This document shows, piece by piece, positions 1 to 64,000 of a stretch of DNA of 64,000 nucleotides. The stretch covers positions 1 to 64,000 of the forward strand of contig NZ_CP059900.1 in assembly GCF_014126825.1 (NCBI RefSeq). Reading direction: 5' to 3'. The position numbers were made by a program, and so were the translations under genes. Every line of letters begins with the position of its first letter. Position 1 is the first letter of the stretch. Origin of the DNA: Tomitella gaofuii. GTDB taxonomy: Bacteria > Actinomycetota > Actinomycetes > Mycobacteriales > Mycobacteriaceae. The notes under the pieces are model-generated. The model ran no database searches. It was not told where the DNA came from and saw only the letters and a list, made by a program, of their open reading frames with translations.

Positions 1-17
1 TTCACACTGAACCGACG

Positions 18-137
18 CTTTCCACAGGTTCGTCCACAGAACCGTGGGTAGTCGTGCCGGGTCACCGCGCCACTCGCTCGACGAGTGGTCCACTATCGTC
101 CACAGTTGTCCACAGGTGTGGATAATCGTGTGGATAT
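18..137. promoter_or_regulatory. DnaA-box cluster upstream of dnaA
   Basis: Several 9-mers match the DnaA box TT(A/G)TCCACA. TTGTCCACA is at 106-114, TCGTCCACA at 96-104, a TTATCCACA on the minus strand at 117-125, a near match at 129-137 on the minus strand, and a weaker CTTTCCACA at 18-26. In actinobacteria such boxes upstream of dnaA contribute to autoregulation and origin function. The cluster lies within the noncoding stretch before the GTG start of dnaA. The upstream neighbour (rpmH in related genomes) is outside the window. Confidence 0.8.
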
Positions 138-256
138 GTCGGCGACCATTGGACGCAGTCGTTGCGCGCCCCCGTGCGGAACCTGCGTTGTTGCAGGTCA
201 ACGCCGCGCAATGACCGCTGAAGGACATTCTGGACGTCAGGGGAGGACGAGGTTCT

Positions 257-1861
257 GTGGAGGAAGACCCGAACGCTCTGTCACGAGTGTGGCCGATCGT
301 CGTCTCCGAGCTCACCTCCGCGGACCGTGAGGAGGGCGCGCCGGCCATGCCGGGGCTGCCGCTGAGCCGGCAGCAACGCGCCTGGCTGCTGCTCGCCAAG
401 CCGATCACCCTCGCCGGGGGCTTCGCCCTGCTGTCCGCGCCGTCGAGCTTCGCGCGCGACGCGATCGAGCGCGTCCTGCGCCAGCCCATCTCTGACGCCC
501 TCGAACGCCACCTGGGCGACCCGGTAGAGATCGCCGTCCGCATCGACACCGCGCTCGACGACGACCCGGCCGACCGGCCGCGCGAGGATCCGCCGCGCCC
601 CGCCCCGGACGTCCCCGCACCATCGGACGGTGCAGGGATGTGGGCCGCCAATCCCGCCGAACCCCATTACGCCGACACCGCCACGCTGCTGCAGGGGCGC
701 CGCGACGAGCTCTCCGCCGAGGCGGAAGAAGACCTGATCGCGGAGGAGCAGGAAGCGCGCGAAAGCCTGGACCGCACCTGGCCGTCACACTTCAACACGC
801 CGGCCCCGGAGGCCGCCGGCAGCGCGAGCGAGGCGGGACTCAACCCCAAGTACACCTTCGACACGTTCGTCACCGGGCCGTCGAATCGCTTCTCCCACGC
901 GGCCGCCGTCGCCATCGCGGAGGCGCCGGCCCGCGCGTATAACCCGCTGTTCATCTGGGGCGAGTCCGGCCTGGGCAAGACGCATCTGCTGCACGCGGCC
1001 GGTCACTACGCCAAACGTCTCTTCCCCGGCCTGCGCGTGCGTTACGTGTCCACCGAGGAGTTCACGAACGACTTCATCAACAGCATCCGCGACGATCGCA
1101 AGGTGGCCTTCAAACGGCGCTACCGCGAGACGGACGTGCTGCTGGTGGACGACATCCAGTTCATCGAGAACAAAGAGGGCATCCAGGAGGAGTTCTTCTA
1201 CACCTTCGAGGCCCTGCACAACGCCAACAAGCAGATCGTCATCACCTCGGATCGGCCGCCCAAGCAGATGGCGACCCTCGAAGACCGGCTCCGCACCCGC
1301 TTCGAGTGGGGCCTGATCGCCGACGTGCAGCCGCCGGACCTCGAGACGCGCATCGCCATCCTGTCCAAGAAGGCGCAGATGGACTCCATCGAGGTGCCCG
1401 ACGACGTCCTCGACCTGATCGCCGGCCGCATCGAGCGCAACATCCGCGAACTCGAGGGCGCCCTGATCCGGGTGACCGCGTTCGCGTCGCTCAACAAGCA
1501 GCCGCTCGATCTGCGCCTGGCCGAGGTGGTGCTGCGCGACCTCGCCCCGGAGACCGCCACGGTGGAGATCACCGCAGCCACGATCATGGCGGTGACGGCC
1601 GAGTACTTCGACACCACGATCGACGAGCTGTGCGGGCCGCGCAGGGCCCGTCAGATCGCCTCCGCCCGCCAGATCGCGCTGTACCTGTGCCGGGAGCTCA
1701 CGGACCTGTCGCTGCCGAAGATCGGACAGGCCTTCGGCCGCGACCACACCACCGTCATGTACGCGGAGAAGAAGATCCGCGGGGAGATGGCCGAGCGACG
1801 CAAGGTCTACGACCAGGTCCAGGAGCTCACGGCGCGCATCAAGCAGCGGTCCAAGCTCTGA
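257..1861 (+). CDS. dnaA: Chromosomal replication initiator protein DnaA
   Basis: AAA+ ATPase that binds DnaA boxes and opens oriC. The 534-residue product has a poorly conserved, acidic and proline-rich linker over about residues 95-200. The AAA+ domain carries Walker [10 protein letters not shown] near residue 235 and Walker B LLVDDIQF near residue 295. The C-terminal DNA-binding domain contains the DnaA signature [14 protein letters not shown] at about 494-507. The start is GTG at 257, preceded by a purine-rich GGGGAGGACGAG. Length and domain order are normal for actinobacterial DnaA. It is flanked on both sides by DnaA boxes, as expected at the chromosome origin. Confidence 0.98.
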
Positions 1862-2585
1862 GCGCCGTCGCGGGCTCCTCCCTGGCCGACGTGGCGGCCC
1901 CGCCGGTGATCCGCGCCCTCCGCGGGCATCGTCGCGCCGCCGTCCGCAGTGAATCGGGGTGCGCGTGTGACTCCGGTGACGAGTTTGCACACCTGTGGAC
2001 AACTATGGGGATAACCCGTCGCATCTGGGGACAACATGGGGACGAAGGTGGAACAACTTTCCGCCGTCCACAGCCGACCCCACCGGTCCACAACCCCGTC
2101 CACCGCCCGGTGCACATCCGCAAACCCGCCGCCACCAGCAGATCCATATGGTTGTGCACAGGATCCACAGGACCTACTACTACTGCTGAAATCTCTTCTC
2201 AAGGGGAAACTACAAAACAGCCTGTGTGGAAAGCCGCTCCTGTGGACCCCTCGACGCTGCGTCGGCGGAACCGGATCCCGCGCTTTACGGCGCGCCCCCG
2301 ACGACCTACGGTGGAGATCCCGGACCGGCTCTCGGCCTCAGCGCCGTCGGCTAATCTGGGGTCCGAGACCAGGTGTGCCTGGCGCACGTCCGGGGGGCCG
2401 AGCCTCTCGCACGCGGCCTCCGCCGCCGGGGCTCACCGTCGGCGTTATCGCGGCACCGAACGCACCATTGAGCTCGACCACAGAACGATCACTGCACGTC
2501 ACCGGCGGTGGCCGAAATACACACCGCGCTCGACGCGCGGGTACCGTCGGCCACGGCCGCCACACTGGAAGGATTCCCGGGTCTG
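1862..2585. other. Probable oriC region (dnaA-dnaN intergenic)
   Basis: This 724-bp noncoding stretch between dnaA and dnaN contains many TGTGGA/TCCACA words. TGTGGACAA is at 1994-2002, TGGGGACAA at 2026-2034, with further copies around 2061-2110, 2150-2170, 2224-2233 and 2241-2249. A relatively AT-rich patch at about 2171-2220 is a candidate unwinding element. In Mycobacteriales oriC maps to the dnaA-dnaN interval. No convincing gene is present; the open frames here are extensions of neighbouring frames. Confidence 0.85.
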
Positions 2586-3770
2586 ATGGAGCTAGCCGGC
2601 ATGAAATTCCGGGTCACCCGAGATGACTTCCAGGACGCGGTCACCTGGGTCGCACGCAGCCTCCCCGCACGGCCCACCGTGCCGGTCCTACGTGGCATCC
2701 TGATCGAGGCCACCGAGCAGGGCGTGACCGTCTCCGGGTACGACTACGAGACTTCCGCGCGCATGCAGGTGCCGGCCGAGGTGCCCGAGCCCGGCACGGT
2801 TCTCGTGTCCGGCCGACTGTTGGCGGACATCACCAAAGCCTTGCCGAACAAGCCGGTGGACGTGGCGTTCGACGGTACGCACCTCACCATCGTGGCAGGT
2901 CGCGCCACGTTCTCCCTGCCGATCATCCCCGTCGAGGACTACCCGCAGCTGCCCACGCCGCCGGCCCCGACCGGCGCCGTCCCGGCCGAGGAGTTCGCGC
3001 TGGCGGTCGGCCAGGTCGCGGTCGCGGCGGGTAAAGACGACACCCTGCCGATGCTCACGGGCATCCGCGTGGAGATCGAGGGTGGCAAGGTCGTCATGGC
3101 CGCCACCGACCGCTTCCGGCTCGCGGTGCGCGAGTTCGAGTGGAAGCCAGCCACCGCCGACCTGGAGGCCTCCGTTCTGGTGCCGGCCCGCACCCTGGCC
3201 GAGGCGGCGAAGACGATGACCTCGTCGGCCTCCGCCGACATCGAGATCGAGATGGGCGACGGCAGCGCGGTGGGCGCGGAGGGCATGCTCGGGGTCACCT
3301 CGGGCGCCCGCCAGACGACGGCGCGGCTGCTCGACGCGGAGTTCCCGAAGTTCCGCCAGTTGCTTCCCGCGACGCACACCGCGGTGGCGTCGGTGGAGGT
3401 CGCGCCGCTGACCGAGGCGATCAAGCGCGTCGCCCTGGTGGCCGAGCGCGGCGCGCAGGTGCGCCTGCAATTCTCGGAGGACGGGCTCGTGCTCGCGGCC
3501 GGCGGAGACGACTCCAGCAGTGCCGAAGAGTCCCTGCCCGCCGAGTTCGCCGGCGAGCCGCTCACCATCGCATTCAATCCCGGGTACCTGCAGGAGGGGC
3601 TCGGGGCGCTGGGCACCGAACACGTGCACATGGGATTCACGAGCCCCAGCCGGCCCGCGGTGCTGTGCCCCGCCGCCGAGGAGCTGCCCCAGGCCGACGA
3701 CTCCGGCGCATTCCCCGCATCGACCGGCAGCTACACCTACCTGCTGATGCCTGTGCGCCTGCCAGGCTGA
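2586..3770 (+). CDS. dnaN: DNA polymerase III beta sliding clamp
   Basis: Ring-shaped processivity clamp that tethers DNA polymerase III to DNA. The product is 394 residues with the three-domain clamp layout. Recognisable stretches include the start [15 protein letters not shown], the RPTVPVL motif near residue 35 and a C-terminal LLMPVR sequence, the part of the clamp that forms the partner-binding pocket. The ATG at 2586 was chosen because family similarity begins at MKFRV and a GGAAGG purine run lies upstream. The frame stays open to 2508, but that extension looks noncoding and falls in the origin region. It is followed 8 bp later by recF. Confidence 0.96.
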
Positions 3771-3778
3771 CCGCGGCG

Positions 3779-5053
3779 GTGTTCCTCCGTCACCTGCGGC
3801 TGCAGGACTTCCGATCGTGGGAGTCGCTCGACCTCGACCTCGAACCCGGCGTCACCGTCTTCGTCGGCGCCAACGGCCGGGGAAAGACGAACATCCTCGA
3901 GGCCGTCGGTTACCTGGCAACGCTGTCGTCGCACCGCGTGTCGTCGGACCAGCCGCTCATCCGGTCCGGTGCCGAATCCGCACTGATCGCGGCTACCGCC
4001 ATCAACGACGGGCGCGAGCTCACATTGGATCTCACCATCCACGCGGGCCGCGCCAACAAGGCGCGGCTGCGGCAGAGTCCGATGCGCCGCACCCGCGAGA
4101 TACTCGGCGTGGTCCAGTCGGTGCTCTTCGCGCCCGAGGACCTGGCGCTCGTACGGGGCGACCCCGGCGAGCGGCGTCGGTTCCTGGACGAGCTGATGAC
4201 AGTGCGCCGACCCAGGCTGGCCGGCGTGCGGTCCGACTATGACAAGGTGCTGCGCCAACGGTCGGCGCTGCTGAAGTCCGCGGGCCCCGCCATGCGCGAC
4301 GGCGGGCGCGGATCCGACGGTGCGAGCGCGCTGGCGACACTCGAGGTGTGGGACGGCCACCTGGCCGCCTACGGAGCGGAGATCATCGCCGCCCGAATGG
4401 CATTGGTGGGTGAGCTGGCGCCGCATCTCGCCGGGTCGTACGCGTCGATCGCCCCCGAATCGCAGGCGGCATCGCTGGCCTACCGTTGCAGTCTCGCGGA
4501 GGACTTGCCGCCCGATCCGCCGTCGTCCGCGTCGCCGTCCGATACGGTGGCGGGCCTGGAGAAGGCCATGCATGCGGCGTTGTCGCGGGTGCGCTCCCGC
4601 GAGATCGCGCGGGGCGTGTGCCTGGTGGGTCCGCACCGCGACGACCTCGCGCTCCGATTGGGCGAGCACCCCGTGAAAGGCTATGCGAGCCACGGAGAAT
4701 CGTGGTCCTTCGCGCTGGCGATGCGCCTGGCGGCGTTCGAGCTTCTGCGACACGACGGCACCGAGCCGATCCTCGTCCTCGACGACGTGTTCGCCGAGCT
4801 CGATCGGCGGCGGCGAAGCGCCCTCGCCCACGTGGCGGGGCAGACCGAGCAGGTGCTGGTGACGGCGGCGGTGCCCGAGGACGTGCCCCAGGAGCTGCGG
4901 GGGCGGCAGTACGTCGTCTCGATCCGGGACCGCGGCGACCTCGGACGGGTGTCGACCATTGCGGCGGCGCCGTGCGCGAGCAGTGACGGCGACGTCGGTG
5001 CAGACGGATCGCCAAGACCGGGCGACGCGGAGGTGACCGGCGATGGCGGCTGA
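3779..5053 (+). CDS. recF: DNA replication/repair protein RecF
   Basis: SMC-like ATPase that helps load RecA at gaps in single-stranded DNA. The predicted 424 residues start with [14 protein letters not shown], the normal RecF N-terminus, from a GTG at 3779. Walker A GANGRGKT is near residue 30. A Walker B/D-loop [12 protein letters not shown] lies near residue 330. The tail after the conserved domain is hydrophilic. The gene follows dnaN by 8 bp and overlaps the next gene by 11 bp, so dnaN-recF-DUF721 probably form one transcription unit. A longer open frame upstream is a shadow of dnaN. Confidence 0.95.
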
Positions 5054-5609
5054 ACCCGGAGAGGGCGGGGACGCTCCCGCCGGCGGCGGCGACGGGGCTC
5101 CGCGTGGCGCGGACCTTGCGCGGCGCGCGCTGGAAGAGGCGCGCGCGCGGGCTGCGGCGCAGGGCAAGTCGGTGGGTAAGGGCATGGCCTCGCCGCAACG
5201 GCGACAACAGCGACGTCCGTCGCGTCGCCGCTGGTCGGGCCCCGCCGACGACCCCCGTGACCCGCAAACCCTGGGGACGCTCGCCGCTTCGCTGGCCCGG
5301 CGCCGGGGATGGAACCGCCACGTGGCCGAGGGACGGGTGCTCGGGTGCTGGGACGAGGTCGTCGGGGAGGAGATCGCCGACCACGCTGCCCCGTCGTCGC
5401 TCCACGACGGGGTCCTGCACGTGACGGCGGAGTCGACGGCGTGGGCGACGCAGCTCAGGATGGTGCAGAGCCAGATCCTCGCGAAGATCGCCCGCGCGGT
5501 GGGCGACGGCGTGGTGACCAAGCTCGAGATCCGCGGCCCCAGCGCGCCGAGCTGGCGCCACGGCCCCCGGCACGTGAGCGGGCGCGGACCACGGGACACC
5601 TACGGCTGA
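5043..5609 (+). CDS. DUF721 (DciA-like) protein
   Basis: Small basic protein of 188 residues, with an alanine/arginine-rich variable N-terminus and a conserved DUF721 domain from about residue 75 to 160. Family members next to recF and gyrB correspond to DciA, which assists loading of the replicative helicase in bacteria lacking DnaC/DnaI. The conserved core includes a [13 protein letters not shown] stretch followed by [14 protein letters not shown]. The ATG lies inside the 3' end of recF (11-bp overlap), implying translational coupling. The assignment rests on family pattern and position; the helicase-loading role here is inferred. Confidence 0.88.
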
Positions 5610-5875
5610 CCGGATGGACGGCATCGCTGTGAGCCGTCGTGCGGGCCGGCCGCGTACGGTGCCTGGCGTTGTCACGATGAGTCAGGCGGTGTCCGGCCTC
5701 GTCGTCCGTCGAGTTCGTGCCGCAGTGGCGCCTCCAGGCGTGTGTGAGTGGCCTCCCAGGGCGTCCGAGGAAGTAGACTGGTGTGGAAATGGTGCCGCCA
5801 TGTCCACCACCCTCAGCCGGGCGCCCCGCGCGGGTGGTGGACACGCGTGTGCGGCTCGACCAGAAGGAGTGCTAG

Positions 5876-7939
<2,064 letters not shown>

Positions 7940-8032
7940 CGGGCGGATCCCACACCGCGGCCCCGGTGCGCCAGCAGGACGCGTGCCGGGGCTGTGGTGT
8001 CTCCCGGACTTTGAGTCGTCACGTGACGATCA

Positions 8033-8061
8033 GGCCCCGGGTCCCTGAGGCACCCGGGGCC
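8033..8061. terminator. Stem-loop between convergent gyrB and secreted-protein gene
   Basis: A perfect 10-bp GC-rich inverted repeat (GGCCCCGGGT at 8033-8042, ACCCGGGGCC at 8052-8061) with a 9-nt loop lies between the gyrB stop and the stop of the minus-strand gene. It has no U-tract, as is common in high-GC actinobacteria, and could stop transcription from both directions. Confidence 0.65.
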
Positions 8062-8082
8062 CGATCCTGGGGAAGTGCTCGG

Positions 8083-8754
8083 TCAGCTGGCGGACAGCGA
8101 TCCGAGCGAGCCGAACAGGTCCAGCGAGCCCAGCAGTCCGCCGCCGGCCTGCTCGAAGGTCAGAGTGCCGTCGTTGTCGGAGACGGTGAAGGTCTGCGCC
8201 GGGCCGACCTTGCCGTTGGCACCGTTGAAGCAGGCGGAGACGATCGAGTAGTCGCCTTCGTCGAGATCCGCGGCGGTGAGGGTGCCAGAGTCCTCGGTCG
8301 TGGTCGCATTCGTGTCCAGCTGGAGGACGTCGGCATCGTCGACGACGTTGTCCGTCTTCTCGACCGTGTTGCTACCGGGGTATCCCGAACCCATCGCGAT
8401 CATGAGCTTGAGATCATGCTCGCTGACGCCGTCGAGCACAATGGATTCCACGACGTATGCGCGGCACGTCACGTCGGTGCCGTCCTCGCCGCCGCTCTGG
8501 GTCAGCGTGATCGTGTTCGTCGCGCCGTCGTCGCTCACGTCGGTGGTGACCGCGCCGGTGACTCCCTCGTAGGCGCCGCCCCCGAGGCTGCCGAGCACGT
8601 CGAGGCTGCCGAGCACGTCGAGGCTGCCGAGCGAGCCGCCTCCCAGTGAGCCGAGGTCGATCGCGGATGCGGCACCCGCGGCGGGGATGGCGAGGGCGAC
8701 GGCGGCGGCGAGTGCGGCGCCGGAGCCGGCGATGCGGCGGATCTTCTGGGACAT
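8083..8754 (-). CDS. Secreted protein with LGSLDVLGSLD-type repeats
   Basis: Predicted exported protein of 223 residues. The N-terminus has a positively charged start, a hydrophobic alanine-rich core and an AGAASA cleavage site near residue 31, a typical Sec signal peptide. Right after cleavage come short repeats built on LGSLD/VLGSL, encoded by an 18-bp tandem repeat near 8585-8630. A related LLGSLDLFGSLGSL sequence sits at the C-terminus. The middle is a beta-rich domain with two cysteines. The start at 8754 is supported by GGAG upstream. No enzymatic motif is seen. It resembles small secreted mycobacterial proteins of unknown function, and the repeats could mediate self-association (inference). 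Confidence 0.75.
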   Translation of the reverse strand: MSQKIRRIAGSGAALAAAVALAIPAAGAASAIDLGSLGGGSLGSLDVLGSLDVLGSLGGGAYEGVTGAVTTDVSDDGATNTITLTQSGGEDGTDVTCRAYVVESIVLDGVSEHDLKLMIAMGSGYPGSNTVEKTDNVVDDADVLQLDTNATTTEDSGTLTAADLDEGDYSIVSACFNGANGKVGPAQTFTVSDNDGTLTFEQAGGGLLGSLDLFGSLGSLSAS

Positions 8755-9051
8755 GGGTGATCTCCGTTCAGTAGAGCTGACCGGCTGGGGCCCCGTGGCA
8801 TCGTCGTGCACTTTGACACTACGGACGGGCCATTGTGACCGGTCACACTTCGTAGTTTCCATCCGAACGTAAACTAAAGATCATGATCTTTCGCAATCCG
8901 ATGACGGAAGTGCATCCGATTGGATCACATCAGTTTGTCGGGTGTCACAGGCCCCGAGGGTGGGTCGGCAAGGCGAGAGTCCGGGGCGGCCACCCCGTCC
9001 ATCGGTAGCCACGATCACGCGAAACGACGTCTCGCGCATAGGGTGGCAGCC

Positions 9052-9552
9052 ATGACAGTGTGGAAAACCTCGTCCATCGGTGCCCATGACTTCGCGAGCC
9101 CCGTCACCGACCGTTGGCTGGAGGACTACGTGGCGGGCGAGGTGTTCGAGTACGGCTCGATCACCGTGACCGAGGCTGACATTCTGGAGTTCGCGCAACG
9201 CTACGATCCGCAATCCATCCACATCGACGAGGACGTGGCGCGCGAGGGGCCGTTCGGCGGGCTCATCGCCAGCGGGTGGCAGACGGCGTCGGTGTTCATG
9301 CGGATGTTCGCGGACAACTTCCTCACCGCGGTGGGCAGCCTGTCGTCGCCGGGTATCGACGAGCTGCGCTGGACCGCGCCGGTGCGCCCGGGTGACGCAC
9401 TGCGGATCCGAGTCACGGTGGACGAATCGCGCCGTTCCCGGTCGAAGCCGGACCGGGGGATCATCCGCACCACCGGTGAGATGTTCAACCAGGACGGCAC
9501 GGTGGTGCTCACGCTCCGAGCGATGAACCTCATCGCCGCGCGCTCGTCGTGA
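9052..9552 (+). CDS. MaoC-like hot-dog fold dehydratase
   Basis: Protein of 166 residues with the MaoC/(R)-specific enoyl-CoA hydratase pattern. The hydratase 2-like motif is seen as ADILEFAQRYDPQSIHIDEDVAR, followed by GPFGGLIASGWQ. The Asp and His of that motif are the usual catalytic pair for water addition to enoyl-CoA thioesters. It therefore probably acts in fatty-acid or related acyl-CoA metabolism; the substrate cannot be told. The ATG at 9052 gives the family's usual length. It is followed directly by the parS palindrome. Confidence 0.85.
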   Translation: MTVWKTSSIGAHDFASPVTDRWLEDYVAGEVFEYGSITVTEADILEFAQRYDPQSIHIDEDVAREGPFGGLIASGWQTASVFMRMFADNFLTAVGSLSSPGIDELRWTAPVRPGDALRIRVTVDESRRSRSKPDRGIIRTTGEMFNQDGTVVLTLRAMNLIAARSS

Positions 9553-9558
9553 GGGGCC

Positions 9559-9599
9559 GGCGGTGTTTCACGTGAAACCGTTTCACGTGAAACACCGCC
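9559..9599. promoter_or_regulatory. parS: Twin parS sites in a perfect 41-bp palindrome
   Basis: Two copies of the ParB-binding sequence GTTTCACGTGAAAC lie at 9565-9578 and 9580-9593, separated by one base. The whole 9559-9599 segment is a perfect inverted repeat around C9579, with GGCGGT/ACCGCC arms outside the two sites. parS sites cluster near oriC and nucleate ParB spreading for chromosome segregation. The hairpin also sits just behind a MaoC-like gene and could act as a transcription barrier. Confidence 0.93.
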
Positions 9600-9722
9600 C
9601 GGTTCCGTGCGGGGCGGCGCCTGGCTAGTGAGACTCGCGTCACTGCGCCGCGGTGCGCGACGCACAATGTGGCGAAGCGTGGCCGCAGGGGCCGCGTCGT
9701 CATCATGCAAGGGGGTTCCCCG

Positions 9723-10595
9723 ATGGAACGCACGCACGTGGTCTCCGCCGTCGACGGCCTGCAGCTGCAGGTCTATCACTGGTCGGCGGAGAACCCGAGG
9801 GCCACCGTCCAGCTGGCGCACGGGCTTGCCGAGCACGCCCAGCGCTACGACCGGCTCGCCCGCGCCCTCGTCGCCGCCGGCTACGACGTGTGGGCGCACG
9901 ATCACCGCGGACACGGGGCGTCGGTCAACGCCGCGGTGCCGCACGGCGGCTTCGGCGACGCCGGATGGGCCGGCCTTGTGGCAGACCTGGTTCAGGTCAG
10001 CGGCGTTGTCGCCGAGGCGGTCCCCGGGGCGCCCCACTTCCTCGTCGGGCACTCGATGGGTTCGTTCGCGTCGCAGTTCGTGCTGCTGGACCGTTCCGCC
10101 GACTACACGGGCGTCGCGCTGAGCGGAACGACGGCTCTCGACATCGCCGCGGCCGCGATGCCGGAACCGGGTTCGGAGGCCGCGGAGAACGCGAACCTCG
10201 ACGCCTACAACGAGGGATTCGAAGGCGACACGGGCTACGAGTGGCTTAGCCGCGACGCCGAGGAGGTGGCGAAGTACGTCGCCGATCCGCTGTGCGGGTT
10301 CGACGTGCAGCCCGACCTGCTGCCGAGCATCTTCGGGGCCAGCGCACCGACAGGGGACCCGGAGGCGCTGTCGACGATCAGTCCTGACGTCGCAATCCTC
10401 GTCTTCAGCGGCGAAGACGATCCGCTTGCCGGCCAGGGCTACATGCCGACGACGGTGGCGGACCGTTACCGCGCCGCCGGGGTGAAGGACGTGGAGCTGG
10501 AGATCTATCCGGGTGCGCGGCACGAGATCTTCAACGAGACCAACCGCGACGAGGTGACCGAACGCCTGATCAGCTGGCTTGACGCACGGGTGTGA
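9723..10595 (+). CDS. Alpha/beta hydrolase, monoacylglycerol-lipase-like
   Basis: Serine hydrolase of 290 residues. Visible features are the HGLAEHAQRYDRLA oxyanion-loop region near residue 35, HDHRGHG near 60, nucleophile elbow GHSMGS near 110, and the catalytic His in GARHEIFNE near 265, with an Asp in the SGEDDPL segment. This pattern fits the monoacylglycerol lipase/lysophospholipase group (Hydrolase_4 family), so the likely role is hydrolysis of acylglycerols. No signal peptide is seen. ATG 9723 was chosen because a GGGGG purine run precedes it; the frame opens earlier. Its 3' end overlaps the convergent chelatase gene by 26 bp. Confidence 0.85.
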   Translation: MERTHVVSAVDGLQLQVYHWSAENPRATVQLAHGLAEHAQRYDRLARALVAAGYDVWAHDHRGHGASVNAAVPHGGFGDAGWAGLVADLVQVSGVVAEAVPGAPHFLVGHSMGSFASQFVLLDRSADYTGVALSGTTALDIAAAAMPEPGSEAAENANLDAYNEGFEGDTGYEWLSRDAEEVAKYVADPLCGFDVQPDLLPSIFGASAPTGDPEALSTISPDVAILVFSGEDDPLAGQGYMPTTVADRYRAAGVKDVELEIYPGARHEIFNETNRDEVTERLISWLDARV

Positions 10596-11340
10596 GGGAT
10601 CCGGAGGTGTGAGGGCCGCGGTGGGCGGTGGATGTCCGCCGCGGCGCGGTCGCGGTCGACGCGGCCTCGTGCATCAGGTGCACGATGATCCGGGCCAGTG
10701 CAGGATCCGGTCCGATGGGCTGTGCGATGACGTCGGCCCCGGATGCGGCGATCTGCGACCAGAAGTGCCCTTCGGCGAGGACATACGGCGCGACGGCGAT
10801 GCGCCGCGCACCTTCCGATCGCATCCGGTTCACGGTCGGCACGATACCGGAAGGTCCGTCGACGCATGATGTGGTGCGGACCGGGGCGCCCAACGCATCG
10901 GACAACAAGCGGCCGGCGTGGAGGACGTCAGCGCGGGCCCGGGGATCGGACGATCCGACCGCGGTCATCAGCACGGAGTCCATCGAGCGCAATCCGGCTG
11001 CACGAAGCCGCGCTGCCTGCACCGCGGCGATGGCCGGGTGGGGCCCGATCCCACGGGTGAGTCGGCAGCGACGCTCCGGTGACCGGGTAGCGAAGACTTG
11101 CGCAGGTAGGTCGACGTGCACGTGGTATCCGGAGGCCAGGAACGCGGGAACCACCACGACGTCCCCGGCGGGCGTCGTGGAGAGGCTCTCCGCGACGGTC
11201 GGTGCGGCGACGTCCGCGAACGCGAGCCGCACCGGTACCTCGACTTCGTGCGATACAAGACGGGCGAGACGTCTGAGGGCTGCGGTGCCACGTGCATCCC
11301 GGGTGCCGTGCGCCGCGATGACGAGCCCGGCGACGCTCAT
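10570..11340 (-). CDS. Sirohydrochlorin chelatase-like (CbiX/SirB family) protein
   Basis: Protein of 256 residues with two CbiX-type halves. The first begins VIAAHGTRDARG and carries a HVHVDLP segment; the second has VLMTAVGSSDPRA and APYVLAEGHFW. Histidines at the starts of these strands bind metal in the family. As the last gene of the nitrate/nitrite reductase operon, it most likely inserts iron into sirohydrochlorin to make siroheme, the cofactor of NirB. Its ATG overlaps the nirD stop by 4 bp (ATGA). It converges on the hydrolase gene with a 26-bp overlap. Confidence 0.85.
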   Translation of the reverse strand: MSVAGLVIAAHGTRDARGTAALRRLARLVSHEVEVPVRLAFADVAAPTVAESLSTTPAGDVVVVPAFLASGYHVHVDLPAQVFATRSPERRCRLTRGIGPHPAIAAVQAARLRAAGLRSMDSVLMTAVGSSDPRARADVLHAGRLLSDALGAPVRTTSCVDGPSGIVPTVNRMRSEGARRIAVAPYVLAEGHFWSQIAASGADVIAQPIGPDPALARIIVHLMHEAASTATAPRRTSTAHRGPHTSGSLTPVRQAS

Positions 11341-11831
11341 ATGCCCGGGGAGTCGGCCCCGGCCGGGCCGACGTGGATCACTCCGTCCTCGACCCGGACC
11401 GGGTGCACGGGGAGGGTGAGCCCGGGAACGTTCAGGCACCGGCCGTCTGTCAGCGAGTACACCTCTTTGAGCAGAGGGGACGCCACGGTCGCTTCGCCGC
11501 CGCGGTCGCCGACGATCCCGCGTGACATGACGGCGGCTCCCGCGGACGGATCGATGTTGCCGACGGCGTGCAGGCTGCCATCGGTCAGGAGGAACAGAGC
11601 GGCCTGCCGGCCTCCGCGCAACAGCACGGCGACCCCGCGTCCGGGCAACAGCCGGTGCATCGCGCACGCCGGGGTCCAGCCGCCGGCGTCGCGGTGCGTG
11701 CTGGGGTGGCACGCGGGACGACGGGCCGGCGCGGCCGCGTCCGGGACCGGCGCGGGCGAGACCGAAACGGGGCTTCGGTCCGGCGAGTCCAGCACCGCAG
11801 TTGTGGAAGGGGACGTCGTTCGGGTGTTCAT
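11337..11831 (-). CDS. nirD: Nitrite reductase small subunit NirD
   Basis: 164 residues. The first 50 are low-complexity and proline/serine-rich. The rest matches the NirD Rieske-like fold, which lacks the usual iron-sulfur ligands. Recognisable segments are AVLLRGGRQAALFLL, DGSLHAVGNIDP, GDRGGEATVASPLLKEVYSL and CLNVPGLTLPVHPVRVEDG. With NirB it forms the NADH-dependent assimilatory nitrite reductase that makes ammonium. It lies 136 bp downstream of nirB and overlaps the chelatase start by 4 bp. The long N-terminal extension is unusual; an internal start is possible. Confidence 0.9.
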   Translation of the reverse strand: MNTRTTSPSTTAVLDSPDRSPVSVSPAPVPDAAAPARRPACHPSTHRDAGGWTPACAMHRLLPGRGVAVLLRGGRQAALFLLTDGSLHAVGNIDPSAGAAVMSRGIVGDRGGEATVASPLLKEVYSLTDGRCLNVPGLTLPVHPVRVEDGVIHVGPAGADSPGI

Positions 11832-11967
11832 CGTCTGCTCCCTATGTCCATGGAGGTGTGCCTGCTACGCGTTGTGCCGTGGCACCCACGCTATGGATCC
11901 GCCGTTTCGGCCCGGTTACGTGCGCGTTGGATCGTGGTAAGCAATCCGGTCGTCCACGCCGGATGAT

Positions 11968-14472
11968 TCACGCGTTCGCAGCGGGGAACTCCGGCATCCC
12001 CACGAGCACCGGCACTTTGCGCGGTCCCGAATCGTCGAACGCGACGGTGGGATCCGGCTCCGCGGGAGCGTTGACGAAGGACACGAACCGCTCCAGGGTC
12101 TCCGGGTCGTCGAGCACGGCGGCCCACTCGTCGCGGTACCCCGCCACATGCGACTCCATGGCGTCATCGAGTTCGGCGGCGATCCCGAAGGAGTCCTCGC
12201 ACACGACCTGCCGCACGTGGTCGAGGCCGCCGTCGATCTCCTCGAGCCACCGTGCGGTGCGCTGGAGTCGGTCGGCGGTGCGGATATAGAACATGAGGAA
12301 CCGGTCGATGCAGCGGACCAGCGCGTCGTCGTCGAGTCGGCCCGCGAGTTGTCGCGCATGCGTCGGGGTCTGCCCGCCATTGCCGCCCACGTACAGGTTC
12401 CAACCGGTCTCGGTGGCGATGACGCCCACGTCCTTCGACCGTGCCTCCGCGCATTCGCGGGCGCACCCGGACACGCCCAGCTTGAGCTTGTGCGGCGACC
12501 GCAGCCCCCGGTAGCGCAGCTCCAGGCGCACGGCCATCGACAGGGAATCCTGCACGCCGTACCGGCACCACGAAGACCCCACACAGCTTTTGGCGGTGCG
12601 CAGCGACTTGCCGTACGCGTGCCCCGACTCCATGCCGGCGTCCACCAGTCGACGCCAGATCTGCGGCAGCTGCTCCACCCGGGCGCCGAAAAGGTCGATG
12701 CGCTGGCCGCCCGTGACCTTGGTGTACAGGCCGAAATCGCGGGCGACCTCACCGATGATGATCAGCTGGTCGGGTGTGCACTCGCCGCCGGGCATGCGGG
12801 GGACGACGGAGTACGTGCCGTTCTTCTGCAAGTTCGCGAGGAAGTGGTCGTTGGTGTCCTGCAGTGCCGCCTGCTCGGCGTCGAGGATGTGGTCGGACGA
12901 CGTGGAGGCGAGGATCGATGCGACGACGGGCTTGCAGATCTCACATCCGATACCGCGTCCGTGCTGTGCGATGAGGGCGGAGAATGTGCGCGTGCGGGTG
13001 GCGCGGACTATCTCGAAGAGCTCGGCGCGCGACTGGTCGAAGTGTTCGCACAGGGCCTTCGACAGTGTCACCCCGGACGAGGCCAACAGCTGCTTGACCG
13101 CCGGCAGGCAGCCGCCGCAGGTGGACCCGGCCCGGGTGCGATCGGTAACGGTGGACAGGTCGCAGGCGCCGTCCGCGATGGCCGAGCAGATGCTCGCCTT
13201 GGTCACCGCGTTGCAGGAACAGATCTCGGCGTCGTCCGGCAGCGATCCGGCACCGACGGTGGCTCCGGCAGGCGAGATCAGCGCGGCCGGATCACCGGGG
13301 ATCGGTGACCCGACGAGCGGGCGCAGCGTCGTGTACGCCGTCGCGTCACCCACGAGGATGCCGCCGAGCAGCGTTGATGCGTCGTCGGAGACGACGAGCT
13401 TGGCGTAGGTGCGCTTCGCCGCGTCCGAGAGCACCACCTCCAGCGCTCCGTCGTCGGCGGCGTGGATGTCGCCGAAGCTCGCCACGTCTACCCCCAACAG
13501 CTTGAGCTTGGTCGACGTGTCCGCGCCCGGGAACTCGCCGTCGCCGCCGAGCAGGCGGTCCGCGACCGCGTCGGCCATCGCGTAGCCGGGTGCGACGAGC
13601 CCGTAGCAGGTTCCCTCGACAGCGGCGCATTCGCCGACGGCGTAGACGTCGGGGACGCTGGTCCGCATGGCGCGGTCGGTCGCGATGCCACCGCGCGGCG
13701 CGAGCGCGAGCCCGGCGTCGCCCGCCACGGCGTCCCGGGGCCGGATCCCCGTCGCGAACACCACCACGGCTGCGTCGAGAACAGTTTCGCCGGTCAGGTG
13801 CACCGCGAGCCCGTCGCCGGCGGGTGCGATGGCGTCGGTGCGGCTGCCGGGATGCACGTGCAGGCCGAGATCGGTGACGAGGCGGCCGAGCAGCGCGCCG
13901 CCGCCCGCGTCCACTTGCGCGGACAGCAGCCTGTCGTTGTGCTCGACGATGTGCGGGATGAGCCCGAGCGAGCGTAGGGCATCGGCGGCCTCGAGTCCGA
14001 GCAGGCCCCCGCCCACGACCACCGCGCGCTCACCGTCGCGGCCCTCGACGGCGGCACGGATGGCGTCGAGGTCTCCGATGGTGCGGTAGACGAAGCAGCC
14101 GGGAAGGTCGGCGCCGGGGACCGGTGGGCGGAAGGCGTACGACCCGGTGGCGAACACCAGCGCGTCGTACGGGTGGGTCGCCCCGGAGGCGGAGACCACC
14201 GTGTGCGCCGCCACGTCCACGGCGGTGGCGCCGTCACCGACGCGCAGCTCGACGAGGGGGTCGCCGGCGAAGTCGTTGCCGTCGAGGGCCAACGCGTTCG
14301 GTTCCCATCCGCCGACGTAGGCGGACAGGCCGACGCGGTCGTAGGCGGCCCAGGGCTCCTCGCAAAGCACCGTCACCGACCAGCGGTCCGCCTCATCGCG
14401 CTGCCGCAGGTTCTGCACCAGGCGGTGTCCCACCATCCCGTGACCGATGACGACCAATGACTGCGCGCTCAT
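11968..14472 (-). CDS. nirB: Nitrite reductase [NAD(P)H] large subunit NirB
   Basis: 834-residue cytoplasmic enzyme that reduces nitrite to ammonium with six electrons from NAD(P)H. In order, there is an FAD/NAD-binding oxidoreductase module with VVIGHGMVGHRLV at the N-terminus, and a [2Fe-2S] BFD-like domain (CSCNAV and CGGC) near residues 410-450. A second short Cys motif GIGCEICKP follows near 505. The siroheme/[4Fe-4S] nitrite reductase domain has CVGSSWCRYG near 640 and SGCAREC near 680. The ATG at 14472 overlaps the previous gene's stop by 4 bp. Operon context with nitrate reductase and a siroheme-type chelatase supports an assimilatory role. Confidence 0.95.
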   Translation of the reverse strand: MSAQSLVVIGHGMVGHRLVQNLRQRDEADRWSVTVLCEEPWAAYDRVGLSAYVGGWEPNALALDGNDFAGDPLVELRVGDGATAVDVAAHTVVSASGATHPYDALVFATGSYAFRPPVPGADLPGCFVYRTIGDLDAIRAAVEGRDGERAVVVGGGLLGLEAADALRSLGLIPHIVEHNDRLLSAQVDAGGGALLGRLVTDLGLHVHPGSRTDAIAPAGDGLAVHLTGETVLDAAVVVFATGIRPRDAVAGDAGLALAPRGGIATDRAMRTSVPDVYAVGECAAVEGTCYGLVAPGYAMADAVADRLLGGDGEFPGADTSTKLKLLGVDVASFGDIHAADDGALEVVLSDAAKRTYAKLVVSDDASTLLGGILVGDATAYTTLRPLVGSPIPGDPAALISPAGATVGAGSLPDDAEICSCNAVTKASICSAIADGACDLSTVTDRTRAGSTCGGCLPAVKQLLASSGVTLSKALCEHFDQSRAELFEIVRATRTRTFSALIAQHGRGIGCEICKPVVASILASTSSDHILDAEQAALQDTNDHFLANLQKNGTYSVVPRMPGGECTPDQLIIIGEVARDFGLYTKVTGGQRIDLFGARVEQLPQIWRRLVDAGMESGHAYGKSLRTAKSCVGSSWCRYGVQDSLSMAVRLELRYRGLRSPHKLKLGVSGCARECAEARSKDVGVIATETGWNLYVGGNGGQTPTHARQLAGRLDDDALVRCIDRFLMFYIRTADRLQRTARWLEEIDGGLDHVRQVVCEDSFGIAAELDDAMESHVAGYRDEWAAVLDDPETLERFVSFVNAPAEPDPTVAFDDSGPRKVPVLVGMPEFPAANA

Positions 14473-16019
14473 GCCGCGTCTCCCTTCGCTCCAGTGCGGT
14501 CGTCTCGGTCCGCACCGCTGTCGTGGATTCCACTCTGTCCATGCATGTTCCAGCCCTCGCATAGCGTTCCGACGACACCGCGGCAGCCGCCGCAACCGGT
14601 GCCGGCCCGGGTGGCGCGTGCGACCGCCTCGTCGGACCGGGCGCCGTTCCGCCACGCCTCGGCGATCCGGCCGCGGGTCACCGAGTTGCAGCGGCACACC
14701 ACCGACTCGGGACCTGCGTCCGTCCCGGCCGTCTCGACGCCCGGGGGTGCGTGGCCGATCAGCAGCGACATCCGGTCCTGTGGCACCGGTCCGTTCGAGT
14801 CGAATAGTTGCGTGAAAGCGCCGGCCACGCCGGGATTGCCGAGCGAGAGCGCTCCGACGAGCCGACCCGCGCGGACGACCGCCTTGGCGTAGCGTCCGCG
14901 CGCCGGGTCGGCGAGGGTGAGCACCTCGTGCCCCTGGTCATGGCCGCCGACGTCGACGCGGCCCATGGCGACGAGGTCGATGTCATGCGCCTTGAGCCGC
15001 GTGACCTGCGTGCTGCCGGAGTAGACGGTGTCCCGTGCACCGCAGAGCCGTGCGGCGAGCACCGCGGTCTGTTCCCATGCGGGCTGCACCAGCCCGTAGA
15101 CCACGCCGTCGTGCTCGCAGCAGTCGCCCGCGGCCCACACGTGCGGGGCGCTGGTGCGCAGGGTGTCGTCGACGACGATCCCGTCCGCCGCGGTGATACC
15201 CGCGGAGCGTGCGAGCTCCGTGCGGGGGACGGTCCCTGCGGCGAGGATCAGCAGGTCGGTGGCGACGCGCGTGCCGTCGTCGAGCAGCAGTGCGTGGCCG
15301 GCACGATCGTCGCCGCGAACGAACTCGGCCGCGCGCCGGCCGACCACCAGCTCGGCACCGAGCCCGCGCACGATGCGGGCGAGTACGGCGCCGCCGTCCC
15401 TGTCGAGCTGGCGGTCCATCGGATAGTCCTGCGGGTGCACCAGTGTCACCGCGGCACCGCGCATCAGCACGCCGCGGGCCGCCTCGAGTCCCAGCAGTCC
15501 CGCCCCGACGATGACGACCCGCGCGCCGGGGTGCGCTGCGGCCGCGATGGCCGCGCAGTCGTCCAAGGTCCGGAACGTCGTCACGCCGCGCGCCGGCGTG
15601 CCGTCGTCGCGATAGGCGCCGTCGATACGTGGGAGGTTCGGTGCGCTTCCCGTCGTCAGGACCAACTCGTCGTACTCCACCGGCGGGTGCCCGCCGTCCA
15701 GCGTGAGTGATCGCGCCGCGACATCGATGCCCGTGGCCCGCACGCCGGTGCGGACGGTGACGCCGTCGCCGGGCCGCCACCCGCCCGAACGCATGCGTGT
15801 CTGTGCGGGACCGATGCCTCCGGAGAGGACGTTCGAGAGCAGGACGCGATTGTAGGCGGGATGCGGCTCGTCGCCGATGACGGTGATCCTGACCCGCGCG
15901 CCGGAAGGGTCGAGCGCCCGAAGCTGCTCGACAAGCCGGGTACCGGCCATCCCGTTGCCCACGACGACCACCCGCCGTGGATCCGGACCGCTTCGGGGGG
16001 AGGATTCTGGGCGGATCAC
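14469..16019 (-). CDS. FAD-dependent electron-transfer subunit of nitrate reductase (NasB/NasC-like)
   Basis: 516 residues resembling the N-terminal half of NirB. The FAD motif is VVVVGNGMAGTRLVEQL, there is a NAD-binding VVIVGAGLLGLEAARG, and a C-terminal BFD-type [2Fe-2S] domain has CRCNSV and CGGCRG. Such proteins pass electrons from NAD(P)H to assimilatory nitrate reductase. GTG at 16019 is chosen as start because GGAGG lies 4 nt upstream and GTGA overlaps the nitrate reductase stop; an ATG at 16043 is the alternative. It overlaps nirB by 4 bp. A dimeric or complexed role with the upstream nitrate reductase is inferred from gene order. Confidence 0.88.
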   Translation of the reverse strand: MIRPESSPRSGPDPRRVVVVGNGMAGTRLVEQLRALDPSGARVRITVIGDEPHPAYNRVLLSNVLSGGIGPAQTRMRSGGWRPGDGVTVRTGVRATGIDVAARSLTLDGGHPPVEYDELVLTTGSAPNLPRIDGAYRDDGTPARGVTTFRTLDDCAAIAAAAHPGARVVIVGAGLLGLEAARGVLMRGAAVTLVHPQDYPMDRQLDRDGGAVLARIVRGLGAELVVGRRAAEFVRGDDRAGHALLLDDGTRVATDLLILAAGTVPRTELARSAGITAADGIVVDDTLRTSAPHVWAAGDCCEHDGVVYGLVQPAWEQTAVLAARLCGARDTVYSGSTQVTRLKAHDIDLVAMGRVDVGGHDQGHEVLTLADPARGRYAKAVVRAGRLVGALSLGNPGVAGAFTQLFDSNGPVPQDRMSLLIGHAPPGVETAGTDAGPESVVCRCNSVTRGRIAEAWRNGARSDEAVARATRAGTGCGGCRGVVGTLCEGWNMHGQSGIHDSGADRDDRTGAKGDAA

Positions 16020-18115
16020 AGGGCCTCCAATCGCACGGCGCACACCTTGAACTCCGGCATCCGGCTGGTCGGATCGAGCAGCGGGTTGGTCAGCAGGTTC
16101 GCGCGGGCGCGCCCGGGGAAGTGGAAGGGGACGAACACCGTGTCGGGGCGCATCGCCTCGTCCACCCGGACACGGGCCGTCATCGTGCCGCGGCGACCCA
16201 CCACCCGTGCCAACGCGCCGTCGTGGACGCTGCTGCGTTCCGCGGTGTCGGGGTGCACCTGCACGAATGCCTCGGGGGCGACGTCCACGAGTTCCGCGAT
16301 GCGGCGGGTCTGGGCGCCGGATTGGTACTGCGTGAGGATGCGGCCGGTGGTCGCGAACAGCGGGTGGTCGTCGTCGGTGGCCTCCCCGGGGCCGCGGTGG
16401 TCCACGCCGGCGAAGCGGGCCCGCCCGTCAGGCGTGGCGAACCGGTCGAGGAACAGTCGGGGCGTGCCCGGGTGGTTCTCGGCGGGGCACGGCCAGTGCA
16501 ACGCTTCGCCGCGGTCGAGGCGCTCGTAGCTGATGCCCGCGTAGTCGGCCGCGCCCCCGGCCGACGCGCGGCGGAGCTCTTCGAACACCGCCCGCGGTGT
16601 GGCGGGAAACCTGCTTGGCGGGTGGCCGAGCCGCTGCGCGAGGTCCGACAACACCTGCAGTTCGCTGCGCGCGCCCGGAGGCGGGGATACCGCCCGGCGG
16701 CGGAACAACACCCGGCCCTCGAGGCTCGTCGTGGTGCCGTCCTCCTCCGCCCACTGCAGCACCGGCAGCACCACGTCGGCCATCGCCGCGGTCTCCGAGA
16801 GCACGAAGTCGCTCACCACGAGCAGATCCAGCGAGCGCAGGCGCTCGACGACGTGCGCGGAGTGCGGAGCCGACACTGCCGGGTTGGCGCCGTGCACCAG
16901 TAGCGCCCGAACTCCGCCGTCCGGTCCGGTGCCGTCCATACCGGCCCGGTCGAACAACTCGTAGGCCGACGCGCCCCCGTCCGGCAGAGACGCCTCCGGC
17001 ACGTCCCACACGCGTGCAATGTGTTCGCGGTCGAGGGCGTCGGACAGGTTCCGGTACCCGGGGAGCTGATCGGCCTTCTGGCCGTGCTCACGGCCGCCCT
17101 GCCCGTTGCCCTGTCCGGTGACGGTGCCGTAGCCGCAGCCACGTCTGCCGGGCAGCCCCATCGCCAGCGCGAGGTCGATGACGGCGGAGACCGTGTCGGT
17201 GCCGTGCGCGTGCTGTTCGGCCCCGCGCCCGGTGAGGATGTAGGCGCCGGTGCCGGCGTCGCGGGAGCCGGCGAGGGTCCGTACCGCCCGGCGCAGCGCG
17301 TCGGCGGACACGCCGGTCACCGACTCGACGCGGTGCGGCCACCACCTGCCGGCAGCGGCCCAGGCGGCGTCGAAACCACGGGTGCGCCCGTCGATGAACT
17401 CCTGGTCGGCGTATCCCTCGGTGACGGCGATGTGGAGCATGCCCAACGCCACGGCCGTGTCGGTGCCGGGTGCGACGGGGAGGTGCACGCCCCCGGATTG
17501 CTCTGCCAGCTCGGCGGTGGGGGTCCGGCGCGGGTCGACGACGATGAGGCCGCCGTCCTCGGCCGCGCAGCGCAAGTGCCCCAGCAGCGGTGGCATGGTC
17601 TCGGCGATGTTGGCGCCGGCGAGCATGATCGCCCGCGCGCCCGTGAGGTCCGACACAGGGAACGGCAGTCCCCGGTCGACGCCGAATGCGCGCCTGGCCG
17701 CTGCCGCCGCCGACGACATGCAGAAACGGCCGTTGTAGTCGATGTTCGCGGTTCCCACGGCGACGCGGGCGAACTTTCCCAGCATGTAGGCCTTCTCGTT
17801 GGTCAGCCCGCCGCTGCCGTAGACGGCGACCGCGTTCCGGCCGTGGCGCCGCCGGGTGCGCCTGATCCCGTCGGCGACGGCGTCGAGCGCGCGGTTCCAC
17901 GTGGCCGGTCGCAACGCTCCGGCGCCGTCGCGCACCAGCGGCGTGATGAGCCTGTCGGGGTGCGTCAGCAGCTCTGCACTCGTCCAGCCCTTCTGGCAGA
18001 GCCCGCCGCGGTTGGTGGGGAAGTCGCGGGCCGTGACAGTGGCGCGGTTCCGTGCGTCGCCCGAGACCGTCATCGCGCACTGGAGTCCGCAGTACGGACA
18101 GTGCGTGGCGGTCAT
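16016..18115 (-). CDS. Assimilatory nitrate reductase catalytic subunit (Mo-bis-MGD)
   Basis: 699-residue molybdopterin oxidoreductase. The N-terminus carries a [4Fe-4S] cluster motif (CPYCGLQC, then a fourth Cys in GGLCQKG near residue 40). The molybdopterin oxidoreductase domain follows, and the C-terminal molydopterin dinucleotide-binding domain begins around residue 580. There is no twin-arginine signal, so it is cytoplasmic, as expected for NasA/NarB-type assimilatory enzymes reducing nitrate to nitrite. GGAGG lies 7 nt before the ATG. The start overlaps the stop of a 23-codon leader ORF, and the stop overlaps the electron-transfer gene. Confidence 0.92.
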   Translation of the reverse strand: MTATHCPYCGLQCAMTVSGDARNRATVTARDFPTNRGGLCQKGWTSAELLTHPDRLITPLVRDGAGALRPATWNRALDAVADGIRRTRRRHGRNAVAVYGSGGLTNEKAYMLGKFARVAVGTANIDYNGRFCMSSAAAAARRAFGVDRGLPFPVSDLTGARAIMLAGANIAETMPPLLGHLRCAAEDGGLIVVDPRRTPTAELAEQSGGVHLPVAPGTDTAVALGMLHIAVTEGYADQEFIDGRTRGFDAAWAAAGRWWPHRVESVTGVSADALRRAVRTLAGSRDAGTGAYILTGRGAEQHAHGTDTVSAVIDLALAMGLPGRRGCGYGTVTGQGNGQGGREHGQKADQLPGYRNLSDALDREHIARVWDVPEASLPDGGASAYELFDRAGMDGTGPDGGVRALLVHGANPAVSAPHSAHVVERLRSLDLLVVSDFVLSETAAMADVVLPVLQWAEEDGTTTSLEGRVLFRRRAVSPPPGARSELQVLSDLAQRLGHPPSRFPATPRAVFEELRRASAGGAADYAGISYERLDRGEALHWPCPAENHPGTPRLFLDRFATPDGRARFAGVDHRGPGEATDDDHPLFATTGRILTQYQSGAQTRRIAELVDVAPEAFVQVHPDTAERSSVHDGALARVVGRRGTMTARVRVDEAMRPDTVFVPFHFPGRARANLLTNPLLDPTSRMPEFKVCAVRLEAL

Positions 18116-18183
18116 GCCCCGGCCTCCAAACGTTCCGGGAAGTTGTGGAACATGTTGGGCGAGAACGGATTCGAAGTGGACAT
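18112..18183 (-). CDS. 23-residue leader ORF coupled to nitrate reductase gene
   Basis: Short open frame of 24 codons including stop, beginning MSTSNPFSPNMFHNF. A strong Shine-Dalgarno sequence (GGGAGGA) sits 7 nt upstream of its ATG at 18183. Its TGA overlaps the ATG of the nitrate reductase gene (ATGA), the standard layout for translational coupling. No family is recognised. It could be a small protein of the nitrate operon or a regulatory leader peptide. The evidence is the RBS and overlap only, so coding status needs conservation data. Confidence 0.5.
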   Translation of the reverse strand: MSTSNPFSPNMFHNFPERLEAGA

Positions 18184-18516
18184 CGTGGGTCCTCCCGGCT
18201 GGTGGCAGGACCTCAAACTAACGGTCGGGTGTTGCGGGACCGCTGCTCCGATGTGAACGCGCCGTTACGGTCATCGCCTGCGTGTTACGTCCGATCGACG
18301 GCGGCCGCGACGCCGGCGCGGTGACCGTGACCGGGGGAGTCGCCGATCCGTCGGCCGTTCGGCCCGCACGCCCGCCGCAGGGGACGTGCCGGATCGCCCA
18401 CTACCAGCGTGGACGGGCACGCGCCTATAGACTTGAACGGTTGCGCCGGGTTCACGCGTGCCGCGGGACGGCACGGCACGACACGACACGGACCGGGCTG
18501 GACAGAAGAGGAGCCA
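18184..18516. promoter_or_regulatory. Divergent intergenic region, nitrate operon / gyrA
   Basis: 333 bp between divergent transcription units. It should hold the nitrate operon promoter (minus strand) and the gyrA promoter (plus strand). A TATAGACT sequence at 18426-18433 is a plausible -10 for gyrA. Two GTTAC words near 18264 and 18284 could belong to a nitrogen regulator site, but they do not fit a full GlnR box well enough to call. Confidence 0.4.
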
Positions 18517-22098
<3,582 letters not shown>

Positions 22099-23130
22099 GT
22101 GAGCCCTGACAAGACGCCGGCCTCCCGCACCGGCTCGGGCGGCAAGCCCGAGCAGCCCCGGACTGCCACGACGGACCCCGGGCAGGGGCAGGATCCGGCG
22201 CAGCGGGTGCGGGCCGAGGAGGCCCAGCGCATGCGGGAGCGCGTGCACCAGCGTGAGGTGTCCGAGGAGCAGCAGAATCCGGAGCCGGGCACGGGCTCAG
22301 CCGATGCATCGTCGTCCGCCGGGCGGTCGTCGGGCACGCCGGCGGAGCCGCGGCCGGACGCGCGGGGCACCGATTCCGCAGCCCCGCGCAAAGGTCGGAC
22401 GATCGCGTCGGCCAGCGCGAGCGTGCCACGGCGCACGGAACAGCAGGCGGCCAAGCGCCCCATCATCTCCGGCACCGCCGCGGCGAAGCTGCTCGGCACG
22501 GAGACCGGGACGGGTTCGGGGGCCGAGGGCGCAGGCCCGAAGAAGGCCACCGCTGCGGCCGCCGCGGGTACGACGAGCGGTGGGGCGGGGTCCGCGACCA
22601 AGCCCGGGGGCGGGATCGACGGGCCCACGAGCCACATCGACCGGTCGAGCCTGGCGGCGACGGAGATGCCCGACCTGGGGAAGGTGCGGCACCCCGCGCC
22701 GGCGGAGACGAAGCTCGAGCCGGAGCCGCATCAGCGCACCGCCGTCACAGTCGGCAAACGGCGGGGGCGCGGCCCCCTGCGCGCGTCCATGCAGCTGCGG
22801 TCCATCGACCCCTGGTCGGCCCTCAAGGTGTCCCTGGTGGTCTCGGTGGCGCTGTTCCTGGTGTGGATGGTGGCGGTGGCCATCATCTACGTCGTGCTCG
22901 ACGGCATGGGCGTGTGGGACCGGCTCAACTCCGGTGTGTCCGACATCATCTCCACCGAAGAGTCGAGCTCGGCGCTTGTCGGGCCAGGACAGGTCTTCGG
23001 CGTGGCGGCGATCCTCGGGATCATCAACATCGTGCTGATGACCGCGCTGAGCACGCTGGGTGCCTTCATCTACAACATGTCGTCCGAGATGGTCGGCGGT
23101 GTCGAAGTGACGCTCGCCGACCGGGACTGA
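22099..23130 (+). CDS. DUF3566 transmembrane protein
   Basis: 343 residues. The first 220 are disordered, rich in Ala, Gly, Pro, Glu and Lys. The C-terminal DUF3566 domain (about 230-340) has two membrane segments: the first around [19 protein letters not shown], the second in the [19 protein letters not shown] region. Orthologues follow gyrA in Mycobacteriales (Rv0007 in M. tuberculosis) and have been linked to the cell division/envelope region. The GTG start at 22099 directly abuts the gyrA TAA, so co-expression is likely. The function is not established. Confidence 0.9.
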
Positions 23131-23217
23131 ATGAATGGACGACCTGCACGATCACCGGTCTCGGGCGCCCGATTTTGGATCGGGCGGAGGCGTACGGTAG
23201 TGTCTGGATTCGTTCGA

Positions 23218-23291
23218 GGGCCTATAGCTCAGGCGGTTAGAGCGCTTCGCTGATAACGAAGAGGTCGGAGGTTCAAGTCCTCCTAGGCCCA
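23218..23291 (+). tRNA. tRNA-Ile (GAT)
   Basis: Complete cloverleaf with acceptor GGGCCTA/TAGGCCC, D-loop with AGGCGGTTAGA, anticodon GAT at 23252-23254 in a CTGATAA loop, and T-arm GGTTCAAGTCC. No CCA is encoded. It follows gyrA-DUF3566 as in other Mycobacteriales. Confidence 0.97.
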
Positions 23292-23320
23292 CCCTCGGCG
23301 CCGACGAAGGGACACCGGTC

Positions 23321-23416
23321 GTGCGGTTTCTCCTCCCCGCCGGTGCTGTGGTCGCAGCCGTCGTCGGCTACCTCGTCTTCCTCCGCGATCGACAGGAAAC
23401 CTGGCACCGGCTGTAG
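23321..23416 (+). CDS. Small membrane ORF between the tRNAs (DLW-39-like position)
   Basis: 31-codon frame from GTG 23321 with GAAGGGA about 10 nt upstream. It encodes a hydrophobic stretch (FLLPAGAVVAAVVGYLVFL) followed by a short charged tail RDRQETWHRL. Related genomes often have a tiny membrane protein of the DLW-39 family between tRNA-Ile and tRNA-Ala; position, size and topology fit, but the sequence match is weak. The promoter of tRNA-Ala probably overlaps its 3' end (TAGACT at 23414-23419). Confidence 0.5.
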   Translation: MRFLLPAGAVVAAVVGYLVFLRDRQETWHRL

Positions 23417-23447
23417 ACTGTGCCGGACCGCATCGCGGCACACCCTC

Positions 23448-23523
23448 GGGGACTTAGCTCAGTTGGTAGAGCGGTAGCTTTGCAAGCTTCAGGTCAGGGG
23501 TTCGATTCCCCTAGTCTCCACCA
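23448..23523 (+). tRNA. tRNA-Ala (TGC)
   Basis: Complete cloverleaf with acceptor GGGGACT/AGTCTCC (one G-T pair), D-arm GCTCAGTTGGTAGAGC, anticodon TGC at 23481-23483, and T-arm with GGTTCGATTCC. CCA is encoded at 23521-23523. The 3' half is overlapped on the opposite strand by the end of the nitroreductase-like frame. Confidence 0.97.
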
Positions 23524-24241
23524 GAAGGTCATTGTTCACACCGTCGTCGGGGCCTGATCGACGGCGGCGGCCAGGCGCTCCACACGCCGTTGCAGCGGAA
23601 ACCGGCTGCGGGAGGCAGCCGGCGGCGAAGCCGAGCGGCAACAGGCCCAGCACGGACCGGGAGCTTCCGACGACCGGCTGGGCCGCCGCGCGCATCGCGT
23701 CGTCATCGATTCCGCCGAGGAAGACCGTGCCGAGACCGAGCGCGGCCGCGCACAGGTGGACATTCTGGACGACCGCGCCGGCCTCGATCCAGCAATACCG
23801 CGCGCCGCGTCCGCGTCCCTGGGCTTGAAAGGCGCGGCCCGCCGCATCGAGGTCCGCCGCCAGCAGGAGCAGCGCCGGGGACTCTGCGGCCCACGCGGCG
23901 TCGAGCGTGGCCCGCGCCAGCGCATGTCGATGGTCCCTCTGCGTGACGGGGATCATCGAGGATTCGGCGGCGTGGAACAGGTACGCGCCGCTCTGCAGCC
24001 CGTCGATGCCTCCCACTGCGACGAAGACGTCCACCGGGTAGTGCGCGTGCGCGGAGGGGTACCGGCGACTCCCGTCCGGGCGCTCGCCGACGGCACCGTC
24101 GAGGAGGCGGATGAGCTGTGCCGCGGGTAGTGGCTCGGCGGACAACGGCTTGGTCGAGGTTCGTGCGGCGAGCACCGCTTCCCACTTTCGCCCGTCAGGA
24201 TGTTCGTCGTCGTGCAGATGGGCCGTGGTGGTTCCGTCCAT
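23489..24241 (-). CDS. Nitroreductase-family (SagB-type) oxidoreductase
   Basis: 250-residue protein with nitroreductase-like features: an early RTSTKPL segment that would contact FMN, SAHAHYPVDVFVAV, then the conserved GRGARYCWIEAGAVVQNVHLCAAALGLGTVFLGGI stretch (given here only as landmarks around residues 150-185) and LLPLGFAAG near the end. These fit the SagB/ThcOx-type FMN oxidoreductase group. The ATG at 24241 is preferred to an upstream GTG inside the parS site. The stop codon lies inside the antisense of tRNA-Ala, so the last 15 or so residues are translated tRNA antisense; the true functional end may be earlier or frameshifted. Confidence 0.7.
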   Translation of the reverse strand: MDGTTTAHLHDDEHPDGRKWEAVLAARTSTKPLSAEPLPAAQLIRLLDGAVGERPDGSRRYPSAHAHYPVDVFVAVGGIDGLQSGAYLFHAAESSMIPVTQRDHRHALARATLDAAWAAESPALLLLAADLDAAGRAFQAQGRGRGARYCWIEAGAVVQNVHLCAAALGLGTVFLGGIDDDAMRAAAQPVVGSSRSVLGLLPLGFAAGCLPQPVSAATACGAPGRRRRSGPDDGVNNDLLVETRGIEPLT

Positions 24242-24267
24242 CGACGGCTGTTCCCGGGCGCGGCCCC

Positions 24268-24281
24268 GTTTCACGTGAAAC
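24268..24281. promoter_or_regulatory. parS: parS site
   Basis: A perfect GTTTCACGTGAAAC, identical to the two sites near 9.58 kb, lies just upstream of the nitroreductase-like gene. It is the third parS in the origin-proximal 25 kb and supports a ParB-binding cluster around oriC. Confidence 0.92.
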
Positions 24282-24347
24282 CGCCTCGCGCCGCCGTATT
24301 GTCGGGAACTGCGAAGAACAGTGCCGACGTGTGGGGGATTGCGGTGA

Positions 24348-24722
24348 TCATCCCGTGGGACCGGGGGAGTCCGTGCCGTGCGTAGTGCGGCGGATGCTCG
24401 CGCGCACGGCGTCCGGGTCCGCGGACGACACCAGCAGGCGGGACCATGCCGAGTCCTCGAGGGTGATGACCACGCCGGTGGTCCTGTAGACGGCGACGAA
24501 GTCCTTCTCGCCCCCGTATCGCCAGGTGCCGAGCGCGATCACCCGCGGCAGTCCGGTCCCGGGGGCGCGGAGTCCGCGCAGTTCCCCCCACATGAGATCG
24601 GACGGCTCTACCGATGTCACGCAGCGCAGCGGAACCCGCGGGGAGCGGTGGAAGGCCCCGGCGACTTCGATCGGGGAGAGTCGCACCACCAGGTCCTCGC
24701 CGTCCACCGTCAGATGCGCCAT
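24348..24722 (-). CDS. Conserved hypothetical protein (PH-like fold)
   Basis: 124-residue cytoplasmic protein with no signal or membrane segment. It is beta-rich, with LVVRLSPIEVAGAFH, VTSVEPSD, LGTWRYGGEKDFVAVYR and GVVITLED, ending in a likely helix. This resembles short actinobacterial proteins with a PH-like domain; no catalytic motif is visible and no function can be assigned. It lies 66 bp upstream of the parS site and is transcribed toward it, in the same direction as the nitroreductase-like gene. Confidence 0.7.
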   Translation of the reverse strand: MAHLTVDGEDLVVRLSPIEVAGAFHRSPRVPLRCVTSVEPSDLMWGELRGLRAPGTGLPRVIALGTWRYGGEKDFVAVYRTTGVVITLEDSAWSRLLVSSADPDAVRASIRRTTHGTDSPGPTG

Positions 24723-24890
24723 ACCGCAGTTCTACCACCGGAGACGGGCGGCGAGCAGGTCTCACGATTCCGGAGCCCGGACCGGCACGCCGTGGTGTCC
24801 GGTCCGATACTGTCGTGCGAAGTGGGCAAGGGAGTCCCCGATGTAGCCCCACAGCGCCGGGGGCGGCGCCGGCGGAACGGAGAGACGCGG

Positions 24891-25736
24891 ATGGGTAGCG
24901 TGAGCGGCAAGGTCGCGGTGGTCACCGGTGCGGCGTCGGGTATCGGGCGCGAGCTGGCGCTGGAACTGGCGCGCCGGGGCGCGAAACTCGCATTGGCCGA
25001 CGTGGACGATCGGGGGCTCGCGCAGACGGAGGGGCGGGTGCGGGCGCTCGGCGCCGAGGCGTCCGGCTCGCACCTGGACGTGAGCAGCCGCGACGACGTC
25101 GCCACCTTCGCCGGCGACGTGGTCGACCGGTTCGGCGTGGTGCACCAGATCTACAACAACGCCGGCATCTCCGGAGGCAGCCACTCGATCCTCGACTCCG
25201 ACTATGCCGTGTTCGACCGCGTCCTCGGCATCAACCTGTGGGGGGTCATCCACGGCACCAAGGCGTTCCTGCCGCACCTCATCGCATCGGGCGACGGCCA
25301 CGTCATCAACATCTCGAGCCTCAACGGGATCATGGCGCAGCCGGAGCTGGGTCCGTACTGCACGGCGAAGTTCGGTGTTCGTGGCTTCACCGAGACGTTG
25401 CGCGCGGAGATGCTCGCCGATCACCGGCCCGTCGCCGTCACCGTGGTGCACCCGGGCGGTGTGAAGACGAACATCGCGTCCGCGGCCCTCGCGCAGGCCG
25501 AGGCGCGCGGCGAGGAGCCGACGGACCGCGACCGGGTCCGTGTGCGCACCTACAACGACAAGCTGCTGAAGCTGCCGGCCGACAAGGCCGCGCGCACCAT
25601 CATCGACGGCGTGGAGGCTGGCCGCGCGCGCGTTCTGGTCGGCAACGACGCCAAGGCGCTCGACCTGCTCGTGCGCGCGGCGCCCCGGTTCTACACCGGC
25701 CTCATCGCCAAGTACACGGAGAAGATCTTCGGCTGA
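24891..25736 (+). CDS. Short-chain dehydrogenase/reductase
   Basis: 281-residue classical SDR. It has the cofactor-binding TGAASGIGRE near residue 13, LADVDD suggesting NAD(H) preference from an Asp after beta-2, NNAGISGG near 90, a catalytic Ser in INISSLNG near 140, and YCTAK at about 156-160. C-terminal residues include a PGGVKTN loop. The substrate is not predictable. ATG 24891 has ACGGAGAGA upstream. It converges with the HTH regulator; a CGACCCG/CGGGTCG pair between them could terminate transcription. Confidence 0.88.
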   Translation: MGSVSGKVAVVTGAASGIGRELALELARRGAKLALADVDDRGLAQTEGRVRALGAEASGSHLDVSSRDDVATFAGDVVDRFGVVHQIYNNAGISGGSHSILDSDYAVFDRVLGINLWGVIHGTKAFLPHLIASGDGHVINISSLNGIMAQPELGPYCTAKFGVRGFTETLRAEMLADHRPVAVTVVHPGGVKTNIASAALAQAEARGEEPTDRDRVRVRTYNDKLLKLPADKAARTIIDGVEAGRARVLVGNDAKALDLLVRAAPRFYTGLIAKYTEKIFG

Positions 25737-25756
25737 GGCGACCCGTGCGGGCGGGA

Positions 25757-26452
25757 TCAGGACGTCGGGTCGATCCGCACGCAGCAGTAGCCGTCGTGCG
25801 GCTCGAGTCGCGCATGGCACCCCTCGCAGCGTGCGCCCTCGATCGCGCCGCCGATGAGATCCAGGTTCATTCCGCAGACCATCGCGGTGTGGTCCCGGAC
25901 CAGGGAGTGGAACGGGCAGTTGGCCAGCACGATCGTCCCGTCCTCGAGCCGCGGCTCGTAGCCGTGCTTGCGGAGCACCGCCATGAGGTCGGCGACGGTC
26001 GCGCCCGAACCGGCGCCGATCTCGCGGCCCAACGCGGCCGCGCCGCGTGACAGGCAGGTCAGCGCGGAGTCGCCGGTGCGCTCCGACTCCGCCACCGCGT
26101 CGGCGAGGAGTTTCCCGGCCATTTCGTAGGCGCGCGCCGGAATCTGCACGGCGATCTGACGTTGTGCACGGTGATAGAACTTCGACGGCCGGCCCGCCCC
26201 CGGCCCTCTGCGTCCGCCCCGCCGGGCGAAGCTGATCTCCAACAGCCCGACCTCGGCGAGTTTGTCCAGGTGGAATGCCGCCGTCTTCCGTGGAATCCCG
26301 AGCGCGTTCGCGGCCTCGTCACGGCCGATCGGAACCGCGGAATCGCAGATCAGGTTGTACAGACGCCCGCGGGTGGGTTCGTCGAGCGCCGAGACCGCCG
26401 CGACATCTGCAGTCCCGTCGCCGGGCCCGCCACGCTTGTGCATGGATTCCAT
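25757..26452 (-). CDS. Winged-helix transcriptional regulator with C-terminal Cys cluster
   Basis: 231 residues. The N-terminal ArsR-like/COG2345 winged helix (about 20-95) includes RGRLYNLI, DEAANALGIPRKTAAFHLDKLAEVGLLE and a basic GGRRGPGAGRPSKFY wing. The C-terminal half ends with cysteines in CPFHSLVRDH, MVCGMNLDL, ARCEGCHARLEP and YCCVRI, a pattern that could hold a metal or an iron-sulfur cluster, as in SufR-type regulators. The inverted repeat at 26467-26482 just before the start suggests autoregulation. It is divergent from folE. Confidence 0.82.
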   Translation of the reverse strand: MESMHKRGGPGDGTADVAAVSALDEPTRGRLYNLICDSAVPIGRDEAANALGIPRKTAAFHLDKLAEVGLLEISFARRGGRRGPGAGRPSKFYHRAQRQIAVQIPARAYEMAGKLLADAVAESERTGDSALTCLSRGAAALGREIGAGSGATVADLMAVLRKHGYEPRLEDGTIVLANCPFHSLVRDHTAMVCGMNLDLIGGAIEGARCEGCHARLEPHDGYCCVRIDPTS

Positions 26453-26466
26453 ATCCCCAGTGTAAA

Positions 26467-26482
26467 ACCAAGGCGGCTTGGT
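26467..26482. promoter_or_regulatory. Candidate operator (inverted repeat)
   Basis: ACCAAG-gcgg-CTTGGT is a perfect 6-bp inverted repeat with 4-bp spacer, lying 15 bp upstream of the HTH regulator and 81 bp upstream of folE, in an AT-richer stretch. It is the most likely binding site for the divergent regulator. Confidence 0.5.
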
Positions 26483-26563
26483 ACAACCTTCACATCTATC
26501 ACCAATGAGTGTAGGTTTTAGAACGTAGGCGGTGACGCGAAGCACCCTTCCGAGCGAGGTCCC

Positions 26564-27199
26564 ATGACGGTTTCATCTCTTGTCGACGTCGGCGTACAGC
26601 CGGACGACCCCCGATACGGGCGGCGACTGCGCGCGGCGCGTGCACGCCCCGCGATCGACGGCGACGCGGCCGGTCGCGCCGTGGCCGACCTGCTGCGCGC
26701 CCTGGGCCGCGACCCCGAGGACGAGCATCTGTGCGACACGCCCCGCCGGGTGGCGGACGCCTACCGGGAACTGCTGACTCCGCGGGAGTTCGACCTCACC
26801 ACCTTCCCCAACGACTCGGGCTACGACGAGCTGGTTCTGGCGCGCGACATCCCCATGACCTCCCTGTGTGAGCACCACATGCTGCCGTTCAGCGGGGTGG
26901 CGCACGTCGGCTACCTGCCCGGCGTGCGCATCCTCGGGCTGTCCAAGCTGGCCCGCGTCGTCGAGCTGTTCGCCCGCGACCTGCAGGTGCAGGAGCGGTT
27001 GACCATGCAGGTGGCCGACTGGCTGGGCGAGAACCTGGCGCCGCGGGGGATCGGCGTCGTCATCGAGGCCGAGCACATGTGCATGTCCATCCGTGGCGTC
27101 CACGCCGCCGGCACCCGTACCACCACGTCGGCGATGCGCGGACTGTTGCGTGAGGACGGCGCGGCCCGCCGTGAGTTCCTCGGCCTCATCCGCCATTGA
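26564..27199 (+). CDS. folE: GTP cyclohydrolase I
   Basis: 211-residue enzyme that converts GTP to dihydroneopterin triphosphate, the first step of folate (and pterin) synthesis. Conserved motifs are DTPRRVADAY near residue 58, TSLCEHHMLPF near 104 with the zinc Cys/His residues, GLSKLARVVELFARDLQVQERLT near 130-150, and EAEHMCMSIRGV near 175 with the second zinc Cys. The length is normal for FolE. Usually folE sits with ftsH/folP in Mycobacteriales; here it stands alone next to a Cys-rich regulator, so this may be an additional or relocated copy. Confidence 0.94.
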   Translation: MTVSSLVDVGVQPDDPRYGRRLRAARARPAIDGDAAGRAVADLLRALGRDPEDEHLCDTPRRVADAYRELLTPREFDLTTFPNDSGYDELVLARDIPMTSLCEHHMLPFSGVAHVGYLPGVRILGLSKLARVVELFARDLQVQERLTMQVADWLGENLAPRGIGVVIEAEHMCMSIRGVHAAGTRTTTSAMRGLLREDGAARREFLGLIRH

Positions 27200-27232
27200 A
27201 TCCTCGACCGCACATCGACACTGGAGTCCGCC

Positions 27233-27760
27233 ATGAGTGAGCAGATCATCCCCACCGAGAACGCGCTGCAGGCGAAGCAGCCGGTGAGCGCGGCACTCAC
27301 GGGACCGTACGGGCACCCGTTCCACCCGATCCTGGTGACGATCCCCATCGGCGCCTGGGTGGCGTCGCTGGTGTTCGACATCGGATCGTTCATCGTCGGC
27401 GACCCGGACTTCCTCAACAAGGGCGCCGCCTGGCTCATCGCGGTGGGGGTGCTCGGCGCGCTCGCCGCGGCCACGGTCGGCTTCCTCGACCTGCTCGCCA
27501 TCCCCACGGGGACGAAGGCGTTCCGCACCGGGCTCACGCACATGTCGCTGATGCTCGCGGTCACCGTCGGGTTCGCCCTGGACTTCTGGTGGCGCACGGC
27601 CTCCGGGCTCGACGGCACCGTCGGCACGGGCCCGCTGGTGCTCACCATCGTCTGCCTGATCGTGCTCGTGGCCGCCGGCGCGCTGGGCGGAAAGCTCGCC
27701 TACCGCTACGGCGTCCGCGTGGTCGACGAGCGCACGCAGGCCGACGGCTTCCGCCGCTGA
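27233..27760 (+). CDS. DUF2231 membrane protein
   Basis: 175 residues. The HPFHPILVTIPIGAWV motif near residue 25 is the mark of DUF2231. Four hydrophobic segments follow: one ending in FIVG, then AAWLIAVGVLGALAAATVGFL, MSLMLAVTVGFALDFW, and LVLTIVCLIVLVAAGALGG. Integral membrane protein of unknown function, located 33 bp after folE, so possibly cotranscribed. Confidence 0.85.
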   Translation: MSEQIIPTENALQAKQPVSAALTGPYGHPFHPILVTIPIGAWVASLVFDIGSFIVGDPDFLNKGAAWLIAVGVLGALAAATVGFLDLLAIPTGTKAFRTGLTHMSLMLAVTVGFALDFWWRTASGLDGTVGTGPLVLTIVCLIVLVAAGALGGKLAYRYGVRVVDERTQADGFRR

Positions 27761-27852
27761 CCCACGGGCGCCCGAATGTTGGGCGCCGCGCACACACGAC
27801 TTCCCCGCGGCGGCAGCGCCGCCCGCCGAATCCCTACCGAAGGAGCATTGTC

Positions 27853-28260
27853 ATGGAGATCGCCGCACTCGTCCTCTGGGTCATCACGGCCATCGGCGGG
27901 TTCATCCTGCTGGCCAAATGGATCGCCGGCGGCGGCGCGAAGCCCGATGGCGGCAGCCGCCTGCCCGCACCGGTCGTGTTCGCCCACTTCCTGCTGGCCG
28001 CGGCGGGGCTGGTCCTGTGGATCATCTACGTCGTCATCGACGCCGACGCGCTGGCGTGGGTGTCGTTCGCGCTGTTGGTCGTCATCGCGCTCGCCGGCTT
28101 CGCCATGGTGGCGCGCTGGCTCCCCGTCTACCAGGGCACCGCGTCCGGCGCCGACGCAGCGCCGGAGAAGAGCTTCCCCGTCGCCGTCGTGGGCCTGCAC
28201 GGCGTGCTCGCGGTCGCGACGGTGGTGACGGTGCTGCTCTCCGCCCTCGAGATCGGCTGA
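27853..28260 (+). CDS. Small integral membrane protein
   Basis: 135 residues with four predicted membrane helices: IAALVLWVITAIGGFILLA, VVFAHFLLAAAGLVLWIIYVV, LAWVSFALLVVIALAGFAMVA and VVGLHGVLAVATVVTVLLSAL. The loop GGGAKPDGG separates helices 1 and 2. No known catalytic motif. It is preceded by AAGGAG at 27839-27844. The function is unknown; it lies 92 bp after the DUF2231 gene. Confidence 0.8.
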   Translation: MEIAALVLWVITAIGGFILLAKWIAGGGAKPDGGSRLPAPVVFAHFLLAAAGLVLWIIYVVIDADALAWVSFALLVVIALAGFAMVARWLPVYQGTASGADAAPEKSFPVAVVGLHGVLAVATVVTVLLSALEIG

Positions 28261-28329
28261 CCGGCGCGCGGGCTGAGCCGACCCCTGAGCGGTCCATCTT
28301 GGCATCTCATGCCAATGGAGGTGATCCAC

Positions 28330-28617
28330 GTGGCGACGAGGAACGTGGTCCTGACTCAGCGCCAGCACGAGTGGGTCGACTCGCTCGTGAAGCCCGGGCG
28401 TTACCAGAATGCGAGTGAGGTTCTGCGCGAAGGCTTTCGACTCGTGGAGCGGGAGGAAGGCGAAGAGGCCGCCAGAGTGGCCGTCCTGCGTCGCGCCGCG
28501 GAGGAGGGCTGGTCCGACCTGGCATCGGGACGATACGACGACGTCGATGACCGGTCTCTCGACCACTTCGTCGGGCAACTCGGCGTCCGTGCGGCCGGGG
28601 CGTCATCGCCGGACTGA
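28330..28617 (+). CDS. ParD-family antitoxin
   Basis: 95 residues. The N-terminal ribbon-helix-helix is visible as RNVVLTQRQHEWVDSLV, and the ParD-like helix as GRYQNASEVLREGFRLVERE; the C-terminal tail would bind the toxin. GTG 28330 is chosen because a near-perfect GGAGGTGATC at 28317-28326 precedes it; an in-frame ATG at 28309 would place that sequence inside the gene. The stop overlaps the toxin start (TGATG), the usual coupling for parDE. Expected role: neutralise ParE and repress the operon. Confidence 0.87.
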   Translation: MATRNVVLTQRQHEWVDSLVKPGRYQNASEVLREGFRLVEREEGEEAARVAVLRRAAEEGWSDLASGRYDDVDDRSLDHFVGQLGVRAAGASSPD

Positions 28618-29147
28618 TGCCCGGGTATCGACTCACCCACGCCGCCCAGGACGACATCATCTCGATCCTCGCCTGGTCGCATGAGCGATTCGGCGAGGAG
28701 GCGCGCAAACGCTACGAGGCCGTCATCGCCACGGCCTTCCGAGACGCTGCCGCCCCCGGTGCCGGAATCGGGCGGAGGGACCGGCCCGAGCTGGGAGAGG
28801 GCGTTTCCTCCTGGCACCTGATGCAGAGTCGCACCCGGCCTCCGGGTGGAACCGTCCACCGTCCGCGTCACTTCCTGATCTGCCGGGAGGACCGCGGGGT
28901 GCTCGTCGTCGGTCGGGTTCTGCACGACGCCATGGAGTTGCGTCGGCGCCTCGATTCCCGGCGGCCGTGGGGGGAGACGTCCACGGCCGAACCTCCGGCA
29001 AGAGCCCCGGCGTACGCGCGAAACGTCGGATGCGTGCGCCGACGACTCCGACCGGTGCCCGTATCGTCGGAGACGCACCCTGCGCGTCACCCCGGAAAAC
29101 GGCCGGTGACCTTCCATGCGGTGCGCCCATCGACCGTGCGGACGTGA
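28617..29147 (+). CDS. ParE-family toxin with extended C-terminus
   Basis: 176 residues. The first 115 match the ParE/RelE fold: YRLTHAAQDDIISILAWS, FGEEARKRYEAVI, and a C-terminal VLVVGRVLHDAMELRRRLD. ParE toxins inhibit DNA gyrase. About 60 further residues (Arg/Pro-rich) follow the normal end of the domain and show no recognisable fold; most likely a lost stop or frameshift extended the frame. The start ATG overlaps the antitoxin TGA. Confidence 0.8.
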   Translation: MPGYRLTHAAQDDIISILAWSHERFGEEARKRYEAVIATAFRDAAAPGAGIGRRDRPELGEGVSSWHLMQSRTRPPGGTVHRPRHFLICREDRGVLVVGRVLHDAMELRRRLDSRRPWGETSTAEPPARAPAYARNVGCVRRRLRPVPVSSETHPARHPGKRPVTFHAVRPSTVRT

Positions 29148-29160
29148 TGAAGGAGCGGGT

Positions 29161-29511
29161 ATGACCAGGTGGCTGATGCTCGTCGGCGCCATCGCGGCCG
29201 AGGTGCTCGGCACCATGTCGCTGCGCGCGGCCACCGACCACGCCGCGTGGTACGCAGTGGTCGTCGCCGGGTATGTCACCGCCTTCGCGCTGTTGTCGTG
29301 GCTGCTGCGTTCGGGGCTGCCGATCGGCGTCGTCTACGGCATCTGGGGCGCCAGCGGCGTCGCCCTCACGGCCGTGCTCGCCACCGTGATCTTCGGCGAG
29401 ACGCTCAGCGCCGTGGCGATCGCCGGCATCGCGTTGATCATCGTCGGGGTGGTGCTGGTCGAGACCGGGTCTCCCGGCTCCGACCGCGACGCGACCGAGG
29501 GGGTGCGGTGA
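29161..29511 (+). CDS. Small multidrug resistance (SMR) family transporter, subunit 1
   Basis: 116-residue protein with four membrane helices and the SMR signature: the membrane Glu in AAEVLGTMSLR near residue 14, and PIGVVYGIWGASGVALTA near 55. SMR proteins export quaternary cations or guanidinium by proton antiport. It overlaps a second SMR gene by one base (TGATG), a layout typical of heterodimeric pairs. ATG 29161 is chosen over an upstream start because the family begins here and AAGGAG lies upstream. Confidence 0.9.
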   Translation: MTRWLMLVGAIAAEVLGTMSLRAATDHAAWYAVVVAGYVTAFALLSWLLRSGLPIGVVYGIWGASGVALTAVLATVIFGETLSAVAIAGIALIIVGVVLVETGSPGSDRDATEGVR

Positions 29512-29825
29512 TGGCCGGGATGTGGCTGGCCGCCGCGATCGCCGCCGAACTATTCGCCACTTTGTCGCTGCGCGCCTCCCGCGGATTGGAGAAGAAGGCG
29601 TGGCTGCTGCCGGTGGTGCTCGGCTACGTGCTCGCGTTCGGGTTCCTCGGCGGCGCGCTCGAGGCCGGCATGCCGATCGGCGTGGCCTACGGCATCTGGA
29701 CGGCCGCCGGCATCGCGATGGTGGCTCTGCTGGCCCGGGCGATCTGGGGCGACCCGCTCACCAGACGCATGCTCGTCGGCATCGGGGTGATCGTCGCGGG
29801 CGTCGTGCTCGTCGAGATCGGCTGA
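29511..29825 (+). CDS. Small multidrug resistance (SMR) family transporter, subunit 2
   Basis: 104 residues, four membrane helices. The essential Glu is in AAELFATLSLR near residue 13, and PIGVAYGIWTAAGIA near 55 matches the first subunit. Coupled to the preceding SMR gene through a TGATG overlap, the pair is expected to work as an antiparallel heterodimer like EbrAB or the YkkCD group. No riboswitch is obvious upstream of the pair. Confidence 0.9.
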   Translation: MAGMWLAAAIAAELFATLSLRASRGLEKKAWLLPVVLGYVLAFGFLGGALEAGMPIGVAYGIWTAAGIAMVALLARAIWGDPLTRRMLVGIGVIVAGVVLVEIG

Positions 29826-30048
29826 CGAGGCCGGCGCCCTCCGCCGAAAAGTGCGTGACAGCACTGTCCGCGCAGGTCGTGACATGTACCACGAAGTAGG
29901 CCGGATCGGTGGGGACGCGGGACACCCGCCGCGGAGAACGCCGCGCACACCGTTATCGTGATACCGACAGGTACAGCAACCTTCGCGCCTGCAGCACCCG
30001 CCGGGCCGCGGGCGTGCAGACCGCAGAGGGACGACGCGCAGGGGTCAG

Positions 30049-31389
30049 ATGGTGAGTTCGGAATCCTTCACCCTGCTCGAGACGTCCGTACCACGCCGCC
30101 GCATCCTGGGCGTCGTTCTCATCGCGTTGGTCATCGGGTTCGTGGCGGTGACGGTGTTGCAGTACAACAAGGCGTTCTCGACGTATACGAGTATTTATCT
30201 GGTCACCGATAGTGCGGGCAATGCGTTGCCTGAGCGTGCGGATGTGAAGGCGCGGGGGGTGATCATGGGCACGGTCGGGTCGACGCAGGCGCACGGGGAC
30301 AAGGTGGTGCTGCGGCTGGATCTGGATCCGGCGTTGGCGGAGCAGGTGCCGCCGTCGGCGACGGCGCGGTTGTTGCCGAAGACGTTGTTCGGTGAGCGGT
30401 ATGTGGCGTTGCAGATTCCGAAGGGCGCCGAGGGGCATGTGTCGGAGGGGGACACGATCTATCAGGATGCGTCGGGCAATGCGGTGGAGATCGGGCACAT
30501 GCTCGATACGGTGTTGCCGATTCTGCGGGCGGTGCCGCCGCAGGATCTGTCGGTGACGTTGACGGCGATCAATCACATGCTCGAGGGGCAGGGGGAGGCG
30601 ATCGGGCGGGGGATCGAGCAGCTCGATGAGATCACCGATCAGGTCGTGGACCGGTTGCCGGATGTGAAGGCGGATATCCGGGGGATCGCGGAGTTCGCGC
30701 GGACGTATCAGTCGGCGGCGCCGGATCTGGTGAATGCGCTCGATAATCTGCGGACGACGAACACGACCGTGGTGCAGATGCAGGATCGGATCCATGATCT
30801 TCTTCTGGCGGGGGCGGATACGGCGCGGGCGTCGTCGGATCTGATCGATCGGACGCGGGGGGATTTCGTGGCGGTGTCGGCGCAGTCGGTGCGGCCGTTG
30901 GAGGTTTTCGCGGACGCGTCGCCGGCGTTCGGCTGCACCTTCGACGAGATGGCCAAGCTGCACGACCGGGCGAAGGGGGTCGTCGGCGCCGGCACCGAGA
31001 ACCCGGGCATCCGCGTGACGCTCGAGCTGGTGAACCCGCGCGGCCGCTACCTGCCCGAGCAGGACGAACCGCGCTGGTTGGATGACCGCACGCCCCGCTG
31101 CTACCCGGTGGTGCCCGGGCAGAACTTCCCGGTGCCCGTCGACGGACAACTCAACGACGGGTCGTATCAGCCGCCGGTGATCAATACGGGCGGGGCGCCG
31201 ACGCTGTATCCGCCGGATCCGATGTATGCGGCCGAGCCGGAGTCGCAGTACCGGGGTTCGCAGTCGGAGCAGGAGGCGCTGGCGCAGGTGTATGCGGCGG
31301 CGTCGGGTGCGGACGCGGCGTCGATTCCGGGGTGGACGACGGTGATCGGGGCGCCGTCGCTGCGCGGCAACGAGGTGGTGTTCCGGTAG
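30049..31389 (+). CDS. Orphan Mce-family protein
   Basis: 446 residues. One N-terminal membrane anchor (ILGVVLIALVIGFVAVTVL, about 20-38) is followed by an MCE/MlaD domain from about 45 to 125, then a long helical region to about 300 (PVLR, RGIEQLDEITDQVVDRLPDV), and a proline-rich tail with Cys. Mce proteins form lipid-transport assemblies at the mycobacterial envelope, normally in clusters of six with YrbE permeases. None of these partners is nearby, so it may join a complex encoded elsewhere. Codon choice changes abruptly within the gene, as described in the findings. Confidence 0.9.
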   Translation: MVSSESFTLLETSVPRRRILGVVLIALVIGFVAVTVLQYNKAFSTYTSIYLVTDSAGNALPERADVKARGVIMGTVGSTQAHGDKVVLRLDLDPALAEQVPPSATARLLPKTLFGERYVALQIPKGAEGHVSEGDTIYQDASGNAVEIGHMLDTVLPILRAVPPQDLSVTLTAINHMLEGQGEAIGRGIEQLDEITDQVVDRLPDVKADIRGIAEFARTYQSAAPDLVNALDNLRTTNTTVVQMQDRIHDLLLAGADTARASSDLIDRTRGDFVAVSAQSVRPLEVFADASPAFGCTFDEMAKLHDRAKGVVGAGTENPGIRVTLELVNPRGRYLPEQDEPRWLDDRTPRCYPVVPGQNFPVPVDGQLNDGSYQPPVINTGGAPTLYPPDPMYAAEPESQYRGSQSEQEALAQVYAAASGADAASIPGWTTVIGAPSLRGNEVVFR

Positions 31390-31399
31390 CGGCCGCGCG

Positions 31400-31693
31400 T
31401 CACGGTGGGGAGTCGGCGCCCACGGCCTCTTCCATGGAGCCGATCCCGCTGTATCCGGGCGCACCGTCGTCGTGCAGGCGGATGCTCCCGTCCTGCACGG
31501 CCTCTTCGATGCTCGCGCACAACGCGTAGCAGCTGAGGGTGCCCGCCGCGGAGCGTTCGCCGGCCGCACGGGCCACCTGGAACCACTTGCACCGTTCGAC
31601 GGCATCGCCGTGCCACTGGACGGCGGTGTGCTGGCTGTTGCGCTTGTGCACGCCCACCCGCGCTCCACACTCTGCGCAGGTGACCGGCTGCAT
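31400..31693 (-). CDS. Small Cys-pair protein linked to kshA (copy 1)
   Basis: 97 residues starting MQPVTCAECGARVGVHKR; a CxxC at the N-terminus, a QHTAVQWHGDA segment and further Cys residues in CKWFQVARAAGE and LSCYALCASIEEAV suggest a zinc-ribbon-like fold. The C-terminus is acidic, with PGYSGIGSMEEAV. A paralogue follows kshA copy 2 at 61123-61422 with the same layout. It starts 32 bp after the kshA stop, so cotranscription is likely. The function is unknown; a role in assembly or regulation of the oxygenase is only an inference. Confidence 0.72.
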   Translation of the reverse strand: MQPVTCAECGARVGVHKRNSQHTAVQWHGDAVERCKWFQVARAAGERSAAGTLSCYALCASIEEAVQDGSIRLHDDGAPGYSGIGSMEEAVGADSPP

Positions 31694-31721
31694 CGACGTC
31701 ACGCGTAGCCTCCCTGGTCCT

Positions 31722-32811
31722 GCGCTCAGTGTGCGGATTCTGCCTCGCGCCGGGCGAGGTTCTCGGCGATCTGGGCACGCCAGGCTTCGTTGGCCTTGGT
31801 CGGGTCCATCTCGAATTCGAAGCGGTCTGTCATGTCGTCGGTGATGTCCGCCCGGTCCACGTAGAACTGCTCGTACCAGCGGCGCAGCTGGTAGATGGGA
31901 CCGTCCTCCTCGCACAGCAGCGGGTTGTTGATGCGGGCCTTGCTGCGCCAGATGGCGACGTCCTGCTCGAAGCCGCGGGTGATGAAGCCGACGTTCGATG
32001 CCGTGATCGCCTCCGCCTGGCCTTCCGGGATGTCGGGGGTCTTGCGGACGGTGGCCCCGTACTGCAGGACGAACTTCCCTGGCGTGACGGGGTAGTGGCA
32101 GTTGATGAGCTTGGTCTCCACGTCGTAGCCCGTGTAGTGATAGCACAACTCGTCGATCATGAACGAGGGCCCGTAGTAGGACGCCACCGACGAATTGCCC
32201 TGGGACACCTTGGCGCGGTCCACCCCCGGCGGGAGCATGTCTTCGCGGCCCTCGCCGTTCATGTACTGCGTGGCGGTGACGCCCTCGAAGACGTTCTTGA
32301 AGTACGTGGGGAGCGAGAAGTGGATGTAGAAGAAGTGGGCGAAGTCGACGACGTTATCGACGATCTCGCGGCAGTTGGTGTCGATGGTGATCGTCTTCCA
32401 CTGCCACTCGGTCCACTCGTCGTCGCCGGTGCGGATGACGGGGATGTACTCCTCCGGCGTGCCGCCCTCCGGGTCGTTCCACACGAACAGCAGGTCGTCC
32501 TGTTCCATGGTGGGCCAGGCCTGGGTGCGGGCGCGCATGGGCACGCGCTTGGCATAGGGGATCTCCTTGCACTTGCCGTCGCCGCCCCAGCGCCAGTCGT
32601 GGAAAGGACACGCGATCTCGTCGCCCTTGATCGTGCCCTGCGACAGGTCGCCCCCCATGTGCCGACAGTACGAGTCCAGCACGTTGAGCTCGCCCTGGGT
32701 GTCCTGCCAGACGACGAGCTTGCCGCCGAAGGCCTCGATCGAATGGGGCTTGCCGTCGCGGAAGTCCTTGGCCAGGCCCAGGCAGTGCCAGCCGCGGGCG
32801 AACCGCTCGGG
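31722..32811. repeat. 1,090-bp near-identical repeat, kshA copy 1
   Basis: This segment recurs at 61466-62555 with constant offset 29,744 and no gaps. Only a few substitutions are seen, for example near 31737, 31780, 31881 and 31923. Both copies are on the same strand. Sequence on both sides of the repeat differs. Confidence 0.92.
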
Positions 32812-32868
32812 CGGCGCGCCCTTGTCGATCATGCGAGCTCCTGCCGCACCGTCCGTCGAGGGCGTCAT
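31726..32868 (-). CDS. kshA: 3-ketosteroid-9-alpha-monooxygenase oxygenase component (copy 1)
   Basis: 380-residue Rieske non-haem iron oxygenase. The Rieske ligands are Cys68, His70, Cys87 and His90 (CRH, then CPFHDW), one residue offset from M. tuberculosis KshA. The mononuclear iron site lies in NVVDFAHFFYIH near residue 175-186. KshA with the reductase KshB hydroxylates C9 of 3-ketosteroids and opens ring B during cholesterol breakdown. ATG 32868 is preceded by GGAAGGAC. No kshB or kstD lies in the window. The first 20 residues differ from copy 2, while the rest is identical or nearly so. Confidence 0.93.
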   Translation of the reverse strand: MTPSTDGAAGARMIDKGAPPERFARGWHCLGLAKDFRDGKPHSIEAFGGKLVVWQDTQGELNVLDSYCRHMGGDLSQGTIKGDEIACPFHDWRWGGDGKCKEIPYAKRVPMRARTQAWPTMEQDDLLFVWNDPEGGTPEEYIPVIRTGDDEWTEWQWKTITIDTNCREIVDNVVDFAHFFYIHFSLPTYFKNVFEGVTATQYMNGEGREDMLPPGVDRAKVSQGNSSVASYYGPSFMIDELCYHYTGYDVETKLINCHYPVTPGKFVLQYGATVRKTPDIPEGQAEAITASNVGFITRGFEQDVAIWRSKARINNPLLCEEDGPIYQLRRWYEQFYVDRADITDDMTDRFEFEMDPTKANEAWRAQIAENLARREAESAH

Positions 32869-32994
32869 TGCACGTGTCCTTCCCGCCGTCACCGAGACCG
32901 CACTGTGTTCTACACCACAGTAGGCCCAGAAACGCGACGAAGGCACGGAACCCGCCGCGCGGTCCCGCCGTGCGGGACGGGAGTGGCCTCCGGA

Positions 32995-33333
32995 TCACCC
33001 GCCGGCGATCGCGGCGACGATGAGGAACGGCTCGGCGCCGCCGGCGACGGCGTCCGGCAGGCGGGTCTCGGGCGGGTCGAAGGAGAAGTCCTGTTCGCAG
33101 GCGAAGTAGCGCACGTAGGGGCGGCGCGCGCCTTCGCCGTGGTCGCGGATTGCGCCGCGCAGCACCGGATAGGCCTCCTCGACCGCGTCGAGCACGGATC
33201 CGATCGTCACCGGCTCCGCCGCGGGCAGCGTCAGTTCGCCGTCCACGTCGGCGAGCACGCACAGGTGCCCGGGCAGCACCACCCGCACCCGGGCGTCGCG
33301 GGCGGGACGGGCGTCTGCGGCGTGCGGGTTCAC
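32995..33333 (-). CDS. MoaD/ThiS-family ubiquitin-like protein
   Basis: 112 residues from a GTG that overlaps the end of the propeller gene (GTGA). It has the beta-grasp pattern: [43 protein letters not shown], and a C-terminal [11 protein letters not shown] ending in Gly-Gly, as in sulfur-carrier MoaD/ThiS proteins. The tight coupling with a BNR propeller protein is a recurrent actinobacterial pair of unknown role. It could carry sulfur or be conjugated, but no activating enzyme is nearby. Confidence 0.82.
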
Positions 33334-34442
33334 GGCAGCGTCTGCACCTCCACGGACAGCACCGCGGGCAGGTCGCGGACCACCGCCTCCCACGTGTCGC
33401 CGGAGTCGCGTGAGGCGTACACCTGGCCGCCGGTGGTGCCGAAGTAGACGCCGCACGAGTCGAGGGAGTCCACGGCCATCGCGTCACGCAGCACGTTGAC
33501 GTAGCAGTCCCGCTGCGGCAGACCGGCGGTGAGCGGTTCCCATTCGGTGCCGCCGGTGCGTGAACGGTACACGCGCAGCCGACCTTCGGGCGGCACGTGG
33601 AACTCGTCGCTGGTGATCGGCACGACGTACACCGTCTCCGGCTCGTGCGCGTGCACCTGCACGGGGAAGCCGAAGTCCGTCGGCAGGTCGCCGCTGATCT
33701 CGTACCAGTTCTCGCCCGCGTCGTCGGTGCGCATGACATCCCAGTGCTTCTGCATGAACAGCGTGGACGGGCGGGACGGGTGCATGGCGATCCGGTGCAC
33801 GCAGTGCCCGATCTCGGCGTCCTGATCAGGAAGGTGCCCGGAGTGCAGCCCCCGATTGACCGGCCTCCACGTCGTGCCGCCGTCGTCGGTGCGGAACACG
33901 CCCGCCGCCGAGATCGCCACGAACATGCGCTGCGGGTCCGCCGGGTCGAGGACGATGGTGTGCAGCCCCAGGCCGCCGGCGCCCGGCATCCAGTCCTCGC
34001 CGCGGCAGTCGCGCAAGCCGCGGGATTCCCGCCAGGTGGCGCCGCCGTCGGCCGAGCTGAACAGCGCCGCATCCTCCACCCCGGCCCACACGAAGTCCGG
34101 GTCGGTGGGAGACGGTTCGAAGTGCCACACGCGGGTGAAATCCCACGGCCGCGGCGTTCCGTCGTACCACTGGTGGTCGCCGACCGCTCCCGCGTAGGCG
34201 AATTCGTTGCCCACCGGTGCCCACGTGGCGCCGCCGTCGTCGGAGCGCTGGACCTGCTGCCCGAACCATCCGGTGGACTGGGAGGCCCAGAGCCGGTCCG
34301 GATGCGCGGGCGAGCCGGTCACATGGTAGATCTCCCAGCCGGAGAACAGCGGTCCGTCGACCCGCCAGTCTGTGCGCGCGCCATCGGCGGAGAGGATGAA
34401 CGCGCCCTTGCGCGTGCCTACGAGAACTCGGACGCTGCTCAT
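33330..34442 (-). CDS. Sialidase-like BNR-repeat beta-propeller protein
   Basis: 370 residues with repeated Asp-box motifs [32 protein letters not shown] and SRDSGDTW spaced along the chain, which marks a sialidase/exo-alpha-sialidase-type propeller. The catalytic Arg triad of true sialidases is not evident, and no signal peptide is seen. ATG 34442 was chosen at [15 protein letters not shown], a normal family start with GGAGG upstream; the frame opens further up. It overlaps the MoaD-like gene by 4 bp, so the two are coexpressed. Confidence 0.82.
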
Positions 34443-34664
34443 GGAGGGCCTCCGCCCCATCGGGACCGTCGTCGAGGATGCGAACCATGGTACCGCCTCG
34501 GCTCCGTGCGGGAATGCTAGTTCCCGCACGCCACGTCGCAGCGCCCACTCGGATTGGTGGTAACCCGTCGTCGGTAACTGATAACGGCCCCATATGTCAG
34601 GTAGATCCACTGCGGGCGCCGCAGGCGCGTGCCTCTGTCCGCGGCGCCCGATCCGGAGAACTGC

Positions 34665-35792
34665 TTATACGAGCATCTTGTCGCGTAGCTGTGTCAGAGT
34701 TTGCGAGTCGAGTCCGAGCACATCGTGGGCGAACTTGTCCCAGCCGCCGTAGGTGTTGTGCACCGCATCGAGGACGGGCTTGATCTGGCTGGGGCGTTGT
34801 TCCATCAGCGGCTTGACCAGCGAGATGTCCACGCCCTTGCCCTCGAGGTACTTGTAGGTCTTCTCGTTGTGCTCACGGTTGTACGTGTTCGACGCGACGA
34901 AGTCGTCGATGATCGCCTCGTCGGACACGCCAAGAATGCCGAGAAGCAGCGCGCTCATCATGCCGGTGCGATCCTTACCGGACGTGCAGTGGTACATCAG
35001 TGCACCGTCAGAGTTCGCGATCAACTCCAGCGTCTTGCCGTAGGCGGCCATGGCCTTGGGCGAGTTGAGCTGGTCGACAAAGCCTTCATCCCCGATCTGA
35101 CGGGCCTTGCCGTCGCCGAGCATGTCCTGCATCACCTGCTGGTTTCCGGTCTTCAGGGCTTTCTGGATTGCGTTCGAGAGCGCCTCGGTGTTCTTGTCGA
35201 GCACCGGAAGATTCACGTACTTCGTCGACGCGGGCAGTTGGTCCTGGCCGTTCTTGGCGATCTCCGATTTTCCGCGGTAGTCGACGACTGTGGCCACATC
35301 AGCGGCCGCGAGGGCCGCGTCGTCCTCGTCGGTGAGTTCGGTCAGCGAGTCCGCCCGGAACACCTTTCCCCACGCCGTGGTGTGTCCGTCCTTCGTCGTG
35401 AAGCCCCCCATGTCCCGCACGTTGTGCGCCCCTTGCAGGAAGAACTGGCGTGTCGAGGCGATGTCACCAGTGCCGTCGCCGGTGCTGGCCTCGAAGTACC
35501 AGCGGTCGATCGGGTCGAGCCCATCTACCGTCGCCGCCCCGTCGCCGGTAGCGACTTCACGGCCGTTCTCCGACGGGTCGGTCACCGACGTCGAAGCGAA
35601 CACTGTCGCCTCGCCTGCCCCGTCCCAGGACAGCGTGTAGGCACCGGCATCGCCCCTATCAACGCTCAGGTGCGACACCTGCCCGGAGCTGGAGGCGTCG
35701 TCTGTGTCGGTGCTGGAGGATCCGCACGCTGTCAGGGCCAGCATCGACGCCAGGCCCACCGCCGCTACGCTTGTCCACCCTCGGTCACGCAT
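34665..35792 (-). CDS. Lipoprotein tyrosine/serine protein phosphatase (PtpB-like)
   Basis: 375 residues. The N-terminus is a lipoprotein signal with lipobox LTAC near residue 20-23, followed by a Ser/Asp-rich linker and an Ig-like segment up to about 115. The phosphatase domain contains RDMGGFTTKDGHTTAWGKVFRADSL in part (landmarks near 130-155) and the P-loop HCTSGKDRTGMMS near 255, matching the PtpB group of dual-specificity/phosphoinositide phosphatases. It should be exported and membrane-anchored. GGAGAGGGG precedes ATG 35792. The substrate is unknown. Confidence 0.88.
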   Translation of the reverse strand: MRDRGWTSVAAVGLASMLALTACGSSSTDTDDASSSGQVSHLSVDRGDAGAYTLSWDGAGEATVFASTSVTDPSENGREVATGDGAATVDGLDPIDRWYFEASTGDGTGDIASTRQFFLQGAHNVRDMGGFTTKDGHTTAWGKVFRADSLTELTDEDDAALAAADVATVVDYRGKSEIAKNGQDQLPASTKYVNLPVLDKNTEALSNAIQKALKTGNQQVMQDMLGDGKARQIGDEGFVDQLNSPKAMAAYGKTLELIANSDGALMYHCTSGKDRTGMMSALLLGILGVSDEAIIDDFVASNTYNREHNEKTYKYLEGKGVDISLVKPLMEQRPSQIKPVLDAVHNTYGGWDKFAHDVLGLDSQTLTQLRDKMLV

Positions 35793-36000
35793 ATGGTCGG
35801 CCCCTCTCCATCGGTTATGCGCAGAGCATCACCTACATCGCCACTGGTGATCTATCCCACTCTCGGTGGGTGGAAGGCGGCGGCACGGTGTGGATGCCGC
35901 CGTACCTACCGGGGGTAGCTGCGATGATGATGCCGCCCACCTTTCCGTGGCGGGATGGTGCTGGCGTAGTCCGAAGTCGTCGATAGATGAGGTGGGCGCT

Positions 36001-39000
36001 GTGGCGTCGGTGCATGAGGTGATCGAGGCGTTCCGGCAGGCGCCGTCGAACTCGGAGCGCGGCACCCTGTTCGAGCAGCTCATGATTCGCTACCTCCAAC
36101 TCGACCCCACCTTGTCGCAGCAGTATGACCAGGTGTGGCGGTGGGCCGACTGGCCGGGCCGGGACGGCAAGCCCGACACCGGCATCGACCTCGTGGCCCG
36201 CGAACGCGACACCGGCGAATACACCGCGATCCAGTGCAAGTTCTACGAACCCACCCACACCCTCGCCAAGGCCGATATCGACAGCTTCTTCACCGCGTCG
36301 GGCAAGAAGCCGTTTACGAACCGGGTCATCATCTCGACCACCGACAAGTGGGGCCCGCACGCCGAGGAAGCCCTCGACGATCAGATGATCCCCGTGCAGC
36401 GCATCGGGCTCGCCGAGATCGCCGAGGCGCCCATCGACTGGGACATCGCCTGGCCGGCCGGCAACCTCGAAATCGACCTCGCCCCCGCCGTCAAACACAG
36501 CCCCCGCAAGCACCAGCAAGAGGCGATCGGCGCCGTCTTCCGCGGCTTTGATGCGGGCAACGACCGGGGCAAGCTGATCATGGCCTGCGGCACCGGCAAA
36601 ACCTTCACGGCACTCAAGATCGCCGAACGTACCGCCGCCGAGGCGGGCGGGTCGGCGCGGATCCTGTTCGCCGTCCCCTCGATCTCGCTTCTCTCGCAGA
36701 CACTGCGCGAGTGGACCGCCCAGACCACTCTCGACATGCGGGCGTTCGCCGTCTGCTCGGACACCAAGGTCTCCCGTGCCGCCGAGGATATTGCCGCCCA
36801 CGACGTCGCCGTGCCGGTCACCACCGACCCGGCCCGCCTGGCCGCCGAGATGGGCCACCGGAAACGCGCCAAGGGCCTGACGGTGGTGTTCACCACCTAC
36901 CAGTCCCTGCCCGTCATCGCGGGCGCCCAGCAGGCCGGGGTGGATCCGTTCGACCTGGTCATCTGCGACGAGGCGCACCGCACCACCGGCGTCACCCTCG
37001 CCGGCGCGGACGAGTCGCATTTCGTGCGTATCCACGACGACGATTACATCCGCGCCGCTCGGCGGCTGTATATGACGGCGACGCCGCGTATCTACGACGA
37101 ATCGGTGCGGGCGAAGGCCGATGAGCATGCCGCCGAGATCACCTCCATGGACGACGACGCCGTCTACGGGCCCGAGTTGCACCGCCTGTCGTTCGGTGAC
37201 GCGGTCGAACGGGGCCTGCTCACCGACTACAAGGTTCTCGTGCTCACCGTCGACGAGGACATGGTCGCCGCCCCCTTGCAGGCGCAGATGTCCGCCGGGT
37301 TCGGCGAGCTGCGCCTCGACGACGCCTCCAAGATCGTGGGCTGCTGGAACGGCCTGGCGAAACGGGCCGGCACCGCCCCCGGCGGCGAGGGTTTCGCCCC
37401 GGGGGAGCCGCCGATGCGGCGGGCGGTCGCGTTCGCCGAGAACATCAAAGCCTCCAAGCTCCTCGCGAGTGTCTTCCCCGCGGTGGTGGACGGCTACCGC
37501 GACATGCTCGAAGCCTCCCGAGATGATGGCAACCCCGTCGACACCACCAATCTGGATTTGGCGTGCGAGGTGCGGCACGTCGACGGCACGTTCAACGCCC
37601 TCGAGCGCGGCCGCGAGCTCGCGTGGCTCAAAGCACCGGTGCCGGCGGGGGAGTGCCGGATCTTGTCGAACGCCCGCTGCCTTTCGGAGGGCGTGGATGT
37701 GCCGGCCTTGGATGCGGTGTTGTTCCTGCACCCGCGTAACTCGGTGGTCGACGTTGTGCAGTCCGTGGGTCGGGTGATGCGCAAGGCCGAGGGCAAGGAC
37801 TACGGCTACATCATCTTGCCGGTCGCCGTGCCCGCGGGCGTGGCGCCGGAGAAGGCCCTGGCCGATAACCAGCGGTTCAAGGTGGTCTGGCAGGTGCTCA
37901 ACGCGCTGCGTGCCCACGACGACCGGTTCAACGCGATCGTCAACTCCATCGCCCTCAACACCACCACCGATGCCGGCGCGGATACAGGGCGGGGGACGGA
38001 GGCGATCCTCGGCGGGCACATCGGCCCCACCGCCAATGTGAATCCGGCGTCGACCGGCGGGGAGACCGAATCCGTCGAGCCCGGCGAGGGTGTGGACCCG
38101 TACGCCACCGATCCGGCCGCCGCGGACCGGGAGCTCGCGAAGCAGATGGCCCTGTTTTCACTGTCGCAGTGGCAGGAGGCGATCTACGCGAGGATCGTCA
38201 CCAAGGTCGGCACCCGCACCTACTGGGAGGACTGGGCCGGCGATGTCGCCGACATCGCCAATGCGCTGATCAGCCGTATCCGGGCGGTCGTCGCCGACGC
38301 CGATCAGACGATCGCCGACGGGTTCGACCGGTTCGTCACGGGCCTGCGGGACAACCTCAACGATTCGATCAGCGACGACGATGCGGTCTCGATGCTTGCG
38401 CAGCATCTGATCACCAAGCCGGTGTTCGACGCACTGTTCGCCGGGCACGAGTTCGCCGACCACAACCCCGTCTCGATCACCATGCAGGCCATGGTCGACC
38501 TGCTCGGCGCCGCCGGGCTGGAAGCCGAGACCGCCCGCCTCGAGGGGTTCTACGCATCCGTGCGCACCCGAGCGAGCGAGGTGACTACGGCAGAGGGCAA
38601 GCAGGCCGTGATCGCCGAGCTGTACGAGAAGTTCTTCAAACTCGGCTTCGCCAAACAAGCTGACGCGCTGGGCATCGTGTACACGCCGGTGCAGATCGTG
38701 GACTTCATCCTGCGGGCCGCGGACCAGGCATCCCGTGACGCGTTCGGCCGGGGCATCACCGACGCCGGTGTGCATGTGCTCGACCCGTTCACCGGCACCG
38801 GCACGTTCCTGACCCGCCTGCTGCAATCCGGGCTAATCAACCCGAAGGATCTGGCCCGCAAGTACGCCTCAGAGTTGCATGCGAACGAGATCATGCTGCT
38901 CGCCTACTACATCGCCGCGGTGAACATCGAGACCACCTTCCACGCCCTCCCCGACGCAGATGCCGGTGGGTATCGGCCGTTCGAGGGGATCGTGCTGGCC

Positions 39001-40977
39001 GATACGTTCCAGATCACCGAGGACGGCGACAGCCTCGACGATGTGATGTTCCCGCAGAACAACGAACGCATCGTCCGTCAGTTGGGGGTGCCGATCAACA
39101 TCATCGTCGGCAACCCACCGTGGTCCAATGGCCAGGACAGCGCGAACGATCTCAACGCGAACATCGCCTACCCCACCCTCGATGCGCGGATCGCCGATAC
39201 CTACGTCAATCGGTCGACGGCGACGAACAAGAACAGCCTGTACGACTCGTATCTGCGGGCGTTCCGGTGGGCGACCGACCGGATCGGCGACGCGGGCGTC
39301 GTCGCCTTCGTCAGCAATGGTGGCTGGGTCGACGGCAACACTGCTGACGGCATCCGCCTGTCCCTCGCCGACGAATACGCGCGGATCTACGTCTACAATC
39401 TTCGCGGCAACCAGCGCACCGCCGGCGAGCTCTCCCGCAAAGAGGGCGGCAAGGTATTCGGCGCAGGCAGCCGCAACACCGTCGCCATCTTCATCGGCGT
39501 CAAGAACCCCGTGCACACCGGGTCGTGTGAGGTGTTCTACCACGACATCGGCGACTACCTGTCCCGCGACGACAAGCTCGACCGCGTCGACAAAGCCACC
39601 CTGACCGGCCTGGACTGGGCCACCGTCACCCCCAACCAGCATGGCGACTGGCTCGGCCAACGTGACGACACCTTCGCCACGTGGCCGGCCATCGGTGACA
39701 AGAAGGCTAAACCAGGGCAAGTGGTCGTGTTCTCCACCTTCTCCGCCGGGTTGCAGACCAACCGTGATGCTTGGGTATACGACTACTCACTGTCGAAGCT
39801 GCAGCACAACATCGAGACGCTGACCAGCAACTACAACAAGCAGATCCCCCGGTTCGGGGAGTATCGGGCTGCACACTCACTCGCACGGGCTAAAGAATCT
39901 GACGTCACTGCCTATCTGACCAAGAATCCAGACGGAGCGGACGCAACAAAGATCAAATGGTCTCGCAGCCTGCGCCAGCACCTCGCACGTAGAACGTCTC
40001 TCAGCTTCATCAACGAACACGTCACGACCAGTCTCTACCGTCCGTTCCAGAAGCAGCACGCGTACTTCGACCGACACCTCAACCATGAACGCGGTGCGCT
40101 TCCGTCGATGTTCCCGACCCCCCACCACACCAACACCGGCTTCTACGTCGTCGGCGCAGGTTCCGATAAGCCGTTCTCCGTGCTGATGACCGATGTTCTC
40201 CCGGACCTCGCGCTGTGGGGTTCCAGCAGCGGTCAGTTCTTCCCGCGTTGGACCTACGAGAAGGCCGCCGCCGTGGACGGCCACCTGGACCTCGCCGCTG
40301 GAGACGGTGTGGTGGACGCGTGGGGGTATCGGCGGGTCGACAACATCACCGACGCCATCCAGACCCTCTACGTCGAGGCGCTGGGTGGCCCGGTGTCGAA
40401 GGACGAGATCTTCGACTATGTCTACGGGCTCCTGCACGACCCCGCCTACCGGCAGGCCTACGCGGTGGACCTGCGCAAGATGCTCCCGCATATCCCCACC
40501 CCCGAGACACGGTCACGGTTCGACCGGCTGGCGAATGCGGGCCGGCGGCTCGCCGAGCTGCACATCGGCTACGAGCACGTCGAACCGTATCCGGTCGACG
40601 TCAAGCTCAAGGCGGGTGCCGATCCGGCCGACCGGGAGACGTGGCGCGTGACGAAGATGAAGTGGGCCAAGACCACCGACCCCGCCACGGGCAAGAAGGT
40701 CGACGACCACACGGCGATCGTCTACAACCCGAAGGCCACCATCGCGGGGATCCCGGAAGACGCGGAGCGCTACCTGCTCGGCTCCCGGTCCGCATTGGGC
40801 TGGATCCTGGATCGCTACCAGGTCAAGACGGACAAAGCCTCCGGGATCGTCAACGACCCCAACGCCTGGTGCGATGAGCACGAGGATCCCCGCTACATCG
40901 TCGAACTCATCGCCAAGGTGACGACGGTGGCGGTGGAGACGACGCGCATCGTCGAGACCCTCGCTCAGGAGCGGTGA
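36001..40977 (+). CDS. Single-chain Type ISP-like restriction-modification enzyme
   Basis: 1,658 residues combining three activities. The N-terminal Mrr-like nuclease has Asp58 (DTGIDL) and QCK at 78-80. An SF2 helicase translocase has Walker A CGTGK near 196-200 and DEAH from residue 323. A gamma-class adenine methyltransferase has motif I DPFTGTGTF near 928 and motif IV NPPW near 1038, and a C-terminal target recognition region follows. This order matches LlaGI/LlaBIII-type enzymes, which methylate one strand of the target and cut after translocation. GTG 36001 is preceded by GAGGTGGG. No other RM gene is adjacent, as expected for a self-contained system. Confidence 0.9.
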   Translation: MASVHEVIEAFRQAPSNSERGTLFEQLMIRYLQLDPTLSQQYDQVWRWADWPGRDGKPDTGIDLVARERDTGEYTAIQCKFYEPTHTLAKADIDSFFTASGKKPFTNRVIISTTDKWGPHAEEALDDQMIPVQRIGLAEIAEAPIDWDIAWPAGNLEIDLAPAVKHSPRKHQQEAIGAVFRGFDAGNDRGKLIMACGTGKTFTALKIAERTAAEAGGSARILFAVPSISLLSQTLREWTAQTTLDMRAFAVCSDTKVSRAAEDIAAHDVAVPVTTDPARLAAEMGHRKRAKGLTVVFTTYQSLPVIAGAQQAGVDPFDLVICDEAHRTTGVTLAGADESHFVRIHDDDYIRAARRLYMTATPRIYDESVRAKADEHAAEITSMDDDAVYGPELHRLSFGDAVERGLLTDYKVLVLTVDEDMVAAPLQAQMSAGFGELRLDDASKIVGCWNGLAKRAGTAPGGEGFAPGEPPMRRAVAFAENIKASKLLASVFPAVVDGYRDMLEASRDDGNPVDTTNLDLACEVRHVDGTFNALERGRELAWLKAPVPAGECRILSNARCLSEGVDVPALDAVLFLHPRNSVVDVVQSVGRVMRKAEGKDYGYIILPVAVPAGVAPEKALADNQRFKVVWQVLNALRAHDDRFNAIVNSIALNTTTDAGADTGRGTEAILGGHIGPTANVNPASTGGETESVEPGEGVDPYATDPAAADRELAKQMALFSLSQWQEAIYARIVTKVGTRTYWEDWAGDVADIANALISRIRAVVADADQTIADGFDRFVTGLRDNLNDSISDDDAVSMLAQHLITKPVFDALFAGHEFADHNPVSITMQAMVDLLGAAGLEAETARLEGFYASVRTRASEVTTAEGKQAVIAELYEKFFKLGFAKQADALGIVYTPVQIVDFILRAADQASRDAFGRGITDAGVHVLDPFTGTGTFLTRLLQSGLINPKDLARKYASELHANEIMLLAYYIAAVNIETTFHALPDADAGGYRPFEGIVLADTFQITEDGDSLDDVMFPQNNERIVRQLGVPINIIVGNPPWSNGQDSANDLNANIAYPTLDARIADTYVNRSTATNKNSLYDSYLRAFRWATDRIGDAGVVAFVSNGGWVDGNTADGIRLSLADEYARIYVYNLRGNQRTAGELSRKEGGKVFGAGSRNTVAIFIGVKNPVHTGSCEVFYHDIGDYLSRDDKLDRVDKATLTGLDWATVTPNQHGDWLGQRDDTFATWPAIGDKKAKPGQVVVFSTFSAGLQTNRDAWVYDYSLSKLQHNIETLTSNYNKQIPRFGEYRAAHSLARAKESDVTAYLTKNPDGADATKIKWSRSLRQHLARRTSLSFINEHVTTSLYRPFQKQHAYFDRHLNHERGALPSMFPTPHHTNTGFYVVGAGSDKPFSVLMTDVLPDLALWGSSSGQFFPRWTYEKAAAVDGHLDLAAGDGVVDAWGYRRVDNITDAIQTLYVEALGGPVSKDEIFDYVYGLLHDPAYRQAYAVDLRKMLPHIPTPETRSRFDRLANAGRRLAELHIGYEHVEPYPVDVKLKAGADPADRETWRVTKMKWAKTTDPATGKKVDDHTAIVYNPKATIAGIPEDAERYLLGSRSALGWILDRYQVKTDKASGIVNDPNAWCDEHEDPRYIVELIAKVTTVAVETTRIVETLAQER

Positions 40978-41193
40978 GCAGCAGCGACGGCTGATGATAC
41001 AGGTAGGTGCGGATGATAGGGAGATTGTTGATCGAGCATCACGGCTCCCATGTAGACGCTTCAGCGGAGGAACGTCAGTGTTTATACCCCAGATCGTGGA
41101 ATGGGTATCAGCCATGGCCAGCGCAGCAGGTGATCATGGCCCAGCACGTCATCTTCACTAAACATCGAGGCCAGACAGACAGGTGAAAGAATT

Positions 41194-42804
41194 TCAGTTG
41201 ACCCAAGCTTTGTCGAACAGCACGATCGTGTCGAGACTGGGCTTGATACCGTGAACCTGCTTGTTCCACGCGATTAACGTCGCTACCGACCCCCAAGCCA
41301 GGAACGGTACCTTCTCGTTGACTGCGGTCTGGAGATCAGCGAGTGCGGCACGAGTGGCGTCGTCGGTAGGCGCCGTTTTTATTCTCTCCAACAGAGCATC
41401 TACCTGCGGGTCCTTGAATCCGAGGGCGTTGGAGGGTGAGGAGCTGGAAAGGTTGCCGAATAGGCGACTGTATGTCGCCTGATCAGCCAGACTGGGACCA
41501 CCTCTGCTGAGGTCGTAGTCCCTGTCAATGAACTGGCGGCGTGTAAGGTCTGCGGTGTTACTTACGTAGTCAACTTCGACTTCAAATCCGACGGACTGTA
41601 GCTGCGCCTGGACAGATAATGCCTGAGCACGCGCTTCTGGGTCATCTGTAGTGACGTACAGTAGTTTCCCGTCATAGCCGTCGGCCTTTGCTGCGTTAAG
41701 CAACTCCGTTGCCTTCGTAGTATTGACCGAGATCGGTTCGACTTCGTTATGCCATCTTGACCACGGCATAAAAATCGCAGTCCCCGGAAGGCCAGTACCA
41801 TTGCTGACCCGTTGATCGATTTGTACGGGATCGATGGCATAGGCCATCGCTTTGCGTACTCGAACGTCCGCACCGGGGTGGCCCTCGCTGCTGTTGATCA
41901 GGCCGGCGCGGCCGATGCTGTGAACATCTTGGAACCCTGTGATGCCATTGGTGATAGCCTCGTTGACTACCTCAGGGGCTCGAAAGTACGCCATGTTGAT
42001 ATCGCCGGATCTCAGAGACTCGAGCTTCGCGCGGTCGCCCTGGACTGCGACGAAGCGCAGTTCAGACAGGTTAGGGGCCCCGCCCCAGTAGTTTTTCCGG
42101 GGCTTCAGTGACAGCGTATCCGAAGGTGCGAAGTGATCGACGACGAACGGTCCTGCGCCGATGGGGGTGAACGTATTTCCGTCCACCGAGCTTGGTGCGA
42201 CAATGATTCCGGGGCCCGTCGCCAGCATGGACCAAAACTTCGCCCACGGCTCCGAGAGCGTGAAAACAACGGTCTTGTCGTCTGGTGTGGCGATGTCGGC
42301 GACGCTCGAGCTGAACAGCTGTGAGTTAAGTCCGGACTCGGACACATAGCGGTCCATGCTCCAGACCACGGCGGCAGAGTTCAGCGGTGTCCCGTCACTG
42401 AAGGTGACATTGTCCCGCAACTCCACCGTCCAGGTCTTCAGATCGTCACTAACGGTGACGTCCTTGGCAAGTTGCGGAACGTAAGAGTCTGCGTCGTAGT
42501 CCCAGCGGACTAACACGTCATAGATCGCGATAAGCTCGGACGCGCCACTGGAACCTGTGGGGTAGGTGACGGTAGGGTCAAGGCTTGTCACAGGTGCGAG
42601 GGTAGAGAAGCGAATCGTTCCACCCTGTGCCGGGGACCCGGGGTCGGGCTGATCTCCCACGAAGCCGATCTTAGTGCTTACGCCGGTATCGTCGGCTACA
42701 TGATTTCTGTCTTCATCGCCGCCGCTGACACAAGAGGTCAAAAGTCCGCATGTCAGTAACGCGGCTGCGGCAACGCTTAGTCCGTTCTTCAGTGAAATCA
42801 ACAT
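41194..42804 (-). CDS. ABC transporter substrate-binding lipoprotein (family 5)
   Basis: 536 residues. It has a lipoprotein signal with lipobox LLTSC near residue 25 and an SBP_bac_5 domain (dipeptide/oligopeptide/nickel type) with LVRWDYDADSYVPQLAKD, FSDGTPLNSAAVVWS and DVRVRKAMAYAIDPV. It should capture a peptide or similar organic solute outside the membrane. No permease or ATPase genes lie nearby, so the transport system is incomplete here. ATG 42804 has AAGGAG close upstream. Base composition is much lower in GC than the flanking chromosome, indicating recent acquisition with the next three genes. Confidence 0.88.
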   Translation of the reverse strand: MLISLKNGLSVAAAALLTCGLLTSCVSGGDEDRNHVADDTGVSTKIGFVGDQPDPGSPAQGGTIRFSTLAPVTSLDPTVTYPTGSSGASELIAIYDVLVRWDYDADSYVPQLAKDVTVSDDLKTWTVELRDNVTFSDGTPLNSAAVVWSMDRYVSESGLNSQLFSSSVADIATPDDKTVVFTLSEPWAKFWSMLATGPGIIVAPSSVDGNTFTPIGAGPFVVDHFAPSDTLSLKPRKNYWGGAPNLSELRFVAVQGDRAKLESLRSGDINMAYFRAPEVVNEAITNGITGFQDVHSIGRAGLINSSEGHPGADVRVRKAMAYAIDPVQIDQRVSNGTGLPGTAIFMPWSRWHNEVEPISVNTTKATELLNAAKADGYDGKLLYVTTDDPEARAQALSVQAQLQSVGFEVEVDYVSNTADLTRRQFIDRDYDLSRGGPSLADQATYSRLFGNLSSSSPSNALGFKDPQVDALLERIKTAPTDDATRAALADLQTAVNEKVPFLAWGSVATLIAWNKQVHGIKPSLDTIVLFDKAWVN

Positions 42805-42913
42805 TACTCCTTGTTTGAATTTGTATAGGATCCTGTGGATGTAAGAAAGCAGTATTGGTATATAGGTCACAACAGGGGTGACATTAGTCAGGATTCTGAC
42901 GACGAATGCCAGG

Positions 42914-43696
42914 TTAAGGCGCCATGTATTGCCCTCCATTGATGTCTAGTGTCGCCCCCGTGACCATTCGGGCTAGGTCGGACACAAAGAACAACACGGA
43001 TTTAGCGCATTCATCGTCCGGTGGTATCAATCCTAACGGAATGTTGCGAATGAAATCGTCTATAATGTCCTGCTCTGTACGCCCCTCGTCCTTCGCGCGC
43101 GTTCGCACAAGACGCTGGATTGAGGCACCCCAAAGGACCCCCATTCGGGTATGGTTAACTCGAATGTTGTATTGAGCAAACTCAGCGGCCATATGCCGTG
43201 TGAGCCCTCCAAGTGCCGCCTTCGCGACGGCATAATTAGCCTCGCCACTGCCCGGCCAAACAGTAGAGATGGTGCCGACGTTGACGATGGCGCCATCCTG
43301 CTGAGCCTTCATCGTCGGCAGAACGGCAAGGGACATGCGTAGCGCGCCGAAACAAGTTACGTCCATCACTGGGGGCCACGAGGCAAGATCAGCCTGCTCG
43401 ATCTGGCGGGAACGAGTGCGAGAGCGAGCACTATTCACGAGGCCGTCTATCCGCCCGAATGCCTCCACGGTGGCTGCGGCGAGACGCCGACACTGGTAAT
43501 CGTCTGAAACATCAGTGGGAACCGCGATCGCGTCGTGCCCAGCAATATGGAGTTCCTCTACCAGCTCGCTAATGAAACCTTCCGATCGCGCTGAAACCGC
43601 CACCGATGCACCTTGCTCAGCAGCGATTCGGCAGAGCTTGGACCCCATGCCAGGGCCCACGCCGGTAACTATTAAAACTTTATCTTGGAGAAACAT
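42914..43696 (-). CDS. Short-chain dehydrogenase/reductase
   Basis: 260 residues. The cofactor motif is the variant TGVGPGMGSKL near residue 11; there is a NSARSRTRS loop in place of NNAG, a catalytic Ser in VGTISTVWPG, and YAVAK near 155. The C-terminus carries VTGATLDINGGQYMAP, typical of classical SDRs. The variant glycine motif and NSAR loop resemble catabolic SDRs. Its start overlaps the TIM-barrel gene stop (TGATG), so they form an operon in the low-GC fragment. Confidence 0.87.
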   Translation of the reverse strand: MFLQDKVLIVTGVGPGMGSKLCRIAAEQGASVAVSARSEGFISELVEELHIAGHDAIAVPTDVSDDYQCRRLAAATVEAFGRIDGLVNSARSRTRSRQIEQADLASWPPVMDVTCFGALRMSLAVLPTMKAQQDGAIVNVGTISTVWPGSGEANYAVAKAALGGLTRHMAAEFAQYNIRVNHTRMGVLWGASIQRLVRTRAKDEGRTEQDIIDDFIRNIPLGLIPPDDECAKSVLFFVSDLARMVTGATLDINGGQYMAP

Positions 43697-44529
43697 CAGG
43701 AAAACACCTCCTCTGTGAGAAACGTCCGGGTAGCGCCAGCCAGGTGCGCAACCCGCATATCCATTTCACCACGTTCAGCAGTGAAGACCTCGAGGCCTAG
43801 TACCAATTCAGCGTCTACTGCCCACAGCTCCCGTACTAGCTCAGCAACAGGAGCGTCTCCTTGGCCGGGTGCAAGCCGGCCCGTCATCGGCACGTATTCG
43901 TCTGTGGCCGATGGCGTTCTGCGGCCGCTAATCTGTACCTCGAAAACTTGGCCTGTTTCCAGCGCGGAGAGTTCGGAGCTAGTGCCACCAACGCGGATGT
44001 GGTGCCAAGTATCAAACATAACCCCCACTGCTGACGAGTCTGCTTCTTCCATCAAACGGAGGACTGTTTCCAGGTCAGGGATCCCGGTTCCGGGTATGAA
44101 TTCCAGGCTACATCGAACTCCCGCGTGTTCCACACGACTTGCAATCTCGCTGACCGCTTCGGACATCTGATCAAAGCCTACTGTGGGATCCCCACGATAA
44201 TGAGCCACGTTCAAGGTTCGAGCACCGAGCTGCACCGCAGCTTCGAGGCAGGCGTCTAGTTCGGCGACGTCGTTTCCGAACTCCTCAGAGTGGGGGGAAC
44301 CGGGCAAATATCCCAGGAGAGCATCGATGACACCGACTGTCACTCCGGTCGCTGCCAGTCGCTCGAGCCAGTCTTCCGCTTCCCGGGCATGAATGTAGTG
44401 TCCCGGCCTGACTGAGATCTCTGGGAAGCCATGTCTCGATGCCAGTGCTGCAAGCTCAACTAGCCCGGCCTCTGGTACGGAGCCCCAGCACAGGGACGTT
44501 CTATCCAGTCGTTTCGGCAGCTGCGGCAT
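43696..44529 (-). CDS. Sugar-phosphate isomerase/epimerase-like TIM-barrel protein
   Basis: 277 residues of the AP endonuclease family 2/xylose isomerase-like fold. Metal-ligand segments are visible: Glu in SLEFIPGTGIPD near 145, FDTWHHIRVGG with Asp/His near 178, and EVFTAERGEM near 252. It likely isomerises or epimerises a sugar-like catabolic intermediate; the substrate is unknown. ATG 44529 has GGAG 9-10 nt upstream. A partial copy of its first 100 codons lies at 45943-46245. Confidence 0.82.
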   Translation of the reverse strand: MPQLPKRLDRTSLCWGSVPEAGLVELAALASRHGFPEISVRPGHYIHAREAEDWLERLAATGVTVGVIDALLGYLPGSPHSEEFGNDVAELDACLEAAVQLGARTLNVAHYRGDPTVGFDQMSEAVSEIASRVEHAGVRCSLEFIPGTGIPDLETVLRLMEEADSSAVGVMFDTWHHIRVGGTSSELSALETGQVFEVQISGRRTPSATDEYVPMTGRLAPGQGDAPVAELVRELWAVDAELVLGLEVFTAERGEMDMRVAHLAGATRTFLTEEVFS

Positions 44530-44643
44530 CGCGATACTCTCCAACTAGGCGAGATAACGTAATGGTCAGGATTAGTCAGCGAACGACGTTGCAGTAGTAG
44601 CGATTCCATCCACTGGGACACTTATTGAAGCCGAATGGAAGCG
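44231..44643. repeat. 413-bp direct repeat, copy 1
   Basis: Covers the 5' third of the TIM-barrel gene and its upstream region. It recurs at 45947-46359 with constant offset 1,716 and only a handful of substitutions. The two copies bracket the alpha/beta hydrolase gene. Confidence 0.9.
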
Positions 44644-44699
44644 CCGGTTTGCCGCGCCGGCGGCAGATCGTGTCGGCGACAAGGTGCGTAGGCCGCGAA

Positions 44700-44761
44700 G
44701 CGGGTCCTGTGGTGGTCGGGGAATGAGTCAAGAACCGTCATCCGTGCACCACAGGACCCGC
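44700..44761. repeat. 15-bp inverted repeat (terminator or IS-end remnant)
   Basis: GCGGGTCCTGTGGTG at 44700-44714 is perfectly inverted at 44747-44761 with 32 bases between. It lies at the GC-rich boundary right after the 413-bp repeat and downstream of the hydrolase gene. It could be a terminator or the leftover of an insertion sequence. Confidence 0.5.
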
Positions 44762-44834
44762 CAACATGTTCTGGTCCCTATCGACTCGCCCGTCCCCGAT
44801 CTATGTACTCGCATCCTCGGAAGAGCCAAAAACC

Positions 44835-45791
44835 TCAGTACTTTACGGAACTCAGAAAGTTCAATATAGACTCGTTCACCTCAGCTGGCTTCTCCATCTG
44901 GACGAAATGACCCGCGTCCTCGATCAGTCGAATGTCTCTCAGATCCGTGACCAGTTTTGGCATTGACTCCAGGGACCCGCTGAACATCTTGACCACCGGT
45001 TCCAGGGTTCCGGCGATGAACGTAGCGGGCACATCAATCGTTGCACCCGCAAGATGTTCATTTTGCCGCCACACAAGATCCATTGCCCTGTACCAATTTA
45101 GTCCGCCGGTGAAACCGGTGCGGCTGTACTCGCGCACGAAAACAGAGAAATCATCACTAGTCATCCACCCCCATGGAAGCTCTGGCGCCTCCGGAAGTAC
45201 ATCCAAGTATCCGTTTCCTTCTGCTGGGTAGTCGTAGCAAGTAAACCAACGATCAGCATCAGACAAGGCCCAGTATATACGTGCGAGAAAATCAGCTGGT
45301 GCCGCATTGAGCTCGCGGTCCGCCGGGCCATAGTGCTGAAAGTAGTCCATATGGTAGAAATGGTCCTTGCTTACTTCCGCATAGGTTTCGCTGGGCGGTT
45401 TCGTTACGCGTTCTATCATCGGCACGCTGAGAACTACCACCCCCGCGACACGCTCCGGTGCCCACTGTGGCAAGTCCCAGACGAGGTTTGCCCCAAAGTC
45501 GTGTCCGACGAAGACCGCTCGCTCGATCTCGAGTACGTCGAGGAGGCCAGTCATATCTGCGACAGTGGTCTTACGATCATAGTCGGCGGGGTCGGGCGGC
45601 GCATCGGTTCCGCCAATTCCTCGCATGTCTGGCGCAATGGCTCGGTAGCCAGCGGCAGCAAGTGCCGCGACCTGGTGTCGCCAGCAATAAGCGAGGCCTG
45701 GAAATCCGTGACACAGTACGACAGCAGGTCCTTCCCCTTGATCGGCTATGGCCATGTCAATCCCGTTGGCGTGAACCGTTTTCATCTGCAT
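44835..45791 (-). CDS. Alpha/beta hydrolase, epoxide hydrolase-like
   Basis: 318 residues. HGFPG near residue 29 forms the oxyanion region; GHDFG near 98 places an Asp nucleophile as in epoxide hydrolases and dehalogenases; the His is in AGHFVQMEKP near 297. The lid contains Tyr residues that may activate an epoxide. Several starts are possible; ATG 45791 is used because GGAG lies 9 nt upstream, with ATGs at 45824, 45806 and 45785 as alternatives. It sits between the two 413-bp repeats in the low-GC fragment. Confidence 0.85.
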   Translation of the reverse strand: MQMKTVHANGIDMAIADQGEGPAVVLCHGFPGLAYCWRHQVAALAAAGYRAIAPDMRGIGGTDAPPDPADYDRKTTVADMTGLLDVLEIERAVFVGHDFGANLVWDLPQWAPERVAGVVVLSVPMIERVTKPPSETYAEVSKDHFYHMDYFQHYGPADRELNAAPADFLARIYWALSDADRWFTCYDYPAEGNGYLDVLPEAPELPWGWMTSDDFSVFVREYSRTGFTGGLNWYRAMDLVWRQNEHLAGATIDVPATFIAGTLEPVVKMFSGSLESMPKLVTDLRDIRLIEDAGHFVQMEKPAEVNESILNFLSSVKY

Positions 45792-45942
45792 GACGTGATG
45801 CTCCATTTCTGCGAGTTGTAACATGAGTTGATGGTCGAGAGTCCCTGGCGTTTCCTGTATAGTATGTGGAAGTCTATCCGTTTCTGATGGTTTGACTAAA
45901 GCGGAGCTACGGAAGTGAAATAGCTAGAGGCAGGTTGAGTAT

Positions 45943-46245
45943 CTATTGCACCGCTGCTTCGAGGCAGGCGTCTAGTTCGGCGACGTCGTTTCCGAACTCC
46001 TCAGAGTGGGGGGAACCGGGCAAATATCCCAGGAGAGCATCGATGACACCGACTGTCACTCCGGTCGCTGCCAGTCGCTCGAGCCAGTCTTCCGCTTCCC
46101 GGTCATGAATGTAGTGTCCCGGCCTGACTGAGATCTCTGGGAAGCCATGTCTCGATGCCAGTGCTGCAAGCTCAACTAGCCCCTCCTCTGGTACGGAGCC
46201 CCAGCACAGGGACGTTCTATCCAGTCGTTTCGGCAGCTGCGGCAT
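45943..46245 (-). pseudogene. Truncated copy of the TIM-barrel isomerase gene
   Basis: Encodes the first 100 residues of the 43696-44529 protein with very few changes (for example Glu for Ala near residue 21 and Asp for Ala near 48), then stops right where the 413-bp repeat ends. It lacks the metal-binding half and cannot be functional. Confidence 0.9.
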
Positions 46246-46359
46246 CGCGATACTCTCCAACTAGGCGAGATAACGTCATGGTCAGGATTAGTCAGCGAAC
46301 GACGTTGCAGTAGTAGCGATTCCATCCACTGGGACACTTATTGAAGCCGAATCGAAGCG
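45947..46359. repeat. 413-bp direct repeat, copy 2
   Basis: Second copy of 44231-44643, same orientation. Differences include single bases near 46105, 46184, 46281 and 46353. It contains the truncated isomerase copy and its upstream region. Confidence 0.9.
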
Positions 46360-46387
46360 TGGTAGCTGCCGAGGGTCTCGGTTAGTG

Positions 46388-46825
46388 CTACAGGAGTGCC
46401 TGGTCTTCCTGTGTGACGACGTCGTCGCCGTCGAAGCCCGGCATGCCCACGGCGATCACGTCGGCATCCATGGTGCCGTAGCAACGCGCGGGTTCTGGCC
46501 CCGTCGCCGAGTTCTCGGCGGGCGCCTACCAGAACCGCTGATACTCCGCGGTGAACACGTCGCGTGCGCGTGTAGTGGCCAGGTTGTTTGACCCGCGAAC
46601 TGCGCCCGCCTTGAGCTTGAGGACTTTCAGGTAGCGAGTCAGTTGGAGGTATTCGCTGCTCTTGTGCAGTGAGTGAGTGTGCTGGACGATGATCTGACCG
46701 GCGGCGATGCCGGCGTCCGGGCCATGGGCCTCGGTCGTGTCGGTGCCGGCCGGTGTACGGCGCTGGCACCAGGTGATAGAGCTGGCGTACGCAGACGCGC
46801 GCTTTCGCGTCGACCCGGCACGAGA
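46388..46825 (-). pseudogene. IS21-type (IstA-like) transposase remnant, frameshifted
   Basis: Pieces of an integrase-core transposase C-terminus appear in successive frames of the minus strand. RVDAKARVCVRQLYHLVPAP lies near 46817-46758; then QHTHSLHKSSEYLQLTR through ARDVFTAEYQRFW ends in a stop near 46530; then ARRELGDGARTRALL is in a third frame near 46480-46523. The order and motifs fit the end of IS21 IstA. No intact transposase, IstB or terminal repeats are seen. Confidence 0.55.
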
Positions 46826-47020
46826 GCCGCGTGTCCGCGGCGGAGCACAGGGGCAAGGTGCCGGCGGCGGAAGCGGCTGGCACGGTTAGCAGACCTTGCC
46901 AGGAGTGATCCCGTGGAATCTCTGGTGGCTATGCCTGACTACTGCGCTGCGGACAGATGATCGGTGATGAGTCCGATCAAGTTATACGTATCGAAAAGTC
47001 GGTCACCGCGTATATCTCAT

Positions 47021-47134
47021 CGGAAACGATCGCTCCAAGTCGGCAAGTTGGCCGGCCCAGCGAGAGTCAGCAGGATGACTCGAAAATCTAAAGGTTCACG
47101 AGACACCAACCCGAGGGGCGGCCGCCGCGGACGA
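47021..47134. other. Left att-like direct repeat of the 47-55 kb island
   Basis: Roughly 114 bp matching 54727-54841 in the same orientation, with one single-base indel. A perfect 26-bp core lies at 47084-47109 (beginning AAATCTAAAGGTTCACG). It ends 8 bp before the stop of the nearer recombinase gene, the classic place for an attachment site. Confidence 0.7.
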
Positions 47135-47142
47135 TGTCGTTT

Positions 47143-48195
47143 TCAGAAGTCGGCTGCACGGATGTCAGAAGTGCTCTGCACACGCCCTGTCGTCGCCGCC
47201 TCCTCGTCGAGAATCGCCAGGGTGCGTTCGAGTATCTCGTCGGCCCGTGTGCCGATGTCGTCGATGAGCGCGTCGAGTGCGGCCAGGCGGGTGTGATCAC
47301 GGCGCCGTGCGGCGATGCCGCGGTCGTAATACGCGCCGAGCCGTACCGGCTCGGCGATAGCGGTCTCGGTGGCCGGGCGCGGCCTGTCCTGGGCCGGCTC
47401 GCGCGGGGGTGGTGCGTGGCCGGGCGCGGTGCCGGTCAGGTGGGCGCGGACGATCATCCCGATCGAGGCGGCCATAAGAGGTTGCGGGGCGAGCGGCAGG
47501 TAGCCCCACCTGTCGATGCGGGTGAACACCGGTGCGACCGAGTAGCGCAGGTTCGCGGCCACGTCGGGCAGTGCGGCGCGGTCAAGCCGGTCGGCCAGGG
47601 CGCGGGTGCTCGGGTGGGTGTCGACGAACTCGAGCACCGCGGCCCACCGGTGTACGGCTGCCGCACCGTCGTCCGGCAACGTCACGGACAGTCCTGCAGT
47701 GGTCACGGCCGAATCGCCGCAGGTGAGCGCGGTCAGGTCGCGGCGGCGTAACCCGGCGATGGCGGTGAACGTCATGCCGGCGGCGGCCAGGGTCAGGAGC
47801 GCCGCGTCGCGGCGGCCGAACAGCCCGCGGGGCCAGCCCGATGCCGGCAGCGCCGCCACGACGGCGTCGACTCTATCCCGCATGCGGGCCAGGCGCGCGG
47901 CCCGGCGAGCGTCCAGGGTTTCGCGAATGGGTTCGGACCTGCCCGAGGCGGGCAGGCCACAGAGCGTGTGGGCGTGGTTGATCGCTGACATGCGGCGGCG
48001 CTGGGTCGCCGGGGTTGCCGGGTGCTCGGCGATGAACTCGGCAAGCGTCGCGGGTGCGGCTGGCAGGGCGGGTGTGTCGGTCGCGGCGCACCAGTCGGTG
48101 AACAGGGCCCAGTCGTGCCGGTAGCGGCCGGGCATGCGCAACGAGCTTGATGCCTGGTCGCCGCCGGCTTCGACGGCCTCGCCGGCGGTGGTCAT
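47143..48195 (-). CDS. Tyrosine-recombinase-like protein lacking catalytic C-terminus
   Basis: 350 residues. The first part resembles a SAM-like core-binding domain (YRHDWALFTDWCAA, AEFIAEHPATPATQRRRMSAINHAH), followed by GRRDAALLTLAAAGMTFTAIAGLRRRDLTAL, matching the start of the recombinase catalytic domain with its first Arg. The later HxxR and Tyr boxes are absent; instead there is a Pro/Arg-rich linker and a helical C-terminus (LAALDALIDDIGTRADEILERTL). It is coupled to the active recombinase upstream by an ATGA overlap, which suggests a partner or DNA-binding accessory role. Confidence 0.72.
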   Translation of the reverse strand: MTTAGEAVEAGGDQASSSLRMPGRYRHDWALFTDWCAATDTPALPAAPATLAEFIAEHPATPATQRRRMSAINHAHTLCGLPASGRSEPIRETLDARRAARLARMRDRVDAVVAALPASGWPRGLFGRRDAALLTLAAAGMTFTAIAGLRRRDLTALTCGDSAVTTAGLSVTLPDDGAAAVHRWAAVLEFVDTHPSTRALADRLDRAALPDVAANLRYSVAPVFTRIDRWGYLPLAPQPLMAASIGMIVRAHLTGTAPGHAPPPREPAQDRPRPATETAIAEPVRLGAYYDRGIAARRRDHTRLAALDALIDDIGTRADEILERTLAILDEEAATTGRVQSTSDIRAADF

Positions 48196-49358
48196 AGTCC
48201 GAGGGTGGTCACGGCGTTGCCGATCAGCGGGGCGTGTTCGCGGGCATAGACCTCGAGCATGGCGGGGCTGGCGTGGCCGGTTTGCCGCATGATCGCGTGC
48301 GCATCCGCCCCGGCCCGGAAGGCTTGGGTGACGAACCCCGCCCGCAGCGAATGCCCGCCGAGGCGAGCGACGAACCCGTCGTCATAACCGGCGGCCGCGG
48401 CGCGCCGCCGGATCATCTTGTGCACCGCCGCCCCCGACAACGCCGTGGTACTGATATGCCCGGCGCCGCGGATCGGGCGGAACACCGGGGCGCCCGGGTC
48501 CGGGATACTCGGCCAGCGGCCGTGGCACACGTGCGTATCAGGCTCGTCGGGGCTGCGCAGGAGCCGGATGATGGCGGGCCGCCCGCCGGTATCCGAAGTA
48601 GCGATGACGTGCAGCCACCGCACATACGCGCACGGGCCGCACGAGCCCGGCTCGGCCCCGTAGGGCACGGCCCGAGTAGCGCCGGTACCGTCCTGGTCGG
48701 TTTTCGACCGGCCGATCCGTAGGTGCAGCCCGTCGGTCCTGTGCCCGGTGACGTCGCCGACCGTGAGGGCGACGAGTTCGCTGCGCCGCAGGGCCGCAGC
48801 AAAGCCGAGAAGGAGCAGCGCCGCGTCGCGGCGGGCGTACACCCGCTTCGCCCACGTGTCGGATTGGGCGTCCATCGCGGCCAGGATCGTGGTGATGTCG
48901 CCGGTCAGCAGCGGGGCGACCTGGCGCACGGGCCGTTCGCCGGCGGACGCGCACGCCCGGCGGATACCGGCGAGGGTGGCGGCCACCAGCGGTGCCGAGG
49001 CCGGATTGACGTGCCCGGCGTGGTGATGATGACGTCCGATCGCCGCGGCCCAGCGGGCGAGCGTGGACGGGGCATAGACGCGTTGCCCGCTGGAGGTACG
49101 GGTCGCGGCCGCGTCGGTCATGTACGCGGCGATAATCGCCGGCGCCGCGGGCAGCGGCGTGTGCCCGCGGGCGGCGCACCAGCACGTGAAGCGGCGCCAG
49201 TCCGCGGCGTAGGCACGGCGCGTGTTCGGGGCGGCCGCGGCGTGTACCGCGTCGGCGATCCGGGCAGCATCGACCGCGGGCAGCGGCCGAGTACCAGCGC
49301 TGCTAGAAGCGCGGTCGTCGCCGGGGCGGAGGGCAGGTGGACCGTACACGGCGCTCAT
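48192..49358 (-). CDS. Tyrosine recombinase/integrase
   Basis: 388 residues. The N-terminal SAM-like domain has NTRRAYAADWRRFTCWCAARG. The catalytic residues are visible: Arg in AALRRSELVAL near 200, Lys in RSKTDQ near 225, HSLRAGF near 335, then TGHASPAMLEVY with the Tyr nucleophile near 371. It should cut and join the att-like repeats bounding the island. ATG 49358 (MSAVYGPPAL) gives a normal length. It is coupled to the degenerate recombinase that follows. Confidence 0.9.
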   Translation of the reverse strand: MSAVYGPPALRPGDDRASSSAGTRPLPAVDAARIADAVHAAAAPNTRRAYAADWRRFTCWCAARGHTPLPAAPAIIAAYMTDAAATRTSSGQRVYAPSTLARWAAAIGRHHHHAGHVNPASAPLVAATLAGIRRACASAGERPVRQVAPLLTGDITTILAAMDAQSDTWAKRVYARRDAALLLLGFAAALRRSELVALTVGDVTGHRTDGLHLRIGRSKTDQDGTGATRAVPYGAEPGSCGPCAYVRWLHVIATSDTGGRPAIIRLLRSPDEPDTHVCHGRWPSIPDPGAPVFRPIRGAGHISTTALSGAAVHKMIRRRAAAAGYDDGFVARLGGHSLRAGFVTQAFRAGADAHAIMRQTGHASPAMLEVYAREHAPLIGNAVTTLGL

Positions 49359-49855
49359 GCTAGTTGCGGCCACCGACAATCTGAGCCGGTCACCGCTTGT
49401 TAGGGGCAGTCGCCTGCCTACGCGCAGCGAATGACGTCCGAGCTGGGAGTTCACCGAATCGGGTGCGATAAGGCCAGTTATCGTGCCTCGCCCCGCACAG
49501 ATGCGCAGTGACCACCCGGAGGCGCCGGCGCGGGCCCCGCCCGGGGGCCGGTGTACGACGTGTCGCTTTCGCCGTTGCGTGTCACTTCGATGTCACTCCG
49601 GCGTGTTTCCCCAGGGCAATCGGGTCAGCCCTGGGGAGAGGGTGGGGACGTCCGAGGGGCACGGCGCGCGTGTGGGGATCCGCAGGTCATGCGGGCGCCC
49701 GGTGGACACGACCGGCCGGAACCGGCACGGACGGCGTCTGGGAGATGGCACCGGGGACCGGCATTGGCAATGCGTGCTGCCGTTCGCCTCGTGTTGTAGG
49801 CGGAGGGTGATCAGGGGCGGCTGGTGGGGGACGGGCTTCGGCCGGGGGTGAGGCG
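49359..49855. other. Noncoding stretch before recombinase genes
   Basis: 497 bp with no supported gene. A segment near 49485-49520 (CCGCACAGATGCGCAGTGACCACCC in part) resembles a shortened version of the intergenic repeat found at 50.9, 51.6 and 52.4 kb. The recombinase promoter should lie near 49360-49450. Confidence 0.4.
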
Positions 49856-50836
49856 TTATCGGTGTCGGCTGCGCCGGTGGTGGTGGAGGTCGTGGAGTGT
49901 GGAGTACACGTGTGGGCCGATCGTGTAGGCCCAGAACAGCAGGGTGCAGGCGGCCGCCGCGTCCGCGAGGATCGTGGCGGCGGGCAGTGAGAGCCTGCCT
50001 GCGTGGCTTGCGCCGAGCGCATAGACGCCCATGGAAAAAGTCGGTGGCCAGGGTGGTATGCCGCGCTGGCCACGGGTCGTGTGCAGGTGGTGCACGCTTG
50101 CCGCCAGTACGGGGATCAGGAGTGCGGACCCGATCGCCCACAGCACCACTACAGCCGCGGCGGCGATGGGCATGGTGGTGTGGTCGGCGGCCTGTGGCGC
50201 CGTGCGGCCGATCGCTGCGGCGGCGAGCCCGGCGCAGCCGGCGCCGACCCACCAGGACACGCGGGGGGTTCCGGGCTTCGGTATGCCGACGCGGCGCAGA
50301 TGGGCCGCGGCGATGACGAGCATCGTGAGGTATCCGAATACCCCGAGCGTGCAGGCCGCCAGCGGTAGCCAGGGGTGGGAGGGCAGGATGCTCGCTGTTG
50401 CGATGGCCCCGGCCAGCAGTGCGGCCGGGGCGAGGAACCATGTGCCGTCGAATGCGGGCATCCGCGAGCCGCTGCCTGCGTACCGCATCGTCAGCGATCC
50501 GAACAGTGCCAGGGTGGAGAGCCATCCCGGCAGAAAGGCGCTCCACGCGCCGATGTGCGCCAGGGTGCCGGGCTGTTCGGCGAGTCCGGTGGCGACGACC
50601 ATGAGGCCGATCGGCACGGTGAAGGCGCCGGGCGATGGCCTGCGCGTGAGCGCGGTGAGCGGCACCCCTCGCATCCGGCCGGCTATCGGGATCAGCAGTG
50701 CCTGCGTGGCCGCCAGCGCGAGCAGCGGGAGCCGCAGTGACGACAGCCCGATCAGCGGTGTGAGCTGCGAGGCGGCACCGGTGGCCATGACCGCGCCATA
50801 CGGCATGACCGACGCGGGCGGCGGATGCACCTTCAC
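49856..50836 (-). CDS. TDT/SLAC1-family membrane transporter
   Basis: 326 residues with about ten hydrophobic helices and a PPASVMPYGAVMATGAAS start typical of the tellurite-resistance/dicarboxylate transporter (TehA/SLAC1) family. A conserved PPTFSMGVYALG lies near 275 in helix 9. It may export an organic or inorganic anion. GTG 50836 is chosen where family similarity begins; an alternative start is at 50884. The C-terminus is His/Arg-rich. It is the first module of the island after the recombinases. Confidence 0.75.
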   Translation of the reverse strand: MKVHPPPASVMPYGAVMATGAASQLTPLIGLSSLRLPLLALAATQALLIPIAGRMRGVPLTALTRRPSPGAFTVPIGLMVVATGLAEQPGTLAHIGAWSAFLPGWLSTLALFGSLTMRYAGSGSRMPAFDGTWFLAPAALLAGAIATASILPSHPWLPLAACTLGVFGYLTMLVIAAAHLRRVGIPKPGTPRVSWWVGAGCAGLAAAAIGRTAPQAADHTTMPIAAAAVVVLWAIGSALLIPVLAASVHHLHTTRGQRGIPPWPPTFSMGVYALGASHAGRLSLPAATILADAAAACTLLFWAYTIGPHVYSTLHDLHHHRRSRHR

Positions 50837-50917
50837 ACCGGAAGATTCTGCCCGAAGCGGGCAATGGTCAGCCGCCGGCACCACAGATCAGATGTCACCC
50901 GATCCTGCCGCGGCCCC

Positions 50918-51009
50918 CAGACCTGCATTTGAGCATCTAGGGAACACCCACCGCACAGACCTGTTACGAAACGCGCGAGCACCCATCGGAGCGTGACGTT
51001 GGGGTCTAG
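50918..51009. repeat. Island intergenic repeat, copy A
   Basis: Its first part (GACCTGCATTTGAGCATCTA, then GGGAACACC) recurs at 52411; its second part, 50951-51009, contains CTGTTACGAAACG, CACCCAT, CGTGACGTTG and TCTAG and recurs at 51602-51660. It lies between the transporter gene and the toxin gene. Confidence 0.75.
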
Positions 51010-51031
51010 ACCGAGCTTTGGCGGAACGGCG

Positions 51032-51271
51032 TCAGTCGAGGAGTCCGAGATAGGTACGTCGCGCCTTCATCGCATGGATGACTTCGGCGGTGCCGTCGTC
51101 GTAGTGCAACACGACCAGCTCGAGAACGCGGGTGTGGGTGTCGAATCCGAGGACGAGGACTCGCTGGGGATGCTCGTCGTCGAGGGGGCCGGTGAGAAGC
51201 GGGGTGTCTGAGGCTGCACGGATGTCGCCATCGGTGATGCCGTGCTTGTACGCGGATCGGCGAATGATCAC
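51032..51271 (-). CDS. Putative toxin of a type II toxin-antitoxin pair
   Basis: 79 residues starting VIIRRSAYKHGITDGDIRAA, with RVLVLGFDTHTRVLELVV and a C-terminal EVIHAMKARRTYL. The pattern KHGxxxxDI...DD...VIHAMxAR fits a family of small proteins encoded next to ribbon-helix-helix antitoxins, distantly like BrnT. The GTG start overlaps the antitoxin stop (GTGA). A ribonuclease activity is expected from the fold but cannot be shown. Confidence 0.72.
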   Translation of the reverse strand: MIIRRSAYKHGITDGDIRAASDTPLLTGPLDDEHPQRVLVLGFDTHTRVLELVVLHYDDGTAEVIHAMKARRTYLGLLD

Positions 51272-51528
51272 GAGGCGTCGGCCCACTGGGCCAGCGCCTG
51301 CCGGATCGCCTCGGAGCGATTCAGATGTTCCCGCTTGGCGCGGGACATCACGGCCTGCAGTTCCGCATCGGTCATGCGCACGGGCACGACCTGCGCCGCA
51401 CCTTCCGCCCGTGCGGGTCGGCCCATGCGTTTTTTCAGCCACTGTGGGTCGTAGCCGGCCTCGGCCTCGCCGACCCACTGGTCGATCTGCTGCTCGGAGA
51501 CATCACGTCCCTGGATCTTCCGCTCCAT
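51268..51528 (-). CDS. Ribbon-helix-helix antitoxin
   Basis: 86 residues. The N-terminal toxin-binding helix includes SEQQIDQWVGEAEAGYDP, a basic KKRMGRPAR linker follows, and the C-terminal RHH/CopG domain is VVPVRMTDAELQAVMSRAK with NRSEAIRQALAQW. It probably represses the operon and blocks the toxin encoded immediately downstream. ATG 51528 is used. Confidence 0.8.
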   Translation of the reverse strand: MERKIQGRDVSEQQIDQWVGEAEAGYDPQWLKKRMGRPARAEGAAQVVPVRMTDAELQAVMSRAKREHLNRSEAIRQALAQWADAS

Positions 51529-51601
51529 ACCCACAATCGTAATACGAAACCATAGGGCTGGGTAGAGCATGCTGCGCTTGCGTCGGTCTGGCGTACACGC
51601 A

Positions 51602-51660
51602 CCGCGCAGGGCTGTTACGAAACGGCTGACCGCCCATGGGAACGTGACGTTGCGGCCTAG
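51602..51660. repeat. Island intergenic repeat, copy B
   Basis: 59 bp similar to 50951-51009 in the same orientation, sharing CTGTTACGAAACG, GCCCAT, CGTGACGTTG and CTAG. It lies between the antitoxin start and the membrane-protein stop. Confidence 0.75.
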
Positions 51661-51734
51661 GGCAACATCTGAAGTGGGCAGCGATGCTCTCGAAGCGCGT
51701 GAGCCAGCACGCGAAGGACAAGTGAAACTACGGT

Positions 51735-52316
51735 TCACGGTCGGGGTTGTTTTGCGTCTCCCGGCTGAGATAAGCGCATCAGCCAGAGCCCTCGAGCAAG
51801 CATGACGAGCCCGAGCCCGAGTCCCCAGCCCAGCTCGGAGAGCGCCACTCCCACACCGGCTTGCCCGGTGACATCACCGCTGGCGTCGATGCTGAAGATC
51901 GTCGCGAATCCGGCCGCGGTCCCCGCAGCCGCAGCCAGCCCACCTGATAGCGGCCAGCGCGACAGGTATGCGACGAGGAAACATGCACCGACGACGGTGA
52001 TACCGCATGCGAGTACCTGCCAGGTCGGAAACTCATTCGGCGCCGGCAACCCGGGGCCGAAGACCTCACCGTGACAGTCCGCCGACCAGCTCAGCCAAAC
52101 GATGCAGGATGCAGCGCCGAGAATCCCCGCTACCATCCCGGTCAGCCACAGGCCGAGCGAACGCGCCCTGCCTGCCGAGCAGGGTTCTATCCGCCGCCGC
52201 TCCCAGCGTCGTACGAGCCAGATGACCCCCGCGGCCAACACAGTCGGCACGACAACCAAGAACAGCACCATGGACAGGAACCGCGTTCCCGAGAAGTAAC
52301 CAGCGACAACCGTCAC
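51735..52316 (-). CDS. Hypothetical membrane protein
   Basis: 193 residues with about five membrane helices: MVLFLVVVPTVLAAGVIWLV, LWLTGMVAGILGAASCIVW, WQVLACGITVVGACFLVAYL, a Gly/Ala-rich GGLAAAAGTAAGFATIFSI and LGWGLGLGLVMLARGLWLM. Two Cys residues lie in the outer loop region. GTG 52316 with GAGAGG about 9 nt upstream is preferred over TTG 52334. No family is recognised. Confidence 0.65.
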   Translation of the reverse strand: MTVVAGYFSGTRFLSMVLFLVVVPTVLAAGVIWLVRRWERRRIEPCSAGRARSLGLWLTGMVAGILGAASCIVWLSWSADCHGEVFGPGLPAPNEFPTWQVLACGITVVGACFLVAYLSRWPLSGGLAAAAGTAAGFATIFSIDASGDVTGQAGVGVALSELGWGLGLGLVMLARGLWLMRLSQPGDAKQPRP

Positions 52317-52409
52317 CTCTGCATCCTCTCCCAAAGGAGGGTCCCCGCACGTCTTGAAGCGATCCGCTGGTCCCGGTCGTCCGTATATCTAGGACCTTCC
52401 CTAGATGCA

Positions 52410-52485
52410 CAGACCTGCATTTGAGCATCTAGGGAACACCTACTGCACAGATCTGTTATGAAACGCTCGACCACCCATTGAACCG
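52410..52485. repeat. Island intergenic repeat, copy C
   Basis: Matches 50918-50993: GACCTGCATTTGAGCATCTA then GGGAACACC, GCACAGA, CTGTTATGAAACG and GACCACCCAT. It is preceded by the near-palindrome CTAGGACCTTCCCTAG. It lies between the membrane-protein start and the DUF2332 stop. Confidence 0.75.
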
Positions 52486-52587
52486 CCCCGGCATGTCCGG
52501 AGACTCGGATTGTTGGGAGAGTGGGAGTCATGCCAGGGAACACGACACGCCGGGGGGATTCACGCCCGTCCGTAGGGATTGGTGAGA

Positions 52588-53607
52588 TCAGCTGGCGAGC
52601 CAGTCGAGAGTTTGTCCGTGTCCGCCGGCGTAGGCCAGGGGCGTGCTGTCGAGGGTGACGACGAACTGCCCGCGGGTCTCGGAGACAGATTTCGGGAGCC
52701 GGGTGGTCACGGGCTCGATGACGACAGCACCTTCGTTGCTCACCCAATGACAGGGCAACTCCCGGACTGTGTGCTCGAAGGTGCGTCGTGCGGCGGGGTC
52801 TATGTAGTTGAGGACGGCGCTACCGAAAACAACAACGGTCGTGCCGGGCGGTGCTGCGCAGACAAGGTCTGTAATCGTGTCGGTCAGGTCCCCGGTGGTC
52901 ACGCGCGGCGGCTCGTTGCGCGCGATCTTGGCGGCAGAGCGTAATCGCCGGAGACGTTCGTCTTGTCCGGGCCACACAAGCGCTTCGAGCCAGCGCATGT
53001 CGTCGTCGCTATGCGGGTCCAGCGGGTTCACATCGACCCCGGCGCGGTAGGCCACCTCCGGGAGCGCCGTGGGCAGCGGTGCGTTGCCTGAGACGGTGCA
53101 CGGCAGCACGACCGGGGATCGGCCCGTCTGCGGGTCGATCTCCCGCACCGCACCCTTCTGACCCGTCATGGTGTAGCGGTAACTGAATCGGTCCGGGAAC
53201 AAGCACAGCCCCGCCGAAGCACCGACCTCGATCAGCGACAATGGCTCTTGCAACGATGCGAGTATCGGCAACAACACCGCGGCGCGACCGCACTCGTTGG
53301 TCTGGGTGCTGCGGGTGCGGGCCATCGCGCCCACAGCTTCCCAGTGCGTGAGCAGCCACGCTCTGAACTCCGGAAACGACGATTCGGGAACACCGAGATA
53401 GCGGGCAGCGCCGAGCACGAGATTCGGCTGCCGCTTCGCCAGAGGTAGCTGATCGATCAGCCCGATCAACGCCGGATCATCGGCGATGCCGCGGCACCAT
53501 TGCTCATAGACGGGTGAGTTGCCGTGTGCCTCGTACTCGGCGAACAACCGGTACCTGCGAGCGGTATCCATGACCAGATCATGCTCCGCCGGCGTCAGCG
53601 ACACCAT
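52588..53607 (-). CDS. DUF2332 family protein
   Basis: 339 residues, cytoplasmic. DUF2332 landmarks are YRLFAEYEAHGNSPVYEQWC near 20-40, RTRSTQTNECGRAAVLLP near 97, LSLIEVGASAGLCLFPDRFSY near 122 with a Rossmann-like EVGASAG, and RWLEALVWPGQDERLRRL near 205. The glycine-rich strand resembles SAM-dependent methyltransferases, but no substrate is known. It is divergent from the GrpB-like gene in the island. Confidence 0.85.
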   Translation of the reverse strand: MVSLTPAEHDLVMDTARRYRLFAEYEAHGNSPVYEQWCRGIADDPALIGLIDQLPLAKRQPNLVLGAARYLGVPESSFPEFRAWLLTHWEAVGAMARTRSTQTNECGRAAVLLPILASLQEPLSLIEVGASAGLCLFPDRFSYRYTMTGQKGAVREIDPQTGRSPVVLPCTVSGNAPLPTALPEVAYRAGVDVNPLDPHSDDDMRWLEALVWPGQDERLRRLRSAAKIARNEPPRVTTGDLTDTITDLVCAAPPGTTVVVFGSAVLNYIDPAARRTFEHTVRELPCHWVSNEGAVVIEPVTTRLPKSVSETRGQFVVTLDSTPLAYAGGHGQTLDWLAS

Positions 53608-53816
53608 GCACGATGGCGCGCATCGTCACCGGAACCCGTCGCCAGCGCGGAACATTGGGCAGCAGAGACAGACTGCAGTTTCGCTGTTCGACCTCTCCCA
53701 GGACGGGTAACCATCCGCTCGCAAGGCTGAATCAACTACCACAGGCAAACCGCTCGGGCTCATGCCCCGCAGCCACGGGCCCCCGAGCGCTCGCTCCTCA
53801 TGGAACACTGACGATT

Positions 53817-54371
53817 ATGTCTCCGGAACGCGACGAGCGCCGTCACGCGGCCGCTGAAGATCTGGCAGACGCCGGCGGCCACGATGCGCCGATCCGGATT
53901 GTGCGCTACAGGGACGACTGGCCGCGTCAGTTCGTCGCAGAAGCAGAACGACTACGCCCGTTCGTGCCCGACCTTGTCTTCCACCACATCGGATCGACCG
54001 CCGTGCCCGGGCTTGCGGCAAAGCCAGTGATCGACCTGATGGCGTTCGCCGAGAAGCCGGACATGCTAGTGGAAGAGATCATCGCGGCCGGGTACCAGTA
54101 CCCCCGCGCCTACAATGCTGTGCTCGGTGCACGGCGATGGTTCTGCCGGCCATCGGCAGCCGTGCGCACACATCACCTCCACCTCGTGGCAGACCGCGAC
54201 GAGCTGGACCGCAACCTCCACATCCGTGACGTGCTCCGTACGCGGGAAGACCTCGCTGATGAATACGCGGCGTTGAAGCGCGACCTGGCACGATCGGCGA
54301 ACGCTGACCGGGAAGGCTACACAGCCGGTAAGACTGCTTTCATCGGACGCATCGGGAACCTGACTTTGTAA
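53817..54371 (+). CDS. GrpB family protein (UPF0157)
   Basis: 184 residues. The nucleotidyltransferase-like GrpB fold is shown by IRIVRYRDDWPRQFVAEAERL near 25, FHHIGSTAVPGLAAKPVIDLM near 60 and HHLHLVADRDELDRNL near 115. GrpB proteins are of uncertain function; some relatives act on CoA or small molecules. ATG 53817 lacks a clear Shine-Dalgarno sequence, so leaderless translation is possible. It is the only plus-strand gene in the island. Confidence 0.87.
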   Translation: MSPERDERRHAAAEDLADAGGHDAPIRIVRYRDDWPRQFVAEAERLRPFVPDLVFHHIGSTAVPGLAAKPVIDLMAFAEKPDMLVEEIIAAGYQYPRAYNAVLGARRWFCRPSAAVRTHHLHLVADRDELDRNLHIRDVLRTREDLADEYAALKRDLARSANADREGYTAGKTAFIGRIGNLTL

Positions 54372-54486
54372 GCAGGTGGGGACATTCAACGCTCGATCTA
54401 CGGAAGTCTGTCGGCGCGCTCGTGCAGTTCAATACACCCGAACCAGTGGGCATCTAGAACGATCCCTACATACACACATCTGAACG

Positions 54487-54516
54487 TGTGCATCTAGGCC
54501 ACACCCCAGATGCACA
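54487..54516. repeat. Inverted repeat in island intergenic DNA (copy D-like)
   Basis: TGTGCATCT at 54487-54495 and AGATGCACA at 54508-54516 form a perfect 9-bp inverted repeat. Neighbouring GCATCTAG words (54449, 54490) and ACCTAGGG (54542) echo the intergenic repeats of the island. Confidence 0.55.
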
Positions 54517-54726
54517 GTCCGGCGTGAGCGAACCCAAGTGTACCTAGGGCCGCGACCGAGATAGATGCACACTTCCGCCCGGGGCCAGACATGACGGGTC
54601 AGGAAGAGCCACGGCGCCGACCCTGCCGATCACGGTAGGGCCGGCGTCGTCTGTTTCGACCCCGGCCGCTTCTCTCGACCGGGGCATGGACAATAACAGA
54701 ACGTGAGTTCGATAGACGCCGGCCGC

Positions 54727-54841
54727 CGGAAATGATCGTTTCTGGGCGGCGAGGTGGCCAGCCCGGCGAGAACGGGCGAGATGACTCATAAATCTAAAGG
54801 TTCACGAGACACCAAGCCGAGGGGGTGGCCGCCGCGGACGA
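54727..54841. other. Right att-like direct repeat of the island
   Basis: Matches 47021-47134 with the 26-bp perfect core at 54790-54815. Homology stops immediately on the right side, as at the left copy. This marks the far edge of the 7.7-kb island carrying the recombinase pair. Confidence 0.7.
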
Positions 54842-55149
54842 CCTGGGCGGCAACGGGCCGGAGACTGTCTTGTGAACGCGTACCGCCGACATGCGTCTCA
54901 GTCGTGATGCTCCCTGGGGGTTGTCGAGGCGTACGGGCCGGCATGAGGCTCCTCGGGTACACGCGGGTCACCACGGGGTGGGTTGCGGCGGGCTGCGTGG
55001 TGCGTGATCGTGCTGGTGGCGGCGAGGTTGGCCGTGTGCGGCCATCTTGCTAGAGTTGTGGTGTAGCCACCCCATCGCGGTGGGGTTGGAAGTGAGCCGC
55101 AGGATTACTCGCCGGACGACGAGGCCTGCGGCTCGCGTCGTCTCTTCGG
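54842..55149. other. Intergenic stretch right of the island
   Basis: 308 bp without a supported gene. No repeat or RNA gene is evident. Confidence 0.4.
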
Positions 55150-55704
55150 TCACACGTGGTGGAGCTCGACGGCGTTGCCGAGCGCGGCGAGGTAGTCGGC
55201 GTTGCCGACACGGGACTGCACGACGGCGCCGCAGACGATGTCGGCGACCGCCAATGCTGGCTCTGCCCGTCCGATCGCGTGATCGATCCGCAGGCCTGCG
55301 GAAACGACCTTTTGGGCACGGAACTTCTGCAACAGGTCGGTGTCGCTGCGGTCGAGTTGGCCGCGGGACTCGAAGGTGATCTGGCTGCACGGCATGTTGG
55401 CGAGGTTCGGCAAGAGGTACTCGAGGCACTTGCGGCGGTGGCGCCGATCGGCGGCGCCGGACTCGCTGCGGACGACGACGAACCCGGCCACCGGCAGGGT
55501 GGCGACGGCGTCGATCAGGTCCTGGCGGCGGGCATCGCTGCTGCCATGCCAGTGCACCTTCTTCTCGCCGGGAAGACGCAGCTCGCTCATCGCCGCGCGC
55601 AGCGCGGGTATGTCGTCTGCTTCGCAGAGCGCCGCCGCGATGAGGTAGGTGCCGGGGTCACGGTCTGGCTGCGAGCCGCTCTCATCGGCCCACGCGGTGA
55701 GCAC
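55150..55704 (-). CDS. DUF3800 domain protein
   Basis: 184 residues from GTG 55704. The early Asp/Glu in AWADESGSQ is the DUF3800 hallmark, with later VHWHGSSDARRQDLI, VVVRSES and SAGLRIDHAIGRAEPALAVADIVCGAV. DUF3800 proteins have an RNase H-like fold with acidic residues and are common in mobile and defence DNA; their activity is not established. It is coupled to the upstream hypothetical gene by a 1-bp overlap. Confidence 0.8.
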   Translation of the reverse strand: MLTAWADESGSQPDRDPGTYLIAAALCEADDIPALRAAMSELRLPGEKKVHWHGSSDARRQDLIDAVATLPVAGFVVVRSESGAADRRHRRKCLEYLLPNLANMPCSQITFESRGQLDRSDTDLLQKFRAQKVVSAGLRIDHAIGRAEPALAVADIVCGAVVQSRVGNADYLAALGNAVELHHV

Positions 55705-56141
55705 TACCGGTCGTGCTCTGTGGCCGCGGGGGGAGCATCAGCGGGTGGGGCAGCGTGGCGGCGTCCGCGGTTGCCGATGATCTCGGTGCCCGCGTCGAGA
55801 TCGATGCACAGGACGTCGTCGTCCATGCGGGCCGGGTACCGGCGCGAGATCGTCGTATCGATGTCGTAGAACGCGGTGAACGCCGAACCGGCCACCATCA
55901 CCGGACCGGTGCCGGCGCTGCGGCCAGCTCCGCGTACCGCGTAGCCGTGCGGCACGTCGTCGCCGACGCCGCGGATGCCGACGATGCCGCCCTCGCGGTC
56001 GTAGAGTAGTTCCACGCACTCGGGGGCGTCCATGAGCGTGTAGGCGGCGCGGTTGATCGAAATGACGCCGCGTTTCTGGATGCTCACCGACGGTGCCCGC
56101 CGCAGGGACGTGTTGCGCTTGTCGAACACCTCGAATGCCAT
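55704..56141 (-). CDS. Hypothetical protein, partner of DUF3800 gene
   Basis: 145 residues. The start MAFEVFDKRNTSLRRAPSVS has a KRGVISINRAAYTLM motif and an AFYDIDTTISRRYPAR segment; the tail is Pro/Ala-rich. A strong GGAGGTGG precedes the ATG. It overlaps the DUF3800 gene, so the two likely act together. No family function is known to me. Confidence 0.65.
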   Translation of the reverse strand: MAFEVFDKRNTSLRRAPSVSIQKRGVISINRAAYTLMDAPECVELLYDREGGIVGIRGVGDDVPHGYAVRGAGRSAGTGPVMVAGSAFTAFYDIDTTISRRYPARMDDDVLCIDLDAGTEIIGNRGRRHAAPPADAPPAATEHDR

Positions 56142-56342
56142 CTGCCACCTCCAGAAGGTGATGCTATCGCAGTCGCATGCACCGGTACCTATACGGCATC
56201 AACAGACGTCTAAGGCGGACGACGTGCGCGTGCTTGCAGAGCAGGAGATACCGGTCTGCAGATATGCATCGCTCCCATCGCCTCCAACGCGCACAAGACG
56301 TCATATAGCGATACTTATCGCCCTTCATGTGCTATAGAATTA

Positions 56343-56421
56343 GTGACAGATTATGTGACAGTGCCGAGCGCTCTGGCGCACTTGGCGAGGACTGTCACGT
56401 GAACGGTCGTATAAGTGACAG
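56343..56421. promoter_or_regulatory. TGTCAC half-sites upstream of serine recombinase
   Basis: GTGACAG occurs at 56343-56349, 56355-56361 and 56415-56421, with the inverse CTGTCAC at 56392-56398. This clustered pattern immediately before the recombinase start suggests a res-type recombination or autoregulatory site. The rest of 56142-56445 holds no gene. Confidence 0.55.
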
Positions 56422-56445
56422 TGGGTGGAAGGGGAGTGGTCGGCG

Positions 56446-57540
56446 GTGTGGGTGGGCTATGCGCGGGTGTCGAAGGACGACGGATCGCAGTCGACCGCTC
56501 TGCAACGCGACGCACTCCTCGAGGCCGGCGTCGACGAGCGGGTGATCTACGAGGACCGGGCGTCGGGAGCGAAGGCCGACCGGCCCCTGTTGGAAGCGTG
56601 CCTGCGCTCGCTGCGCGAAGGCGACACCCTGGTGGTGTGGAAGCTCGACCGGCTCGGCCGGAGTCTGCGGCATCTGGTGACGATCGTCGAGGACCTCACC
56701 GACAGGGGAGTGGGCATCAAGGTGCTCAGCGGGCAGGGTGCGGCGATCGACACCACCACGGCATCGGGCAAGCTCGTGTTCGGGATCTTCGCGGCGCTCG
56801 CGGAGTTCGAACGCGAACTCATCTCCGAGCGCACCAAGGCGGGGTTGGCGTCGGCGAGGGCCCGGGGGCGTCGGGGTGGCCGCCCGTACAAGATGACGCC
56901 GGCGAAGCTGCGTCTGGCGATGGCGGCGATGGCGGATAGGGACACGCATGTCGGGGCGTTGTGTGTGGAGCTCGACATCACCCGGCAGACGCTCTACCGG
57001 CACGTGTCACCTACAGGGGAGCTGCGCGAAGATGGGCGCAAACTCCTGGCGGAGCGGCCCGCGGTGGCCGCGCCACGCTCGGGTGCGTCGGCCCGCCCCG
57101 ACAGCGACGGCGCCACGCCGCATGCTGAGCAGGCCGGCCCGGTGGCCCGCCGGTCAGACCATGCCGGGGAAGTGCCCGTGGTCACAGCGCGGGTGCAGCC
57201 CGGGGCGAAAGGCGACGATGGCGCCGCCGGGACGGCGGATGAGTTAGCGTGTCCAGGATGTGGGTATCGGCCGACCCGGCCGCGTGATCTCATCCCGCAC
57301 CGTGAGGACCTGGCCACGGTGTGGCTGCACGTCGACGGCGACCTGGTGTCCGAGGGGCGGCATTGCGCCCGTTGCCAGCCCCACGACCGGGTCCGCGCGA
57401 TTACGTGCAGCCGGTGCGGTGACGGGCCGCTGCTGACCGGGACAGGTGGCGGCGGAGTGCTGCCTGCGGCGGCGGCCGACTGGCTGCGCCACCACGGGTG
57501 GACGACGACGCCGGAGCTGATCTGCGATGACCATGCTTGA
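56446..57540 (+). CDS. Serine recombinase (resolvase/invertase) with Cys-rich C-terminus
   Basis: 364 residues. The resolvase domain has the catalytic Ser in GYARVSKDD near residue 9, LDRLGRSLRHLV near 68 and FGIFAALAEFERELISERT near 110-130. The HTH_7 DNA-binding region includes ALCVELDITRQTLYRHV near 180. Beyond about 190 there is a disordered linker and a zinc-finger-like tail with ACPGCGYR, HCARCQPHDR, CSRCGDGPLL and CDDH. GTG 56446 has AAGGGGAG 9 nt upstream; GTG 56425 is the alternative. The Cys-rich tail is unusual for a Tn3-type resolvase. Confidence 0.87.
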   Translation: MWVGYARVSKDDGSQSTALQRDALLEAGVDERVIYEDRASGAKADRPLLEACLRSLREGDTLVVWKLDRLGRSLRHLVTIVEDLTDRGVGIKVLSGQGAAIDTTTASGKLVFGIFAALAEFERELISERTKAGLASARARGRRGGRPYKMTPAKLRLAMAAMADRDTHVGALCVELDITRQTLYRHVSPTGELREDGRKLLAERPAVAAPRSGASARPDSDGATPHAEQAGPVARRSDHAGEVPVVTARVQPGAKGDDGAAGTADELACPGCGYRPTRPRDLIPHREDLATVWLHVDGDLVSEGRHCARCQPHDRVRAITCSRCGDGPLLTGTGGGGVLPAAAADWLRHHGWTTTPELICDDHA

Positions 57541-57715
57541 TCGTCCTGCCGAACCCGACAGTGGCCGCGAGCGCGGGGTGTTGTCGGCAGTCAGTTGCAG
57601 GCGGTGCCCGTGGTCCCAGGCGACTGCACCGTCGGGCGTTGCAGAGCTTGCGGCCCTGCGCCGCCGCTACGGTTTCCGGGTCGATGGCAGCCTCTCGCCG
57701 CAGGACGCTGATTAG
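57527..57715 (+). CDS. Small ORF overlapping the recombinase end
   Basis: 62 codons beginning 14 bp before the recombinase stop. It contains SCRRCPWSQAT and GVAELAALRRRYGFRVDGSLSP, a possible metal-binding CxxC and a helix. The overlap suggests coupling, but no clear Shine-Dalgarno sequence and no family match are seen. Confidence 0.35.
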   Translation: MTMLDRPAEPDSGRERGVLSAVSCRRCPWSQATAPSGVAELAALRRRYGFRVDGSLSPQDAD

Positions 57716-57811
57716 GCCGGTCGGCTCCAACACCGCCAACGTCACCTGTTCGTGCACCAGACCCAAGTGGCGTGCCCGTGTCGCGTGCCGAATTGTGACG
57801 ATGGCCAGGTC

Positions 57812-58330
57812 TTACTCGGCGTCGGCTTCCGTGGTGGCGACAGGGCGCTGACTCAATTCGCTATCCAGGCGGAGCAACCCGGGACCGTCGTCACCGGTCA
57901 ACTTGAGCTGACCGATGATTTCGCTGATCGTCGATTCTTCTTCGATTTGCTCGGAGAGGAACCAGCTCAACAGCGGACGGGAATCGAAGTCGTGGCACTG
58001 TTCGGCGGCTTGGACCAGCTCTCGTATTGCCGCAGATACCTTCTGTTCGTGGTCGAGGGCCGAGGTGAAGCACTCCAACGCGGTACCGGCAACTACCTGC
58101 GGCGCCGAGACGGTACCGATCTTCGGGTGGTTGCCGCGGTCAGCGAGGTGATCGATGAACTTATTGGCGTGCACGATCTCCTCGTCGGCCTGGTGCCGCA
58201 GCCATGCGGCCATGCCGGGGAGATCACGCAGATCCATCTCGATCGCGAGTTGCCGGTACACCATGGATGCCTCGAATTCCAGAAGGATTTGCCGATTGAA
58301 GGCGTCTTCGAGTTCTCTACCAAGCATCAT
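57812..58330 (-). CDS. Ferritin
   Basis: 172-residue four-helix ferritin that stores iron as a ferric mineral. The ferroxidase ligands fit: Glu in NRQILLEFEASMVYRQ near residue 19, EEIVHAN with Glu/His near 52-55, EQKVSAAIRELV near 96, and LSEQIEEE near 130. No haem-binding Met is apparent, pointing to a ferritin rather than bacterioferritin. The ATG may be either of two adjacent codons at 58328 and 58325. It is a stand-alone gene. Confidence 0.9.
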   Translation of the reverse strand: MMLGRELEDAFNRQILLEFEASMVYRQLAIEMDLRDLPGMAAWLRHQADEEIVHANKFIDHLADRGNHPKIGTVSAPQVVAGTALECFTSALDHEQKVSAAIRELVQAAEQCHDFDSRPLLSWFLSEQIEEESTISEIIGQLKLTGDDGPGLLRLDSELSQRPVATTEADAE

Positions 58331-58714
58331 GACCCCACTCTAACCAGCCAGGGCAGGGCCAGGCCGTGCCTGCCTGTGCCCAGAGCCAGCCGCTCAGGCT
58401 ACGTGACCTGCGCGGTCACCTGATCGTGCAGCAGTGCCCACAAAGGGACAGCGTTGACCAATCCCCTGATCCCGAGACGGCGTTGTGTGGGGGCCGGCGA
58501 CGGCGAGCGTGGCGGCTTTGCGCTGATGGCCCGGCACCTCGAAGCCTGCGCGCTCGATGACGCTGCCGTAGCACCGTGGGGCCGGCGCCGTGGGTATCAC
58601 TGAGTCGGATATGGGCGCCCCTGGTTCCCGACATCTTGGCCGCAGGATCGCCGTGGAGCATCATCGGTGCTGCCGACGGGAAACTCGGCGGCACCGACAG
58701 GAGGTTCGTGCTGA
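58331..58714. other. Intergenic stretch between ferritin and UbiB-like gene
   Basis: 384 bp with no supported gene; promoter signals for the ferritin gene should be here. No iron-box could be identified confidently. Confidence 0.4.
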
Positions 58715-60682
58715 ATGGGGCAGACGGCTCTGAACGTACTGATAGCGATCGTGGTGGCGATCGTGTCGATCGCCATGATCATCGCGGTGGCGCGGCGGGT
58801 GATCGGCATCCACGTGGGACTGACCCGGTCGGCGCTTGCCGCGGTGGTGGCGCTCGGTACGGAGCTGGGCTTCGAGTCGCAGGTCGTCTGGAAACAGGAT
58901 GCGAACAACCTGGCGTTCGTACCGCTGCAGGTCGGCATCATCGTGCTGGTGGCACTGCTGTTCCTCGTCCTTGCCGAGGTGCTAGTGCCCCAAGGCAGCC
59001 TCGCCCGGCCGGACCATATCGTCCGCGCCGCCCAGCGGCACTGGGTCACCGCCCGCCGCGGGTGGCAGTTGACCCGGATCATGATCCGGCATGGGCTACC
59101 GGCGATGGCGAGGGGAGAAGGCGCTCCGTTCGGAGGGACGGAGTTCCAGCGCCGGGAACGCGCCCGCGAGTTGCGCGGCGCACTCGAAGAGGCGGGCGCG
59201 TCGTTCGTCAAGTTCGGCCAGATGCTGTCGACTCGCGCGGATCTTCTGCCCGATGAGTTCCTCGAGGAACTGTCCCACCTGCAACAGCGTGTCGCGCCGG
59301 TCCCGTGGGAGGACGTGGCCGAGGTGGTGCGGCATGAACTCAAGGACGAACCCGATGGTGTCTTCGCGGAGATCGAACGCACCCCGTTAGCGTCCGCATC
59401 GATAGGCCAGGTCCACCGAGCCAGGCTGCGCACCGGCCAGAGCGTGGCCGTGAAGGTGCAAAGGCCCGGCATCCGGGTGACGGTGGAGCGTGACCTCGAA
59501 CTCGCGCTCAGAACCGCGCGAAGGTTGGAGGGTTCCACCGTATGGGGACGCTCGCTCGGCGTTGCCGCGATCGTTGAGGGCTTCGCCGAGGCCCTCCGTG
59601 AGGAACTCGATTACCGCGTGGAAGCCCGCAACCTGATCGCGCTACGCACAGTGGTCGGGCGGCACGGTGCGACGCCGCCGATGGTCGTGCCCGCCGCACA
59701 CCCGGACTATTCGAGTGAGCGCGTGCTGACGATGGACTTCGTCCCCGGACAGACGCTCGCGTCGGCCGGTGTCATCGAGGCGATGAGCGGTGCCCAACGC
59801 GCGGAGTTGTCCCGGGCCCTGTTCGACTCGTTTCTGCGGCAGGTGACCGTCGACGGCGTGTTCCACGCCGATCCGCACCCGGGCAATATCGTCCTGACCG
59901 ACGACGGCACGGTCGCGCTGATCGACTGCGGCTCGGTCGGGCGCATCGATTCCCGACTCCGGTCCGAGCTGGAACAGTTCATGCTTGCCGTCGAGCGCGG
60001 CGACCCCGATATGGTGTGCGACGCGCTGTTCGGGTTGGTCATACGGCCCGAATACGTCGACGAGGACGGCCTGCGCCGCACCATCGGCCGGTTCATGGCA
60101 CTGTACTTGTCGGCCGGCAGCGAACCCGGTGCCGCCATGTTCGCCGAGCTGGTGCGGGTCGTGGCCGAGTACGGGCTGACCGTCCCGGCGGAGATCGCGG
60201 CGGCATTCCGTGCCATCGGCACGATGGAAGGCACCCTCGCCCTGCTCGACCCGGGATTCGACGTGCTGGCGGAGTCGCGCGAATTCGCCTCCCGCCAGTT
60301 CTCTGCGCGGATGACCCCGCAGTCGCTCCGCGACGCGGCGATCGACGAGCTCCTCGCGGTGCTCCCGACGCTGCGCCGCGTGCCCCGGCATCTTGACCGC
60401 GTCGCCTCCTCTCTCGAGGCGGGACGGCTAAAGGCGAACATCAGCCTCTTCTCCGACGATCGCGACAGAAATTTGATCACTGGCCTCGTGAACCAGGTGT
60501 TGCTGGCATTCCTCGGCGGCATCGCAGGCATCATGGCGGCTGTTCTGCTGGCGAACCCCGGCGGTCCGCAGGTGAGCGACACGCTCACGTTGTATGAAAT
60601 TTTCGGCTACAACCTGATCGCGATCAGCGGAATACTGTTCCTGCGAGTGCTTTTCGTCATATTCGCGAAGAAGCGAAGATAA
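58715..60682 (+). CDS. ABC1/UbiB-family kinase-like membrane protein
   Basis: 655 residues. Two N-terminal membrane helices (about 5-27 and 70-90) precede the ABC1 domain: FVKFGQMLSTRADLLPDEF near 168 (KxGQ motif), ASASIGQVHRARL near 228 (Ala-rich loop), VAVKVQRPG near 248, ADPHPGN near 388, and DCGSVGR near 408. Two C-terminal helices follow 600. UbiB-like atypical kinases support isoprenoid quinone or lipid metabolism by ATPase activity. GGAGG at 58700-58704 precedes ATG 58715. Confidence 0.9.
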   Translation: MGQTALNVLIAIVVAIVSIAMIIAVARRVIGIHVGLTRSALAAVVALGTELGFESQVVWKQDANNLAFVPLQVGIIVLVALLFLVLAEVLVPQGSLARPDHIVRAAQRHWVTARRGWQLTRIMIRHGLPAMARGEGAPFGGTEFQRRERARELRGALEEAGASFVKFGQMLSTRADLLPDEFLEELSHLQQRVAPVPWEDVAEVVRHELKDEPDGVFAEIERTPLASASIGQVHRARLRTGQSVAVKVQRPGIRVTVERDLELALRTARRLEGSTVWGRSLGVAAIVEGFAEALREELDYRVEARNLIALRTVVGRHGATPPMVVPAAHPDYSSERVLTMDFVPGQTLASAGVIEAMSGAQRAELSRALFDSFLRQVTVDGVFHADPHPGNIVLTDDGTVALIDCGSVGRIDSRLRSELEQFMLAVERGDPDMVCDALFGLVIRPEYVDEDGLRRTIGRFMALYLSAGSEPGAAMFAELVRVVAEYGLTVPAEIAAAFRAIGTMEGTLALLDPGFDVLAESREFASRQFSARMTPQSLRDAAIDELLAVLPTLRRVPRHLDRVASSLEAGRLKANISLFSDDRDRNLITGLVNQVLLAFLGGIAGIMAAVLLANPGGPQVSDTLTLYEIFGYNLIAISGILFLRVLFVIFAKKRR

Positions 60683-61122
60683 TCGCCACGCCACCCAGGC
60701 CGGCGCCGCGTGTCCATCGCAGTACCGTCTGCAGCACACTATCGACCACTGCATGGCGTCGAAGCAAGGGACCGCGGTCAGCGTGGCCCTGCCGCCGGCG
60801 CGGCCGGAAATCGACTGGTGCACCCCTTTGGTTGCCTCGCCCGCCCGCCATATCACCACGGCGCCTGCGGCCGCCGTGTGTACGACTACCGTCCGGGAAA
60901 ATATCACCTCACGCAGAGGCTGACCGGCCGGCCCCGGTCCGGCACTTTCCGCCGCCATCACGGTGGCCACGTGGTTATCGGCCGAGATCAACGACGCCGT
61001 GCTCGCGCCCCTCGGTCAGCTGCTGTGGGTTGCTATGAGTGCCTGCATTCTGGGCGGGCCCGAGTCATACTTCCAGTTCCTGATCCGAAATACGCAGTGC
61101 AGCGGTGCGGCGCGCTCGTCGA
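60683..61122. other. Intergenic stretch after UbiB-like gene
   Basis: 440 bp with no convincing gene on either strand. No repeat or RNA gene is recognised. Confidence 0.4.
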
Positions 61123-61422
61123 TCAGTGGGGCCTTGGTCGTGTGGCAGCTTCTTCGGGCGAGCCGATTCCGGCGAACCCGTGGCCGTCCTCATCGTCGGG
61201 TACCGGCAGCCGCCCGTCGGCGACCGCCTGGTCGATACTGGCTTGCAGCGAACGGCAACTGTGCCCGCCGCCGCTGCGTTCTGCGGCCGCCGCTGCGATT
61301 TGAAACCACGCGCACGCTTGGTCGGATCCTCCGCGCCACTGCACCGAGGTGTGCCGGTGGCTGAGTTTGCACACCAGTACCTCGTTGCCGCAATCTCTGC
61401 AGGTGACTGGGTGCATGTGCAT
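61123..61422 (-). CDS. Small Cys-pair protein linked to kshA (copy 2)
   Basis: 99 residues starting MHMHPVTCRDCGNEVLVCK, paralogous to the product of 31400-31693. Shared landmarks are PVTC-x2-CG, HTSVQWRGG/HTAVQWHGD, A-WFQIAAAAAERS, SLQASIDQAV and GFAGIGSPEEA. Identity to copy 1 is moderate, clearly lower than between the two kshA genes. It starts 47 bp after kshA copy 2. The function is unknown; a metal-binding accessory role is an inference. Confidence 0.72.
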   Translation of the reverse strand: MHMHPVTCRDCGNEVLVCKLSHRHTSVQWRGGSDQACAWFQIAAAAAERSGGGHSCRSLQASIDQAVADGRLPVPDDEDGHGFAGIGSPEEAATRPRPH

Positions 61423-61465
61423 ACCGCGTCCTGGGAAAAGTGTGCGCCGGCCACCGGCCCGGCCG

Positions 61466-62555
61466 GCGCTCAGTGTGCGGATTCGGCCTCGCGCCGGGCG
61501 AGGTTCTCGGCGATCTGGGCGCGCCAGGCTTCGTTGGCCTTGGTCGGGTCCATCTCGAATTCGAAGCGGTCTGTCATGTCGTCGGTGATGTCCGCCCGGT
61601 CCACGTAGAACTGCTCGTACCAGCGACGCAGCTGGTAGATGGGACCGTCCTCCTCGCACAGCAGCGGATTGTTGATGCGGGCCTTGCTGCGCCAGATGGC
61701 GACGTCCTGCTCGAAGCCGCGGGTGATGAAGCCGACGTTCGATGCCGTGATCGCCTCCGCCTGGCCTTCCGGGATGTCGGGGGTCTTGCGGACGGTGGCC
61801 CCGTACTGCAGGACGAACTTCCCTGGCGTGACGGGGTAGTGGCAGTTGATGAGCTTGGTCTCCACGTCGTAGCCCGTGTAGTGATAGCACAACTCGTCGA
61901 TCATGAACGAGGGCCCGTAGTAGGACGCCACCGACGAATTGCCCTGGGACACCTTGGCGCGGTCCACCCCCGGCGGGAGCATGTCTTCGCGGCCCTCGCC
62001 GTTCATGTACTGCGTGGCGGTGACGCCCTCGAAGACGTTCTTGAAGTACGTGGGGAGCGAGAAGTGGATGTAGAAGAAGTGGGCGAAGTCGACGACGTTA
62101 TCGACGATCTCGCGGCAGTTGGTGTCGATGGTGATCGTCTTCCACTGCCACTCGGTCCACTCGTCGTCGCCGGTGCGGATGACGGGGATGTACTCCTCCG
62201 GCGTGCCGCCCTCCGGGTCGTTCCACACGAACAGCAGGTCGTCCTGTTCCATGGTGGGCCAGGCCTGGGTGCGGGCGCGCATGGGCACGCGCTTGGCATA
62301 GGGGATCTCCTTGCACTTGCCGTCGCCGCCCCAGCGCCAGTCGTGGAAAGGACACGCGATCTCGTCGCCCTTGATCGTGCCCTGCGACAGGTCGCCCCCC
62401 ATGTGCCGACAGTACGAGTCCAGCACGTTGAGCTCGCCCTGGGTGTCCTGCCAGACGACGAGCTTGCCGCCGAAGGCCTCGATCGAATGGGGCTTGCCGT
62501 CGCGGAAGTCCTTGGCCAGGCCCAGGCAGTGCCAGCCGCGGGCGAACCGCTCGGG
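61466..62555. repeat. 1,090-bp near-identical repeat, kshA copy 2
   Basis: Second copy of 31722-32811 in the same orientation. Only a few base changes and no gaps are seen. Confidence 0.92.
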
Positions 62556-62612
62556 GGCGGCAGCGTTGTCGATGAGGCGGGCGGAGTCGGCGCTGTCGGA
62601 GATTACACTCAT
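61470..62612 (-). CDS. kshA: 3-ketosteroid-9-alpha-monooxygenase oxygenase component (copy 2)
   Basis: 380 residues with the same length and ligand numbering as copy 1 (Cys68, His70, Cys87, His90). Residues from about 20 to the C-terminus match copy 1; the N-terminal MSVISDSADSARLID differs. The start at 62612 has GGAAGGAC upstream, like copy 1. The frame stays open upstream for about 107 codons with a CxxC/His-containing stretch, but the RBS favours 62612. The two copies may differ in regulation rather than activity. Confidence 0.92.
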   Translation of the reverse strand: MSVISDSADSARLIDNAAAPERFARGWHCLGLAKDFRDGKPHSIEAFGGKLVVWQDTQGELNVLDSYCRHMGGDLSQGTIKGDEIACPFHDWRWGGDGKCKEIPYAKRVPMRARTQAWPTMEQDDLLFVWNDPEGGTPEEYIPVIRTGDDEWTEWQWKTITIDTNCREIVDNVVDFAHFFYIHFSLPTYFKNVFEGVTATQYMNGEGREDMLPPGVDRAKVSQGNSSVASYYGPSFMIDELCYHYTGYDVETKLINCHYPVTPGKFVLQYGATVRKTPDIPEGQAEAITASNVGFITRGFEQDVAIWRSKARINNPLLCEEDGPIYQLRRWYEQFYVDRADITDDMTDRFEFEMDPTKANEAWRAQIAENLARREAESAH

Positions 62613-63156
62613 AGGGATCGTCCTTCCCGGCGAGGGTGATCGTGCGTCCCCTGCCGAATCTAAAACCGGTGTCGTAGAGACGCAATGAACGTTCTCAGGC
62701 ACCAGGACGGGCCTGTCCCAGAAGGCCTGCTGCGTCATGGCCTGTCGGCTGCTGTGCATGTCCACGTGGCCGCCGTTGGCGCGGAGTGGCCCGTGCCAGG
62801 CTGGGCCGGCGCCGAGCCGCAGCACCGCACCGCATAGAACACAGATCGGCCAGTCGCGGTTGCCCACCGCCATCGGCTGCGGGCGGCGATGACCTCGACA
62901 GCCGCAGCGGCCGTGCGGAAGCGCCACAGCCACGCCCGCCCAGGACAGGCCAGGCCAGCGACGCCAGGGAATCGGGACCGAAAAGCGCCGTCATCGATTG
63001 GCAACGTTAATCTCGGTCCGCCGTGGCCATGACACCCCAGCCTGTACCGGAGCTGGCAGCGCGCATACGTGTACGGCGGCGTGGTAGACCGTCATGTCGG
63101 CGCGCAGCGCCCCCCTTTGACGCCGCCGCGGCGGCCTTCGAGAGAGGAAACACACT
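62613..63156. other. Upstream region of kshA copy 2
   Basis: 544 bp. On the minus strand the kshA frame continues open to 62933 and reads ICVLCGAVLRL, AWHGPLRANGGHVDMHSSR and MTQQAFWDRPVL, which looks protein-like. There is no stop between it and kshA. It may be a fused or remnant small gene. No plus-strand gene is supported before the DUF4193 gene. Confidence 0.4.
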
Positions 63157-63465
63157 ATGCCCACCGACTATGATGCGCCGCGACGCAGCGAGGAAGGCGC
63201 CGGTGGCGAAGGTGCTGGCGAGGATGTCGGCGGGCCGCTTGCCCGCCGGCCGCAGTCGTCGTCTGGGGACCTCGACGACGGGACCATGGTCGAATCGTAC
63301 GAGTTGCCCGGCGCGGACCTGTCGGGCGAGGAGTTCTCGGCCACGGTCGTCCCCCGGCAGGACGGCGAGTTCGTCTGTGTGGGCTGTTTTCTCGTGCAGC
63401 ACCGGTCCCGGGCCGGGCAGGTCAACGACGATGGCACAATGCTGTGCACCGACTGCGCCGGATAA
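63157..63465 (+). CDS. DUF4193 protein
   Basis: 102 residues. The N-terminus is acidic and Gly-rich. The C-terminal DUF4193 domain has VESYELPGADLSGEEFSATVVP, then FVCVGCFLVQHRSR and CTDCA, giving four Cys for a probable zinc site. GAGAGGA lies upstream of ATG 63157. DUF4193 proteins are widespread in actinobacteria and of unknown function. Confidence 0.85.
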   Translation: MPTDYDAPRRSEEGAGGEGAGEDVGGPLARRPQSSSGDLDDGTMVESYELPGADLSGEEFSATVVPRQDGEFVCVGCFLVQHRSRAGQVNDDGTMLCTDCAG

Positions 63466-63625
63466 GCCAGCCCCGCGGCGGGGTGCCCCGCGGCCCGTCG
63501 GGCCCGACAGAATGGCAGTGATACGACATCCCCGCAGGCCACCCGGGTCCTGCGCATCCGCGCCGCCATCACCTGTGTGCCCGGCATCGCTCGGGGCATG
63601 CACTTGACGTTGGAGTGGAATAGCA

Positions 63626-64000
63626 ATGACACCTACGCGCACCGTGAAGGCGATCGCGCTGCTGGCCCGCCGTCCGGAGTGGACGCGGGACCAGTTCATC
63701 GTGCACTACGAGAATGTGCACGTGCCGTTGGTGCGCCGCGCGTTCCCGCAGATCCGCCGGTACCGCCGCAACTTCGTCGACTCGGGCACAATGTTGCCCC
63801 CGGGAGGGCAGGGGCCGGGTTTCGATGTGCTCACCGAGATGTGGTTCGACTCGCGCGCCGACTATGACGCGATGCTCGCCGCCCATGCCGACCCGGCGGT
63901 GGGCGGCCCGGTAGCCGAGGACGCGGTCCGGTTCATCGACATGGACAAGACCATCCAGTTCCTCGTCGACCTCCGCGGCGATACCGATACCCCCGTGTGA
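63626..64000 (+). CDS. EthD-domain protein
   Basis: 124 residues with a ferredoxin-like dimeric alpha/beta-barrel (EthD) pattern: VKAIALLARRPEWTRDQFIVHYENVHVPLVRRAFPQI (landmarks near 8-42) and a C-terminal VRFIDMDKTIQFLVD. Family members assist degradation pathways, including ether and steroid side-chain breakdown. GGAG precedes the ATG by about 9 nt. The TGA is at 63998-64000, the last bases of the window. Confidence 0.87.
   Translation: MTPTRTVKAIALLARRPEWTRDQFIVHYENVHVPLVRRAFPQIRRYRRNFVDSGTMLPPGGQGPGFDVLTEMWFDSRADYDAMLAAHADPAVGGPVAEDAVRFIDMDKTIQFLVDLRGDTDTPV

Follow-up and report, generated by a model that had tools for sequence, protein, structure and literature searches.

Do the related intergenic repeats that separate small gene modules beside two tyrosine recombinase genes in Tomitella gaofuii mark a cassette array, and if so, of what kind? 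The stretch analysed here (the window, 64 kb) is the start of a single contig of 4.35 Mb. The initial annotation had placed three repeat copies between successive small modules, and this is confirmed: repeat A runs from 50918 (to 51012), repeat B covers approximately 51587–51663 and repeat C starts at 52410 (at 52383 if an adjoining palindrome is included, ending at 52485), all on the plus strand and hence as direct repeats. One detail required correction, as C contains CTGTTATGAAACG and not CTGTTACGAAACG.

Four repeat copies with a common core

A search of the genome with positions 50900–51020 as the query gave four matches at E ≤ 0.001, namely A itself, C (E = 1.0e-21; 91% over 69 bases), an extra copy D on the minus strand at C1:2393894–2393966 (E = 1.0e-15; 84% to A) and B (E = 7.5e-11; 78% to A). 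The pattern TGTYAYGAAACG-N4-8-SCRCCCAT occurs four times in this genome (reversed control, 0) and is absent from the 300 other family genomes searched, leaving T. gaofuii as the only one of 301. With blastn, the repeat query matched 2 of 401 family genomes, one being its own and the other showing a short match in an ftsY-like frame; within the genus, only its own genome of five was matched, and none of the four relatives. A profile built solely from the four sequences (R1) scores 66–77 bits on these copies, and its best scores outside are 24.0 bits among 201 family genomes and 24.4 bits among 394 class genomes; at E ≤ 1 it finds some match in 182 of the 201 family genomes, so such matches carry little meaning. 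Scanning actinobacterial genomes with a repeat profile, as had been proposed, therefore returned only chance-level matches outside the genome of origin.

Individual outside matches were also inspected, and all were taken as chance. The 24.0-bit match (G110) is intergenic by eye and lies in a stretch unmatched in 17 other genomes of its genus, the 24.4-bit match (G415) falls within an ABC-transporter-like frame, and two others fall within an ftsY-like frame (27 bases; L005) and a thyX-like frame (L099), these gene names being read from the frames. No viral contig matched the core pattern; the palindrome had a single viral match, in the form of a hairpin on a phage-like contig of low GC. In a plasmid search, A had no match and B one, at E 0.7 only. 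Rfam models at gathering scores identified only two tRNAs across the window, and at E up to 5 nothing in 50800–52650. The repeats are thus few, beyond chance and not found elsewhere in the genomes sampled, and the concern that they might be ordinary promoters or terminators scattered throughout the genome is answered by their number. A coding origin of the core was considered and is not supported: differences between copies, summed over six pairs by position modulo 3, number 16, 32 and 25, with an excess that misses the third position of either frame open in all four copies, and the minus-strand frame that would fit has a stop in C, although it is open in the other three copies.

For comparison of the copies, alignment on CTGTTACGAAACG set the register, and z scores were taken against shuffles. 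The core (−20 to +27, approximately 45 bases) is common to all six pairs of copies (z 8.2–11.2). Only A and C have the left arm (−46 to −20) in common (z 9.3; −0.8 to 2.2 in the remaining five pairs), with ungapped counts of 24/25 for A–C, 10/25 for A–B and 5/25 for A–D. The right arm (+27 to +57) unites A, B and D (z 5.6–7.2) and leaves out C (pairs containing it, −0.9 to −0.1), with counts of 21/26 for A–D, 18/26 for both A–B and B–D, and 8/26 for A–C. A is hence the two-armed form, left-core-right, its left arm at approximately 50918–50940; B and D are core-right, B lacking the left arm of the A/C type; and C comprises the palindrome (52383–52410), left arm and core, and lacks the right arm common to the other three. 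The module flanked by B and C is bordered by a right arm on its left and a left arm on its right. Taken together, these forms resemble attP, attL and attR. Judged from four copies, the mosaic arms would be the product of site-specific exchange. Three of the breakpoints, however, would fall at separate positions (the left palindrome, the core's left edge and its right edge), which speaks against one crossover point, and with four copies, truncation and divergence could mimic arm exchange.

A weaker trace of the repeat had also been noted at 54.45–54.55 kb. It is real as a left arm, but the core is missing and the core profile misses the site. This left-arm site (54448–54545, plus strand) contains two palindromes of the form GTGCATCTAG-N8-CTAGATGCAC (54448–54475 and 54488–54515), and C matches 54452–54505 at 76% over 54 bases. 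Downstream of the arm, there is no significant likeness to the right half of A–D (eight comparisons, p 0.023 to 0.97), and a shared origin of these parts was rejected as not significant. The left-arm site may be a res-type site with three subsites: its spacings recall res by eye, but the third subsite is not seen in A–D. Allowing ≤3 mismatches, the palindrome occurs three times in the T. gaofuii genome, each time within the window. Of 250 other family genomes, 9 have it; the reversed control is commoner, so single matches mean little. A genus relative (G002) matches window positions 54450–54756 at 88%, starting at the palindrome; to the left of it, that genome has a different frame of 121 aa, and the window has GrpB. 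In both of these genomes of the genus, the left arm coincides with a junction. Near its relative of this site, G002 also harbors, at L094 6400–13008, a Tn7-type-transposase-like set with an integrase-core-like protein and an AAA ATPase, for which Pfam matches are below cut-offs.

Modules and recombinase genes

To the left of A lies a membrane-protein-like gene (49856–50884, minus strand) with no Pfam match and an uncertain start. The A–B module consists of a ribbon-helix-helix (RHH, CopG family) gene, the probable antitoxin (51268–51528, minus strand; start picked by eye), and a small BrnT/DUF4258-like partner, the probable toxin (51032–51271, minus strand; both matches below the Pfam cut-off). 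The B–C module is a single membrane-protein-like gene (51735–52334, minus strand) with a weak DUF4184 match below cut-off. To the right of C are a DUF2332 gene (52588–53607, minus strand) and a GrpB-family gene (53613–54371, plus strand, the frame as listed; its true start is probably further right). Five of these six cargo genes point towards the recombinases. Each of A, B and C is upstream of a minus-strand gene, at distances from the start codon that vary from approximately 55 to 115 bases (by eye), and the two genes on either side of D diverge. On one side, D is flanked by a carboxylase-like gene, and on the other by a two-gene module of an excisionase-type HTH protein and a DUF6036 nucleotidyltransferase that appears to recall AbiEi/AbiEii-type pairs. 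An empty site for D was sought in the genus relatives, which have only paralogous pieces in common with this region, too little to serve. Relatives of the A–B pair are present on Dietzia plasmids; in the two, out of five, that were compared (77–79% over 527 bases), the likeness covers the genes alone, and neither plasmid has a repeat within 3 kb of them. A distant RHH and toxin pair (50–51% protein identity) on a Rhodococcus ruber plasmid (L079, 3973–6501) adjoins a relative of rec1–rec2.

The adjacent recombinase genes, rec1 (48192–49454) and rec2 (47143–48195), are both on the minus strand. The former is a tyrosine recombinase with catalytic motifs, Cre-like in a PDB search (best E against Cre, 2.3e-7), and the latter, by sequence comparison, is its relative without the HxxR motif. 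The catalytic motifs of rec1 are present in 22 of 22 sequences compared, and HxxR is missing from rec2 in 21 of 22. Relatives of rec1 were found in 260 plasmid records, 110 of them from Rhodococcus, and at 49 genome-contig loci, a count that includes some loci cut by contig ends and several near-identical strains. The order tniA-tniB-tniQ-rec1-rec2 is present at 18 of these 49 loci, and at least tniQ precedes rec1 at 20. With up to three mismatches, 17 of 18 loci examined have a TGTC..TTTCAGAAG repeat approximately 130 bases ahead of tniA, and 4 of 21 (L006, L008, L034 and L055) have one after rec2; L034 has both ends. Beside the rec1–rec2 pair of the window, tniA, tniB and tniQ are absent, and one end of this type is found, the Tn402-type terminal repeat TGTCGTTTTCAGAAG at 47135–47149 (plus strand), which overlaps the end of rec2; there is no convincing second within the window. 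The locus is filed as a remnant of a Tn402-like transposon, and gene order suggests that rec1 and rec2 were its cointegrate-resolution genes. The combination of tniA-tniB-tniQ with a tandem pair of an intact Cre-like recombinase and a partner without HxxR is seen at many actinobacterial loci, mostly in Rhodococcus (L013–L021, L027–L034, L040, L043, L048 and L056), and this tni-linked tandem pair may be an unusual cointegrate-resolution module.

The site of rec1–rec2 is probably the palindrome CGATAA-N6-TTATCG at 49461–49487 (GGGTGCGATAAGGCCAGTTATCGTGCC), upstream of rec1. Of 46 sequences scanned, window included, five have such a palindrome on the rec1 side (the window, L006 and L009, with less exact versions in L011 and L041), and the other 41 showed none near rec1; the recombinase locus of L006 is 85% identical to that of the window, with the same palindrome. 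It is this palindrome, and not a copy of A–C, that accounts for the further repeat trace reported at 49.49 kb: the core profile misses the stretch, and when A, B, C and the 54.45-kb site were aligned locally to 49400–49860, nothing exceeded the reporting limit of z 2.2. No A–D-like sequence was seen at the approximately 50 related recombinase loci scanned, and the sole link of the recombinases to the repeats is adjacency. Other tyrosine recombinases are present elsewhere in the genome, none of them linked to A–D; three adjacent tyrosine-recombinase-like frames (429, 428 and 676 aa) at G000:C1:94577–96965 are possibly a trio. The look of a cassette array that was originally remarked upon thus survives in the compact modules, exchanged arms and small number of repeats, but not in the recombinases, which have a Tn402-like context and a palindrome of their own.

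Origin of the array

We tentatively favor, at somewhat below even confidence, a reading of A–D as attachment-like scars from the serial insertion of small modules. The four copies would be diverged forms of a single attachment-like site of recombination, built from a core of approximately 45 bases and two separable arms, within which small modules (the membrane-protein gene, the toxin-antitoxin-like pair) would have been added serially by recombination, each junction keeping the core and joining the left arm of one unit to the right arm of the next. Were the B–C module to leave as a circle, the ends joined in it would form an A-like left-core-right site. On this reading, exchange would have been site-specific, single modules would have moved, and an enzyme that may since have been lost would have done the work. 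The number of copies far above chance, their mosaic arms, the compact one- and two-gene modules, the position of D beside a two-gene module far away and the recurrence of the 54.45-kb left-arm site in G002 all support this reading. Against it stand the Dietzia relatives of the A–B pair, which have no repeat close by, the chance level of outside profile matches, the lack of a recombinase tied to the site and breakpoints that are untidy for one crossover point.

It is distinctly possible, if on balance doubtful, that the repeats are instead pieces of a plasmid backbone or regulatory segment that duplication, nested insertion and homologous recombination have scattered, with ordinary accessory genes as the modules and no dedicated system. 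The surroundings are a visible patchwork. Positions 54638–57041 are 91% identical to a Tomitella fengzijianii plasmid, and a 115-base plasmid-backbone segment occurs twice on the plus strand (47021–47134 and 54727–54841, 82%), its left copy being cut where the Tn402-type end starts; in the 14 kb of the T. fengzijianii plasmid compared, there is one copy. These two copies bracket the recombinases and the cargo. A serine-recombinase gene occupies 56425–57540; Tn402-like transposons tend to insert near resolvase sites. As a side observation further left, a 300-base duplication (44231–44530 and 45947–46246, 99%) flanks an alpha/beta-hydrolase-like gene. Duplication with homologous recombination in such a patchwork could well explain much of the same evidence as the attachment-like reading, and left-arm palindromes are also found without a core; yet arms re-paired around a conserved core are not what pure duplication readily yields, and neither is copy D, 2.3 Mb away with its own small module. 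That the repeats are operators or promoters of the module genes would suit the placement of A, B and C upstream of minus-strand genes and of D between divergent ones. It is nevertheless unlikely, with just four copies genome-wide, unequal distances to the start codons and exchanged arms that an operator does not need; a scan for one promoter type found no sigma-70-type site in 49400–54800, and the four terminator-like sites in that interval (1.7 expected) all lie outside the repeats.

Action of the Cre-like rec1–rec2 pair on A–D and the left-arm palindromes, as in a lox-type cassette array, draws on adjacency, on the likeness of rec1 to Cre and on palindromes with lox-like arms and spacer. We regard it as very unlikely, given that the rec1 family resides in Tn402-like transposons with tniA-tniB-tniQ, that the palindrome by rec1 has another sequence and that the related loci scanned showed no A–D-like sequence. 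A true integron, with A–D as attC sites served by an integron integrase, would likewise fit small modules between repeats beside tyrosine recombinases and is barely credible: no protein of the genome scores over the cut-off of TIGR02249 (20 weaker matches; 14 control genomes likewise have none over cut-off), A–D fold no better than shuffles (eight strands, z −0.43 to 0.84) and the cargo is read mostly towards the recombinases, unlike in a classical integron. The view that the repeats do not match integron attC sites has thus held in the folding and integrase tests, on which the attC identity of A–D is rejected; for the attC core boxes, the comparison was purely visual.

To return to the attachment-like reading, its broadest form, a non-integron gene-cassette capture system of actinobacteria in which a two-armed core site adds and removes single genes and toxin-antitoxin pairs, with D as a secondary insertion, is rather improbable. 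If single genes are indeed gained and lost at these sites, actinobacteria would have cassette-like gene capture outside integrons, and the two-armed copy A offers a way to assay directly for the missing enzyme. Otherwise, the region remains an example of the chromosomal build-up of plasmid pieces, a Tn402-like remnant and toxin-antitoxin genes, and illustrates that recombinase adjacency is weak evidence for a cassette array.

Comparison with known systems

In the open-licence literature, we found no description of the A–D repeat array or of tandem tyrosine recombinases in Tn402-like transposons. Tn402/Tn5053-like transposons usually carry a serine resolvase gene for resolution. Relatives of rec1–rec2 share with these elements the tniA-tniB-tniQ order and the TGTC..TTTCAGAAG ends, as the window does the end at 47135; they differ in using a pair of tyrosine-recombinase relatives for resolution, and the window differs further in having no tni genes alongside. 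Other actinobacterial tandem tyrosine recombinases, related to Tn554, are described in PMC3414803.

Integron cassette arrays are similar in their small modules between related repeats beside tyrosine recombinases, and dissimilar in integrase, attC-like folding and gene direction, as set out above. The pdif (dif) modules of Acinetobacter plasmids also place small modules, toxin-antitoxin genes included, between recombination sites. The T. gaofuii copies A, B and C exceed them in length and share one orientation, whereas pdif sites are short XerCD sites of alternating orientation, and no XerCD-type sites bound the modules, the lone CGATAA-N6-TTATCG palindrome adjoining rec1 rather than lying between modules. 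Arrays formed by tandem accretion of integrative elements and CIMEs have attL, attI and attR sites, a core whose arms can be exchanged, a series of consecutive units and units without an integrase of their own. The units described here differ in comprising one or two genes, with no integrase or transfer genes within the array; they resemble such arrays in the common core, in the arms exchanged among four copies and in the succession of units in a row.
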